From Dillenia suffruticosa (lineage: Eukaryota; Streptophyta; Magnoliopsida; Dilleniales; Dilleniaceae): a stretch of DNA of 64,000 nucleotides. A program made the position numbers and the translations under genes. Each line of letters starts with the position of its first letter. The first letter of the stretch is position 1. Shown piece after piece: positions 1 to 64,000 of the stretch. Below the pieces are notes generated by a model. The model did no database searches. It was not told where the DNA came from and worked only from the letters and a program-made list of their open reading frames with translations. The stretch lies in contig JAVTVX010000005.1 in assembly GCA_033439265.1 (NCBI GenBank), positions 5,094,001 to 5,158,000 of the forward strand. The letters are read 5' to 3'.

Positions 1-563
1 CGTTTCAGTTTCTACGAACCTTCTCCGATGTGCTTATAAGACGTGGTGTGTGATTGGTTCATGCACTATCATGTTTGCTTTTTGATTGTTTTTACTTTCC
101 ATCAGAAAGGTGATTTATGAATTATCCCCTTTGAAGCCCCTAGACAGAGAAGGAGCTTCAAGTCATTCAGAATGACATGCTGTTAGGGGACAATTACCTC
201 CTCTAGTTGGCTACTGATGAAGATAGAGCCAACAAGGCATCGGAGATGATGTCCCAATGTACAAGCAGTATGTCAAATATGGGTTGAAGGTGCCGTATAT
301 GGGTGATATTGGTCAAGTCCTGGTTTGTTGGAACATTTTTCCAATGATACTAATTCCGAGCTCTTAGCACTTAGTGTTAGTGGTTATGTCGCTAATGAGC
401 TTTTGCCACTTTCGTTTTGATTTCAACGTCTTACGTTTTGTTGGAGGGTGGTTTTACGGGGTAGACGAGGCTAGATTCTGACTGGGACTTCCTATATAAA
501 GAAACTATTAATAAGAGTTAGATGTACAAATATTTTTTTGTTGAGTTCTAGAACAAGGACTTT

Positions 564-1550
564 ATGCTTGCACTTTCGAGGGCTCATGGGGAACTGAATT
601 TGGGATCGAAGGCTTCTCAATCTTTTTGCCATTCGGGATTTATTCGCTCGGTTGGTGACTTTTGTAAGACTAACAATCGACATATTTGGGTGGAAACCCT
701 ATTGGATGACAAGATGTTGGCTTTGGCAGGCTTACTGTTGGGAGAGAAGAGAAAGATCGAGAGGCCCCTCTTGGTAGAGAAGAGGAAAAAGGATTTGGTA
801 AACATTCTCGCATTTCCCCAGGAAGAAGATCTCAAGGTGATCACTTCAGATAGGTGGATGAGGCCTAGGTCGAAGAGAGGGGCCACTAAAGCAAAGAGTA
901 CTTCTGATATTGGGGTCGACTCGGTTCCCATTTCAACTTTGGTGCGGAAGAAGAGGAGGACTTGGCGGTCTGATTCGTCGGGTGAGGTCATGAGGGAGAC
1001 TAGGGAGAGAGAATCCTTAGACACATTGAGAGCGATTGAGACTGAAAACCTTGAATTCGAGGACCTGGGAGACGTCGAGGCCGGGGCAGTGCACCTGGAG
1101 TGGGTTGAAGCTATCGATGTGGATGCTGAGGAAGGAGAGGAAGAGGGGACAGAAGGTCGCCCCTTTGAAGGCCCTGAGGAGGGGGGAGCAAAAGCGGAGA
1201 TGGCGAGAGTTAGGGACCTAGGAAGTGTTCCCTCCGAGATGACTGAAGGGCCCGGTGTGGAGCCTTCTTCTACTGTTCCCTTGGTATCGGACAAGGCAAA
1301 GCAAAAAATGCCCGTAAGGGTTGCCCTTCAACCCTTTATTCATGTTTCATCCTTCGATAGTTGGTGTGGACTATGGGAACACGGAACCATATCTATTAGT
1401 GCAGGGGACTGTTGTTATAGTCACATAGACGACAATGAGGCAAAGAAAATAGCGGAACAAGCAGATTTCCATCATTCTGACTTGGAGCTGAACAAATTGT
1501 CTCTCGAGCAGGGTGATGAGGCTATTATGTCTTCGGGCCTCATAGTATGA
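564..1550 (+). mobile_element. gag-like open frame of the fossil element
   Basis: The longest frame in the first 10 kb (about 328 codons) is hydrophilic. A basic middle (KRK and RSKRG patches) is followed by a strongly acidic Glu/Asp/Gly stretch. This composition resembles the 'putative plant transposon protein' gag-like frames of non-autonomous plant retroelements rather than a host enzyme. No catalytic motif, zinc knuckle or signal peptide is visible. Opposite-strand and shifted frames here are shadows. Confidence 0.35.
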
Positions 1551-2413
1551 CCGTTTTGTACCTCCTTCGCTTTTAATATGTATGTGTAACTCGTTCTATT
1601 TTATGCAAGCTATCATCTTGGCGGAATTTTAGAGACTGAGTAGGGAACAAATGTTAGAGCATTTGAAGCTCCAGGTCAATGAGATAGATGCAGAGATGTC
1701 TCGGTTGTGAGATGTTCATCTCATAAGGAAAAAGAGATTGAGGAGGAGAGGGCTTCCGTGGCCACTCTAAATGCTAGGGATGATGAGGTAGAGTGGCTAG
1801 GAGCCAAGCAGGATGTGGCACTTCAATGATGTGAGGTTCTCTCTATGAGATACGAGGAGTTGGAGGCGGCGAGCAGGTGCGTGACATGTATCTACAAACT
1901 ATGAAGAGGCTGGTCGAGGTGCATGGTCGATCCCTGCAAGCTATTGAACGGTAGATACTAGAGCTAGGTGAGACTGTCCTGAAGACAATTGACCAGCATA
2001 GGCGTACTTAGCATCGGTAGGACGAGAACTTTCGGTATGCTAAGGAGGTCATTCACCGTGTGAGACTCTCGGGGGCTATGCCTCTGGATATGGTGAGAGC
2101 TAGTCTTGAAGTGCCTGATAGTGAGCTCACGATTGCTCCCATGAGCGATGTTCCTCTAGAAGTGGTGGATGAAAACACCACGGTCACCGAGCCTTAGGTG
2201 CACCAAATTGACCTCCCTTCTTCTCTTCTCCCTTAGTTATATTTTTGTTTTCTTCTGATTCAGTTATTCTTTTTGTAAGCTTTCTAGAAAATTAATGAAA
2301 GAGTTCTATTGGATTTCCCATGTTCGAGCATTCTTGAACCTTTAATGTACTTAATATAGCGAATAGAGTTCTACCGAATGGATACACCTGTTATTGACGA
2401 TCTATTTGTTTGA

Positions 2414-2702
2414 GAGATAGAGTGGGCCATACTTGCATGTCAGGGAGATGCATATCTTATTATTGGCACATTCGCTCATTAAGATAGGTCATACCTACCC
2501 AATGAGGAGATGCATCCTTTATTGCCCATACGTTCATTCATTAAGATGGGTTGTACTTACCCGACAGTGAGATACATCCCTTATTGTCGGTACATTCATT
2601 CGTTAGGATGAGCCGAATTTACCCAACAGGAAGACACATCCCTTATTATCAGTACGTTCATTTGATAGAGTGAATTGTACCTACTCGGTAGGGAGACTCG
2701 TC
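2414..2702 (+). repeat. Minisatellite, about 62-bp unit, 4-5 copies
   Basis: Successive units begin near 2414, 2478, 2540, 2602 and 2664. Each carries a TACCCRACAGGGAGA-like segment, then CATCCYTTATT and a GTACRTTCATTC-like end. Units differ by many substitutions, so the array is old. A further single unit lies at about 6891-6950, on the far side of the solo LTR. Confidence 0.75.
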
Positions 2703-3123
2703 CTTTTGCTATAGCGAGAGAAAGGACATGGACTTTCTCTTGACTCCCTTACTGATCACAAAGTGAGTCTCGAATTGCTGTCGAAACTGAGAGAAGCTTT
2801 TGATGTTGAATAGAGGGAATGAGTTGAAGCATATTAGGGCATTGCCCTTTAAGGTTGTAGGGAAGCATTTTCATATGGTCGCGTTTGTCATGTATCTAGA
2901 GACCATCACTATCACGAAGTGAGCCATGTGGTCTCGGGGGTTGGTGGCACTGTCGTACCTTTCCATAGGGGGAGAAGCATGTCGCGAGGCATCGGTTCAA
3001 TAGAAACCTTGGTATCGAATGGTGACAAACCGGTGAGATGTTGGGTGAGTTTGTCCTTTCTTGCATTTAGACATCTGAGTTCATCCGCCATGAGTTCTTC
3101 AACCTATTTTCTTAGGTCGTTGG

Positions 3124-5884
3124 TGTAACACCGACCCTCGGTGTATTCTATAGTGAATTCCATTTCATATATATATATATATATAATGTTTCTACTACTA
3201 CAGGCTCATGAATTTTCACAAAAAAAAAATGATATTTGACGGTAAAATACAAATCGGATCAATTTTGACTCAAAGAGATTCAAAACCTTAATTTCATATT
3301 AAATAAATTAAATTAGGTCTAATATAAGATTTTGGGTCTAGTATGTAATTATGAAAATTTTAGGGGTCAAATTAGAATTTTTATAAGTCAAAGGATTTGT
3401 TAGCAATTAACAAAACTTAAATGAAATGTGACAAGTGTATTCTTGTATTGAATAAGTGTTATAGTGAGGAGGACAAGTGTTGGCCAAATGGAGATGAGAA
3501 AGGCAAGGTGGGCCAATGAGAACACATGCACAAAAAAAAAAGAACCAATCAAAACACATGCAATAGTCAAAATGATCCTATAGTTTAAATTAATTGGAGA
3601 TTTGATCCTAGGGTGGTGAGTTATTAACACAATAATAAAAGAAGAAGGCCTTAGAATGCTTGTTCATTCTTCCCAAATTCGTGAGAACAAGGAGAGAAGC
3701 AAGAGAGGAAGACAAAGAAAGTGAGGTAAGAAATTTTATCCTGTCTTACTTTAAATTTTATTTCTGTCCGTGATTCATCTCTATTTTAAGGTATCTTAGA
3801 GCCAGAATTTGAAAATGTGATAGTTATATGAATTGTAGATCTAAGTCTTATCTTTCCAACGAGGTAAGAATCACCAAATTCTGATACCTGTACCAAAAGT
3901 TATGGCACTTTTCCTAAAACTCGACATAGAAGCGTCCTGTTTCGAACCTTGACAGTAGTGAGTAAAAACGACCCCTCTCCAGTCTTAGTTTGAAGAAACA
4001 CAAAACATGAAAGTTATAGATATATACCTTGTCTATAACATATAAAAATGTCAGCCATTTCGCATGAGGAAATTGAAAGTTATACAATTTTCCTTAAAAC
4101 TGTGTTGACAGAAACTGTATGTTTCACTAAAACGTATCTGTCCTGTTCATGAATTTTGTTCAACCCCTTCCAGACATTTAGATAAAACTCAAAACACGAA
4201 AGTTGTAGATCTACATCTTAGCTATAACATGTTAAAATTTCATTAGACTTTGATGAGTAGGATGAAAGTTATAGCTTCTGTACGAAAACTGGACAGAATC
4301 TGAAACTTAAATATGGCTGTAACAAAATGAGGCTTACCGGGAATTCTGTGATTTGAATCTGAGGAAGTGTGCAAAATGAAAGTTATAGTGCTGTCCCTTA
4401 GCTTTAAAATGAGATAAGAATCATCTGATTTGGATTGGTATAGCCAAAGTTATAGTCTGTTTTCTATGACTGCGCATGTTAAAAATCTGCAGACTGTTTG
4501 TCTTCCTAAGAGTTATTTCAGTTGAACGGAGGGGATACTTGATTTACGCTTTGTGAAAATATTGGGGAGTGCGTTATCCTCCCCTAACAGTGAGTGGGAC
4601 TTGACATCTACTTTTAATTGATACCGTGTTTTAAAAAGTTTTCAAAAGCATGATTTAAAATGGTATGATTGACCTATTCTCTTGGATTTATGAAAATGTT
4701 TTGTGATATATGGAGTGTCCCAACTTGTTTATATCGATATGCATCCATGATTTTGATACTTGATGATTGTGCCACACTTTGATATATCCACATGATTTTA
4801 TACTTCCATTGCATATTGGCACATGCTTTTGACATGATAGGGCTTGATGATTTGGCTTGAGATATGTGATTTGGGCTGGATGCCCCTGTGGATACTGTGA
4901 TGATAATGATATGCTTCCTATGGCATTCCGTAGCTACGAGGACATTTGGTAGAGGCACTTGTTGTGCCCGGATATGCCTCTGCAGGGGGTATCCGCCAGA
5001 TTGTCATACATATTGTATGGACAGTCGTCGGTTGAACCACTCTGGGGAGGACCTTGGTAGGTTTAGCATCGGCGGGTTTCCATACATGCTTGATCCTTGA
5101 TACGTGTACGATATATATATACAGGCTAGTTGGAGTAGTCTGTGGCCAACGTTGGGGTAGAGAGCCTTATTTTATTTCTTGCACTGTGAAAACCCCCAAC
5201 GTTGCCCGTCCTTGGCTATGGTCGGCCCTTGCCGGGATATTTTCGGTTGGCTTTATACGATATAATGGACATACATACTGGATGCATATTTGATTTGATA
5301 CGTATGCTGTGAATGATTTATTGAGATGTCATAATTTTTTTTTTTTTTTGCATACTGTGGATTTATTGGGACATAATTTTGGCACTCCTAATTCACCCAA
5401 AAATTAATTATAGCATGTCATTCCCCCCGACTTGCTGAGTACCAACCCCCCTCTCTACGGTACTCACCCCTCACATTTCCCTCCTACAGGGGTAGACTCG
5501 GACTGAGAGATTTGTGTGCATTGTTATATTGGATATTCTTTGGAGACTACTGGTCGGGATATGACTACCCGCTCTTCCGCTATATATTGAGATTATTGTT
5601 TCATTTTGAGAAAGTTAGGATGACCATTGTATTTGTTTAAATTGAGATGACTGTATTTATAATTCTTCTGGTCTGTATAAGGTTAACTCTCACTCATTTT
5701 AATTTACATTGAGGTATACATGTATTATTTTTATCACTTGGGGATCTCTGTGATTTGAAAACTTGGATTATGTGAATGTTGATAGCCTTATGGTGCTTTG
5801 ATGTGCGGAACGTGGTGCCCGTGCATCTGGGTACCGCGGCGGGCTTGTTGCGTGCCTGGCTCGGGAGTGGGTCGGGGCGTGACA
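3124..5884 (+). mobile_element. Solo LTR (Gypsy-type termini) with 5-bp target duplication
   Basis: The block begins TGTAACACC and ends GGGGCGTGACA, a TG...CA LTR with ends typical of plant Ty3/Gypsy LTRs. It is flanked by the identical 5-bp duplication GTTGG (3119-3123 and 5885-5889). At 2,761 bp with no gag-pol region, it is a solo LTR left by recombination between the two LTRs of a once complete element. It contains a TATATATA stretch (about 5111) and an AT run near 3170. It is younger than the element it sits in. Strand is inferred only from the orientation of the termini. Confidence 0.8.
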
Positions 5885-5889
5885 GTTGG

Positions 5890-7050
5890 GGTCTCGTCAA
5901 GAAGTCACCCAAAGCTCTCGATGTTTACTAGGCTTAAGTCGTCATCAGTGTATGTGACCCGACCCATGTGAGGAAGACTATACTCCCGATGCTGAGTTCC
6001 TTCAATTGTTTACTCATGTCTTGTAACTTTGATTCGAGTCTAGCCATCTTGGGTCAAGTGACCTTCTTTGGGGAGGCATGAGCAAAAGGTGGGAGTGGTT
6101 GGCCTTGTCGTACAACCAATGATTGGTCTTTAGGTTAATTAGCAGTAGAGGGAGCATCAAGAGGGTCATTGGGCATCGCTGGTTGGGCAATATTCGTAGG
6201 AATGGTAGCATGGTCCTTTATCACGGGTGTGGCTCTTGAGGCTGTTCTTGTTTTTCTCTTGAGAGGCATGAGAAAAGATAAGCTAGTGGGCGAGCTTCTT
6301 TCTAATTTGTTCTCACGGACGATACCAATCTGTTGAAGGTGAGTTTAGACTCCACAGATGATGGCTCACTCAAATGGGGTGACTGGTTGCTTGGAGATTT
6401 TGATTGATAAGACCTGCAAAAGACTGTCGGAGGGTACTTATGCTGGAAAAACTCCGACACTCAAGTCAGAGAATGGTTTTCAAAAGAGAAAGAACAAACT
6501 GAAAGGAAACTCTTTATGTCTTTGTGTGCTTTTGTGTGAGTTCTAGGAGCAAGGAGACTTACTTGGTCAATTGAACAAAGTAATATATAGGTTACTCGTA
6601 CGAGTCCGGTATGCATTTAGAGTGTTAAAACTTTAGTTTCCTTATAAAGATGTCTTGAGATCACGGGGACCACAGAGATTTGAAATATTATCATTTGAGA
6701 AAATCAAGATCTTTAGAAATTCTTTTCCTTATTGACAATAGTCAAAAATTTTCTTTCTTACTATAGGAGGTTGACTCCGCATTCCAGGGGAGGCAAATAT
6801 TACCCTTAACCGAACAAGGATGTGGAGCACTGAGCAGATTTAAAAGCCGAGTAGGCATTACCTAGAGGAGGCTTGTCGAGATGTACCAAGAGGATGGGCC
6901 GTATTTACCTGTTTGGGAGATAAATCCCGCATTGACGACACATTTCGGATGTGTTATATCCAATAGACTCTGTACGCGAAAGATTCTAAGTCTTGTGATA
7001 ATAGGTCTTTAGGCCATGCTCTATCAGTTTCCATCATTTAAGTACTTTCA
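5890..7050. mobile_element. Old LTR-retrotransposon-like fossil, right part
   Basis: This continues the element interrupted by the solo LTR. A segment near 6313-6340 resembles the ACGGACGGCGCCAA-type sequence seen before the 3' LTR of plant LARD-like elements, and a copy of the 62-bp unit lies at about 6891-6950. No host gene is seen. The boundary near 7050 is approximate. Confidence 0.35.
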
Positions 7051-7148
7051 TTAATCTTCTTTTTCTCTCTCATGATAACCCTTCAAAAAAGTTTGAACCC
7101 TAAAACTCTAGAATTCATGTTCAAAACACAATCATCACACACTTTAGA

Positions 7149-10100
7149 TGTAATGCCGAGCAAGTCTGGATTGTGATGTTAACTCTAAAAAGGCTATTTT
7201 AGATTTTTTGTATCTCGTAAAAATGTAAAAAAATAATTAATTTTGATTTAAATGTGGATTTTGTTTTTTGGGTTGTACATGAGTTTCCTTAGACTAGCAA
7301 TCGATAAACTCTTAATTTTTAAGTTCTCAATTATTAGGGTGTTCTATGTTTGGTAGATCTTGGGCTTTCGGTAAGAATTGTCTTCTCGGTAGAATTTGAC
7401 TTCTCTATGAGAAATTTGTTTATATCTCTTGGTTTTCATTTACCTATTTGGTATATTATTCTATTCTTCCTATTATTACTACCTTTCGGTAATATTCCTC
7501 CATTTACTTCTTGGTTTTTGTGTTGTATGCACTTTGATCTCTCGATTAACGAGTTATTTACATTTACTTGCCAAACCATTTGTAGACTTACCGAACTATT
7601 TGTATTTACATTTATGGAGCCAATTACACCGGCACGTACCGAGCATTTACGCTCACCTCCTAGTACTGTATCATTTACCTATTTGTTGGTACATCTTTTT
7701 CAGATAAATGGGAACTATAAACCAGTATATTATGGTGAAACTCATTACATTTCACTTACTTTCGTGTCGGTGGTTATTAGAGCTTTCCCCATCGGTGGAC
7801 ATTTGAATCTTATCTCTCGGTATATTATTTGTCTATACAGTGATTGCCAAACTCCTCGTACATGTTTTTCTCTTGGTGGCAACTTGTCGGTGCAATTCTC
7901 CCTACCTTGTCGATGTATTCTATTTTGAACTGTTCTTGCTCCGCACTTTCTTCCAATTTCCTTTCGATACACATATATGATTGACTTGCAAATTTATTTT
8001 CAATTCCTTGTTAGTACACTTGCACCTATGGAGATTTGGACCCATGCACCACAAGTCTTCAAAAAATTTTCCACCATTAAACCACTCAACCTCCTTAATC
8101 ATATGATACCCAATTCATATTATATCACATATTTTGAGCATTTCATATTTTTATTCTTTTTAATTTATTTTTCATAAATTTTGTTTTTATTCTCACTTAT
8201 CTTACACATCATCAAACACACTCTCTCAACAGAGCAATTCCTTAAGTGTTTAAAATCGATAGAATTGATCTTTGCAATAACCCAAGAGAATATATTGGAT
8301 ATTTGTACAATTTAGAAGTATTTAAAATTAAATTCTTCTCTTAGTAAAATTTCTTTTTCTGTACCTTGTAAAATATAGAACAATTATTAATTGAGATATA
8401 AATATGAATTTTATTTTTTGGACTATATGGAAACTTTCTTAGATTCTTGATTGATAGACTCTTAATTTTTAAGTTCTCGATTAGTGCTCAGTAGAATTTG
8501 ACTTCTCAGTAAGAAATTGATTTACTCGGTAGACTTTTAGCATTGATGGACTATTTCTTCAAATTTTGATTTTCTCAGTCGTGACCGGAACTTTTTTGAT
8601 AATTGCTACCTCTTGGTACATTAGATACATTATTTTTCATTTTTCTTTTGATGATTGTTACCTCTTGGTATACTACCATATTTCTTCCTCGGTATATTAT
8701 TTGCCATTTACTCCTCGGCATTTACCATTCGGCACATTATTTTCCATTTAGCTCTTATTTCTTCAAATTTTGATTTCCACAGGACCGCCTCTTGATGATT
8801 GCAGTCTCTCGTCTATTTCTTCAAATTTTGATTTTCTCTGTGGGGACTAAATAGTCTCTTGGTGATTACCTTTTAGTGATTGTTATCTCTAGATATATTA
8901 TCATATTTTTTCTCGGCACATTATTTTTCATTTACTCCTTAGCATTTACTGCTCGGCACATTATTTTCCATTTTGATATAATAAACATATGATCTTATTA
9001 TTTGTCCAGAAAAGGTAGATTGATCGACTCGATTAAGAGGTAAATTTAAAATGGAAAATTAGTTTTTCATAAAAATTAAAATAATTAATTTTTCTTGATA
9101 TTATTTGAGTAATTTTGTTATTTAAAATCAGAAAGAATAAGTGACAAATTATGTGTTCTACCATATTAGATTCTTCCCTTTTTTTGACAATCCAGATCCT
9201 TAAACTCTTCTAATATCAAAACAAAAATCTAATTTTGTGGAGTTAGATGTGTAGTTTAGACTCTTTAATCATGAGATTTTGTGGTAAATAAAGTTGGGTT
9301 TGGGAGAAAAGAGAACAATGGTTTAGAGAGAGAGAGAAAAGTGAAGATCTTGGGTTTTCATGTGTTTTGGAGTCTCAATCCTCTTTTATATTCGTTCCAA
9401 AGGGATAGTTTAGTAGTATAAACCCCCTCCCCCAAGCTGGTGATCCCAGATTCAAACCATTGTATAACAAAAAAAAAAAAATCCTCTTTTATATTCTTAC
9501 TCATTTTCAATATTTACTTGATAGTTCTCTTACACTTTTAGATTGTACAAAATGTCTAATGTCATCTTTTTGGGATTATTGCAATGAGTTTAAATATTTA
9601 GAGTTTTGGTTTTGTTAAGAAAATGTGTTTGGTGCTAAATTAAGGAATTTTAGAATGAAAATGTAATTTATAAGAGATGAATTTAGAAATATTAAAAATT
9701 GAAACGTTGAAAAATATGAATTATAATATAAAACTTTTTGAGAAGTGGGTAGTCCAAGGTTCCATTCTCAAAGGATGCAAGCAACAAAAGGATTTTGGAA
9801 AATTTGCAAGGGAAACCGATAGGGTGAATGCAACTCAACCAACAAGAGGAATGGAGTAAGCTACCGACAAGAAAGGAGTGTACCGAGATGCGTCTCCAAC
9901 ATACTTAGGAGTTTCACAATTAAGGCGCCGAGAAGTAATATATGGGTTAAGGTTCAAATATCCACCGAAAGGAAAATTCAAATATCCTTAGACAGGAATT
10001 AATATATTGACAGACTATAAACAAGGTTCACAGTTCTTATTTAGTTGAAATAGGTGTACTGACAGACTTTTTTCACAAAGTAACGGATGTTTATCAAGAG

Positions 10101-10510
10101 ATAAACATTTGTCGAGAAATTTAGTATAAATGCTCAAATACTGAAAGGTGAATGAAAAATTTATACCAAGAGACAAGTAGATGGATATATTGAAAGGTAG
10201 AAATCACCGAATACTGACTAGAAAATTAAAATTTGGAGAAGCAGTCCATCAAGTTAAAACTCTATCGAGCAGTTTTATTTTTCATAGAGAATTCAAATTC
10301 TACCGAGCACTAAGCACTTTAGTAATCGATTGCTTAAAAATTGGAGGTCTATTGATCAAGTGTCAAAAGGAGTTCTCAGATAGTTTAAAGGGTAAAAATT
10401 TATATTTATATCTAAATTAATCATTCTCCCATATTTTTATAAGGTGTAAAAATTTTCATATAGTCTATTTTAGAGTCAATATCATAATCCAAATTTGTTT
10501 AGTATTACAA
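7149..10510. repeat. Foldback-like block with long degenerate inverted repeats
   Basis: The arm starting at 7149 (through about 7420) matches the reverse complement of about 10280-10510. Shared anchors are a TGTAATRCYRARCAA start, GATTRTGATRTT, ACTCTTAAnTTTTTAAG-like stretches and TCGGTAGAATTTGA. A second copy at 8303-8650 is direct to the left arm and inverted to 10190-10510, and matches it further inward (GATGGACT, CTTCAAATTTTGATTTTC). Between them, phrases built on TCGGTA, ATTATTT and CCATTTAC recur many times. No transposase is seen. It may be a foldback or long-TIR Mutator-like non-autonomous element. Open frames within it (for example 7350-7928) are low-complexity shadows. Confidence 0.55.
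9377..9496 (+). mobile_element. Short SINE (family B), copy 1, with perfect 17-bp TSD
   Basis: The body (9394-9479) contains the tRNA-like segment GCTGGTGATCCCAGATTCAA, then TGTATAAC and a run of A. It is bounded by a perfect 17-bp direct repeat (9377-9393 and 9480-9496), which proves target-primed insertion. Three related copies occur at 17254, 21995 and 23704. Confidence 0.8.
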
Positions 10511-11400
10511 TTTTTACCCCCTAAAAAAAAATTTGTTCTCAAAATTTCAGTACATATTTATTCCTCAAACAGTTGAGGGTATTTCTTTTTCATCGTTTTC
10601 TCGAATTCCAAAATCATTTCTTCAAAATAGTTATTTTTTCATAAAATTTTGACAATTGAGATCTACTTATTTCTTAACCTTTTAACTTGTTTCTCGAGAA
10701 TAATTACGGGTTGGATTCCAAAATTTAAATCTTCCATTAACTCGATTAGAAGAACTTCAAGAATATGAGAGAAATCTAGCAAGTACTTTTTTTGTTTCCA
10801 TAAATAGAGATTAGTCTAGAACAACCGAAAGTAAACCACATAAATCATATTCAAAAATCAAACTATCTTAATTCTTATTTCATATAATGTAATATTTCTT
10901 AAATTTTAAAAATTTTCCTATAATATCGAGTGCTCTGGAGTGAAATAACATATTCAGATAATCATTTAGAGTAAAATGTATAGAAATTTAGCATGGGCTT
11001 TTGAGGATACTTACTTCACCTAAATTGAACAACTATTCTGCCTTGGTACCCTTTTTTTTATGAACACTACAAAATGGGGATGTGGAGTTTAGTTCTATAG
11101 TCAAAAGTAATAGTATCACTCAATTATTTATTTAAGTAATATTTCTATATAACGTTAACTTTTGATTCTTTCTCATCAACTTCTCAATTAGTTTCCACCT
11201 TTAATTTCAACCCTTCATCTTTACAATTTGGTTCCTCAACATCTTTTCACAAGTTTGCCCAGCACATTTCCAAGCACTCCATTGGGCATTACTTGACAAA
11301 TCTGTTATGTACGGCTCTAATACATATGTCTCAAATACAAGAAACTTACATAAATATTTGTTTGCATCAAATATTCACTATATATTTTTTTATCATATTT
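10511..11400. other. AT-rich intergenic DNA, no gene seen
   Basis: There is no open frame or splice-bounded exon of note. Some phrases may be worn retroelement remnants, but no family could be named. Confidence 0.4.
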
Positions 11401-11401
11401 T

Positions 11402-11590
11402 AGACACAATTCGATATCTGAGATTTTATCCCCATTAATCTGGATCAACTGCTACAGTGGTTCCTTTTGGAGGGTAAATCTTTCAACGGAAAATACTCCA
11501 TACACATGAGAGTCGAATCTTAGTCGTATTTAAGGGTACTCAACTTCACATCCAATTAAGTCAATCCATATTGGTTCAATTGTTCACTCT
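11402..11590 (-). mobile_element. SINE-like repeat (family C), minus-strand copy
   Basis: It aligns base for base with the reverse complement of the element at 48321-48538. Shared are the ATCTGGATC core, CAGTGG(C/T)TCCTTTT, CCATA(C/T)ACA and GTCGAATCTT with its tRNA-like box B (GACTCC-type). The tail end lies to the left and the tRNA-like head to the right, so the copy reads on the minus strand. It is worn. Confidence 0.6.
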
Positions 11591-11903
11591 ATGTAGAACA
11601 TCATTTGTACTTTGATTTTTTCAAAATTTTCTTTTTGCAGATCATAGGAAGCATATAATATCTGAAAAAAATGAAGTATCTGTACGACGTTAGCCGAGTG
11701 TGTTTTAATCACATTATAAGTCAAATCTTTATAATTATTATTATTTATTATAAGTTTTGTGCATTATTCTATAATTATTATTTAATTAAACTTTTAATTT
11801 TTTTTTTACAAATGAGTATGCAATTTAAACTCCACGTCGCGCACACGCACTGTGTACCCCTCCTGTTGCTAAAATAACGCTACCATCGAAAGGGCAGAGA
11901 GAA

Positions 11904-11932
11904 GGGGGGGGGGGGGGGGGGGGCTATAAAAA
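11904..11932 (+). promoter_or_regulatory. Core promoter of OB-fold gene: G20 tract plus TATA box
   Basis: A run of 20 G (11904-11923) is followed after one base by TATAAAAA (11925-11932), about 84 bp before the ATG at 12016. A TATA box here would put transcription start near 11955-11965. The G run could form a quadruplex on the plus strand; its length may also be unreliable in sequencing. Confidence 0.55.
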
Positions 11933-12015
11933 GGGGAATGCAAGAGAAAGGGTCGTCATTTGCTTTCGTGAAAAAGAAATTAGGTTTAAGGTTTTCTCGG
12001 AGTCAAGAAGTTGAA

Positions 12016-14817
12016 ATGGCGACGGCGACGGCGACGACGACGAACACGAACCCTAATCAAGCTGCGAAGCCAGGGTTGCGAAGGCCAGTGTTCATTAAAG
12101 TTGACCAGTTGAAACCTGGTACCAGCGGTCACACTCTCACTGTCAAGGTCTTGAGTTCTAAGACTGTACTGCAGAGAGGCCGATCTGTGTCTCAGCATCT
12201 TCGTCACACTCGCATCGCTGAATGTCTTGTCGGAGACGAGACCGGAACCATCGTCTTTACTGCTCGTAACGATCAAGGTATACGGTTTTAAAGTATTCGA
12301 TTTTTTTTTTGCTCTAGGGTTTGATCTTTTGTTTGTTGTTCTGCTTGTTGTTGTATTCTCTAATCTTTTCCGAAATGTTGTTATCTTGGATGTAAAATTC
12401 ACTTTTTTTTGCCCTTGTTCGAGGGTTTTTCTTTTCTCTCATTGTTTCTTGAAACCCTAGATTCTTGTGACTGGTGGATGCTTGATTTGGTTGTCTCTAT
12501 GGTCCGTGATTCGAATTCCTAAGTGGGGTTCAAGGTTTGAAAACGAAACTGTTATAGTATTGTATTTAGAGAAAATGTGTTTACTGAGACTAACGTGGGG
12601 GTTTAGTCTTGGAGCTGCTATTTTTGTAAATTTTCGGTAATCTTGGCATGAAATGTGAAACTGTGTAATTATTCTCGCCCAGAACTGTAAGCAGACTGTG
12701 AACTGTTTACCTTAGAGTTAGTGTGGTTGGTTGGGATTGATGTAACTTATTAGAGAGGTCATTTAGGAAGCTAATGTTTCATTGCGTTTAGGAAGATGGG
12801 TTGGATTGTTTTCAGGGAGTCCCAAGAAATTCTGTGAAGTGATGGCAACACTGCTGACCTCATTGTATTCTTCATGCCACCTTGATTTTCTTGTGTAGTG
12901 AATCCTGGTAAAGGGATTTGATTTTCTTAATTGATCACTACACTGAGTTGAGTCTATTGCAATCTTTGAAGAATTCTTTGGTCCTTGGTCATGGATTCAG
13001 TGATCTCAGCTGCAGTGAATAGTATGTGCCCTGTTTATATATTTTATCTCATTGTTTTGAGTATCTTTATTTTTTGGCTTCATGGTATTTTGTCATGTCG
13101 GGGTTGATTGTTGTGGATGGTATATAATAAAGTTTTAATTTGTTTGTGTTCTTTTTCCTTCGGTAGAGTAATGTTTGGTACGTGCTTGTGTTATTGAGAA
13201 AAGAATGGCGATCAGAGTTAAGATCATCTGCTGCAAACCTGCATTAGTTATGTAAGATGATTAAAGTTGGTAGCTTTTTCATCCTGCTATGCTGCTTAAG
13301 ATGGCTAGGCCCAAAATTCTCATTGTGGTTTGATGTTTATTTACATGATTCTTGGAATGTTTTGAGTTTGAAATTTCTCTTTTGTAAGCTGGAGTCATTG
13401 TGATTTAGTTTTGATTGAAACTGTCTTTCAAGTTAGTTTATACTGTCAAAAGGATTTTGTTTCCAAATTATTATCTATGCCCTTGAAAGAGTTCTACTTT
13501 GATGCTTTTTTTTTTATTTTTATATTTTTTTGTTAGACTGTAATATAAGAGAAAGGGTTGCATACATTCATATGTTTCATGAAAACTATACATTTTGCCT
13601 CTTCAATATACATTCTGTGGCGTACCCTGTGTGTGATAACAAGTGGTCCAAAGGAAAAGGTGATTTTGATATAATGCTATGACAACACATGACAGATATT
13701 TGGTTTAATCTCTTCTGTTTGATTCTAGAAATTGATACTTTTCAAAAGGTGGTTTCATGTTAGAAAACCAGGATGACACAGGACATAGATATTTGGGTTA
13801 GTCTCTTCTGTTTGATTCCAGAAGATTATACTTTTTAAATGGAGGAATCGGGTTCCCCTTTTGCATACCCAACCCCCTCCCCCCCCAAAAAAAAGCCAAT
13901 TTCTTTATTTAGATATTAGGGTTAGTCTCTTCTGCTTGATTCTAGAAGATTATACTTTTCAAATGGAGGAATCGGGTTCCCTTTTGCATGTGTTCCCCAA
14001 CCCCCTCCCCCCTCAAAACAAAAAAAGCCAATTTCTTGTTCATAAGCCAGCCGTGGCTCAAAGTCCTTGTATGTGCATTGAAGACTTCTGGTTCTTGTGT
14101 GGGTGTAAAGATATAGAAACACTACTGCCTTTAGAAAATTTTAGGCGCTGTTTAGTTGCAGGACGATTTTCTGTTTTCTATTTTCTATTTTCTATTTTCT
14201 ATTTTCTTTTTTGTACTAGGCTTTAAAAAAATTATTTAGTGCTGTTTAGTTACAGGATCATTTTCTGTTTTGTACTGGATAACAGAATACTTAACTATGC
14301 TCAAATGTTTAGAGAACTGAACCGTATTTTGTTCTGGGAAACACTATACGGATTTTAAATTTTTTGGACAACTCAGTATTGTTTTCAAAAAAAAAAAAAA
14401 TACCTATCTGAACGCAATTCCCATGTTTTGCAAAATTTTTGAAAAACAAGTGCAGATAACAAGGCTGTTTTCAGTAACTAAACAGCCCCTTGGCTTTGAG
14501 ATGCTATAAGGAGAGAGTTTCGATGTTTATGCATATATAGAAAAACATGTTACTGGAAAATATATTGTATTGTACATTAGTTTCTTCCTGTTGCTTACAT
14601 GGTACATTTCTTATATGCTTGTGCAGTCGACATGATGAAGCCTGGAACCACGGTTATCCTTAGGAATGCAAGGATTGATATGTTCAAGGGCACAATGCGA
14701 CTTGCAGTTGACAAATGGGGTCGTGTTGAGGTTACTGAGCCGACCACCTTTGCGGTTAAAGAGGATAATAATTTATCTCTAGTTGAGTATGAACTGGTGA
14801 ATGTTGTGGAAGAGTGA
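12016..14817 (+). CDS. OB-fold nucleic-acid-binding protein, At4g28440-like (two exons)
   Basis: The model is exon 1 12016-12277 and exon 2 14627-14817, giving 150 residues. Donor CAAG|GTATAC and acceptor GTGCAG|TC join in phase (N-D-Q-V-D-M-M). The N-terminus MATATATTT is low-complexity. The rest is one OB-fold: an F-I-K-V-D-Q-L-K-P-G strand, then the conserved E-C-L-V-G-D-E-T-G turn, K-P-G-T-T-V and an acidic E-Y-E-L-V-N-V end. This matches the plant At4g28440 family, short single OB-fold proteins related to the human SOSS-B (hSSB1) single-strand-binding fold. The role is therefore probably ssDNA or RNA binding, but function is inferred. The start has a good context (GAAATGGCG) and follows a TATA box at 11925. 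The 2.35-kb intron contains a MITE (14144-14489). The 3' UTR probably runs past 14820. Confidence 0.9.
14141..14492. mobile_element. PIF/Harbinger-like MITE in OB-fold intron
   Basis: The terminal inverted repeats read GGCGCTGTTTAGTTGCAG at 14144 and, on the reverse strand from 14489, GGGGCTGTTTAGTTACTG. Flanking triplets are TTA (14141-14143) and TTG (14490-14492), close to the TWA duplication of Harbinger elements. The body holds a TTTCTA microsatellite (about 14170-14207) and an internal repeat of the left end near 14240. At 346 bp it has no coding capacity. Confidence 0.65.
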
Positions 14818-15405
14818 TGGGGATTGGATTCTTCTAAGGTACTTGATTGGGGCAGATGCAGTTGCAATGAAGTTTCAAAAGTTTGAAAGCTATAATTGTC
14901 AGTTTTATTTTGGTTACCCAGTGGCGCTGTCAATAGCTAATGACATCCCTTCAACAGTTCGAGATTACTACACAAAATTTCTGCGATAGTATAAACAAGA
15001 AGGTTTCAGGATTATGGTCATTAAGGGTTGGAGAGCATTGTTATGTTTCTTGGTTATGGAAATGTAAAAAGATGGGATCTATTTTTAATGATTATCATAT
15101 TTTTACTCCAAAACCTTATCCATATCCTGGGATTTTTCTTATAGCTTTCATAACTATAACTCCTTTATCTATCCTTCTTAATAAGCCACTTGGATTTTAA
15201 GGTGTGCTCATATCATTTTTGTGTTTTTATACCAATGGTTTGTATCCTTGGCGATAAGGTCCAAGTTGGGTTGGTCTTGCTTTGGTTCTGGCGTTGCAAT
15301 GCAAGGAAAATTTGTGAGGAATACTTTTGTCTAATATCTTTCCAGTGTTATGCCCTGAGGTTGCAAAATTAGGGTCTGACTTACGAGATTGTGAATGTTT
15401 TTTAG

Positions 15406-15600
15406 CCTTACCAGCTGAATGGTCAGAATATAAGAATTTATCTCAACTTTGCATCTTCCTCTGCTCACGCAGTTTTGCTGGGATATATTATTGACCCAAA
15501 CAAATTTGAGATCAAGAGAGTTGATTTTGAGAGGAATACTGGTACACATTTGGGTTCCTCTCGAAGAACATCCAGCCAGAATATCAAGAAAATCCTGTAA
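15406..15600 (+). CDS. Orphan terminal-exon-like coding segment
   Basis: After an acceptor-like TTTTTTAG at 15398-15405, a 64-codon frame stays open to a TAA. It begins P-Y-Q-L-N-G-Q-N-I-R-I-Y-L-N-F and ends S-S-Q-N-I-K-K-I-L. Its composition is that of a real folded protein, with balanced hydrophobics (HAVLLGYIIDPNKFEIKRV) and no low complexity. I do not recognise the family. No upstream exons were found before the OB-fold gene, so it may be the last exon of a gene fragment or of a duplicated gene. It may also be an overlooked exon of a transcript starting further left. Downstream lies only repeat and UTR-like DNA. Confidence 0.35.
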   Translation, partial: PYQLNGQNIRIYLNFASSSAHAVLLGYIIDPNKFEIKRVDFERNTGTHLGSSRRTSSQNIKKIL

Positions 15601-15641
15601 GAGCTGTTGGCTCAAAATGCCTAGTAATGGTAAACTCAGCT

Positions 15642-15697
15642 ATCAACTCTAAAGATTTTTTTTTTTTTTTTTTTAATGAAAATCAACTCTAAAGATT
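15642..15697 (-). repeat. Tail-only retroposon insertion with 16-bp TSD
   Basis: Two identical 16-bp copies of ATCAACTCTAAAGATT (15642-15657 and 15682-15697) enclose just 24 bp. The insert is a T run followed by AATGAAA on the plus strand, in effect a poly(A) tail on the minus strand. This is an extreme 5'-truncated LINE-mobilised insertion. Confidence 0.7.
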
Positions 15698-15699
15698 CC

Positions 15700-16439
15700 C
15701 CATTATTTTCATCGACTTCCGATCTCTGACCTTTCACACAGAATGAGAAGCCGCTTCCATTATCTGGAACCCTGAAGTTTATGGTTTTTGACAATAATAT
15801 TTAAATGGAAAGTATGAAAACATTCATGGTGATTCACATTAGCAAACTCAAACAAACCCCGAGTTTAGTGACAGAATATTAGCATCATTTAACAAAAGTC
15901 TCAAGTTGGAGTCTTGAGAATGAAAAAACAGCACCGAGAAAGTTAGCTTCCTAAATTGGATTCCATAAAAACACTAACTTGTAGGTTTACTGACAGGGCA
16001 GTAAAACTCCCTCAACAAAGGTCTTAACCTCTAAATTGGACTCTACGGCTACTCAAAATAGATTAGTTAGATTTTTATACACAGGAGGTCAACTATTAAA
16101 AAAAAAAAAAACACTAGCAACAAAATCAGAAGCAAGCATAAACCACTTCCTGTTAACATCAGAAGAGAACTTCCAGAACGTCCAATTAATGCCCTGAAGA
16201 AGAAGGCCTGCAATGATACGCCCAATGACCATTTACATGGAGGAATGTTATGCAGAGGCTGATCTGCTAATTGTTGAACAGTAGCATAGATTGTATATCA
16301 GGAATGCAGTGCACAAAAAGAGGCTAATGGAAAAAGAGAGTTCACTGAATGATCTTATCACGAGAAAGGACATACACTTCATACGATCAACTATTTAGAA
16401 AAGACGAGAGAGAATTAGAGTGTGGACAAGTACTTGTAT
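15700..16439. other. No gene seen; possibly 3' UTR of the minus-strand exon
   Basis: This is moderately GC-balanced sequence without a long frame. It could be 3' UTR of the Cys-rich exon at 16440-16517, since it lies immediately downstream on the minus strand. No repeat was recognised. Confidence 0.3.
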
Positions 16440-16517
16440 TCACTCTCCTTTAGCTTCTTTCTCCTTCCCTTTCCCCTTCTTAGACTTCAAGAAGCAAAAG
16501 CATGAACAGCAAGGACA
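16440..16517 (-). CDS. Orphan Cys-rich terminal exon-like segment
   Basis: On the minus strand, GTTTCAG is followed by 25 codons and a stop: C-P-C-C-S-C-F-C-F-L-K-S-K-K-G-K-G-K, then an acidic/basic tail. A Cys/Phe cluster followed by a Lys/Glu tail recalls the cytosolic end of small plant membrane or lipid-anchored proteins. No upstream exon was found on the minus strand between 16520 and 17200. The family is unknown and it may be a gene fragment. Confidence 0.25.
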   Translation of the reverse strand, partial: CPCCSCFCFLKSKKGKGKEKEAKGE

Positions 16518-17234
16518 CTGAAACAAGAACGTCATCACTTTTCCTTATCCCAAAATGTTACAGAGAACTACTAACCACTATTTAGGTCTTGTTTAGTCAT
16601 TGGATGCCAAACCGATGAATGTCAAGGGGGGGGCGGTGCGCATAGACCATGATCAAAAGTTCAACCTATGATACACTCGAAGTTTCATTTTGGTGGGTCA
16701 AGTTAGACCATCAGTTGGTGGAAAAATGGGGACCCTTTTTGATTTCTTTTCTAAAAGAAAAGTTTCTTTTGGGTTGGCATGCAATAATAATTGTAAGTGC
16801 TTGGCCTAGGATGAACCAAAAAAAAAAAAAAAAATGGTATCCCCTGATCAAATTAATGTATAGGATTAATATTACAGCAGAAATTTTAAATCGAAGTGTA
16901 AAAAAAATTTAAAATCGTAGAAATTAATTTAGAATTTTAACAATTGTTGTAGGGTTTCTTCATCATTTGACCTGCTTAAGAGAAATTGACCTCCATCATG
17001 TAGAAATAATTTGGGAAATAAAGTACAGTAGTATACAAATAATATGTGAATTCAGTAGTAGCAGGACAATAAATTTTTTAAATTAAACTCCCGGATTCAT
17101 GTTTGGGAATGAAAAATACACATGTTGAGAGTCATTTTTTTAATTGTATCCCAAATTACTCGACCGTATTAATCAGATTTTCGATAATTTAGGCTCGAAG
17201 TGTGGCCCAATAGCATCCATTGGACCGCCGGTCC

Positions 17235-17357
17235 ATAGTCTGACCATCAAGGTCTCTAAGGGGACAGTCTGGTGATCACAATCCCCTTCTTTAATCTTGA
17301 GATTCAGGATTTGAATTTTTGTGTAACAAAAAAAAAAAATAGTTTGACCATCAAAGT
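17235..17357 (+). mobile_element. Short SINE (family B), copy 2, with 19-bp TSD
   Basis: The body (17254-17338) reads CTCTAAGGGGACAGTCTGGT, then GATTCAGGATTTGAA (box B-like) and TGTGTAAC followed by A12. The flanking repeats 17235-17253 and 17339-17357 match at 17 of 19 positions. It is inserted in a worn AT-rich region. Confidence 0.8.
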
Positions 17358-18050
17358 GCAAAAATTAGGCCTAATAGCTTCTCTTAGAAATAAAAAATAA
17401 TGTTATTTGATATATTTTTTTAATTGATTACTGATATCTAAAAGTTTGATTAATTTGATTTGAATAATTGTGAAACTTAATACAGAAACTTCCATGTAAT
17501 CTCTGATATAAAAAAACTCTTCAAACTAATGTTTACGAAATATTTTCTATTTCTGAAATGTATCAAAATGATAAATTTATTAATATTTAAATAGAAAGTT
17601 TTACGTTTTTTATATTTATATATATTTATATATTTAATGAATTATTTATTTATTTATTTATATTTTTTATTTTTAAGTTATTTTTCTGATGATTTATTTA
17701 TTTTAAATTTTTATTATAAAATATAATTATTCTATTATTTTTATAAAATAATTAATATTTATATAAAAATTCTTATATTTTTTATATTTATATATTTTTC
17801 ACTTTTTTCCTTAATTCTTACAAAATAGAGTTTTCTTATAAAGTCTCGTATCCCTTTTTGTTTTCCCTTTTCATTTTCATGCAACATGGTGTGTAATTGT
17901 CCTTTTTTAAGTAAATTGAATCTCCATGTGTTGTTTTGATTCAATGTTAAACCATCAATTCACCAAGAAAACAAAAACTAAGAAACAAGGGTAGCAAGCA
18001 GAAAGGCATAAGAACCAGGAATTTTATTAAAAAAATTGTTTCTCAAAACA
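17358..18050. other. Very AT-rich intergenic DNA
   Basis: The stretch contains TATTTA and ATTTAT runs (about 17580-17790). Phrases resemble, in inverted orientation, those in 30260-30560, for example AATTAATATTTATATAAAAA. No gene is visible. Confidence 0.4.
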
Positions 18051-18072
18051 CGAAAATCAAACTCCTTGAATT

Positions 18073-18611
18073 TCACTTTTGAATATGGTCCAAAATCCCA
18101 ACAACAACATCACAATCTTGGTCTACAATCTGAGTCCCACTTGGCATTTGTGGTGACATTGGAAGCTGAGAAGCTTTTCGAAATTGGGCCAAACAGTAAT
18201 CAACAGTCTGACGAATTTTGCCGGCGACAAGATCCCTGGCAGCCTTAAAATCCCATGCTTCAATAAAATGCCTAACCCCATCAAAATCTTCGGCTCCATT
18301 CAAGGCATTCATAGAACACTCATCAAGAACTTTCTTCACCTCAGGTTTAGTTTCCTGATTATAAAGATTAAACATTAAATCGCTGAAAACTGTAGCATCT
18401 TGACTTGCGCAATTTGCAGCTATCTGTGCTAGCCCTCTGGCATCTGCGTTTGCGCTCGAGGGGTCTGACTTAAGGCACTCTTCGCATATGACTGCCTCAG
18501 AAGTTTTGCTGCATAATAATTTTATCAAAGCTTGATTAGCTTTGATAATGGATGACTGAGAAATAGAGTGAAGAGGAGAGAGAAAATGAGAATTTGACTC
18601 CAGGAAGCCAT
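18073..18611 (-). CDS. PMEI/invertase-inhibitor family protein, apparently frameshifted
   Basis: The main frame (stop at 18073, open to at least 18528) encodes a mature PMEI-like domain. Features are A-L-I-K-L-L-C-S-K-T-S with C-E-E-C a few residues on, D-A-R-G-L-A, V-K-K-V-L-D-E-C, a helical A-A-R-D-L-V-A-G-K segment and a C-terminal helix. The four-helix family inhibits cell-wall or vacuolar invertases or pectin methylesterases in the apoplast or vacuole; which target applies cannot be told here. Upstream, ATG at 18611 starts a good signal peptide (M-A-S-W-S-Q-I-L-I-F-S-L-L-F) in another frame, which would stop soon after. A one-base shift somewhere near 18535-18560 separates the two. The family is usually intronless, so this is either a pseudogene or a sequence error. 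A minus-strand TATA-like box lies near 18694-18702. Confidence 0.7.
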
Positions 18612-18693
18612 GACTGATGCTATTCTTTTAGGTCCGGAAGGCTCCTGTACAATGATGCGAGTTTTTGATGGGTTAGGATTACTGTCCCAACAC

Positions 18694-18702
18694 AATATAT
18701 AC
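18694..18702 (-). promoter_or_regulatory. TATA-like box upstream of PMEI gene
   Basis: The minus strand reads GGGTATATATTG here, about 85 bp before the ATG at 18611, a normal plant TATA spacing. No other promoter evidence was found. Confidence 0.35.
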
Positions 18703-19419
18703 CCTTAGTTTTGAAGACTTGCATGGTAAAATGCTGATTTAAGGAAAGAAAGTTGGGCTGCCAAATTGAAAAAGATAACAATCTTGAACAGAAATATTTA
18801 GAAAGCTTAATGTGTATTATATTACTTTCCAGATATGGTAGAGAGAGATTGGGAGATAGTGAGAGACCCAATTTGGTAGTACTAAAATATTGAAGTACAA
18901 AAGGACAAAAAATACCATTTTATTCTTTTAACAACTACGTTAGGACTAAACATGATCACCGTTTGGTTCTGAACCGAAAATTGATAATGAAGAAGTAAAC
19001 TAGAATTAGGATGTCAATTCCTGGTTTTTAACTTTAAAATTAGAGCTATTAAAAAAATATAAAATCAAACAAAAAAAAAAATAGAATGGGAATTGTCTCA
19101 TGGTGAAACAACAAACCATTCGACTTTGGTTTTCTCTCTTTCTTTCTCTCTCTCTCTCTCTTTCCAAGCAGAAAATGAACTTTTGGCTTGGTTCGAATCA
19201 TGGCCATATCTATTTAGGAGACAGCAGTGAATCAAAGGAATATCTCACAATAGTAACCTTGTACAAGGCTCTATAAAAGTCAGCTATCCAAGATCCGGAC
19301 AACGGGTTTTTCTACGAAGGGACTAATAGTCCTGAGAACTGATGATATCCAACCGCTACGCTAATTTTTCAGAAATTCTGGGATACCACTCACCCATCAT
19401 TATATCAGTTTATCATAGA

Positions 19420-19930
19420 GATCTTTTGGGATGGTTTTTCTCAACAGAGTTACTTATTGTCAAAAGGCTTATGACGGTGTGGACTTCTGGACCAGACTCT
19501 ACAACAATTCAAGGTCCCTGATCCTTTGATTTGGCTAATTGTGTTTACGAACTCTCATGCCCAGTCTGCGCTGCTTTGGAATGGGAAAGTACTTCCTTTT
19601 TATGCTTCAGGGAAAGGCCTGTGCCAGGGGACATTTTATCTCCCTACCTATTTATTCCGGCTGTGGAGAAACTTTTTTACTTAAGGATGGACTGAGGGGG
19701 CCATGGACCCCGATCCTCATTTTTCGTACAGGACCCACTATTTCTCATTTTTTTTTACTGATAACTTTCTGTTATTTACAGATTGCTAAATCCCGTGTTA
19801 TGTCCACTATTCTAGATTGTCTCAAGGAATTTTTGAGTGTAGTGGTCTTGTGCTGAACCTTCTGTAAGTCCAAGTTGTATGTCTCCTCGAGCTCCTTTGT
19901 CTCTAAAGAGAAATTTAGCCTTCTAGAGTC
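19420..19930 (+). mobile_element. L1-like LINE reverse transcriptase fragment
   Basis: Frame-shifting pieces read Q-K-A-Y-D, L-Q-Q-F-K-V-P-D-P-L-I-W-L, A-L-L-W-N-G-K-V-L-P-F-Y, G-K-G-L-C-Q-G-D/T and L-S-P-Y-L-F. These are the middle RT motifs of plant L1 ORF2, ending near a degraded F-F-T-D-N counterpart of F-A-D-D. Several stops and frameshifts show it is a dead fragment. It is upstream of TAXIMIN and unrelated to it. Confidence 0.8.
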
Positions 19931-19939
19931 AGTTTCACC

Positions 19940-20637
19940 TCACAGAGAATCCTGGGCTGTATCTGCGGCCCCTGTCATGCATCACCACGTCAGTAGGTCA
20001 AAGTCACAAGCTCTAATCACAAATTGTGGTGTGAGTAAGCCAATCAAATATTTTGTTTTATCAGTCGACCCGTTATGATAACATTGTAATACAAAGGTTC
20101 TTTCTTTTATGGTTCCATGAATTTATAACACATAAAATGTGATAAAATATTATATTTTCAATATTTTTTAATATACAACGAATATTATGTTATTATAAAA
20201 ATAAATATTATGTGGATATTAAGAGAATATTTAGTGAATGTAGAGTTAAAATATATTAACAGGGTCACATGTTATCACCCCTCTTTTTCCTTATTTGGTG
20301 AGTGATCAACAATGTCATATAATAATTGTATAACAAAGGGCGAAAAAGATTATTATTTTGTTTTGTAACGCCTACCATGTTTGTCTAATTAAAGTTGTTT
20401 AAAATAGAATTCTATATTAGTAAAGTATGATCCAGTAGAAATATATGAAGACAATCCTATTAGAGACTTTGTATTCTGCGGAGCCGATGTTGGAAGAAAG
20501 CGGTCTCGTTGTTTCAATGTGGAAGTGTCGACACATTCCACACGGTTTAGAGAGTTGGGAAAATGGTCAGAGGTCATATGAATGGAACTATGAAGCTTCT
20601 GGTCGGACTATGTCAAAAATGGTGGTTGTGGCCCCAA
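19940..20637. other. Intergenic DNA upstream of TAXIMIN
   Basis: No gene was found. The first part is AT-rich. About 20450-20637 is more balanced and is the probable proximal promoter of the TAXIMIN-like gene. Confidence 0.35.
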
Positions 20638-20742
20638 TTTATATAAGACTAGTCCAAGTCCATGTTTGGTGCCCTTCCTGCCTAAATTGAATTAATTCTC
20701 TCCCTCTCCCTCCCTCCCTCCCCCCCCCCCCTCTCTCTCACA
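20638..20742 (+). promoter_or_regulatory. TATA box and C12/(CT)n leader of TAXIMIN-like gene
   Basis: TTTATATAAG at 20638-20647 is a strong plant TATA box 96 bp before the ATG. A CT-rich leader with 12 consecutive C (20720-20731), followed by CTCTCTCTC, ends 11 bp before the ATG. CT-rich leaders are common in plant 5' UTRs. Confidence 0.6.
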
Positions 20743-21086
20743 ATGGGAGATTGCAGACCATTGGGATTCTTGATAGGATTGCCATTTGCATTCTTGGCTT
20801 TGATCCTCTCTGTTGTTGGAGCTGTCATTTGGGTAATCGGGTGAGTTACTTTTTATTATTGTTATTATTATTATTTCACTCTTTTATTCATTAAAAATTG
20901 GACCCATAATTAGATTATGTAATTTGACTTAACTTGGGTCTTGGGTTATATCGGAATGGCAGGTCTGTCATAAGTTGCTTGTGCCCTTGTTGCTGTTGCT
21001 GCGCTGGACTCGCAAATTTTGCCGTGACTCTTGTCAAGCTTCCTGTGAAGATAATACGGTGGTTTATTGAACAGTTTCCTTGTTAA
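20743..21086 (+). CDS. TAXIMIN-like cysteine-rich signalling peptide (two exons)
   Basis: The model is exon 1 20743-20840 and exon 2 20963-21086, for 73 residues. The splice ATCGG|GTGAG to GGCAG|GTCTG is in phase and gives W-V-I-G-S-V-I-S. The protein starts M-G-D-C-R-P-L-G-F and continues with a hydrophobic helix ([13 protein letters not shown]). The cluster C-L-C-P-C-C-C-C-C follows, then a second amphipathic/hydrophobic part ending W-F-I-E-Q-F-P-C. Length, opening, Cys cluster and final P-C match the TAXIMIN family, conserved plant peptides first linked to jasmonate responses in Taxus and, in Arabidopsis TAX1, to lateral-organ boundary growth. The hydrophobic N-terminus suggests entry to the secretory pathway or membrane association. 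TATA and leader are as described upstream. Identity is sure; function in this plant is inferred. Confidence 0.92.
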
Positions 21087-21261
21087 TTCTTTTCTTTTCA
21101 TTTTTGTTTTCAAGAAAATTTAAATTTAATATGTAAGCATCAGCGTGCTATGTGATTTGTGAGTTGTTATATTAGAGCTAACTCGGAATGTAATGGATGA
21201 AACAAGATATTTTGATCATTTTGAGATTTGTTTTGTTTAGTAATTATTTATTAATTTTTTG

Positions 21262-21500
21262 TATAATAAAATCTAGATATCAAGAATTTGACATCACCCT
21301 AAGTAACAAATGTTTGATTGACGTACAGTCGATCTAATAAAATGTAATATTGAATTTTTTAATTAAGTTTTGAGTATAAAATTTAAAAATAGAAAAAATT
21401 ATATTGGAAAAACTGTTCCTTAAATAGAGTTTTATAAATGTTTAAATCGAATTAATCAAAATATTAATTCGAATATCGATTGTTTGATTTAAAATAATAA
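21262..21500 (+). mobile_element. SINE family A copy (plus), worn
   Basis: It carries the family phrases TTGAGTATAAAATTTAAAAAT, CGAATTAATC and AATATCGATTG and ends in an AATAAT repeat. It lies 170 bp downstream of the TAXIMIN stop codon. Confidence 0.45.
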
Positions 21501-21640
21501 TAATAATAACAACAAATGTTTCGGCCCATGGAGCTTATTCCTCATGGGTTGCTTGGCCTGATTCTACTTGTAGCATCCCTTGTCCTTCCTGAGCCTAGCC
21601 CAACAAAGGTAAGGGCACCGCGAATAGTTTACAGGACATT

Positions 21641-21835
21641 GCTTTTTTTTTTTTTTTTTTTTTTTTATGATTTTCACTCGTTGGTATCTGGATTGTGATG
21701 AGTAATCCAACTCAAATATTATAGGATTTATTATGAGACTGACTCTTCTAAATCTTGTTTTTCTATTTTCATAATTTGAATTCAAAACTTATGGTTAAAA
21801 GAGTGTAGCATTCGACTGTCACATTCACATGAGTT
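21641..21835 (-). mobile_element. SINE family A copy (minus) with poly(A) tail
   Basis: A run of about 25 T at 21643 on marks the tail. Reading the minus strand from the right, the tRNA-like head (GTCGAATGCTACACTC) is followed by TTTTGAATTCAAATT (box B), AGAGTC, AATATTTGAGTTGGATTA and CCAGATACCA before the A run. The same order is found in the copy at 47405-47582. Confidence 0.6.
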
Positions 21836-21841
21836 TGGCTC

Positions 21842-23590
21842 TTTTTTTTTTTTTTTTTTGGAATGGAAAGGCTGAACAACCCAACAACACAAAAGCCAGG
21901 ACCATAGGCCCTCTTCTTTTCACTTTGAAATAATCGTTGCCTGAATTATCATGTTACAACATGCTGAAAAGGCTTTTAGGAGGGGAGTTGAGGACTTTTT
22001 TTTTTATTACACAAAAATTCGAACTCTGAATTTCAGGATTGAGAAAGGGGATTGTGATCATCAGGCTGTCCCCTTGGGGATGGGGAGTTGAGGATTTTGT
22101 ACTCTTGAGTGATGGAGTAGAGATGGTATGACTGGACCACTCCCTTATTAAGGTAAATTATGAGAACTTGTGAGTCTGTTTTCGTGATGAGTCTGTTAAG
22201 ATTATTCTCCATGGCTATCTTGAGACCCTATCTAATTGCCCAAAGCTCCACCTTCAAGTTGTTCGTTAAGCCAATGTTGATGACATAGCCCATGATCCAT
22301 TGACCATTGTTGTCCCTAAAAAGGCCAGCAGCAGCTGTAGGACCAGGATTAGATTTGATTGATCTATCTGTTTTGAGTTTCAAAAATCCAGGGTTGGAAG
22401 GAACCAATCTAATCTATTTGACAGAATGGGGGAATTGTAGAGAGTTTCTAGATATAGCAACGCAAGTGTTGTCTTTGGCAAATCTCAAGGTGAGGGTAGC
22501 AAAAAGATTAGGATTCATGGGCTTAGAGTCAAAGATGTGATTATATCTTTCTTTCCAAATGTTTCAGATAGCTAACATAAAAAGGATACTCCAGGGAATG
22601 CCAAAACAGTTTTTCTTAAGATAGGAAGGAGAGGAATTTATGAAGAAAATAACCGAAAAGGGGGTATGATATTCTAAACTTCTTTGGTTCAGTTGCAGTC
22701 TCTTAAGGTATGGAGGATAGTTTCTTCGGGATGATTGCAGATGGCACAACTAGGGTCATCCGTGATTCTTCTTTTTGACCTTCTTTTATTTGTGAGGAGC
22801 TTACCTTGTATTGTTATCCATATGAAGATTTTAACTCTTTCTGGATAAGCAAGCTTCCAAACCCACTTCTAATCATCATGCTGGGTTGGGATATCATTGA
22901 AGGGAGTTTGAATGAGCTTATAAGCTTAAGCTACTGCGAAGGCACCATTAGAGGTTATCTTCCAACACACAGAGTCCTAAGAATGCTCTTGAGAAGGCAG
23001 TATGATGGCTCTTATCTCTTCCGCTTTGTCGGTAGGGAGAACCCTTTAAAGCTCTTCGATCTTCCACTCTTTTCCTCCAGATAGAAAGTAATTGACTTTG
23101 GTATTGTCAATGGGTCTTGAAGCTGCAAGAGAGAGTAGTTTAGCAGCTCATCTTCACCTACCCAGAGGTCTCGCCAGAAACTCACATGTTGGCCATCTCC
23201 AATCTTCTTCGAGGTGAGGGCCTTCCTTAAACAATCTCTACTTTTCAAAATGCTTCTCCAAATAACAGAATAGCCAGGCTTCTTCCTATGCTCCAACAAG
23301 GCTTCTTCCTTATGATATTTGCTACGAAGGATCATGCACCAGAGAGTATCATCTTGATTGAAAAGTCTCCAAGCTAGCTTTGAGAGTAAGGCTAAATTAT
23401 TATTTCTAGTCTTGCTTAATCCTAAACCTCCTTCGGCCTTAATTCTACAAACAGCATTTCAGTTGATCAGGTGGAATTTTCTTGTGCCACGCATTCCAGT
23501 TGCTTAGTCCCTCAGGGACAGCTCAAGCGACAGAATTTCCTAATTTCCATCCTCCCTTCTTCGATTTGAATTCACTTGATTACATCTCAT
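21842..23590 (-). mobile_element. L1-like LINE, 3' part of ORF2, 5'-truncated
   Basis: Read on the minus strand, it carries the post-RT region of plant L1 ORF2: M-I-L-R-S-K-Y, V-I-W-R-S-I-L-K, I-G-D-G-Q-H-V-S-F-W-R-D-L-W-V-G (about 23012-23335). A worn zinc-binding and RNase H-like end follows. A T run at 21842-21860 is its poly(A) tail. The RT domain is missing, so it was 5'-truncated on insertion or is broken. It contains a younger SINE (21995-22081). Confidence 0.75.
21982..22094 (-). mobile_element. Short SINE (family B), copy 3, nested in LINE
   Basis: The body (21995-22081) begins with a T run on the plus strand, then TTACACAAAAATTCGAACTC and TGATCATCAGGCTGTCCCC, the reverse of copy 2. 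The 13-bp duplication GGGGAGTTGAGGA is perfect (21982-21994 and 22082-22094). Confidence 0.8.
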
Positions 23591-23690
23591 TATATAAAAA
23601 AAAAAAAAAAACATTCGAGTTGCTTACCACATTTAATACGGCATTACTATATACATCCAAGCTTCGCTTGGCCCATCTGCTCTTTCTTAC

Positions 23691-23808
23691 CTGAAGTCTC
23701 ATTTTTTTTTTTTTTAATTATACAAGAATTCGAATCCTGAATTTTAAGATTGCGAGAGAAGGATTGTGACCACTAAACTGTCCCTTTAGAAACACCCGAA
23801 ACCTCATT
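23691..23808 (-). mobile_element. Short SINE (family B), copy 4
   Basis: A T run is followed by TTATACAAGAATTCGAATCC, then GGATTGTGACCACTAAACTG and TCCC, the same minus-strand body as copy 3. Flanks CTGAAGTCTCATT (23691-23703) and CCGAAACCTCATT (23796-23808) form a worn duplication matching at 10 of 13 positions. Confidence 0.7.
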
Positions 23809-23809
23809 A

Positions 23810-25006
23810 TTACTAAATTGGACCGGCTAACTGATAACGTAATAAGGAATTCAAAGCCGTCTCCTCACTACGCAACCTAGGGATTCAAAGCCCACATCAT
23901 AATGGGCAGCCTTATTTAGAAAATGGGCTGGAAAGGTCTTGGCAAGCCTTGGGCTAGGCCTTTTAGTAAGATTGATGGAATTTTCAACCCATGCCCGGAT
24001 CTAGTTATCGGAGAGCTGATAAAAGTCGACCCGACCCGACCCGACTCAAAACCTTAAAGTCCAGGCTTTTTCATCTTGCTCTTACTCAAAATCAATCCAT
24101 ACTTTGACTTGCATATATTATTGAGTAACAAAAGGTTATGAGTTCAAATGTTATAAATATTGAGGTTTGGATTTTGGATTTTTTATTTTTTATGTTTTTG
24201 TATCGTTTGACTTGGTTCACCATATGATATTTAGAGTTTTATTCCGATTAATTCAAATCGAGTCGTTTGAGATTCCTCTTTAAAGAATAGGTTCTTCCAA
24301 TATAATTTGCCCCATTCTTTGTGGTTGGAATTTATTTGCATAGAATAGCTGCCTTATTTTATAGCCATCGTAGAGATACTAAAAATTAATCGAAGATGAA
24401 AGACTGTCCAAAATTTAAATTTTAAAATTGAGATATCGCTCTTAAATAATATAAAATCATATTTTAACTCACATGTATTATTGAGTATAAAAAAGTACGA
24501 GTTAAAATGTTCTGAGTACAGGTGTCTGGAATTTGTAGAGGGGAAAAGTTGCCTCCTTTTATAACTCAATCACCTGAATTTTTTTTATTTTAAAAAGAAA
24601 AGCTATTGCTAAAATAAAATTTTCCTTTATTTCGCTCTTTGGTTTTAAAATCGAATCAATAATCAACCTAGCCAATCTACCGATTCATCAGTTTATTGGT
24701 CAGAGCAATTAGAATGTTTTATAAACTAAATGATATCACAATGATATCATATATATATATATATATATATAATTTGTATATTTTATATTTTAAAATAAAA
24801 TAAATCTATATATTTCTGTTAAAAAAATGAATTTGTATCAGTAACACATTAAAAATATTGACTATAATAAAAACCATGTTAGATTGATTTGAACGATTAA
24901 CTGGTTCTGATTTGAACGATTCATTGATTTTAATGATTTTGATTGATTTTAAATGATTTTGATCATATTTGATTTTATCAATTTAATATCCCTAATGTCT
25001 AAAGGG

Positions 25007-25054
<48 letters not shown>

Positions 25055-28000
25055 CACACAGCTGGTACAGTCCATGAAGGCATGAACTAATAATATCCAA
25101 CCACCCCTACCAATAGTAACATGTAGTGTGACCATAGTTGCACCTCCTCCAAACGACATGCCCTTCCTATCACGCAAGCCTCAATCTTCAATCCATCTTC
25201 TTCATCTTTGTTTTATTTTTATATTCTTCATTTTTTGTTTTATTTATTTCTCTTTTAATGCTTTTGATCATTTATCAACTTCTGGCTCCTAGAAATGATA
25301 GATCGATACGTCACTTTATATCAAACACAAGTTAGAATTTTGGGCTACCCTTTTCATTGAAAATCTTCTAAATTTTAATTGAAAAATAAAATAAAAAAGT
25401 AAACATTAATAGCAAAAGAAAGTGATGTGATGTTCATTACCCAAATCCCCCGTTAAATGGCCGAAGGGACATTTGGATAAATGACTCTAAGGAAATTCCT
25501 ACGAAAACAGCCAAGGAATGGATATTGATGGACGATTTTTTTTTCCCCAAATTGCATGGGAGGCTCAAAAACCCAGTAATCCCATTAATGAAAATCAAAA
25601 TTCAAAACCTCTTAATATCAAGTTGAGAAAGATTACTACCTTTTTTTCTTTTTTGTTTTATACGGGAGACTTATAAACCCAGCAGGTAAGGCCGGTGGGT
25701 AAAAACATAAAGAAGGCACAAGAAGTCCAATGGCTGAGAATCAAATTTATGCCGAGTTGATAACAACCTTACTTTCTTAAATATCGATAGATAAATCAAT
25801 AATATATAGGTTTAAGGATAAAATATTAGAATCTTTTAATCAAAATTTTGAATTCGTATTTTAAAAATAGAAAAACAAGTTCCTCTAAATTGAATTTCAC
25901 ATCTATTCAAATTGGATTAATTGGATTTTTAAATATTCATGATCGAATAAAAAAAAATTATTAATAGATAATAATCATGAATACAGTCTGTCGATGGGTT
26001 AACAAATTGACCAAAACATCAAAAAAAAGAATTGACATTTTTGTAGTCTCCTCTTCAGTGGCTTTCATTGTGATGGCTAAATGAAGGTCAAGACCACCAC
26101 CCTTGGGGGTGGCTGCTGTTTACTATGAATGTAGAAAACTGTAACACTTCATCTTCATTCCTTCTATTACTTTTGTTTCTAGTAGATTAAAAATAGAATT
26201 GATTGAAAGTGAGTGATATTTTTCAAGTTTTTGAACAAACCCGGATCAAAAAGTCCACAAGGGAGGATGTGGCCCCAAGCTTGTCAGTCTTGGGCCTAAA
26301 GAGGTCTTCTTGTTCAAACTTCATTGTTATACATCTTTGGTGGGACATACAATCATGCACAGACAAGGAAACATAATTGGGTTTTTGGTTTCTATAATGT
26401 CATATGAAGTTGATTTTCCAATTCATCTTTGGATGTTTTTCTATGAAAAATAATACTGCGAAACACATATATCATCGTTATTCATTTTTTAAAACTAATT
26501 AAGTGGTATGCGAAATCATAACGATAACAAATTGAGTTTTAATCTCAATATTTGAGATCGACCTTTCAAGAGATAAATTTGAAAAAACATAGGGAAAAGA
26601 AAATAAAATAATAAAAAAGAGAAAAAAGTAAATATATATAAATAAAATAAAATAAAAGGAAAATGAAAATGAAAAAGATAGATAATAAATGAATAGAAAA
26701 ATATCTAAAATATATTAGTTTAATTTGTACTGATATCTAAAAATATCTAAAATATCTAAGTTTTCATAGGTTTACTTCTATATTTTACTAAATCTCTTAT
26801 ATTCAAGTTTTTTATTCTCCTAATCAGTGAATCTTTAGGTTTTCTTTACACATACCAGAACCACCTCAGACGACACTCTCTCATCTTATTCACAATTGAA
26901 CTAACTCCTAATTTGTTACGAATATCTTCCTTTTTAATTCTATCTCTTCTATTTTTTCCACACATCTACTTAAATATTCTTATTTTTGTTACAATCATCT
27001 TTTATTCTTGTTATTGTTTAATAGTTCGCACTCGGTATGTAAAATTATATTCCAACTAATCCGATCCAAGCGTATCGAGTTCAATTTAGGGAGAGTTTTT
27101 CCAATGTAATATTTTTTATTTTCAAGTTTGGATCAAAATTTAATTAAAAAATTTAATATATTTACTCAATAAACCGACTGCCTATTGGTATAATCTTTAT
27201 TTATATTCAAATCAGGCAACTTCTGTAAATTGAGACCAACCACGTAAGAATTCTAAACCTACCAATATTGTAAAAAGTAATCATTTACTGATAATTTAAA
27301 TGGAGGAGTCGCATATTACACAATTAACATATCCACAATTTGATTTAGTTAAAAAAAAAATTGTTTGTGAAAGTAAATTTTGGATTAATTGATCTGTTAT
27401 AAATATTATGATTTCTTCACATTTAAGTTGAAATTTATCTAAAATCTAGAAATCATAGTTAAAAAATGATCATTTTATAGTAGACAGGTCATTCATGGTA
27501 ACTCAGAGAGCAAATAGTACTACACTAATCCCCAATCTATTCTCCTCCTCCCCTCACCCCCACCCCGCGCAAAAAAAAAAAAAAAATCTTATGGATTCAA
27601 AATACATAATTCATACATTCAATCTTATCTTCTTAAAATTCTATTAAGTATTCATTTTGATTGTAGAAAGGAAAAACTAAAAAGTCTTCGGATCTTCTCA
27701 ACCTGTCTTCTTTAATTCCAACCGAAGTGATATAATCTAACCAGAAGAACTCTTATATTAAAATGCCAATGACCTCATCTCATCTCTTCCTTGTTTAGTG
27801 CAAAATAAATTGGGATTTATATGTGAAATTTTGTGTTTGTGTTTAAAAAAAAAATAGTACAATGTGGTGGCAAATTTTCTATGTGGAGAACTGAATTTTT
27901 CTGTACTTGCCATTCTAAAATAACCCTAAAAGATTCATAAAAGAAAAAATGAGAGTTCTGAAGGATAGAGTTGTACATTAATTTATTTAGCTGCATAAGT

Positions 28001-28080
28001 ATCTTCCAAAAAGAAATTAAAATACAATATTAAGTAGGACATACCCATGTGAATACCATGCGCATGCATGAACATGAAGT
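23810..28080. other. AT-rich intergenic DNA with SINE relics, no gene seen
   Basis: No exon or long frame was found. Contents are an AT microsatellite (about 24749-24770), an AG microsatellite (25011-25052), and SINE family A relics near 24200-24330, 25775-25958 (plus) and 27010-27215 (minus). There is also a purine-rich stretch at 26580-26720. The last few hundred bases are probably distal promoter of the HD-Zip gene. Confidence 0.45.
25011..25052 (+). repeat. (AG)21 microsatellite
   Basis: This is a pure AG dinucleotide run of 42 bp, with no interruption. Confidence 0.95.
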
Positions 28081-28086
28081 CAGCCG

Positions 28087-28140
28087 CCCCCCCCCCCCCC
28101 TTCTCTCTCTCTCTCTCATAGGCACTCCCTTTATATAAGG
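28087..28140 (+). promoter_or_regulatory. Core promoter of HD-Zip gene: C14, (CT)n, TATA
   Basis: Fourteen C (28087-28100) precede a CT repeat, and TTATATAAGG (28131-28140) is a strong TATA box. Transcription would start near 28165, giving a leader of about 120 bp that ends in an AGAG-rich stretch before the ATG at 28288. Confidence 0.6.
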
Positions 28141-28287
28141 TAAATCTGAAGACACTCCAACAAGCATCAAGACTTTGTATGATGCGAAGTGAAATAGCAT
28201 CATCAAAAATCCCTCTACCTAGCACATCCTTCTCTTTTTCTGCTAGAAGAAAAACTTACAAGAGAGAGGAGAGAGGAGAAAAAGGAC

Positions 28288-28857
28288 ATGGAGATCTTGC
28301 ACTGCGAAGGCCAAAAGCACAACGCAAAGCACAAGAAGAAAAGGCTAACACAAGATCAATTGAGACTCCTAGAGAAGAGCTTTGACTATGAGAGGAAGCT
28401 CGAGCCACAGCGCAAGCTCCAACTAGCCCGCGAGCTAGGCCTCCCACCTCGGCAAATAGCCATTTGGTACCAAAACAAGCGTGCACGATGGAAGACACAA
28501 AGCCTGGAGCATGACTACAACGCACTCCAACTTAGGCTAGACACTTTATTGGCTGAGAAGAGGAGGCTAGAGAAAGACGTCGAGAGGCTTAGACAAGAGT
28601 TGGACAAGGCTCAAGAGATGCTAAATATGACTTGTAGTAGTCGAGTACCTAATGCTTATCATCATCCTCATCCACCTCTTGTTTGTGCTTTGTCTTATAA
28701 TTCTTGTGAAGAAGGAGGTTGTTCTAGCTTGGTTAATAACAATAATGATGTGAATTGTTGCTGGGAGAGTTATGGGGTTGTGCAGCCTGAAGGGCTTTAT
28801 GATTGTTTGGTGGGCGTTGAGTCCTCAGATGATCAAATTGGTGTTAAGTGGGCTTAA
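28288..28857 (+). CDS. HD-Zip class I transcription factor, ATHB-52-like
   Basis: The single-exon frame has 189 residues. A basic arm (K-K-K-R-L-T, about 16-21) leads into a homeodomain at about 14-71 with helix 3 [13 protein letters not shown]. It is followed directly by a leucine zipper (about 73-112: [24 protein letters not shown]). The directly abutting homeodomain and zipper define HD-Zip. The lack of START and of a CPSCE motif, and the K-L-E-P-Q-R-K opening, place it in class I near ATHB-52/54. Such proteins bind CAAT(A/T)ATTG pseudopalindromes as dimers in the nucleus. Helix 3 has Tyr where Phe is usual (WFQN). The C-terminus ends in a Trp-containing acidic segment (V-K-W-A), as in class I activation tails. 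The ATG has a purine at -3 (GACATGG). Confidence 0.92.
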
Positions 28858-28859
28858 TC

Positions 28860-31420
28860 CACACGTTTTCTTCCTGGTTTCTTCTAATTATCAAAAAAGA
28901 AAAATGCTTCTTGTTACTTTTGTTCAAGTTGTGAGATGTTTTCACTTTCTTCTAAGTTTTAATCGAAACTTTTGAAAGGAAATATTTTACTTACAACTAT
29001 GCTATTTTTCATATAGGTATTAATCGACTAGATCATTATGTGCAGCATCCAAATTATCTCATAAAATATGAGATTATTCAGTAAATTAGTTTAATGATCC
29101 TTACTTATGATAACATGTATTTTTCTTCATTTCTAGTAAAAAAAATGTTGTTTCTTATGATTACTAACCCTAAAAAATCAGAGTTATTTTGATCATCTGC
29201 AATGATATGTCTTCCTTGCATAAAAGGGTATATCAGAAAAAGAAAAATCTTAGCATTCATGTTACAACAACATTGGGATTAAATGTCCTTGAACTAAATT
29301 ATCTAACTTTTAGTACAAACATAATATGAAAATTTTAATTTTAATGCAAAAGTTTTCAGCCTGACTATAAAAAAATGTAAATACTTTACATTTACCCTTT
29401 TTCCTGCTCGTCGTAAAAGAATGGAAGAGAAGCTCGCCAGTTGACAAGGATGGTTTGGATCTAATCAGCACTTTTAACTAAACCTAACTCGGAGTTTAAA
29501 AAATAAGATAGTTAAGTAATATTCATACCAAATTGAATGCGTGAATCATAGCCAAACGTCTCTTCCAAATTGGACATAATAAGGCGGAAAGTCTGCGGTA
29601 ATTAGTAGTTTAGGAATTGTCCTGTAATACCCAACTTGCACGGCGAAGCATTTAATCGAACACTTGGTGTTCATTGAACTTATTCATTCATATGTACATG
29701 AATGTCAACTCATCTGTTAGGCTTTGGACCAAGATGTTTGTTGTCGGCCAGGGCAGTCTTAGGATGCTTTTTGTGATGTGTAAAACTGCAGTCTTATTGG
29801 GGTGTTCAATTGATGGATGCTTTTGTCCAAATTTCTTCATATGAAACAAATTTTGTTTCAAGCTTGCTCTGACTCTATCTCTATACAACACTTTTTTACC
29901 AGCCTAGCAGTAAATCCCCTACCTAAGTTCTTTGACCCAAAACTCCTAATCGTGACGACAAAAATTTGAAATCACGTTTGGTCAAAATTATTTATTTTTG
30001 TTACTGTATTAATTGATATCTAAAATTATATTTCAATTGATCCGATTTGAAACTTATAATGACCTATTTAAAAGAGTTATCTTTTTAATATAGTTTGCTC
30101 CATACTCAAGTTGTGAGTCGAACATGAGATCGTGATTAAGAGATTTACCATCACATTCTACTATATCAATTGACCGTTAATCATTCAGTCAAAATTATGC
30201 GTATAGATATAGACAGAAACGAAAACAAAAAATCAAAAAAGGTAGTAAATGATATGAAAAACGGGTATTTTTTAAAAGTAGATAAAATGAAAAATATAAA
30301 TAAATACGTAAATATAAAAAATATAAAAACTTTATATAAATAATAACTATTTTATGTAAATAATAAAATAAACATATTTTATAATAAAATTTAAAACGAT
30401 GAAATATGTAATTATTAATAATAAAATAAATAAAATTATAATTATAATTATAATAAAATAAAAAAAATAATTCATTAAATATAAATATAAGAATAAAAAT
30501 TTTTATATAAATATTAATTAATTACATAAATCAAAAATATTTTAGAAATAAAAAAATATTAATACCGAGAAATTTTATACGTTTGATAGGATATAATCAT
30601 AACTTTTTATTTTTATTAACAATTTGACTTATACGTGTAAGACAATATATTTATTTTTATAAAAAAAAAATCATTTATTCTAATCAAAAATTGAAAATCT
30701 CAATCAGTCATTTCTCGATTGGATAAGTTACTTATTATAAATAAAAAACAAAATATAAAATTGAGCCAAGTTTAGATTTACCAAACAGCCCCATGCGAGT
30801 TTTTTAGAGGTTTGATATTTGTTTTTTGTTTTTTTTTTCTTTTCTTTATTTTATATGAGTTTCATTATAAAATTTGTTTTAATACAGATGAGATATATAA
30901 ATTTATACAGAACAATATTAAAATATTTCTACGATGCAAAGAGTATTTCTTGAAAGCAAACAATTTTAAAGTCTATTAACAGAAGTCACAAATTATAGTA
31001 TTTTCTTTTTTATTTTTTACTTTACGTTACTTTGGTTAGCTTAAACAAAAAAATTTGGGAATAAGAAAATTATCTCGAAGCTAACAACTCAAATTCAAAA
31101 TTTTTAATATCGAGAATTATTCTTTTATTTTTTGTGGTTATAAAGAGGTGTAAATAAACAGAATTGAATCGAAAAAAAATAATAAAAGTGAGAAAATTCT
31201 ACCACTTGAGTCATGACGGACAATATCTTTTTTTTTATATTATACCAATCGATATTTTGAGTCATATTTCGATTAATTCGGTTCGAGATTTACAATGATC
31301 CATTAAATGAACTACTTTCTTAACATAATTTTTTCATACCTAAATCGTGAATTGAACTCAAGAATTTAGTTAAAAAATTTAATATCATATCACATTAACT
31401 CAATTATCTATTGGTTTCTG
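28860..31420. other. AT-rich intergenic DNA with SINE family A relics
   Basis: No gene was found. Minus-strand family A SINEs are visible at about 29960-30190 (head TCAATTGATATAGTAGAATG, box B GTTCGACTC) and 31228-31425. The region 30260-30560 is over 80% A/T and shares inverted phrases with 17580-17790. Confidence 0.45.
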
Positions 31421-31648
31421 ATGGACAATATCAAGAATTATTTTCCAACCAAAATATATATATCAAGAATTATTTTACGGGGTAAAAATCTATCCTGTAT
31501 CGAATGTTACTCGGCCCAACAACCCAACCAAATAATTGCACCTGCTTGGACAACAAAGAAGGATGGGCTACATCTTCTCATTGGGTCAGCCCCTATCCGG
31601 CCCAAGCTCTTTTTTTTTTTGGTTGCCTCCTTCCACTCACCCTCTCTC

Positions 31649-34600
31649 ATTGCATCGACGTCGGCTTCTCGTGGTGGTGATGGCGCCACCGGCAGAATCA
31701 GAAGTGCAGCTTCTTCAATGTCCCATGAGACTATTCATCTTTTCGCTGTAATTTCTATCTTTCTTTCCCTATCTCTCCCCCTCTCTCTCCCTCTCTCTCC
31801 TAACTTCCCACTTCTGTCTAGCTAGTCTCGCTCAATTTGTCTCTTTATTTTGTTACAGGAAATTAGAAAGGCTCTAATTATGATGAAGGAAGTGGCAGTA
31901 GATCTAGAGAAAGATAATCAATTCGACAAGGTATATATTTCGATTTCTGAGCCTCAGAGTTCTAGGTCTGAGTGCTTTTAATACTGTTTCAATCTTTTTT
32001 TTTTTTTTAACATTTTGATTAGGTTTTAGGTCTATTATAGTATTAGGAAAGTAAAAAATTGAGAGAGTTAGTATTACTAGCGTGAAAATTTTGTCAGGTG
32101 TCACTTTGTAAGATCATGTTCGCCTAAATATAGTTGGTGATCGTTGTTCTATTTTGAATGATGAGATAGCTTAGATCTGCATATATTTAGTTGATCTTAT
32201 TCTGTTGGTTGTGCCTTGAATATCAGCTTCCCAAACCTAATAGCTATATTAAATGCATTTTAGATGATGATTGGGAGAGAAAGTTACTTATTTTTCTTTC
32301 CTTTGGGAGTCTAGATACAAAAGAAAACGAGGGATTTGGATGGATTTGAGATCTCTCCAAATTTTAAAATTTTGCCCTCTCAAAGATGGAAAGAAACAGA
32401 TGGGAGAGAAAATATTAAGATTAAACATTTTTTATATTCAAAAAATGTCTTTCAAAAACTGATACCAAAACTTTTTATTCCTAATGAATCTCATCTATTC
32501 CCAATGAGTTTAGATACAATGGAATTTTTCTTTTCATTTCTCTCCAACTCCTAAACCAGAGAAATTCGTTTCTTTGCTTTTTTTTCATAAAACTCCCAAA
32601 CAAAATGGAAAGAAAATTATAATTTTTCTCTTCTTTTCTTTTCTTTCCTAACTGACCTTTTCTTTTCTATCCAAAACTCACAAACGTACTATAAGAGTCA
32701 ACTTGCCAAACCTAATAGCTATTTTCATGCAAATGAACGTTTGATGAGGACAAAATGCAACATGGATACTGAATGCCAAATGTTGAATCTCATGCTCTAA
32801 GATACAAGACTTATATTTGAGAGATGAATTACAAGTTGTTGTGGACATATATGCATGTAGGTGAATTCCTAAATCATTGAACAAGAAGCTACAGGGAAAA
32901 AAAGGGCTTTTATTGTTTTTGATTATATCAGCACGCTAAAAGAATGCAATGTTTATAAAAGCGCAGCCCAGAGTATGAGGTTCACACCACTGTGTGATCT
33001 TGGGATGGTCAAATGTATTCTTCCTTCCCACTAAGAACAAAGAGCCTATGGTCAAATGAATTACAAAGTACTGCTATTAACTTACTTGCTGTTCTTCAAT
33101 AGAAATAAACAGGTATGACAATCCAAAGAGAATGAGTATCCTATGCATTTATTGATTTGATAGATGCTGTGTATATAGGTGATGGAGCTTGAAGATGCAG
33201 CCTTAGAGTTATTGGCATCAGCTGAAGACTGTCAACGTTATTCTTCATTACTTGAATCTGTCGGAAATGGATATACCCGTGGCACAGAGGTGCTTCTTTA
33301 CCACTTTCATGACCATTCATCACACTGATTTTTTTTTTTTTTTTGGAAAGCATCTTTTATTGTCATATTTGCCCTTTCTCCGTCACTCGCTTTTGTTTGC
33401 AAAATTTCTTCCCAGCTGACTAATTTTAAGAAGTTGTTTGATGATGAGGCCAAAAAGCTTGATACAACTTCATCCTCGAACCTGCAAAACCATCAATTGC
33501 TGCGCCAGTTTAGAGAAGCTGTCTGGGTACATAAGATGACTACCAGTATTTTTTTTTTTGAGAGAGAGAGAGAGGGAGATATTCAGAATTCGATATTCAG
33601 CTTGGATGCGTACGTATTTAGACATAGCTTCTGTCACATACCTGGTCTTCAGTTATGTTTGAGCTTCTTTGATCGTAAGGATTTTCAAGAAGTTAATGAT
33701 TTAGGGAAAAATGCATAGAATGCTATAAATTACATTTCCTCTGAACTCATTAGCTTTTCAGTTTTGTCTTTTGAATGTTGACCAAGTTGCCTGACTGGAT
33801 CAGTCCAAATACTTTGTTTTGTATGTTTGTCCACATTAATCAGGAAACAAATGAAAGGAAATTTCTGCAATCTCTTGTATTTTATAAAGCATAGTGTCCA
33901 GCAATATTTCTGACACCAGGAAACAGGACACAAGTCCCCCTTAATGGATGATATATCGATACATCATTTGCCTTTTTCTAGCTATCTTTGTCCGTTTAAA
34001 TCTACTTTGTTTTTCCTTTGTTCTCCTTTAAGAAGTCTTATTTGCAAAAAAAAAAAAAAAAAAAAATGTATTTATGAATGCACCTTATCATGAGGGTTTT
34101 CTTCCATTTTGTAGAATGTTCATCATGCAGGGCAGCCAATGCCTGGTGAAGAGCAAGAGGATAATGTGATGACTAGTACCCAATGCACTTTTTTGAATAT
34201 CACTTGTCCGTTATGTGGAAAGCCAGTTACTGAAATTGCAGATCCAGTTCGCAGGTACTTCCACAAGAAGTTGATCATGATGATAACTTGTATCAGACAG
34301 AGGCCTGTCCTCACATGTGTAGTCCTTATATGGAAATTGCTAGATGCATTGCTTTAAAGTTATTAATGGAGGCAAATTCATGGAGCGATATGGACATTAC
34401 AGACAGATTAACATTACCCCCGAAAGGAAAACAAATAATAAATAATAAAGAAATAAAAGGTGTGCCTCTCAATTAGAACAAAATCACTTGTAGATGATCA
34501 CCAACTACTTTGGGTAATTTTTGTATTTTGGTGCTTTATGTTGTTTTCCATATTTCTTGTTGTTGTAGGACAGTGTTGCTTGCAAACATATTTATGACAA

Positions 34601-35124
34601 GAAGGCCATCATGCAGTTCATAAGGTTAAAAATGGGCCGCTGTAAGTCCAGAATGAACAGTTCCCGAGTGGGATGTGGGTTGTGGTGTTAGGTTGCTTAA
34701 CCAAGTTCCCGAGTTCAACTCGCAGTTTGGGTATGGAAAAAACTACGTTAGGAGAGTAGCTCCCTTAAATGGGCCAATGCAAGTCCCGAACGGGAATAGT
34801 CGGAGTATAAGTTTGGATACCGGTTGGTATAGTACCAAAAAGTTCATAAGGTCAAAAATGGGAGCTGTTAAGTTCCCTGTAGCAGGTACTGATTCATTTG
34901 CCTACATTTCTGTTGTGCATGAACTTATTTTCATCTTCCTCTACTTACCTTTACCCATTTTTCTGTGTTCAGCTTGCCCTAGCCTTCTAGTGGCAGATGG
35001 AGTGATTCATGATCCTTTGTTGCTGATTAAAATTGATGAATTGCGGTCAATGAGTAAAAATGCCATTAGACCAGAGATTGTAGAAGATTTCACTGAGCTG
35101 GACGATGATGATGATGAAGACTAG
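31649..35124 (+). CDS. NSE2: E3 SUMO-protein ligase NSE2/MMS21 (HPY2) homologue, altered
   Basis: Hand-built exons are 31649/31718-31747, 31859-31930, 33179-33289, 33416-33526, 34115-34254, 34574-34624, 34851-34885 and 34973-35124. All join in phase, giving 233 residues from ATG 31718. Conserved blocks include E-I-R-K-A-L-I-M-M-K-E-V-A-V-D, N-V-H-H-A-G-Q-P-M-P-G and C-P-L-C-G-K-P-V-T-E, then D-P-V-R-S-V-A-C-K-H (SP-RING), C-P-S-L-L-V-A-D and the acidic tail D-D-D-D-D-E-D. NSE2 sumoylates targets as part of the SMC5/6 complex in DNA repair, and in Arabidopsis controls meristem proliferation. Oddities: the homology-supported N-terminus (A-S-T-S-A-S-R-G-G) has ATT where ATG is expected (31649); a short out-of-frame uORF opens at 31680; a SINE splits the SP-RING exon; and a predicted zinc-ligand Cys is Phe (34873-34875). 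Gene identity is firm, activity uncertain. Confidence 0.85.
32227..32722. repeat. 455-bp block flanked by 21-bp direct repeats in NSE2 intron 2
   Basis: Two 21-bp copies of a CTTSCCAAACCTAATAGCTA-like sequence (32227-32247 and 32702-32722) differ at one base. The enclosed sequence is rich in CTTTTC and GGGAGAGAAA phrases and has MITE-like CTCCCAAAC and TTTGGGAG pieces. The duplication points to an insertion, but the element type is not clear. Confidence 0.5.
34616..34862 (+). mobile_element. tRNA-derived SINE inserted in NSE2 SP-RING exon, with 21-bp TSD
   Basis: The exon sequence at 34616-34636 recurs at 34842-34862 with one mismatch in 21. Between them is a SINE with tRNA-like boxes (TGGTGTTAGG and CGAGTTCAACTCG), then TACGTTAGGAGAGTAGC, CCGGTTGGTA and a short A-rich end, as in Au-type plant SINEs. 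Both duplicates contain TTCATAAG|GT. Splicing from 34625 to 34850 would remove the SINE plus one duplicate and leave the exon unchanged in frame. The 5' junction also resembles an internal SINE segment (near 34768), so the left edge of the element is uncertain by about 25 bp. Confidence 0.8.
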
Positions 35125-35935
35125 CTGCGAAAGTGAATACGGGCAAGGTCTTTCAGTACTGTAAGTTTGGCCGGCCTGTGTGAAGTTATATTTTACATCC
35201 TTTATATCCATGATTTTGAGGAAAGATCATATCTGTAGCTTCTAACATGCCAAATGTATATTGCATTTATTACATGAAGGTGCGGACTACTGATTTGAGA
35301 AGTTTACTAATCAATGTCCTGCCCAAGCCGGCAAATAGCAAGCCACACTATCCATGATCAAAGATGTTTTGAAGATGATCAAAGTGTAACTTATATTGGG
35401 CTAGCGAAAAATGCGAGTCAAATTGGCAATTTGTGTTCCGATGTTAGTGTCATATTAAGGGCTATCATGTTAGGTTTTTTGAGTCGAAACAAAAGCAACA
35501 CAGTTGTCTCAATTTTTTTGTATGATCGTAGTAATTTCAATCATTACCATTTAAAGTATATACCACAACTGGGGACATGTAGTGGCTTACAAACTATACG
35601 CTTACACTAGTCAAATCCGATGCTTAAACCCTTTGTAGTATAACTTTCAATGATCGTAACTTGGATCTTCGAGGAGAAAAAGGTGAATATTCTCTGCTAA
35701 TTAACCTGGGATTTAATAACCAAAAATAAAAAATAAAACACCTGGGATTTGGATTTTTTCATGTTATCTCATTTACTCACTTTTTACTATTATTTATTCG
35801 GTCACAATTTCATTAAATTTTTTTATTCAAAATCTTTGGTTTTAGTTTTGATAATAGAAAAAATAATTATTATTAATGAATTTAACAGTTAATTCAAATT
35901 AGAATAGTCGAGATCAATAAAATTAATTATTTCTG
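35125..35935. other. NSE2 3' flank, no further gene
   Basis: This is probable 3' UTR (to about 35300), then AT-rich DNA leading into the pyrimidine array. Confidence 0.4.
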
Positions 35936-38900
35936 ACTATAATAGAAGCAAACAAGTGGAGGGGAGAGGAAGTGGGAGGGAGTGATACGTAAGATTTGAA
36001 TAGTAGGTTACTATTCATCCTTTCTTTTTTTTTTCTTCTCTTATTGGATTTTTTTTTTGTTTTTTTTTGGTTTCTTCTTCAAGTGGGAGAGAGGGGAGTG
36101 GGAGTGTCGCGTAGGATTAGAATAGTAGGCTATTGTTCATTCTTTTTTTGGGTTTTTTTCTTTTTTGTTTCTTCTTCTCTTTTTTTTACTTCTTTTACCC
36201 AATTACCCTTTTTGCTTTTTTTGTAATTTCATTTATTTCATCGATCATCCTTTTTATTTTACTATTTTTTCTTTTGGATTCCGTTGTTACTGGTTTATTA
36301 TTTTTTTTATTTCTTTTTTTTTCACTCTTCACAGAGTGGGAGGGAGTGCCACCTCAAATTGGAATAATAGGCTACTATTCTTTTTTTTAACTTCTTATCT
36401 TTTTTGTTTCTTTTTTTTCTTTTTACCTTTTTTCACCCTTTTTCACCCTTCATCCTTCACCCTTCTTTTTTTTTTTTTACATTTTTTGGGTTTAATCTTT
36501 TTATTCTTTTTGCTCCTATTTTTTTGGGTTCTACTATTACTAGTTTGCTATTGTTCGTTTTTTTTTACTTCTTTTGTTTTGCTTTTTTCTCTTTGCTTTT
36601 TTATTTTTTTTCACCCTTCACTTGTGGGAGGAGGGATGGAAAGGAATGTCATCTCAAATGGGAACAATTGGCTGCTATTTCCTCTTTTTTTTTTTTTTTT
36701 TTTTGGGTTTTGTTTTTCTTTTTTTTTCTTACTATAATAGAAAAGAACAAGATGGGGAGGGGTGTGTGAGGCTTTGCCACCTCAGCGGTGAACAGTTTGT
36801 TACCGTTTATCCCTCTTTTTTTTTTTTTCTTTTTTTTGGTTTTTTTCACCTATTTATCCTCTTTTTCTGCTTCTTTTTATTTTACTTTTTTTTTTCACCA
36901 TTCCCCTTTCTCTCTTTTTTTTTTTTTTGGATTTCTTCTCCTTCCTTTTTTTTTACTTCTTTTTTTTTTTTCTACCCTTCAACCTTTATTTTTTCACTCC
37001 TTTTTTTTTGGGGGGTTCCATGGTGATCGGTTTGTTACTGTTTTTTTTTTTTTTTTTTACTTTTTTTTCATCTATTTATCCTTTTTTTTTGCTTCTTTTT
37101 TTTACCCTTCACCCTTTCCTTTTTTTCTTTTTTTTTTTTTTATTTTTTTGGGTTTCTTCTTTTTCTTTTTTTCACCTTTCACGCTTCTTTTTTTTTTCAC
37201 TCTTTTTTTTGGATTCCACTGTTACCGATTTGCTACCGTTCCTATTTTTTACTTCTTTTTTTTCCTTTTTTTACTTCCTTTTTTTTTTTATCATTCACCG
37301 TTCCTTTTTTTTTTTACTTTTTTTGGGTTTTTTTTTCTTTTTTTTTTTTATCATTCACCTTTTTTTTCACTCTTTTTTTTTGAATTTCATGTTACCGGTT
37401 TATTACTATTTCTTTTTTTACTTCTGTTTTTTTGGGTTTCTTTTTTTTCTTTTCTTACTATAATAGAAACAAACAAGTGGGTAAGATGGAGTGCCTTGGG
37501 AGTGCCATGTCGGATGGGAACAGTGTGTTACTGTGTCCCTTTATTTTCTTCTCTTTTTTTATGTTTCTTATTTTTTTTACTTATTTTTGTCACCCATTTA
37601 TCTTTTTTTTTCTTTTTTTTCCGTCCTTTTCCCTTCCCTTTTTTCCTTTTTCTTTTTTTTACTTTTTTTGGATTTATTCTTCTTCTTCTTTTTTTTTAAT
37701 TCTTTTTTTTTTCACCCTTCACCCTTCACATTTCTTTTTTTTTTTTCATTCATTTTTTAGGACTCCACTGTTACTGATATGCTATTTTTGCCTTTTTTAA
37801 CTTCTTTTTTTACCCATTTACCTTTTTTTTTGCTTATTCTTTTTTTCTTTCTTTTTTTCACCCTACACTTTTTTTTTTTACTTTTTTAGGATTTCTTCTT
37901 GTTTTTTTTTTTTTTTGCTTCTTTTTTCACCCTTCACCCTTCATCCTTCATCCTTCACCCTTCTTTTTTTTTTACGTTTTTTGGGTTTAATCTTTTTATT
38001 TTTTTTGCTCCTGTTTTTTTGGGTTCTACTATTACTAGTTTGCTATTGTTCGTTTTTTTTAGTTCTTTTGTTTTGCTTTTTTCTTTTTTCTTTTTTATTT
38101 TTTTTCACCCTTCACTTGTGGGAGGAGGGATGAAAAGGAATGTCATCTTAAATGGGAACAATTGGCTGCTATTTCCTCTTTTTTTTATTTTTTTGGGGTT
38201 TTTTTTTTTCTTTTTTTTTCTTACTATAATAGAAAAGAACAAGATGAGGAGGGGTGTGTGAGGCTTTGCCACCTCAGTGGTGAACAGTTTGTTACTGTTA
38301 ATCCCTCTTTTTTTTTTTCTTTTTTTTTAGTTTTTTTTTCACCTATTTATCATTTTTTCTGCTTTTTTTTTTATTTTACTTTTTTTCTTTCACCGTTCCC
38401 CCTTCTCTTTTTTTTTTTTTGGATTTCTTCTCCTTCCTTTTTTTTTACTTCTTTTTTTTTTCTACCCTTCAACCTTCATTTTTTCACTCATTTTTTTTGG
38501 GGTTCCATGGTGATCGGTTTGTTACTGTTTTTTTTTCTTTACTTTTTTTTCACCCATTTATCCTTTTTTTTGCTTCTTTTTTTTACCCTTCACCCTTTCC
38601 TTTTTTTCTTTTTTTTTTTAATTTTTTTGGGTTTCTGCTTCTTCTTTTTTTCACCTTTCACGCTTTTTTTTTCACTCTTTTTTTTGGATTCCACTGTTAC
38701 CGATTTGCTACCGTTCCTATTTTTTACTTCTTTTTTTTCACCAATTTATCCTTTTGTTCCTTTTTTTACTTCTTTTTTTTTATCATTCACCGTTCCTTTT
38801 TTTTTTTACTTTTTTTGGGTTTTTTTTTTTTTTTTTTTTTTACCATTCACCTTTTTTTTCACTTTTTTTTTTTTGATTTCATATTACCGGTTTGTTACTA

Positions 38901-40500
38901 TTTCTTTTTTTTACTTCTGTTTTTTTGGGTTTCTTCTTTTTCTTTTCTTACTATAATAGAAACAAACAAGTGGGTAAGGGGGAGTGCCTTGGGAGTGCCA
39001 TGTCGGATGGGAACAGTGTGTTACTGTGTCCCTTTATTTTCTTCTCTTTTTTTATGTTTCTTATTTTTTTTACTTATTTTTGTCACCCATTTATCTTTTT
39101 TTTTTCTTTTTTTTCCGTCCTTTTCCCTTCCATTTTTTCCTTTTTCCTTTTTTTACTTTTTTTGGATTTGTTCTTCTTCTTCTTTTTTTTAATTCTTTTT
39201 TTTTTCACCCTTCACCCTTCACATTTCTTTTTTTTTTTCACTCATTTTTAGGACTCCACTATTACTGATCTGCTATTTTTACCCTTTTTAACTTCTTTTT
39301 TTACCCATTTACCTTTCTTTTTGCTTATTCTTTTTTTCTTTCTTTTTTTCACCCTACACTTTTTTTTTTTACTTTTTTAGGATTTCTTCTTGGTTTTTTT
39401 TTTTGCTTCTTTTTTCACCATTCACCCTTCTTTTTCTTTACTCATTTTTTTATTCACTATTACTGGTTTATTACTATTCTTTTTTTTTGTTTCTTCTTTT
39501 GCTTTTTTACTTTTTTTTTCACCCGTCACTTGTGGAGGAGGAGAAAGTAGGAGGGAATGCCACCTCATATGAAAATAATTGGCTATTATTCACTTTTTTT
39601 TGGGTTTCTTTTTTGGGAATGGGGAGTACTTTGGGAGTGCCACCTTGGACGTGGATTACTATTTCCCCCTTTTTTTTCTCTCTTTGTTTAGTGTTTCATC
39701 TTCTTTTTTTTTTTTGCTTATTTTTTGGACCTATTTACCATTTTTTTTCTTATTCTTTTTTTCACCACTTTCCCTTCCCTTTTTCCTTTTTTTTTTTTAT
39801 TACTTTTTTTGGGTTTTTCTTCTTCTTCTTGTTTTTTTAACCCTTCGCTCTTATTTTTTGTTTTACTATTATCGGTTTGCTACTTTTGTTTTTTCTTTTT
39901 TTACCCATTTATCCTTTTTTTGTTTCTTTTTTTTTTTACTTCTTATTTTTTTTACTTCTTTTGGGTTTCTTCTTATTCTTTTTTATTTTTATTTTTTTCA
40001 CCGTTTACATTTATTTTTTCATTCCTTTTTATATTCCACTGTTACCGGTTTGCTATTGTTCTTTTTTTACTTTTTTTTTATTGTTTCTTCTTTTCATTTT
40101 TTACTTTTTTTCACCCTTCAATCGTGTGGGAGAGGGGAGTGGGAGGGAATGACATCTCGGATGGGAACAGTTGACTACTGTTCCCTCTTTTTTTAGGGGT
40201 TTTTTCTTCCCTTTTTTTTTTTACTTCTTTTTTTTCACTATTTATCCTTCGTTTTTTTTTCTTTGTTTTTTTCTCCCTTCATCCTTCACCCTTTTTTTTT
40301 TTTTTTTTTTTACTTTTTTTGGGTTTCTTGATCTTCTCTGTTTTTTTACTTCTTTTTTTTTTTCACCCTTTACACTTTGTTTCACTCTTTTTTTTGGATT
40401 CCCCTGTTTCCGGTTCCCTACTATTCCCCTTTTTTACTACTTTTTTTGTTTTTTCTTTTTCTTTTTTACTTTTTTTTTTACCTTTTACCCCTTTACCATT
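35936..40500 (+). repeat. 4.5-kb pyrimidine-rich degenerate repeat array
   Basis: The plus strand is almost only T and C, broken by three recurrent motifs: CACCCTTCACCC-like, TTTTTTGGGTTT-like and (G)TTACCGGTTTGCTA-like. About a dozen G-rich cores of roughly 60 bp also recur (GTGGGAGGGAGTGCCACCTC, then GGGAACAGT). ACTATAATAGAA recurs at 35938, 36729, 37451, 38222 and 38949. Long Phe-rich frames here are by-products of the T runs. The array starts about 0.8 kb after NSE2 and ends 0.3 kb before the exonuclease gene. Confidence 0.9.
36400..39415 (+). repeat. 1.5-kb tandem duplication inside the pyrimidine array
   Basis: Copy 1 (about 36400-37918) and copy 2 (about 37919-39415) align throughout at an offset of 1,496-1,502 bp. 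Examples are the Gly/purine cores at 36620 and 38118, at 36745 and 38247, and at 37476 and 38971, and the flanking TACACTTTTT blocks. Differences are mostly T-run length and scattered substitutions, so the duplication is later than the smaller repeats inside it. Confidence 0.85.
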
Positions 40501-40819
40501 TTTTTAATAATTATAACATACAAAAAAAGCAAATATGGGCCAAGGCTACACCTTGTGCAGTCAGAACCTTCCTAGTATTAAAATATAAATAAATTTTCCC
40601 ACTTCATACTCATGTTACTTAGGCTTGAACATGGCTCGGCCCAACTCTCGCCATGGTCTGGTCTAGAGCCAGAAGCCCGGATCTTATACATGTTGGGCTC
40701 ACTTCCAACCTTCTAGGGTTCGATTTTGAAAGGTTCGAAAAGATTCAGCTCCGGTCGTTTCATAAACTATCAACCTCCGTGTGGAACAGAAAAGACTGAC
40801 ATCGAACCTTTGATTCTCG

Positions 40820-43800
40820 ATGGTTTCTCTCTCTAGGGTTTCTTCAATTCCAATTCGCGCCCTTTCCATCCCAATTCGCTTCTCCAACTCTCCTTCTCCA
40901 CCCTCACTTCCTTTCTCCCGAACCTTCGCCGTGTCAGTTTCGATGTCCTCAGCTTCGTCGGTGCAATTTCCTTCTCTAAATTCCAATCGGTGGAAACCAA
41001 TGTGTTTATACTATAGTCAAGGCAAATGTACAATGGTAAAATCAAGCCGTTGTTCTGTTTCATCAAATTCTTTGATTTTGCACACCAATTGTTTGATAAA
41101 TTTGTCACAACTATAGTTGCTTAAACTTGACGAAAAAAGTATGAACTTTACTGCTGTTTCAACAATACTACCAGTTATAGTTGCCTAAACTTGACGAAAA
41201 AAGTATGAACTTTTCTTGATCTTTAGTGGAGCTTGAACACTGGTTTTTTCTTTCAAAAAGTGGGTGTGCTATGTAATTTAACAACTGAATTAATTTTTGT
41301 CATGCGAACATTAAACTATTAAAATTTCATGGACGGTGTGGTTGTACGCGTTCTTCAATGAGTCATTTTTACTAGAATTTTTTAGGAAGTTGACATGAAT
41401 TGAATTTCTATTACCCATCAGATGGGCGATGCTACGCACTTGGAGAGGTTCGATCATAGCAGCTCTTGGAAACCTCAAGTGCAAGCTGCTGATGCTGAGC
41501 ATACGTGTGACCAGAAGTTTGACTATTTTCTGGTGCTTGATTTGGAGGGTAAAGTTGAAATACTTGAGTTCCCCGTTGTGATGGTCAATGCAAAAAGCAT
41601 GGAAGTCATGGATATTTTTCACAGGTTTAACTCTTGTATCAGAAAAATGGTTGTGCAACTAATAGTCAAGCTTTCTTTATCATTGTATCTTGTTACATAT
41701 CCCCTCAGATTTCTTCTGTTATATAATGTGCTTGAATTTCCTCATATATATTGGGAGCTTATCTAATCTTTCTTATGTCCATCTGCAGGTTTGTGAGGCC
41801 CTCAGAAATGTCTGAGCAAAGAATAAATCAGTACATAGAAGGAAAATATGGAAAAATTGGGGTTGATCGGTATGGACTCCAATAGTAGCAAATTTACTAG
41901 ATGATAGTAAGTCTGATGTTGCACTGGATGCCTGTGAATTATCTGGAAGATTCATAAGGCCATAAACTTTTTGTTTAGGTTGGGCGAAAGCCACGGCTAA
42001 TATATTCAATACTACAGAGATAGTTATCTTATTTTTCTAATGGTAGAATATGGAATTTGAGAGTTGTAACAAGGTGAAGCATATAATTTAAGTATAGAGT
42101 GATGAATAAAGTGAAACATATGCTTAAAATGACAAGACAGAATCCTTGCCCGCACTTCTGTCTTGTTACCAATTTTCCATAGTGGAGGAAAGCCTTTTAC
42201 CCTGTGCTTACTCTTTATATGTGATCTTACACATCCAGGCCATCTCTATTGGGCTACGGTTGAGATATTTGAAGTGTTGCAGATTAAGCTTTGCCAGTAG
42301 TAGAATTTTTAAATATTATAATGGCAGCCCAGCTAATGCATTGTTTCAGTGTTTGGCATGACACAGCAATCCCATTTTATGATGTCCTTCAACAATTTGA
42401 GGCATGGATAACTCAAAATCACTTGTGGGAAAAGGAGATTGGTGGGCCTCTCAGACAAGCTGCATTTGTGACCTGGTATGTCCCCTGCAAAATATTGGAT
42501 ATATTTCCCTTATTGTGTATTTTAGAAGTTTTATCTCCCATGAGTATGATGTTTATAAGATGCATCATGTTTGGCATCAATACTATATTTTGTACAAAAG
42601 CTTCAGGCTATTACAATTTGAGACCGTTTGAACTATTTAAATTGTTTAGAGCTTCCATTTGGATCTCAGAGGCTGGAGGGTTTCAATTTGTAAGTTGTTT
42701 AGTACTCTCAGAAAAATCAGAATAATCATCACTATGGATAATGTGATCTGGTCACCCCTGGATAATGTGATCTGGTCACTGATAATCTTAGAGAGTTTTG
42801 AGTAAAACCGCTATCCCCTTCTTGGAGAAGAATGCTCATTAAATAATAGATATAATCTGAAATTTAGTTCTAAAACATTGCTAAACTGCCATATAGAGAT
42901 TTGTCTAAAAAAAAAAGTCTACCGCTAACATATCCTAAATAAAAAAAAGATAGAGAATTTACAATAATAAAGATAATAGTTACAGGTGTACAGGGTATAA
43001 AATCAGTCATAGAATCAATCATAAGATGACATAGGATTTGCCATAAAATCAGCCATAGAGTCTGGTAGCTCTTTGACATGCCATAAATGCCATGGAATTT
43101 GGCATAAAAGTAGCCATAGAATTTGGTAGCTTTGAATGACCAACTAATTCCTTTTACATCCCCCCTCAAATTGATGCTGGTAAGTCAACAAGCATCAATT
43201 TGCGAACAAGAAAGTTATGTCGTTGACGTGTCATGGATTTGGTGAAAATATCTGCAATCTATAGAGTAGTGGGGATATGTGGGAGAGTAATAACTTGGCG
43301 ATCATAGGCCTCCCGGATAGAGTGGCAGTCAACCTCGATGTGCTTTGTGCATTCATGGTAGACAGGATTAGCAGCAATTTGGATGGCACTAGTGTTGTCA
43401 GCATGTAATGGAGTAGGTTGATCTTGGGAGAAACCAAACTCTGTTAAAAGACCACGCAACCAAATGATCTCGGAGCATGCAGTAGACATGGCACGGTATT
43501 CCGCCTCAGTGGATGATTTGGAGACCGAGTCTTGCTTCTTGCATTTCCAAGAGATAAGAGCATCACCAAGAAACATACACCATCCTGTAGTTGATTTTCT
43601 TGTGTCCGGGCAACCAGCCCAATCTGCATCACTATAGGCTTGGAGATTGAGGGAAGAACCGGTAGGGAAAAATAAGCCGTAGCTAGGTGTGCCCAAGATA
43701 TATCTAATGATACGGCGAACTGCAGATAGGTGGAGATGCAGAGGGGCTTGCATGAATTTGCTGACAATATGGACAACATAAGAGATGTCCGAGCGGGTGA

Positions 43801-46415
43801 TAGTTAGATAGATAAGACTTTCAACCTGTTTTCGATATAACATAGAGTCCTCAAGAAGTTCCCCTTCATCACATCGATTTTTCACATTAATATCCATTGG
43901 GTGTCAACAGAATTAGTATCGGTGAGTTTTGCTAGCTGAACCAAATTCATAATATACTTGTGCTGATTCAAGAAGATACCTTGAGGCCGATGATGCACCT
44001 CTAACCCCAAAAAATAGGTGAGTGGGCCGAGATCTTTCATATGAAAAGTAGAGTGCAAGAAATTCTGAAATTTAGAAATAGCCTCCATATCAGAACCAGT
44101 GATGACAATGTCATCCACATAAACAATGAAAACAACTATGCCCTTGGATGTCCGCCGGAGAAAAAGTGAGCGGTCATACTGGCTTTGAACAAAAGAAAAG
44201 CCAAGGAGAGTCGAGCGAAACTTTTCAAACCACACTCACGGTGCCTGCTTCAAACCATACAAAGAGCGTTTTAGTTTGCAAACATCATTAGTGGAAGAAG
44301 TAGGCATACCATAGGGAAGTGTCATGTAAACTTCCTCCTTGAGGTCTCCATGTGAGAAAGCATTCCTTACATCCATTTGATGTAAAGACCAGGATTGTGA
44401 TGCTGCAAGGGCGAGTATTGTTCATACAGTGGTCATTTTGGCGACCGGTGTGAAGGTCTCATCATAGTGTAGGCCATACTCTTGCTTGTTGCCAAGAACC
44501 ACCAATCGAGCCTTGTAACGGTCTATGGATCCATCAGAATGGAGCTTGACAGAAAACACGAACTTACTATCAAGAGGTTTCACAGAAGGTGGACATGGAA
44601 CAACATCCCAGGTCTGGTTTTCTTCAAGTGCAAGAAGTTCTGTTTCAATAGCTCTCCGCCAACATTCATGCTCCATAGCCTTCTTATAGGATAAAGGAAT
44701 AGGAATAGAAACTGTGGCCTTCAAAGATAAAGGAGAGGTGAAACCATACCTAGCTGGGGGTCTACGAACTCGAGTACTTCGTCTGAGTTGTCGGAACAGG
44801 ATCAGCATTAAGGGAATGATTTGGAGGGGACCCGAGAGGTGCTGAAATCTTGCGTCGTTGGTAGACTGGAGGAGGCTTAGATGGCACGGAATCGGTAGAG
44901 GAGGTAGGAAACATCGACAAAACAGAGAATGAAGGAGAAAGGTCATCGGTGTGTGTGGAAAAAAAATACTGATTTTAAAAAAAAATAATTCCACATTTCT
45001 GCTTTAGTTTTGAAGAGTCGAAGATTCAAGATGATGTTGGATTCCATAGATCTTAGAATCCATGTCATGATTTGAGCATCCTTGACTTCCCACTTGGAGT
45101 GCTCATCCTTGTCTTTGTCTTTGTCTTTGTCAGGTGCAGGTTTGCTTTCATCAATATGACTCATAGATCTTTGCCTTTGACAAATATCTTGAAGTGAAAT
45201 GCCCAGACTGAGTAGTTTTTGCCATTGAAACGAATCAAGAAGATATCATGCTTGTCTGAAGACATGAGGCTGAGATAACGTAATCAAAATGACCAAGAAT
45301 AAGGCACTGAACTAGGACTGAAAAGAAAAGAGACAGAAGAATTCATAACTGAGGCTATGATAGCATGATAATCTTAGAGAGTTTTGAGTAAAACTGCTGT
45401 CCCCTTCTTGGAGAAGAATGCTCATTAAATAATAGATACAAGATGAAATTTAGTTTTAAAATATAGTTAAACTACCATATACAGATTTGTCTAAAAGAAA
45501 AGTCTACCGCTAACATATCCTAACTAAAGAAAAGATAGAGAATTTACAATAATAAAGATAATGGTTACAGGTGTATAGGGTATAAAATCAGTCATAGGAT
45601 GGCATAGGATTTGCCATAAAATCAGCCATAGAATCTGGTAGCTCTTTGACATGCTATAAATGCCATAGAATCTGCCATAAAAGTAGCTATAGAATTTGGT
45701 AGCTTTAAATGACCAGCTAATTCCTTTGACAATCACCCCTACAATGGATGAAGTGCCATATAGAAAAGGATGGCAGGTCTGTCTTTATTGAGTTGATTGT
45801 GCCATGCAATTGCTTGCACTTTGCTGTACCTCTTTTCTCAATATCTGTATCTCATAACTAGTTTTGATTATTATTTGTAAGTAGAAAATTTCAAATAACT
45901 CCTTGAATATGATTTGTGGTATTTCTTTTCAAATTTTTTCAGTGGCAACTGGGATTTGAAAACCAAAGTCCCTCAGCAGTGCAAAGTTGCAAACATGGAG
46001 CTCCCCTTATATTTCATGGAGTGGGTCAATATTAAGGATGTCTACTTAAACTTTTATAATAGAAGGGTAAGTTTAAAGATGAAATCGCAACATTCAGTAA
46101 TTTCGGATTCTTTGTCAAGGTTTTTTCCCCCCCTAGCTAATCAGAACCATTATGAACTATTTGTTGGCCAGCTTTACTGGGTTCTTTATGTTCTTTGATC
46201 CATCTTTTACATATTTATAGGCCACAGGAATGATGTCCATGATGAAACAGCTTCAGATTCCATTGTTAGGAAGCCATCATCTTGGGATTGATGACTCTAA
46301 GAACATTGCAAGGGTATTGCAGCACATGCTAGCGGATGGTGCATTGATCCAGATCACTGCAAGGAGAAATCCTGCTTCTCAAAATGTTGACTACCTTTTC
46401 AAGAACCGCATATGA
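40820..46415 (+). CDS. ERL1: ERI1-like 3'-5' exoribonuclease (ERL1-type), six exons
   Basis: Exons are 40820-41035, 41422-41624, 41789-41869, 42350-42475, 45943-46066 and 46221-46415, giving 314 residues in one continuous frame. The first 60 or so residues are Ser/Arg/Pro-rich without acids ([13 protein letters not shown]), as in a chloroplast transit peptide. The DEDDh exonuclease follows: D-L-E at 112-114 (F-L-V-L-D-L-E-G-K), C-G-N-W-D at 209-213, and S-H-H-L-G-I-D-D at 268-275 with the catalytic His and Asp. Sequence and architecture match Arabidopsis At3g15140 (ERL1), reported to trim chloroplast rRNA 3' ends; plastid targeting here is inferred. Intron 4 (3.47 kb) carries an antisense Copia element. 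The gene stands downstream of NSE2, the order I recall in Arabidopsis. Confidence 0.9.
42780..45731 (-). mobile_element. Copia (Ty1) LTR retrotransposon, internally shortened, in ERL1 intron
   Basis: LTRs lie at 42780-43158 and 45366-45731, with TG...CA ends on the minus strand (TGTAAAAGG/TGTCAAAGG to ATTATCA). By hand count they are about 92% identical, which at usual plant LTR rates suggests a few million years. Flanks GTCAC and ATCAC are a worn 5-bp duplication. A tRNA-Met-type primer site (TGCTATCATAGCC) follows the 5' LTR, and a polypurine TGAGGGGGGA precedes the 3' LTR. Parts seen are a gag piece, reverse transcriptase and RNase H ([15 protein letters not shown]). Protease and integrase were not recognised, and at 2.95 kb it is shorter than a full Copia. 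It is broken, with several breaks, and lies antisense to the host gene. Confidence 0.92.
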
Positions 46416-47400
46416 TAGCTTTCTACGTGGGGATGCTCTCTCTTTCTGTATGTATACGTGTGTTTACATGCATGTCTACCCATATATTCGAGCCGGTCTA
46501 ATTAATTCCTTGTCCCTTTACTTTCTTTAGTGATCGAGTTGTGAGACTGTTCATACATGAATGGGGATTAGAAGGGTAGAAAATCGAACCTTGATTTCAC
46601 TCAGAAGTCGAGAGTGAATTGTTAGTTTCAAGTTTGTACAGAGAAACTAAATGTAGCAAGTTGATTGTGTTTTAGTTATCCTTTCTGTGTTCTCATTCTG
46701 TTGACAGTGACCTAGTCTGGGCCATACAGCTGATTTGTTCTTTCGTTTCCTTTTTGTCTTGTAATCTGGAATTTGACTATGTAGATTTGAGAGATGCAAA
46801 ATTGTTGCATGGTGCTGCATTGACAACTTTTGATTAATTGTTCTCGTCTTTGTCCCCTTATCTTTGGATTTTACTTGATAACTTTATGACTTTGGCCTTC
46901 TTGATTGAATTGGAGGTGGGGAAGAATTTGTGAGAATGCTGAGTGGAATGTGATATACAAGTGGCGCAAGATTTTTGGTCTTTTCTTTTTGGGTGGGGGG
47001 TGGGTATTCTCAATTTTCAAATTGTTGTCCATTATAATAGCCGTTGGCCCTTTCCAATGTACAAGGTACGGTTGGGGGTGGATGTCATCGTTCTAGATAT
47101 ACAATTTGGTCGTATATTGTCAAGTCATGTGGGATGCTCGTGCTCATATATTTGGCGGTAACGTTTTTTGTGGGAAAATTGAGGAGTTGTAGCTGCATTT
47201 CGACCTTACCAAAGTCACTCTTCATTCACTCACTTTCCTTGCGCGTCTTTGTTACTCTCCTGCTCTTACTATTTTCTTTTTACTTATTGAAAGCCAAGGG
47301 ATATAAGGTTTTTAACGGTTCCTACCGTTTACTCTATATTTTTTTAGAAAGAGAAGAATAAAAATAAGCACGATTGAAGAGAAAGAACCTCCGGATTAAA
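46416..47400 (+). other. ERL1 3' UTR and flank, no further gene
   Basis: This is likely 3' UTR to about 46850 (T-rich, TTGTTCTCG-type phrases). The remainder shows no gene. Confidence 0.4.
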
Positions 47401-47404
47401 CTCT

Positions 47405-47582
47405 TTTAAGTTGAGTCGTCAGACATTTTATCTTCATAATGAAAGATTTCCGGTTTGATCTTGAAAATAGTGAAAAAAAATTTGAGAGAGTCCATCCTAA
47501 AATGGATCCTATAGTATTCAAATTGAATTAGTTGAATAAATCTCAGATACCAGTAGTGACAACCAAAAAAAAAAAAAAAAAG
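47405..47582 (+). mobile_element. SINE family A copy (plus) with A-tail
   Basis: A tRNA-like head (AAGTTGAGTCGTCAGACATT, TTCCGGTTTGATC as box B) is followed by GAGAGAGTCCATCC, CAAATTGAATTAGTTGAAT and CAGATACCAGTAGTGACAAC, ending in A16. It is the clearest copy of the family in the window. Confidence 0.7.
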
Positions 47583-48164
47583 AAAGAACGTCCATAGAAA
47601 AATTAATTTTGATTTTTGTAAAGACAATTTAACATCAATGACTCTAAATAGAGAAAATGGACTTAAATTGATTTTTTAAAAAGAAAAAATTAATGTATTT
47701 CGTTTGACGGGGATAAAAATTAAATTTTAAATTTTAGAGAGAGTAAACTTAAAATCTAATATATTTAGGAAAAAAAAAAACTAAAGAGAGAGAAAATTAG
47801 TTAATGTGCTTTAAAAATCGATTTTGGTTTTTGTAAAAAGGGAAAACATAAAATCAATGATTTCGGGAATGAGTAAAATATAATTAAATTAATTGGTTTA
47901 GAAAGACAAAATTAATTTAAACTTAATTTTAAAGAGAAAAAAATTTAATTTAATTTTTTCTAAATCGATTTTATCATATAGCATTTTTCCCTCAAATCTT
48001 TTACCATATATACAAAATACTACATTTATTCAGTAAAACAATGAGAAAGAAAAAATATTAATTGAATAGCTTTTATTTCTTAAAGTATTATCGTTGTAAT
48101 TTTTCTTTAAGATTTTCCTCTCCTACGACCTCGGGGGAAAGTTGCTTAAACATTTTGAATAACT

Positions 48165-48570
48165 TATTTTGTTTTTTTCGTTATCGATATTTAAGTTTTA
48201 TTCGATTAATTCGGTTTGAATATTATAGAGCCTATTTTAACGGTTGACTCTTTCAAATCATTTTTTGTCATTTTCAAAACTCAAATTCGAGATTTCTAAT
48301 TAAGAAATAGAGTGTTCGACACACCAACGTGGGTTGACTCAACTAAATGTGGGGTTGAGTTTTCTTATATATGATCAAGATTCGACTCCTGTTAGGAGTA
48401 TCGGACCCTCTTGTATATGGAACGTTTCTCGTTAGGAGACCCGCTCTCTAAAAAGGAGCCACTGCAGTGATCGATCCAGATTAGTTGTGACGAAATCTCG
48501 GATACTAAGCGGTATCCAAGATATAGTATCCAAAAAAAAGTGTTCGACCACTCAACCCAAATGAATTTAG
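48165..48570 (-). mobile_element. SINE family A copy (minus), split by SINE C
   Basis: Read on the minus strand, the head TTGGGTTGAGTGGTCGAACA (48549-48570 region) is separated from the body (48165-48320: AAATCTCGAATTTGAG, CGAATTAATCGAAT, T-run tail) by the family C element at 48321-48538. Confidence 0.65.
48311..48548 (+). mobile_element. SINE-like element (family C) nested in SINE A, 10-bp TSD
   Basis: The body (48321-48538) has a tRNA-like head with box B AGATTCGACTCC, the core GGAGCCACTGCAGTGATCGA and an A8 tail. The duplication AGTGTTCGAC is perfect (48311-48320 and 48539-48548). An older inverted copy is at 11402-11590. Confidence 0.75.
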
Positions 48571-48995
48571 TTTTTGAAGAACCGATTGGATTAACAATAA
48601 CACAATCATGACATTAATTTTTATAAAAAATAAAAATAAAAACTATTTCGCAATCATAAAAGTCATTTCCAACATTTGATTTCTTCTCAAATTTGATTAA
48701 TTTAAAATATTGCTAACACGAAGGTAGAAAGCAAAAGACTATTGATATTTACTTAATCATCGAATAATTCAAACAATTATCAAATAAAATTATTCTGTTT
48801 TGCCGCTCTGTAATATTTACTTAATTTTGATTTTAACAGCTTCCCAACATATTAGATAACTCATTAATTTAACTTAATTAACTTGCTTTTCTAGCTTGTC
48901 TAAATAACTTTACACCCTAAATCACTTTTTCTACTCTTAAGTACTACTACATTATAGGTTTATAAGGTTAATTACAATTTGCTCACACAACTAGC

Positions 48996-48998
<3 letters not shown>

Positions 48999-49034
<36 letters not shown>
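48999..49034 (+). repeat. (AT)18 microsatellite
   Basis: This is a pure AT dinucleotide run in AT-rich intergenic DNA. Confidence 0.95.
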
Positions 49035-49036
<2 letters not shown>

Positions 49037-49370
49037 TTAAATGTGCTAATATTAGTTGAACCAACTTTTACTCTGCCATACACATCAAAATATATTAATA
49101 AATTCTTGAATTAGTCAAATTTAATTAAAAATTAATTAAAACTATTGATAATTTTACTTTATGCAATCTATTTAATATTATTACATTAATTTTTTTTTAA
49201 ATCAGGTCAAATCCCAGTTATAACATTAAAATATAAATTATCATTTTGACGTTATTCGGTATATTTTTAATCAAATGCTTTGACTAATTGTTTATAATAT
49301 TGAGAAAAACAGTCAAATTAGTTAATAAAAAATAGTTTAGAAATAAGTTGATATTACGTTGTCGTTAAAG

Positions 49371-52300
49371 TTGGGCATGGGCCGATTCTGGCCCGAAAAC
49401 CCGTCCAGGAAAATTGGCTTGGAACTGGCCCAAAACCGGCCTATCGGTTCCAACAGTCATTTGAACCGGTCTGGCCCAGCCGTTCCAACAATCAGATCAT
49501 TTTTTTATTTTTCTCAAAATACCTCTCCCACCAACTATAAAACTATTAGTTTAAGGGGTATTTTGATTTATAAGATAAAAAAATGATAGCTATAAATAGA
49601 CAACTCATTTCATAATTCCACATAACAATTTCTCATATTTTTCAATTTACAATATTTTCTACTCTCTCACAATTTTATAATATTTCTCTACAATTTACAA
49701 CATCACTATTTTTTTCTCCACCTACAATTTAAAGTATCTCATCATTTTTTTCCACCAACAACTTATTAATTTTTTTCCTCCACCTACAATTTATAATATC
49801 TCTTCATTTTTTCCACCTACAATATACAACATTTTACATTTTCTTCTCCATGACATTACCGTTTTCTTCTCAATATCTCCCAAAATTTGACAAAATTTAA
49901 AAGTTAGAAACTCAAATTAATGAAGATTTGAAGATAAACAACCTTTGATTATGTCATATCGGTAACATTTATTTTTTTAATTTTTAATTTTTTTATTTGT
50001 AAATTTAATTCATTGTCTTAAATTTTTAAATTTCAAATTTTTTCAAAGAAAAAATGATCAGAACACACTAATCATAATCTTTACACCAATCTCCTCTCTC
50101 CTCATTCACATTTTTTCAAGAGGATATTGTCGAACAAAATTAATATTAATGTAGAAGTAGAAGAATTGAATTTAATCAAACACAATCTAATACTCTATGC
50201 ACTAGAAAAGATGATTTTAATGTATGAAATTTTTTTGTTAAAGATCTTGAGAAGCAAAGGACCACTTGCAAAATTAATTAACAAAAATATAAATTTTTTA
50301 AGGGTTAAAAAGTATCACTCTTAAATGGCATATCGTAAAATATCACCCGGATAGATTATCATAAATTAGGCAAACACAAATAATCACTGGGGTGAGAAAT
50401 GTCACAGGTACATTTAGGTATAATGTAGAGGCCGAGAAAATAGATCAAATTGAATGGATAACCCATAAAAAATTACAATTTAGTATTATTGAATGTGAAG
50501 TTTAAATATGTTCCAAAATATTTACAATCTAATTATAAAAAAATTTCTAGGAAATCAGGTAGGAAAAAATTACTAGATCACTTTCAAGAGTTCAAGTAAA
50601 ATTTATAACCATTTCGAATAGATTTTTAATAATTTTGGATACTTGGAAATCGAAAAAGTATGAATATTTTATAGTTATAACATGTCATTAAATAAGAGAA
50701 TTATGGATTTTAGAAAAAAGAATTTTACCTTTTCAAAAATGGGACAACTCATATTCGGGAAAAAATATTATTGGGGTAATAACTAATATTTATCGTGAAT
50801 TTGGAATAATCGTCATAATTTTTTGTTGTCTTTATATAATATTTCAACTAATATTTGTGCAGTTAATTATTTAAAAAATATTTTAAAAACAATATTAGAT
50901 GGAATATTTTATCATAATAAATGTGCATATCACATATTAAATTTATATATAAAAGATGGATTAGATGTCGTAAAAATAATTTTACTATCTATTCGTAATC
51001 TAATTTATCAAATTAAAATTTTTTTAATTAAAATACAAGAATTTAGACATTTATGTTAATTAAATAATATAAAATATAAAACTTTTAAATCAGAAATTGG
51101 CAATAGGTGGAACTCTATGTACGAAATGTTACAAGTTGTTTTCCATTTAAAAATATTTTAATCGAATTTGTTAATTTTAATTACGATTATGGTTTTATTG
51201 ATCAAACCGCTTTTGATTTTGCAAAAACATTACTTGATTTATTAAAAATTTTTTTATACTTGTAGATATTTATTTTTCAGTGTATATTACTCAACAACTC
51301 ATTTAATTTTACCTAATTTATGTAAAATTTGTTATATATTTAATCAATTTAAAATTGTAAAAAGATTTATTAAAATAGTTGAACTAATGGAAATAAAAAT
51401 TTTAAAATATTATGAAAAATTCTTATTTTGTATTTAGTAGTTACTTATTTATATCTTAGGGTAAAAATTGAAAGGATAGAAACAGTAATTGATATTTTTA
51501 TAGAGAAATTTTCTACGGAGATGTATATTAATGCTAGATATTTAAAACAAATAGCATCCCTTACAATAAAAAATTTGTTTGCATTATATCAAAATGAATA
51601 AAATAGTATAGGTGTTAATGATGTAGATAATAGTTCTAGTAATTTATCAACATGTTCATCTAGTTTTAGGTTTAATCATTTACGTATATTAGGAAAGAAA
51701 CGAAAAACATTATCGTCATTTTCGTTAAATTAATTACTTTTATATCAACAAATACATAAGTTATAAGATTTTGATGACGACGATCATTTCGACATTATAG
51801 GTTGTGGAGAAATAGTACTAATTATTTCTCAATTTTGGCCACAATGGTCAAAGATGTACTAATTTTTCCGGTGTCTATAGTGTTATCGAAAAGTGTTTTT
51901 AGTACAAGTGGACGAGTTTTAATATTGAAGCAATCAAAATTGGTGGACAACATCTTATAATATCAAATTTGCATAAATTATTGGTTAGATGTAGAAAAAA
52001 AAAGGTAAGACATAAATATTAACTCGGGGACAAGATGAAGAAATAGAAACATAAATTTTTTGTGTTAAAAAAATATAAATATGTATTTAAGAAAAATCAT
52101 TCTCGTAAACAAATCAAATGTAACCATATTAAGAGTATGTTTGGAAGAGTGTTTTTTTTCCTTTTAAGAAAAAGTAAAAATTAATTTCTTAAAAAAAAGT
52201 TAAAAATTGTTTGATTTTTTTATTTTTCAAATAAAATTAAAAATTAAAAGTTTATTCATTTTTTACTTTTTTACTTTTGAAATAAAATTAAAAATTAAAA

Positions 52301-52998
52301 ATTAAAAATTAATGGTCATATTTGAAATTTTGTATCATTTAAATGAGAATATTAATGAAATAAAAATAATTATGTGAGGATATAAATGGAATAAGAAAAA
52401 ATATATTTTTGAAAAAAATAGAACAATAAAAAAAGGAGAAGAAAAAGTTTCTCCCAAAAAAGCTCATTTTTTAAGAATTTTTTAAAAAATATTATTTGAT
52501 GGAGTTTCTCTTTATAAGGAAAAGAGAAGTTCAAAAAAATTTTGCCAAACGAGCATTAAATTAGTAAATTTGAAAATCCAAACGAAAGTTTGGTAGTTAA
52601 CGTATACTAAATTTGATGAAATAACTCTAAAAATTTATTGTGTCTCTTTTTTTTTCTTAATTTTTAGTTAATTAAAAAATTAAATAAAAAACCCAATTAA
52701 ACTAAAAAAAAAGACAAGTAAACAAAAAAAAACTACAAACCATAGAAAAAAAACCAAAATATACAAAAAAAAAAACACAACCGGTCAAGAGCCCACACAA
52801 CAAAAAAATAGGAACCATGAAACTGGCCCGGTTGAACCGGGCTGGTTCACAGGGCCTTCCAATGAAATTTTTGGGCCCAGCCCGGTTGAACCGGATTCAG
52901 GTACCCTTTGAACTGCAGCCGAACCGGCCCACCGTTCCATGAACCGTCCCAAACCGGACCGGGAAAGGAACCAGACCGGCCGGGTTTCACCTCCAGCT
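49371..52998 (+). mobile_element. Degenerate hAT DNA transposon
   Basis: Both ends are rich in GGCCCG/CCGG phrases in inverted orientation (left GGGCATGGGCCGATTCTGGC; right, reversed, GGTGAAACCCGGCCGGTCTG), as in Ac/Tag-type plant hAT ends. Coding relics on the plus strand include C-A-Y-H-I-L-N-L-Y-I-K-D-G-L (hAT core helix, about 50920-50970) and S-K-S-V-F-S-T-S-G-R-V-L (about 51880-51925), the C-terminal dimerisation signature. Many stops and shifts make it dead. Flanks TGTCGTTA and TGACGTGA could be a worn 8-bp duplication. A MITE is nested near its 3' end. Confidence 0.8.
52130..52559. mobile_element. PIF/Harbinger-like MITE nested in the hAT element
   Basis: The ends are GAGTATGTTTGGAAGAG at 52133 and, reversed from 52556, ATGCTCGTTTGGCAAAA, with TAA on each side (52130-52132 and 52557-52559). 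The body is an A-rich/T-rich self-complementary stretch (TTTTCCTTTTAAGAAAAAG, CTTTATAAGGAAAAG) of 424 bp. Confidence 0.65.
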
Positions 52999-53199
52999 GA
53001 CGTGAAACTAATATGCTACTGTAGTAGCCGATCAATGTTTTTGATAAAAAAAAAAAAATTAAGACAATTTTAAAATAAATATTATTTATATTTTTAACAC
53101 GATAAGATTTTCAGGTTGGAAACGGGTTTTATAAAATTAGAGCATGTGCAATACACGCCAATAATTGTGCGTGGTTATATACGGGCAGCGTATTGTTGA

Positions 53200-53578
53200 G
53201 GTAGCAAGAAATTTCTATGTGACTCGGCCCAAAGGTGTGAAGCAACAGGTTGGGAGAAGAGAGGACCCAAGAGAAAGCGCCTCTCGCCGGAGATAATCGA
53301 GGGGACAGAGAGAGAGGGGGGGGGGGGGCTTTACAAAACCCTCACAATCTTTGGAACTCTCAATATAGGAACCAATTTCAGAGGAAAATCCAAAACGAAA
53401 TTTCCCAATCGATTTGCACTTTCTGTAGGGTTTCTGATTTTCTCTATCTGCGGTGTTTCCTCTTCAAATGGATCCCTTCTCAGGTTTCAATCTCTAGGTT
53501 TTCTCATCAGTGAAACACTCACTCACTCCATCAATTTCAAACCCTGCTCGTAATCCCCGTATCTTTCTCTCTTTTGTC
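53200..53578 (+). promoter_or_regulatory. Leader and promoter region of the ePHD-AAA gene
   Basis: This is a GC-richer island with GAGAG repeats and G13 (53316-53328), then CTTTACAAAACCC. An ATG at 53469 opens only a short frame before the CDS and could be a uORF or lie in a leader intron. No TATA box is evident, in line with a housekeeping-type promoter. Confidence 0.4.
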
Positions 53579-56500
53579 ATGCGATTGTCGGAGTCTTCAT
53601 CGTCTTCTTCTTCTTCTTCTTCTTCTTCTTCTTCTTCTTCATCATCTTTAGAGAATCGGAATAAAGTGAAAGGGAAGAACAAATTAGGTTCTAGAACCAG
53701 GAAAAAGCATAAAAGACTAGATGCAATCTGCGAAAAAGCTTACAATCGGAACCGCCAAATCGAAGAAGACAGGAACAATGGATTGGCGACTGTAGACGAA
53801 GAATCGGAGCTTCGTCGCAGCACTCGAGTCCGCAAACGACCTGTTATTCTCGACGCGTCCCCGCCGCCCGTGAAAAAACGGCAAAAATTAAATGGAAAAG
53901 GGAATTCTGGAGTGAAGAAAGAGATTTCTTCTGTTGAGGAAGTGAAGGTGAAAAATGAGGCGAAGGGTTTTAGTTCACCCAGTGAGAATCTGGATGAAAC
54001 TGATGGCTGGAGGTCGAGATTGAGATCTAGGGTTAGGAATGTTGATGTTAAAGTGGTGTCGCCGCATGGAAAAAGAAAGCTGTTCGTAGAATTAGATGGG
54101 CAGATAAAGTCATCGAGTCACCAAGTAAATAGGGTTAGAGAGGTTTTGAATGGTGGCCAATGCAATTCAACGATGGTGAAGTCGAAGAGGCTAGGGAAGA
54201 TTAAGGCTGTGAATTTGTCAGATGACGCGGATCAAGCTATAGAGCGTGACAGTGTTAAAGAGAATAATGACAAAGAGATTAATGAAGTGGAGGAGGAGGA
54301 GGAGGTGGCGGCGGCGGCGGTGGAGGAGGGGGAGAAGGTGAATGATGACAAAGAGATTAATGAGGTGGATAAGGAAGAGGAGGAGGAGGAGGAGGAGGCG
54401 GCGCCGGCGGAAGAGGGGGAGAAGGAGAATAAGTCATTGTTTGATAGCTCAAATGGTGAAGAAAATGGGGTGGAAATTGATAATGGTAAGATAATTTTAG
54501 AAAAGAATGAAGAAACTGAGATGGAAACTGATGTGCAGTTAAATAAATCCAATGACAATGATGAGATGGAAATTGTGGAAGAAAGCAATAAGCTGGAGGA
54601 ACCACCTGAGAATTTGGATAAAGGTGAAAATGAGAGGGATGGTGATGCAGCTGTTGAAATAAATGAAATACCCGGAAAAGAAAAAGAAGGGAAAGAGGAA
54701 GGGCAAGATGACGAGGATGATTCTGTAGTGAGGAGTGCAGAGAAGGATGAAAATCTAGTGAATGCTGATAAATTAAATGGTGCTTCTGGTGATGCACTTG
54801 TGAAACCACGCATAAAAGAAGGCAGGCGATGTGGTTTGTGTGGGGGAGGAACTGATGGTAAACCTCCAAAAAAGTTACTCAATATCATTGGTGAAAGTGA
54901 TAATGAAACTTACAGCAGTTCGTCAGCTTCAGAGGAGCCTAACTATGACATATGGGATGGTTTTGGTGATGAGCCTGTTTGGCTAGGACAGCTGTTGGGC
55001 CCAGTTAATGATCGATTTGGCATTGCTAGAGTGTGGGTTCATCAGCATTGTGCCGTATGGAGTCCAGAGGTATGAGTGATTGAGTTAAATGTCCAGTTAT
55101 GTGACATAAATTCCTTTCCTAATATTTTATTTTAAAACTAGATTATAGATCAAAAATCATTCCATATTTGCTGATCATACGCCTAGTTCCTGAACTGTGT
55201 TTGTCCTTGCCAATCATATTTCCTAATGGGGAATATTTGGTAAAACCCTAACTATTAATATAAAAAAAGAACTTCAAGTATAAAATCTTCTTAATTCAGG
55301 TGTCGTGTATAGCCTATGTGATGAAACTAATAGACATCTTTTCCTTGCACAAGGAGACATAGCTTGACATTGGTACATCTAGTAGCTTCATTCATGGGAG
55401 AAAGTTTGAGTTCTAGTGGTGACTCTGCTTTGTTTAGTGTTTATGTGAGGGATTTCCATTGTGTGGTTCTAGGCTCATGGCCTCCTTTTGATTTTTTTTT
55501 AAAGACATTTTTTCCTTCATTAAAAAAATGCAAAATAGGCTTCTCGTTGATGTTGTGGGTAAGTAATGAATTTGTGCTCTAAATATTTCTTATACCTTAA
55601 GTACAAAGTTATGGGCCTTATGATGTTGTAATGAGGCTAAGAGGTTATGGATCGAGTTTGATGAGCATGCTACTTAATTTTCTTATTCATGTTGTTTCCT
55701 TTGGTATTACCTATCATCTTGCTATAATCCTGATTTTTCTTTCTAAAAAAATATTCTTAACAATCTTAAAAGTTGTGATTACTTAATTCTTGTCTTACAT
55801 CAAAGAAGACATTTGCTCACATGCTTACCATGAAGCCTACTTTTGGACCTGACAATAAGGGCATATGGCTAGATTTCTTATTCATAAATTTGCATTTGTT
55901 TGAGGAGCATGGTGTACACTGGTTGCATGTACTACACATATGGGCACTTCCATATGATCCTATCCTGAACTTGTGGGTCCATTTGTGGAAAGATGATGTT
56001 CATAGTATCACCATGACAATCTCAAGTATTTGATACATAATACTAAATTATGCTAAGCATTGAGGTGCTATCATCATGATTTAATATTGCTATATAATCT
56101 TCGGTTATGATTTAGATTTGTCAACAGATTTGTTCACATTGTAATCTGTATCGCAGGTTTATTTTGCAGGTTTGGGATGTTTGAAAAATGTCAGGGCTGC
56201 ACTTTGCCGAGGAAGAGCATTAAAATGCACTCGCTGTGGAAGGCGAGGAGCTACCATTGGATGTCGTGTTGATCGATGTCCGAAAACTTATCACTTGGTT
56301 AGTTGATGGAGTTCTTTTCTACAGATTCTCCTTGCTCCATTATATATATTTTACATCCTTTAATAAACTTCATCCTCCATCTCACCCTCCCTGCTGCTGA
56401 TAAGTGACCTGTTTAAAATTTTCATCATGCTACATTATTTATTCTTGCAGCCTTGTGCACGAGCCAGTGGTTGTGTATTTGATCATCGTAAATTCCTTAT

Positions 56501-59500
56501 AGCATGTAATGACCATCGTCATCACTTTGAACCTCATGGCATTCATTATGCAAATCGAATTAAAAGGATGAAAGCTAAGAAAATGAAGATGGAAATGAGG
56601 AAGCTATTTAATGATGCTTCACGGAAGGATATTGAAGCAGAAGAAAAATGGCTGGAAAAATGTGGTGAGGATGAAGAGTTCTTGAGACGTGAGAGTAAGA
56701 GGCTTCATCGAGATATGTTAAGAGTAGCACCTGTGTATATTGGAGGGCCTTCCTCTGAAAATGGAAAACAGTTTGAGGGTTGGGAATCGGTTGCAGGGCT
56801 TCAGGATGTGATCCGGTGCATGAAAGAGGTTGTCATTTTACCTCTATTGTATCCTGAATTTTTTGGCAATCTAGGGCTTACACCTCCTCGAGGTGTTCTT
56901 TTGCATGGTTATCCTGGAACAGGGAAGACCCTAGTTGTTCGGGCATTAGTGGGTTCTTGTGCACGTGGGGATCGGCGGATTGCATATTTTGCTCGCAAAG
57001 GTGCAGATTGTTTGGGGAAATATGTCGGAGATGCTGAGCGTCAGTTAAGGCTTTTGTTTCAGGTTGCTGAGAAATCTCAACCTTCTATAATATTTTTTGA
57101 TGAGATAGACGGATTAGCACCACGCCGCACTAGACAGCAGGATCAAACTCATAGTTCAGTTGTTTCGACCTTACTTGCTTTGCTGGATGGATTAAAGTCT
57201 CGAGGTTCAGTTGTTGTGATTGGTGCAACAAACCGTCCTGATGCTATAGACCCTGCTTTAAGACGTCCTGGCAGGTTTGACAGAGAGATTTATTTTCCAC
57301 TGCCGTCAGTCAAGGATAGAGCTGCTATTCTCTCTCTTCACACACGAAGGTGGCCAAAACCAGTTGCAGGATCTGTGCTTAAATGGATTGCAAGGAAAAC
57401 TGCTGGCTTTGCTGGTGCAGATTTGCAGGCCCTTTGTACTCAGGCGGCCATTATAGCTCTGAAGAGGAACTGTCCCTTGCAAGAAATATTATCTGCTGCT
57501 GGTGATAAAGCCTTGAAGGGAAAACTCCCTCCACTTCCTGCATTTTCAGTGGATGAAAGAGATTGGTTGGAGGCCCTTTCCTGTGCCCCTCCTCCATGCT
57601 CTCGTAGAGAAGCAGGAATTGCTGTAAATGATGTGGTATCTTCTCCCCTTCAAACCCATCTAATTCCTTGCCTTCTCCGACCACTGTTGCATATGCTTGT
57701 TTCTTTTTATCTCGATGAACGCCTATTAATACCATTGCCTCTTTCAAAGGCTGCAACAATGATTAAAAATCTGATTGTCTCTCTCTTGGAGAAGCAGAAA
57801 GTTCAGAGTGATTCTTGGTGGTCCCATCTTGATGAGTTGATTCAAGACACAGATTTAGTAAAAGACATAGTGAGAAATCTTTCGGGTTCCAACCTTGTTA
57901 TTGGTGACGCTAGTGTATTAGATTCGGATGCTATATATGGTGGTGATAATGATGAGAGTGTGATATTTGAACCTTATAAGTCATGCCAAAATGGTCTCCG
58001 TACTACTTTGCTGCAACCTATTTGTTACGCATCTGGGGCCAAATCAGGCTTCCGTATATTGATTGCTGGAAGTCCCAGATCTGGCCAGAAACACCTTGCG
58101 TCTTGCCTTCTCCACTGTTTTGTTGGGAATATTGAAATTCAAAAAGTTGATTTAGCTACGATTTCACTGGAAGGACATGGAGATGTATTTCAGGGAATTG
58201 CACAAATATTAAGTATGTCCACTGACCTGTTATTGTTTGTTCTTATTCATGATATTGTTGATTATGTTTTTTTTTGTTCCAAATGATGTTAGGTTTAGGG
58301 CTAACAGGGCCAGCTACTTGCTCTTGCTGGTGCGCAATGCTTTATTGTTCTTCCATCGGAACTTTGCCAAATCAATTCTAGAAATATGAACTCCCATTAT
58401 CTTGATTTTGTTTTATATTGTGTTTGTGTTCCATGTTTGCTCCATTGCCTTGCAGCTGGGGAAAAGGCTGATTATTATGCTGCCCTTTTCCTTTAAAATA
58501 CTTTCCATCCAAATTATATTATCCAACTTTTAGATCCTTGTCCAAATTTTCCTACTTGCTTTAGAGACCAGTGTTGCTCTCAATTTAGTTCCTGTGCATG
58601 ATTTAGCTGAATTGTTTGCAAGTGTTTTTGAGACCACTGTGATTAACCAAGTCAATAACATATCAGTGGCTGCTCTGTATGGTTGTACCTGTAACTCTTG
58701 CATCTTTTTGTCCCAAGAAAATTTTTTCTTGAAATTTGCTGTTGAATATGCTTGATTATGGAGGGCGAGCCTTGGCGCAATGGTAGAGTTGCTCCTTTCG
58801 TGACCTCGAGGTGATGGGTTCGAGGCGTAGAAACAGCATCTTTGCAAAAATGCAAGGGGAAGGCTGTGTACATATACGCCCACCCTCCCCTTACCCCTGC
58901 ACTAAGCCGAGGAGCACTTTGTGCACTGGGTGAGCCCAATATGCTTGATTATATGGCTGTGCGGAAAATTGCAACAACTCACTAGGTTTCTCTGCTGATT
59001 TTGTTAGTGTCAAACACCTGGCTCTGCATCAGCGGTGATTCCAGTGCCCGTAGTTGTTACATTTTCTTTACAATGGACTAAGTGCAATTGTACTAACACT
59101 TTTCAGAGTTAGTGCAGGTTGAAACACTACTTCTGCATTAATGATCAAGCAACAATTTAGCACCTGTTCCCTAACAATAATAGACAAATTAATATTCTCC
59201 TCCATAGCCCACCAAGAAAAAGAAAATAGGAAAAAGAAAAAGGGGGACAAAAAGAGAGAAACCATGCAAGAGTTGTGTCTATATATAATGGTCTTTGCTT
59301 TACAGTAAGTGCTTCTACTTTATTTGGTTTCTCAATGCTTCCCAATGTTATGCACACCATCTGTATATTGTCCACAAAATTGTTTGCTTGAATCTATACC
59401 CTTTTCTATCTATTTTCTTCTGTTCTTTTCTCCTTCCAGTGTTTCTTGCTCTAACTTAATAGGCATTCTCTATTCTAAGAACAGAAAAAGTGTTCCTTTA

Positions 59501-62500
59501 AGATCATATAATTACTGCACTCTTTGCTTGGAAAGGATAATACTTGTTAGCATGCTCAGTATAAGGAGATCGTAATTGAGTTGATTTTATACTAATTATT
59601 GTTTTTCCTGGGCAGTGAGATGTGCTGCTGTTGGTTCATGCATTGTTTTTATGCCTAGGATTGATCTGTGGGCAATACAGACACAAGATCAAGTTGATGT
59701 TGAGGAAAATAAGTCTAGTTTGAGATTGTCAGATTCTGAAACAGTGGACAAGGGGGATGCGCAGACTGCTGCCCAAAGTGCCTCGACTGTGTGGATGTCA
59801 TTTGTTGAGCAGGTGGAATCAATAGGGGATTCTACACGGTTGATGTTTCTGGTACGATTGCCATCTCTTTATTGTTCTTCTCACCTGTTACAATTTTAAT
59901 TTGTTATATGGTTCTACTTGGCTTTGTCATTCTGATGCTAGGTGGTAGGTACTGCTTATGTGTGTAATCAAATTCTAAATGTATTTGATTATTAACAAAT
60001 AACCCACTGTTATAACTTTTCTGCATCCTATCACTAGTCAACCCATAATGACCGATTGCAGTCCAGTGTCAACTCCTACCCCAACAGGAATCGGCTTGCT
60101 TTTGCTCAGATTTATCTTCAACCCAGAAACAACTTCAAAACCCAACAATATACTCCTCAATTTCGAAATGGGGTTCAGATCTCCCATGCTGAAAATAATT
60201 GTGTCATCAGCTAATAATAGATGAGATCCCATCATAAAAAATATTATGCTGTGTGTAAATGGACCTAGTTCACAGATAACATTCGATATGGGACCTTTTC
60301 TCCCTCACTGCTCCTATCCTGTGGAGAAGGGTTCTGGAAATTGTCTGGAAAGTCAATTAGGTGTGGTCATCTGATAGAATATATGTGTGTGGTGAAATTT
60401 AATTGGGAAATGAATCGATCTTCTTCCTGATTATATCATCAAATTTGTCTGTTCCTATGAAAGCACAGAGGACTGTGGTGGAGCTGATTCTGTCTTTGGC
60501 ACCACTCCTTTGGGAAACAAGTTAGTTTCATATTTGACATTTATCAACTGCATCCAACCATTATGGGCATATCAAAATAAGAGAACCTCTCACACATCTT
60601 TAACTCTTCTTCGGTAATATTTGGACATTGGTCAATTTGACAGGTTATCTTTATCACACAAGTATGGGAAAAAATTGAAGAGAGAAGCTTGAGGCTCATG
60701 ATGAAGACAGCATAGGAATAGCAAGCAGCATGTTGATGATACATACAAATTGAGAAATAAAATACATTTCTGTGCATGCCATACCAGTTCATTGCATTGT
60801 CGCCTGGTGGAATTTTTTTGGAATTTTTATGTAACTGTGGCTGTTATCACACATCCCATATAATCATTGCATCTGTTCTTACTTTGTTGATACTCTAAAC
60901 AGGTACATGATTTCTTATTTATATGTGTGGTGACCTTTTTATGTTGTTCTATAGAGCCAGACAAACATAATTCAACCAAGTCATCTTACTTTCTTTAGCA
61001 CTTCTCCGAGCAGCTTTCTTGGCTTTATTCCATTTAGGCTTCTTAATAGTCTTGCATCTTGCTTTCTTTAAAAGCAACAATAGAATCTTTTTCCATCAGC
61101 AGTTGCTTGCTTGTATGGCCTTCCTGCTACTTGTTATCTTTGAAGTGCCCATTATTTTTCCAGGGAAATAGTGGTTTCTATGTGCTGTCTGGGATTTTAT
61201 TTCTTTGCTAGCTATCATTTATGGTTTTAAGTATGAATTTCTAAAGCATATTACTAACTAGATTGGGATTTCTTTTGTGGATACTGTTTGAGAAGGCTAC
61301 ATCTGAGGTGCCAAGTTCTCTACTCCCTAGAAGAATAAGAGAGTTTTTCAACAGTGAAACGGATGCCTTGATTTGCAGTCAAAGAATTCCACCATTTTGT
61401 TCAATTCCCTGTTTCTCTATCCACACTGATGGAAATTTTGACCATGATAAAGTGATCATCTCATGTGCAGCAGCAATAACCAGGAATGTTATTCAGCAAT
61501 TTGTCCAGTTGATTCATCAAGAAACCCATGTTAATGACAATGAGCCTAAATTTTCAATTGACAGTGAAGGTAAGACAGAGGAAAATAACAGCATAGATCA
61601 TGGTGTAGCCCATGAGCATGATGATGGAACAGAATATCCAGAGCACCATGTAGCAAAGATTCCACGACGGCCCCACATTAGGACTCCAAAGGGAAAATCC
61701 AACTTGCTTCTGGCTATAAGTACGCTTGGCTATCAAATCCTGCGATATCCTCATTTTGCTGAATTATGTTGGGTAACATCAAAGTTAAAAGAGGGTCCTT
61801 GTACAGACATCAGTGGACCTTGGAAGGGCTGGCCATTCAATACTTGTATCATTCGCCCTGATAATTCTTTAGACAAGGCAGCTGTTGCTAGTAGCTCTGG
61901 GAACATCAAAAGCAAAGAATTATCTGGTTTAGTCAGAGGTTTAATTGCTGTTGGTTTATCTGCATATAGGGGTATCTACAAATCACTTCGGGAAGTTTCC
62001 AGTGAACTTCATCTTGTTCTAGAACTCCTAGTTGGACAGATCAACTCAAGGGTCCAGGCAGGCAAAGATAGATATCAATATCTTCGTCTTTTGTCTCAAG
62101 TGGCTTATCTAGAAGATGTGGTTGATAGCTGGGTTTACACACTGCAGAGGTATTTTCTTTTTCGATAAATATGACTAAACACTTTCTGCAATTTATATGT
62201 AACAATAACTTTTGAATTGCAGTTTGGAGCGGGATGCTTCGGTGACTTCATCAAACTCTGTGCTAGCAACTGTGGGAGAAACAAGCACGGGTAATCCAGG
62301 TCAAACAGATGAATGCAGGTCAAACATTATCAGCAGAAACTCCCCTGGACGTAAAGTTTTGGATGAAGGCTCCCTGGGTCTTGCTGATGTTGATACAAAA
62401 GGTCTGGATCTCAATACAAGAGAAGATGATGTTGGTTTCACTATCAATGAGGAGAGAGGTCCGGTCCCAGGAGGTTCTGAAGAGCAGGATTTCCTCTTAG

Positions 62501-63432
62501 ACCCTCCGCCTCCGCCTATTAATCACACTTCTTGTGACTCTGCCCATCCCATGGATATGGGGAGTGCAGCTGCTGATCAAGTAGGTGAGAAAATATTAGA
62601 TGAACAGAATGGAATTTGTCATTTTGAATCATGTGGATCCAAAGAGCCTGGAAATGATGCACCAAATGCGACAGTTTCAGGGCCTAAAACACTTTCAAAT
62701 GGATTTGCATCATCAGATGCTGTGGACCTTGTAAAGGGTGGTCGTCCCACTTCTTGGGAATCAGGTGGCGATATGTTCTCTAGTTATGATAAAGCCTTTG
62801 ACCAGTTTAATGGGTCTGTGGATGAGACTGGTACTTCTTTAAGAGATGATAAGCATGACTCTGATACAAATGTTGCAGATTACAATCTGTCTTCAAGCAG
62901 AACTAAGGACACAGCATCTGACGTTACATGTGCGTATCAGTGTTGCCAAGAATGCCTTTACGGACTCCATGGATTAGTGCAAAAAATTCTAAGTCAAAGG
63001 GGATTCAAAGCTCAAATTTGGGCAGTAGACGATGTTCATGATGTTGTTACAACATTGTCAGTTAGTCTTATCTCATCCATCAGGAATCTTTATGTAGCAA
63101 AAAAGGTCAGCAGGTCATCTGACAAAGAGCTAAAAAATCAAAGTATCAAGTTGTTTCTAGATAATGAACGGAGCACAAACCAACCGGAAGATTCTGGAAG
63201 TATTTCATTCTTGCCAATGGAATGTAGTTGCCACTCCACGGGTAAGAGTGAATCTACATTGTCAAAGCCTTCCCCAGATCCTCGGCTCAGCCTTGAATTG
63301 AAATTCATCTACAGAGACAACGTTCTGGTGCCTATAGAACCTGAGACAGATATATCTTTTCACTGTAGGTTCGAGACTTTATGCCTTTGTTCTTTTATAG
63401 AGTGGATGATAGCAACCAAGCAGCCTTTGTGA
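53579..63432 (+). CDS. ePHD-finger AAA+ ATPase, At3g15120-like (six exons)
   Basis: Exons are 53579-55069, 56157-56297, 56451-58212, 59616-59851, 61296-62149 and 62223-63432, joining in frame to 1,897 residues. Residues 7-25 are a Ser run, followed by basic K-H-K-R-L-D-A-I-C and R-R-S-T-R-V-R-K-R, then a long Glu/Asp region. An extended PHD (about 416-590) runs from C-G-L-C-G-G through W-V-H-Q-H-C-A-V-W and C-T-R-C-G-R-R-G to H-L-P-C-A. The AAA+ module has Walker A G-Y-P-G-T-G-K-T (697-704), Walker B F-F-D-E-I-D (D761/E762) and second region of homology G-A-T-N-R-P-D with R-R-P-G-R-F-D-R. A second, degenerate P-loop (G-S-P-R-S-G-Q-K) is near 1083. A conserved block, L-A-E/H-L-C-W-V-T-S-K-L-K, follows. 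The match is Arabidopsis At3g15120, a CDC48/ATAD2-like family without bromodomain; a chromatin role is inferred from the ePHD. The exon 5 acceptor (61296) is chosen by homology. Confidence 0.88.
58745..58952 (+). mobile_element. tRNA-derived SINE with 15-bp TSD in AAA gene intron 3
   Basis: The body (58760-58937) opens GAGGGCGAGCCTTGGCGCAA, with box A TGGCGCAATGGTAGAGT and box B GGGTTCGAGGC. GCAAAAATGCAAGG, a CCTGCACTAAGC segment and TGCACTGGGTGAGCCC follow. The duplication AATATGCTTGATTAT is perfect (58745-58759 and 58938-58952). It resembles the widespread angiosperm SINE with the 'cttggcgcaa' head and is recent, given the intact duplication. Confidence 0.88.
60030..60240 (-). mobile_element. 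L1-like LINE RT fragment in AAA gene intron 4
   Basis: The minus strand encodes G-S-H-L-L-L-A-D-D-T-I-I-F, then L-R-S-I-L-L-G-F-E-V-V-S-G-L-K-I-N and L-S-K-S-K. This is the (F/Y)ADD catalytic motif and following helix of plant L1 reverse transcriptase. Only about 65 codons remain. Confidence 0.8.
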
Positions 63433-64000
63433 ATACTGTTCATCTCTTGGGTCAGCCTCACTAGGCAGTCTTTGGTGCTGTTGCGGATTTTAGATTAAGA
63501 CTTGCTCACAGAGATGTATAAAAGGAAAAGGAAGTACAATTTTGTTACCGAGTTCTGAGTTTTATCGAGTTCCGAGTTTTATCAAGTTCCTCCAGATGGT
63601 TCCTTGACCAATTGAGGGCATTCCTTGTTAGGCTTTTACGCAGATTTGCCCTCAACAGTTTTGACTATCTCCAAAATCTGAATTAATCAACACCTCTGTA
63701 TGTAAGTAGCCGTTGTGAGGGTCTCTTCATTTTTTAATTGGTTTAGTATTCCATGTTCCCACATTTTATAAGTCCTAGTGGTTTCAGTTGCTGTATAGGA
63801 CATTTCTGATCTTTAATCTACAGGGTTTCAAATAATGGATTGCTTCTCACAGTGTGATTCTTTTCTAGTAGTGTTTATTTTGTTAATCAGCATTGACTGA
63901 TGGGTTGATATACGCTGTGATTCCAGTTCATGTGCGTAGCATTTGGTTACGAGGGGTTCTGCACGTCCGATTGCCTTTGCAGTGACTCTGCAAAATTGGA
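63433..64000 (+). other. 3' UTR and flank of the ePHD-AAA gene
   Basis: There is no frame of note. A short repeat GAGTTCYGAGTTTTATC occurs two and a half times at about 63549-63590. The UTR probably ends within this stretch. Confidence 0.45.

Follow-up and report, generated by a model that had tools for sequence, protein, structure and literature searches.

A SINE with an AG/GT-bearing target duplication inside an exon of one of two NSE2/MMS21 duplicates in Dillenia suffruticosa

The NSE2/MMS21 copy and its SINE insert

The window is a 64,000-nucleotide stretch of the Dillenia suffruticosa genome (C5:5094001-5158000), and it harbours a copy of the gene for NSE2/MMS21/HPY2, the SUMO ligase of the SMC5/6 complex (Table 1). 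With the SINE omitted from the reading, the predicted product matches the Pfam zf-Nse domain with 39.7 bits (cut-off 27), which backs the gene name NSE2 given in the original prediction; a Pfam scan of single reading frames returned nothing above the cut-off. The window copy shares the zf-Nse domain with this ligase, but differs from it in three respects: the start ATG is ATT, one zinc ligand is replaced by Phe, and exon 6 holds a SINE. The length of the full eight-exon model, in which the SINE is excised, had been described as divisible by three, and this holds for its 771 nt, which contain no internal stop, but the model begins with ATT at 31649. The GT and AG ends are intact at all six ancestral introns, and skipping of exon 6 would break the frame.

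The SINE sits in sense orientation within exon 6 of this copy, flanked on both sides by the direct repeat AGTTCATAAGGT[T/C]AAAAATGGG, a target duplication that bears AG/GT. The SINE, the duplication and its single mismatch had been recognised correctly, but the repeat is 22 bp long and not 21 bp. At the 5' junction, the 17-nt piece at 34637-34653 resembles the interior of the SINE (14 of 17 positions without gaps, reached by 0 of 5000 shuffles) and adjoins the motif AAATGGG, which is common to the target and the SINE. A target duplication of 33 bp extending to 34647 was rejected, as it appears only in a gapped alignment whose score was reached by 49 of 5000 shuffles. Since the SINE interior fits the 17-nt piece better than the longer duplication does, we prefer to place the junction at the AAATGGG common to target and SINE. 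A C-to-T change relative to the SINE consensus at this junction creates the GTAAGT donor at 34641.

Table 1. Features of the NSE2/MMS21 window copy and of its SINE insert (positions within the window)
Feature	Position	Strand	Remark
Exon 1	31649..31747	+	First codon ATT; ATG in the duplicate
Exon 2	31859..31930	+	NSE2 window copy
Exon 3	33179..33289	+	NSE2 window copy
Exon 4	33416..33526	+	NSE2 window copy
Exon 5	34115..34254	+	NSE2 window copy
Exon 6 including the SINE	34574..34885	+	Counterpart in the duplicate: 86 nt, uninterrupted
First copy of the target duplication	34615..34636	+	Contains AG|GT, the proposed donor, at 34624/34625 (score 0.4)
SINE insert	34637..34840	+	34637-34653 like the SINE interior (14/17); usual family 5' start from ~34650
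Alternative donor GCT|GTAAGT	34641..34642	+	Score 4.7; in frame if spliced to 34973
In-frame TAG if the SINE is retained	34689..34691	+	Read-through
Alternative TATAG| acceptor close to the 3' end of the SINE	34831..34832	+	Score 4.6; in frame with donor 34624, adds six residues
Second copy of the target duplication	34841..34862	+	Contains the proposed acceptor, which ends at 34850 (score -6.4)
Exon 7 with stop codon	34973..35124	+	NSE2 window copy

Searching the 596,357,000-base assembly (37 contigs) with the SINE insert yielded at least 41 matches, with 40 of 1165 first-look candidates scored, hence the family size is a lower bound. The 3' end is common to dispersed copies of the family, in keeping with a SINE. 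By eye, most of the fetched loci have a ACCAACGGACAGTTGG-like 5' start and an A-rich tail, and stretches resembling the A and B boxes of tRNA-type promoters are putatively present in the insert. Flanking repeats of 10-17 bp were likewise found by eye at 13 of the 19 other fetched loci (one, L009, is doubtful), a range that the 22 bp at NSE2 exceeds; repeats of only 5-9 bp flank L007, L013, L014, L017, L018 and L020, among which L013, L014 and L020 resemble a single duplicated locus. Two states of the NSE2 SINE, both transversions, are absent from all 36 other copies placed in a tree with it, and a pattern search for a close sub-family retrieved one other copy, L003. A transition and transversion contrast of 14 and 11 was set aside as partly a product of poor 5' alignment; at 158 clean sites the values are 10 and 5 in the NSE2 SINE versus means of 14.9 and 2.2 in the other copies, which is not used as evidence. 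Two older relatives of the SINE lie on the minus strand at 31231-31373 and 29995-30140 (72% and 67% over about 145 nt), the former a few hundred bases upstream of NSE2 exon 1.

The SINE-free duplicate and the state of the window copy

A protein search of the same genome with the last NSE2 exons gave five matches at two loci, namely the window copy and a region of C2 (about 1200226-1200546). The C2 duplicate runs from 1204366 down to 1200223 in seven exons of 99, 72, 111, 111, 140, 86 and 149 nt, and has the ATG as well as Cys181, His183, Cys203 and Cys208. In its exon number it is like maize Mms21, for which seven exons are reported (PMC8568144). The original prediction had proposed the same exon in related species as a comparison, and here the same-genome duplicate provides a comparison of this kind: its exon 6 is an unbroken 86 nt without the SINE, which represents the empty site, so the insertion is derived and present in one copy only. 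The counterpart of the target in the duplicate reads AGAT and not AGGT. A global alignment of the copies puts the beginning of exon 6 in the wrong place, next to the SINE, therefore exon 6 was taken from other comparisons.

Collinearity between the flanks of both copies extends over 25.0-63.9 kb in the window, so the sequence evidence indicates that the gene pair most likely arose by whole-genome or large segmental duplication; the collinear block (25010-63950) spans about 39 kb on the window side versus about 18 kb at C2. The introns and 3' UTR of the duplicates differ by a K2P distance of 0.150 (2039 aligned sites; 40 gaps, 30 of them not multiples of three). In the tree with the 36 other copies, the terminal branch of the NSE2 SINE is 0.075, which equals half of this distance, so that only an upper bound can be placed on the age of the insertion.

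The window copy has lost the ancestral start codon. Among the ATGs in 31401-31760, those at 31504, 31563, 31680 and 31725 are out of frame, and those in frame stand at 31718 (233 codons) and, upstream of the old start, at 31421 (332 codons). In addition, codon 203 (34872-34874) is TTC (Phe) in place of the TGC (Cys) of the duplicate, and yeast Mms21 also has Cys at this site. We take Cys203 to be a zinc ligand, which the alignment with the yeast CPQAAC motif supports, and the set of zinc ligands in the window copy is then incomplete. The zf-Nse score of the window copy also falls below the 52.7 bits of the duplicate. Changes of zinc-binding residues are reported to lower the ligase activity (PMC3466189).

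Between the duplicates dN is 0.064 and dS 0.132 (ratio 0.49). The 33 differing residues were polarised by eye with a provisional Arabidopsis HPY2 sequence as the outgroup, which assigned 14 changes to the window copy (one doubtful), three to the duplicate and left 16 unplaced. The split of 14 versus 3 has a p value of 0.013 (0.021 with 13), and it implies rate ratios of about 0.81 for the window copy and 0.17 for the duplicate, with wide limits (0.55-0.94 and 0.42-0.04); the polarisation depends on the provisional outgroup. Amino-acid change apparently has been faster in the window copy than in the intact duplicate. The density of residue changes past the SINE (11 of 61 codons) does not significantly exceed that before it (22 of 194, p 0.19).

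Other than the stop within the SINE, the 771 nt of the window copy contain no frameshift or stop. The probability of this outcome is 0.0005, 0.003, 0.02 and 0.15 if the copy was neutral for 100, 75, 50 and 25% of the time since duplication, respectively, thus the open frame sits uneasily with a long decay. When the lost start and the lost ligand are counted as two disabling changes, the probability of two or fewer becomes 0.008, 0.04, 0.19 and 0.63, hence neutrality for 25-50% of that time fits what is seen. Past the SINE lie 187 nt that could stay in use only through splicing. By chance alone they would lack frameshifts and stops with a probability of 0.16-0.63, and the stretch is too short to be informative, so splicing is not needed to account for the open frame.

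Likewise, no break occurs in the 584 nt that precede the SINE (P 0.054 and 0.013 for neutrality of 50% and 75%, respectively), as would be expected if the SINE were retained and selection kept a truncated N-terminal protein that ends within it at 34689. We regard this as the least probable of the explanations considered, as the ancestral start has no ATG, the part before the SINE carries 8 of the 14 residue changes attributed to the window copy, and another intron follows the stop. A stop in such a position usually invites RNA decay.

Splice sites at the ends of the insert

It had been proposed that the SINE became an intron, with a donor in the first repeat and an acceptor in the second. The elements of this proposal are present: both repeats contain AG|GT, joining 34624 to 34851 gives R-S-K-M-G, and read-through of the SINE meets a stop. 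Exact restoration of the message, however, follows automatically whenever a duplicated target contains AGGT, so it provides no evidence of splicing, a caution for the interpretation of such insertions. AGGT is held by 38 of 750 22-mers of the window-copy coding sequence and by 19 of 747 in the C2 duplicate, and 70 of the 271 GT-AG pairs tried at the window copy give an open frame. The frame argument for a SINE-born intron is weak.

Splice sites were scored with a rough matrix, for which the two copies supplied 12 inferred donors and 12 inferred acceptors; these sites are related to one another and were also the training set on which they were scored. On this scale the acceptor at 34850 reaches -6.4, compared to 4.2 to 12.0 for the 12 inferred acceptors, and the donor at 34624 reaches 0.4, compared to 4.8 to 11.4 for the 12 inferred donors, therefore the rough matrix finds no usable donor and acceptor at the proposed intron ends. 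The acceptor has no U-rich tract and an A at -3, and two AGs lie shortly upstream (34832 and 34842), the first of which scores far above it; the lack of a good polypyrimidine tract had been conceded from the outset, and the site is even weaker than supposed. Furthermore, the would-be intron is 54% A+U, compared to 58-68% in the six other introns, and its last 40 nt are 30% U, compared to 42-53%.

Exact splicing at 34624/34851, which would produce a precise SINE-born intron and an unchanged protein, is very unlikely in the light of these values. Although AG|GT in both repeats would restore the message exactly, the exon of the duplicate is uninterrupted, and a precedent from rice exists (see below), both sites score poorly, one of the two AGs upstream of the acceptor is much better, and the copy shows signs of decay. 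The proposal of an intron at 34625/34850 is left unsupported on these grounds.

If the SINE is spliced, the predicted sites favour 34624/34833, with an addition of six residues, or 34641/34973 over 34624/34851. By either route, the donor at 34624 with the TATAG acceptor (34832) or the GTAAGT donor at 34641 with 34973, the SINE would be removed in frame and an altered NSE2 would be made, which might serve SMC5/6 structurally and lack ligase activity. The score at 34832 lies within the acceptor range, that at 34641 just below the donor range, and in both cases the rest of the frame is open. Nevertheless, the copy lacks its start ATG and one zinc ligand, the donor at 34624 is weak, the A+U content is low, and the strong native donor at 34885 (CAG|GTACTG, score 10.6) favours retention of the whole exon, which makes in-frame removal unlikely, though it is a better candidate than the exact junction.

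Probable gene decay and known cases of intron gain

Because the start codon and the zinc-ligand Cys have been lost and residue change is apparently faster, the explanation that we consider probable is that the SINE hit a redundant, decaying NSE2/MMS21 duplicate and that the AG/GT in its target is coincidental. According to this scenario, the SINE would have retrotransposed into exon 6 of one of the two duplicates and duplicated 22 bp of its target; it would be mostly kept in any transcript, whereby translation would stop at 34689 and the second half of the SP-RING would be lost, and such transcripts would probably undergo RNA decay. The C2 copy presumably supplies the NSE2 function while the window copy decays. 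The existence of an intact collinear duplicate with ATG, Cys203 and an unbroken exon 6 supports decay, and the poor donor and acceptor, together with the low A+U and U contents of the would-be intron, suggest that the SINE is retained in the window copy. Against decay stand the absence of any frameshift or stop besides the SINE and the intact GT and AG ends of the six ancestral introns. Birth of an intron from the SINE in the window copy is possible, but the sequence evidence does not favour it.

Comparable insertions have been described in other systems. A SINE-born coding intron is reported for rice catalase A (PMC2394776), and the NSE2 case is similar in that a SINE has entered the coding exon of a plant gene; it differs in that its sites score poorly, the copy shows signs of decay and splicing is only predicted. 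The AGGT target duplicated on both sides of the SINE also resembles a reviewed model of intron gain by transposon insertion into AGGT, but this model (PMC3443670) needs efficient use of both sites, and the acceptor context at NSE2 is poor. Introners are families of elements that made many introns, and one survey records them in animals and not in land plants (PMC9860276). The same source describes introners of other eukaryotes with their own 3' site and a 5' site from the target duplication, which lends some plausibility to in-frame removal. NSE2 resembles these cases in that an exon has taken up a mobile element and the candidate splice sites come either from that element or from its target duplication; intron-making by the NSE2 SINE family, unlike that by introners, would be hypothetical.

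If the insertion disabled a redundant copy, which seems likelier, it would be a commonplace stage in the loss of a duplicated gene. Were the SINE spliced out, the locus would be a rare SINE-born coding intron whose empty site is preserved in the same genome, so that the birth of the intron could be bracketed in time and tested. In the case of in-frame removal, one duplicate would have acquired an intron and become an altered NSE2 whose zinc site no longer works, and the SINE-free duplicate would serve as a same-genome control.

Two further features were observed around the gene. Part of intron 2 (32277-32697) is 78-83% similar to sequence lying upstream of the duplicate gene and is probably another mobile element. 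Between NSE2 and the next conserved neighbour block, 36000-40600 consists of strongly T-rich, strand-asymmetric imperfect repeats (44 tandem-repeat rows), and the long open frames in this region are artefacts of its T richness.
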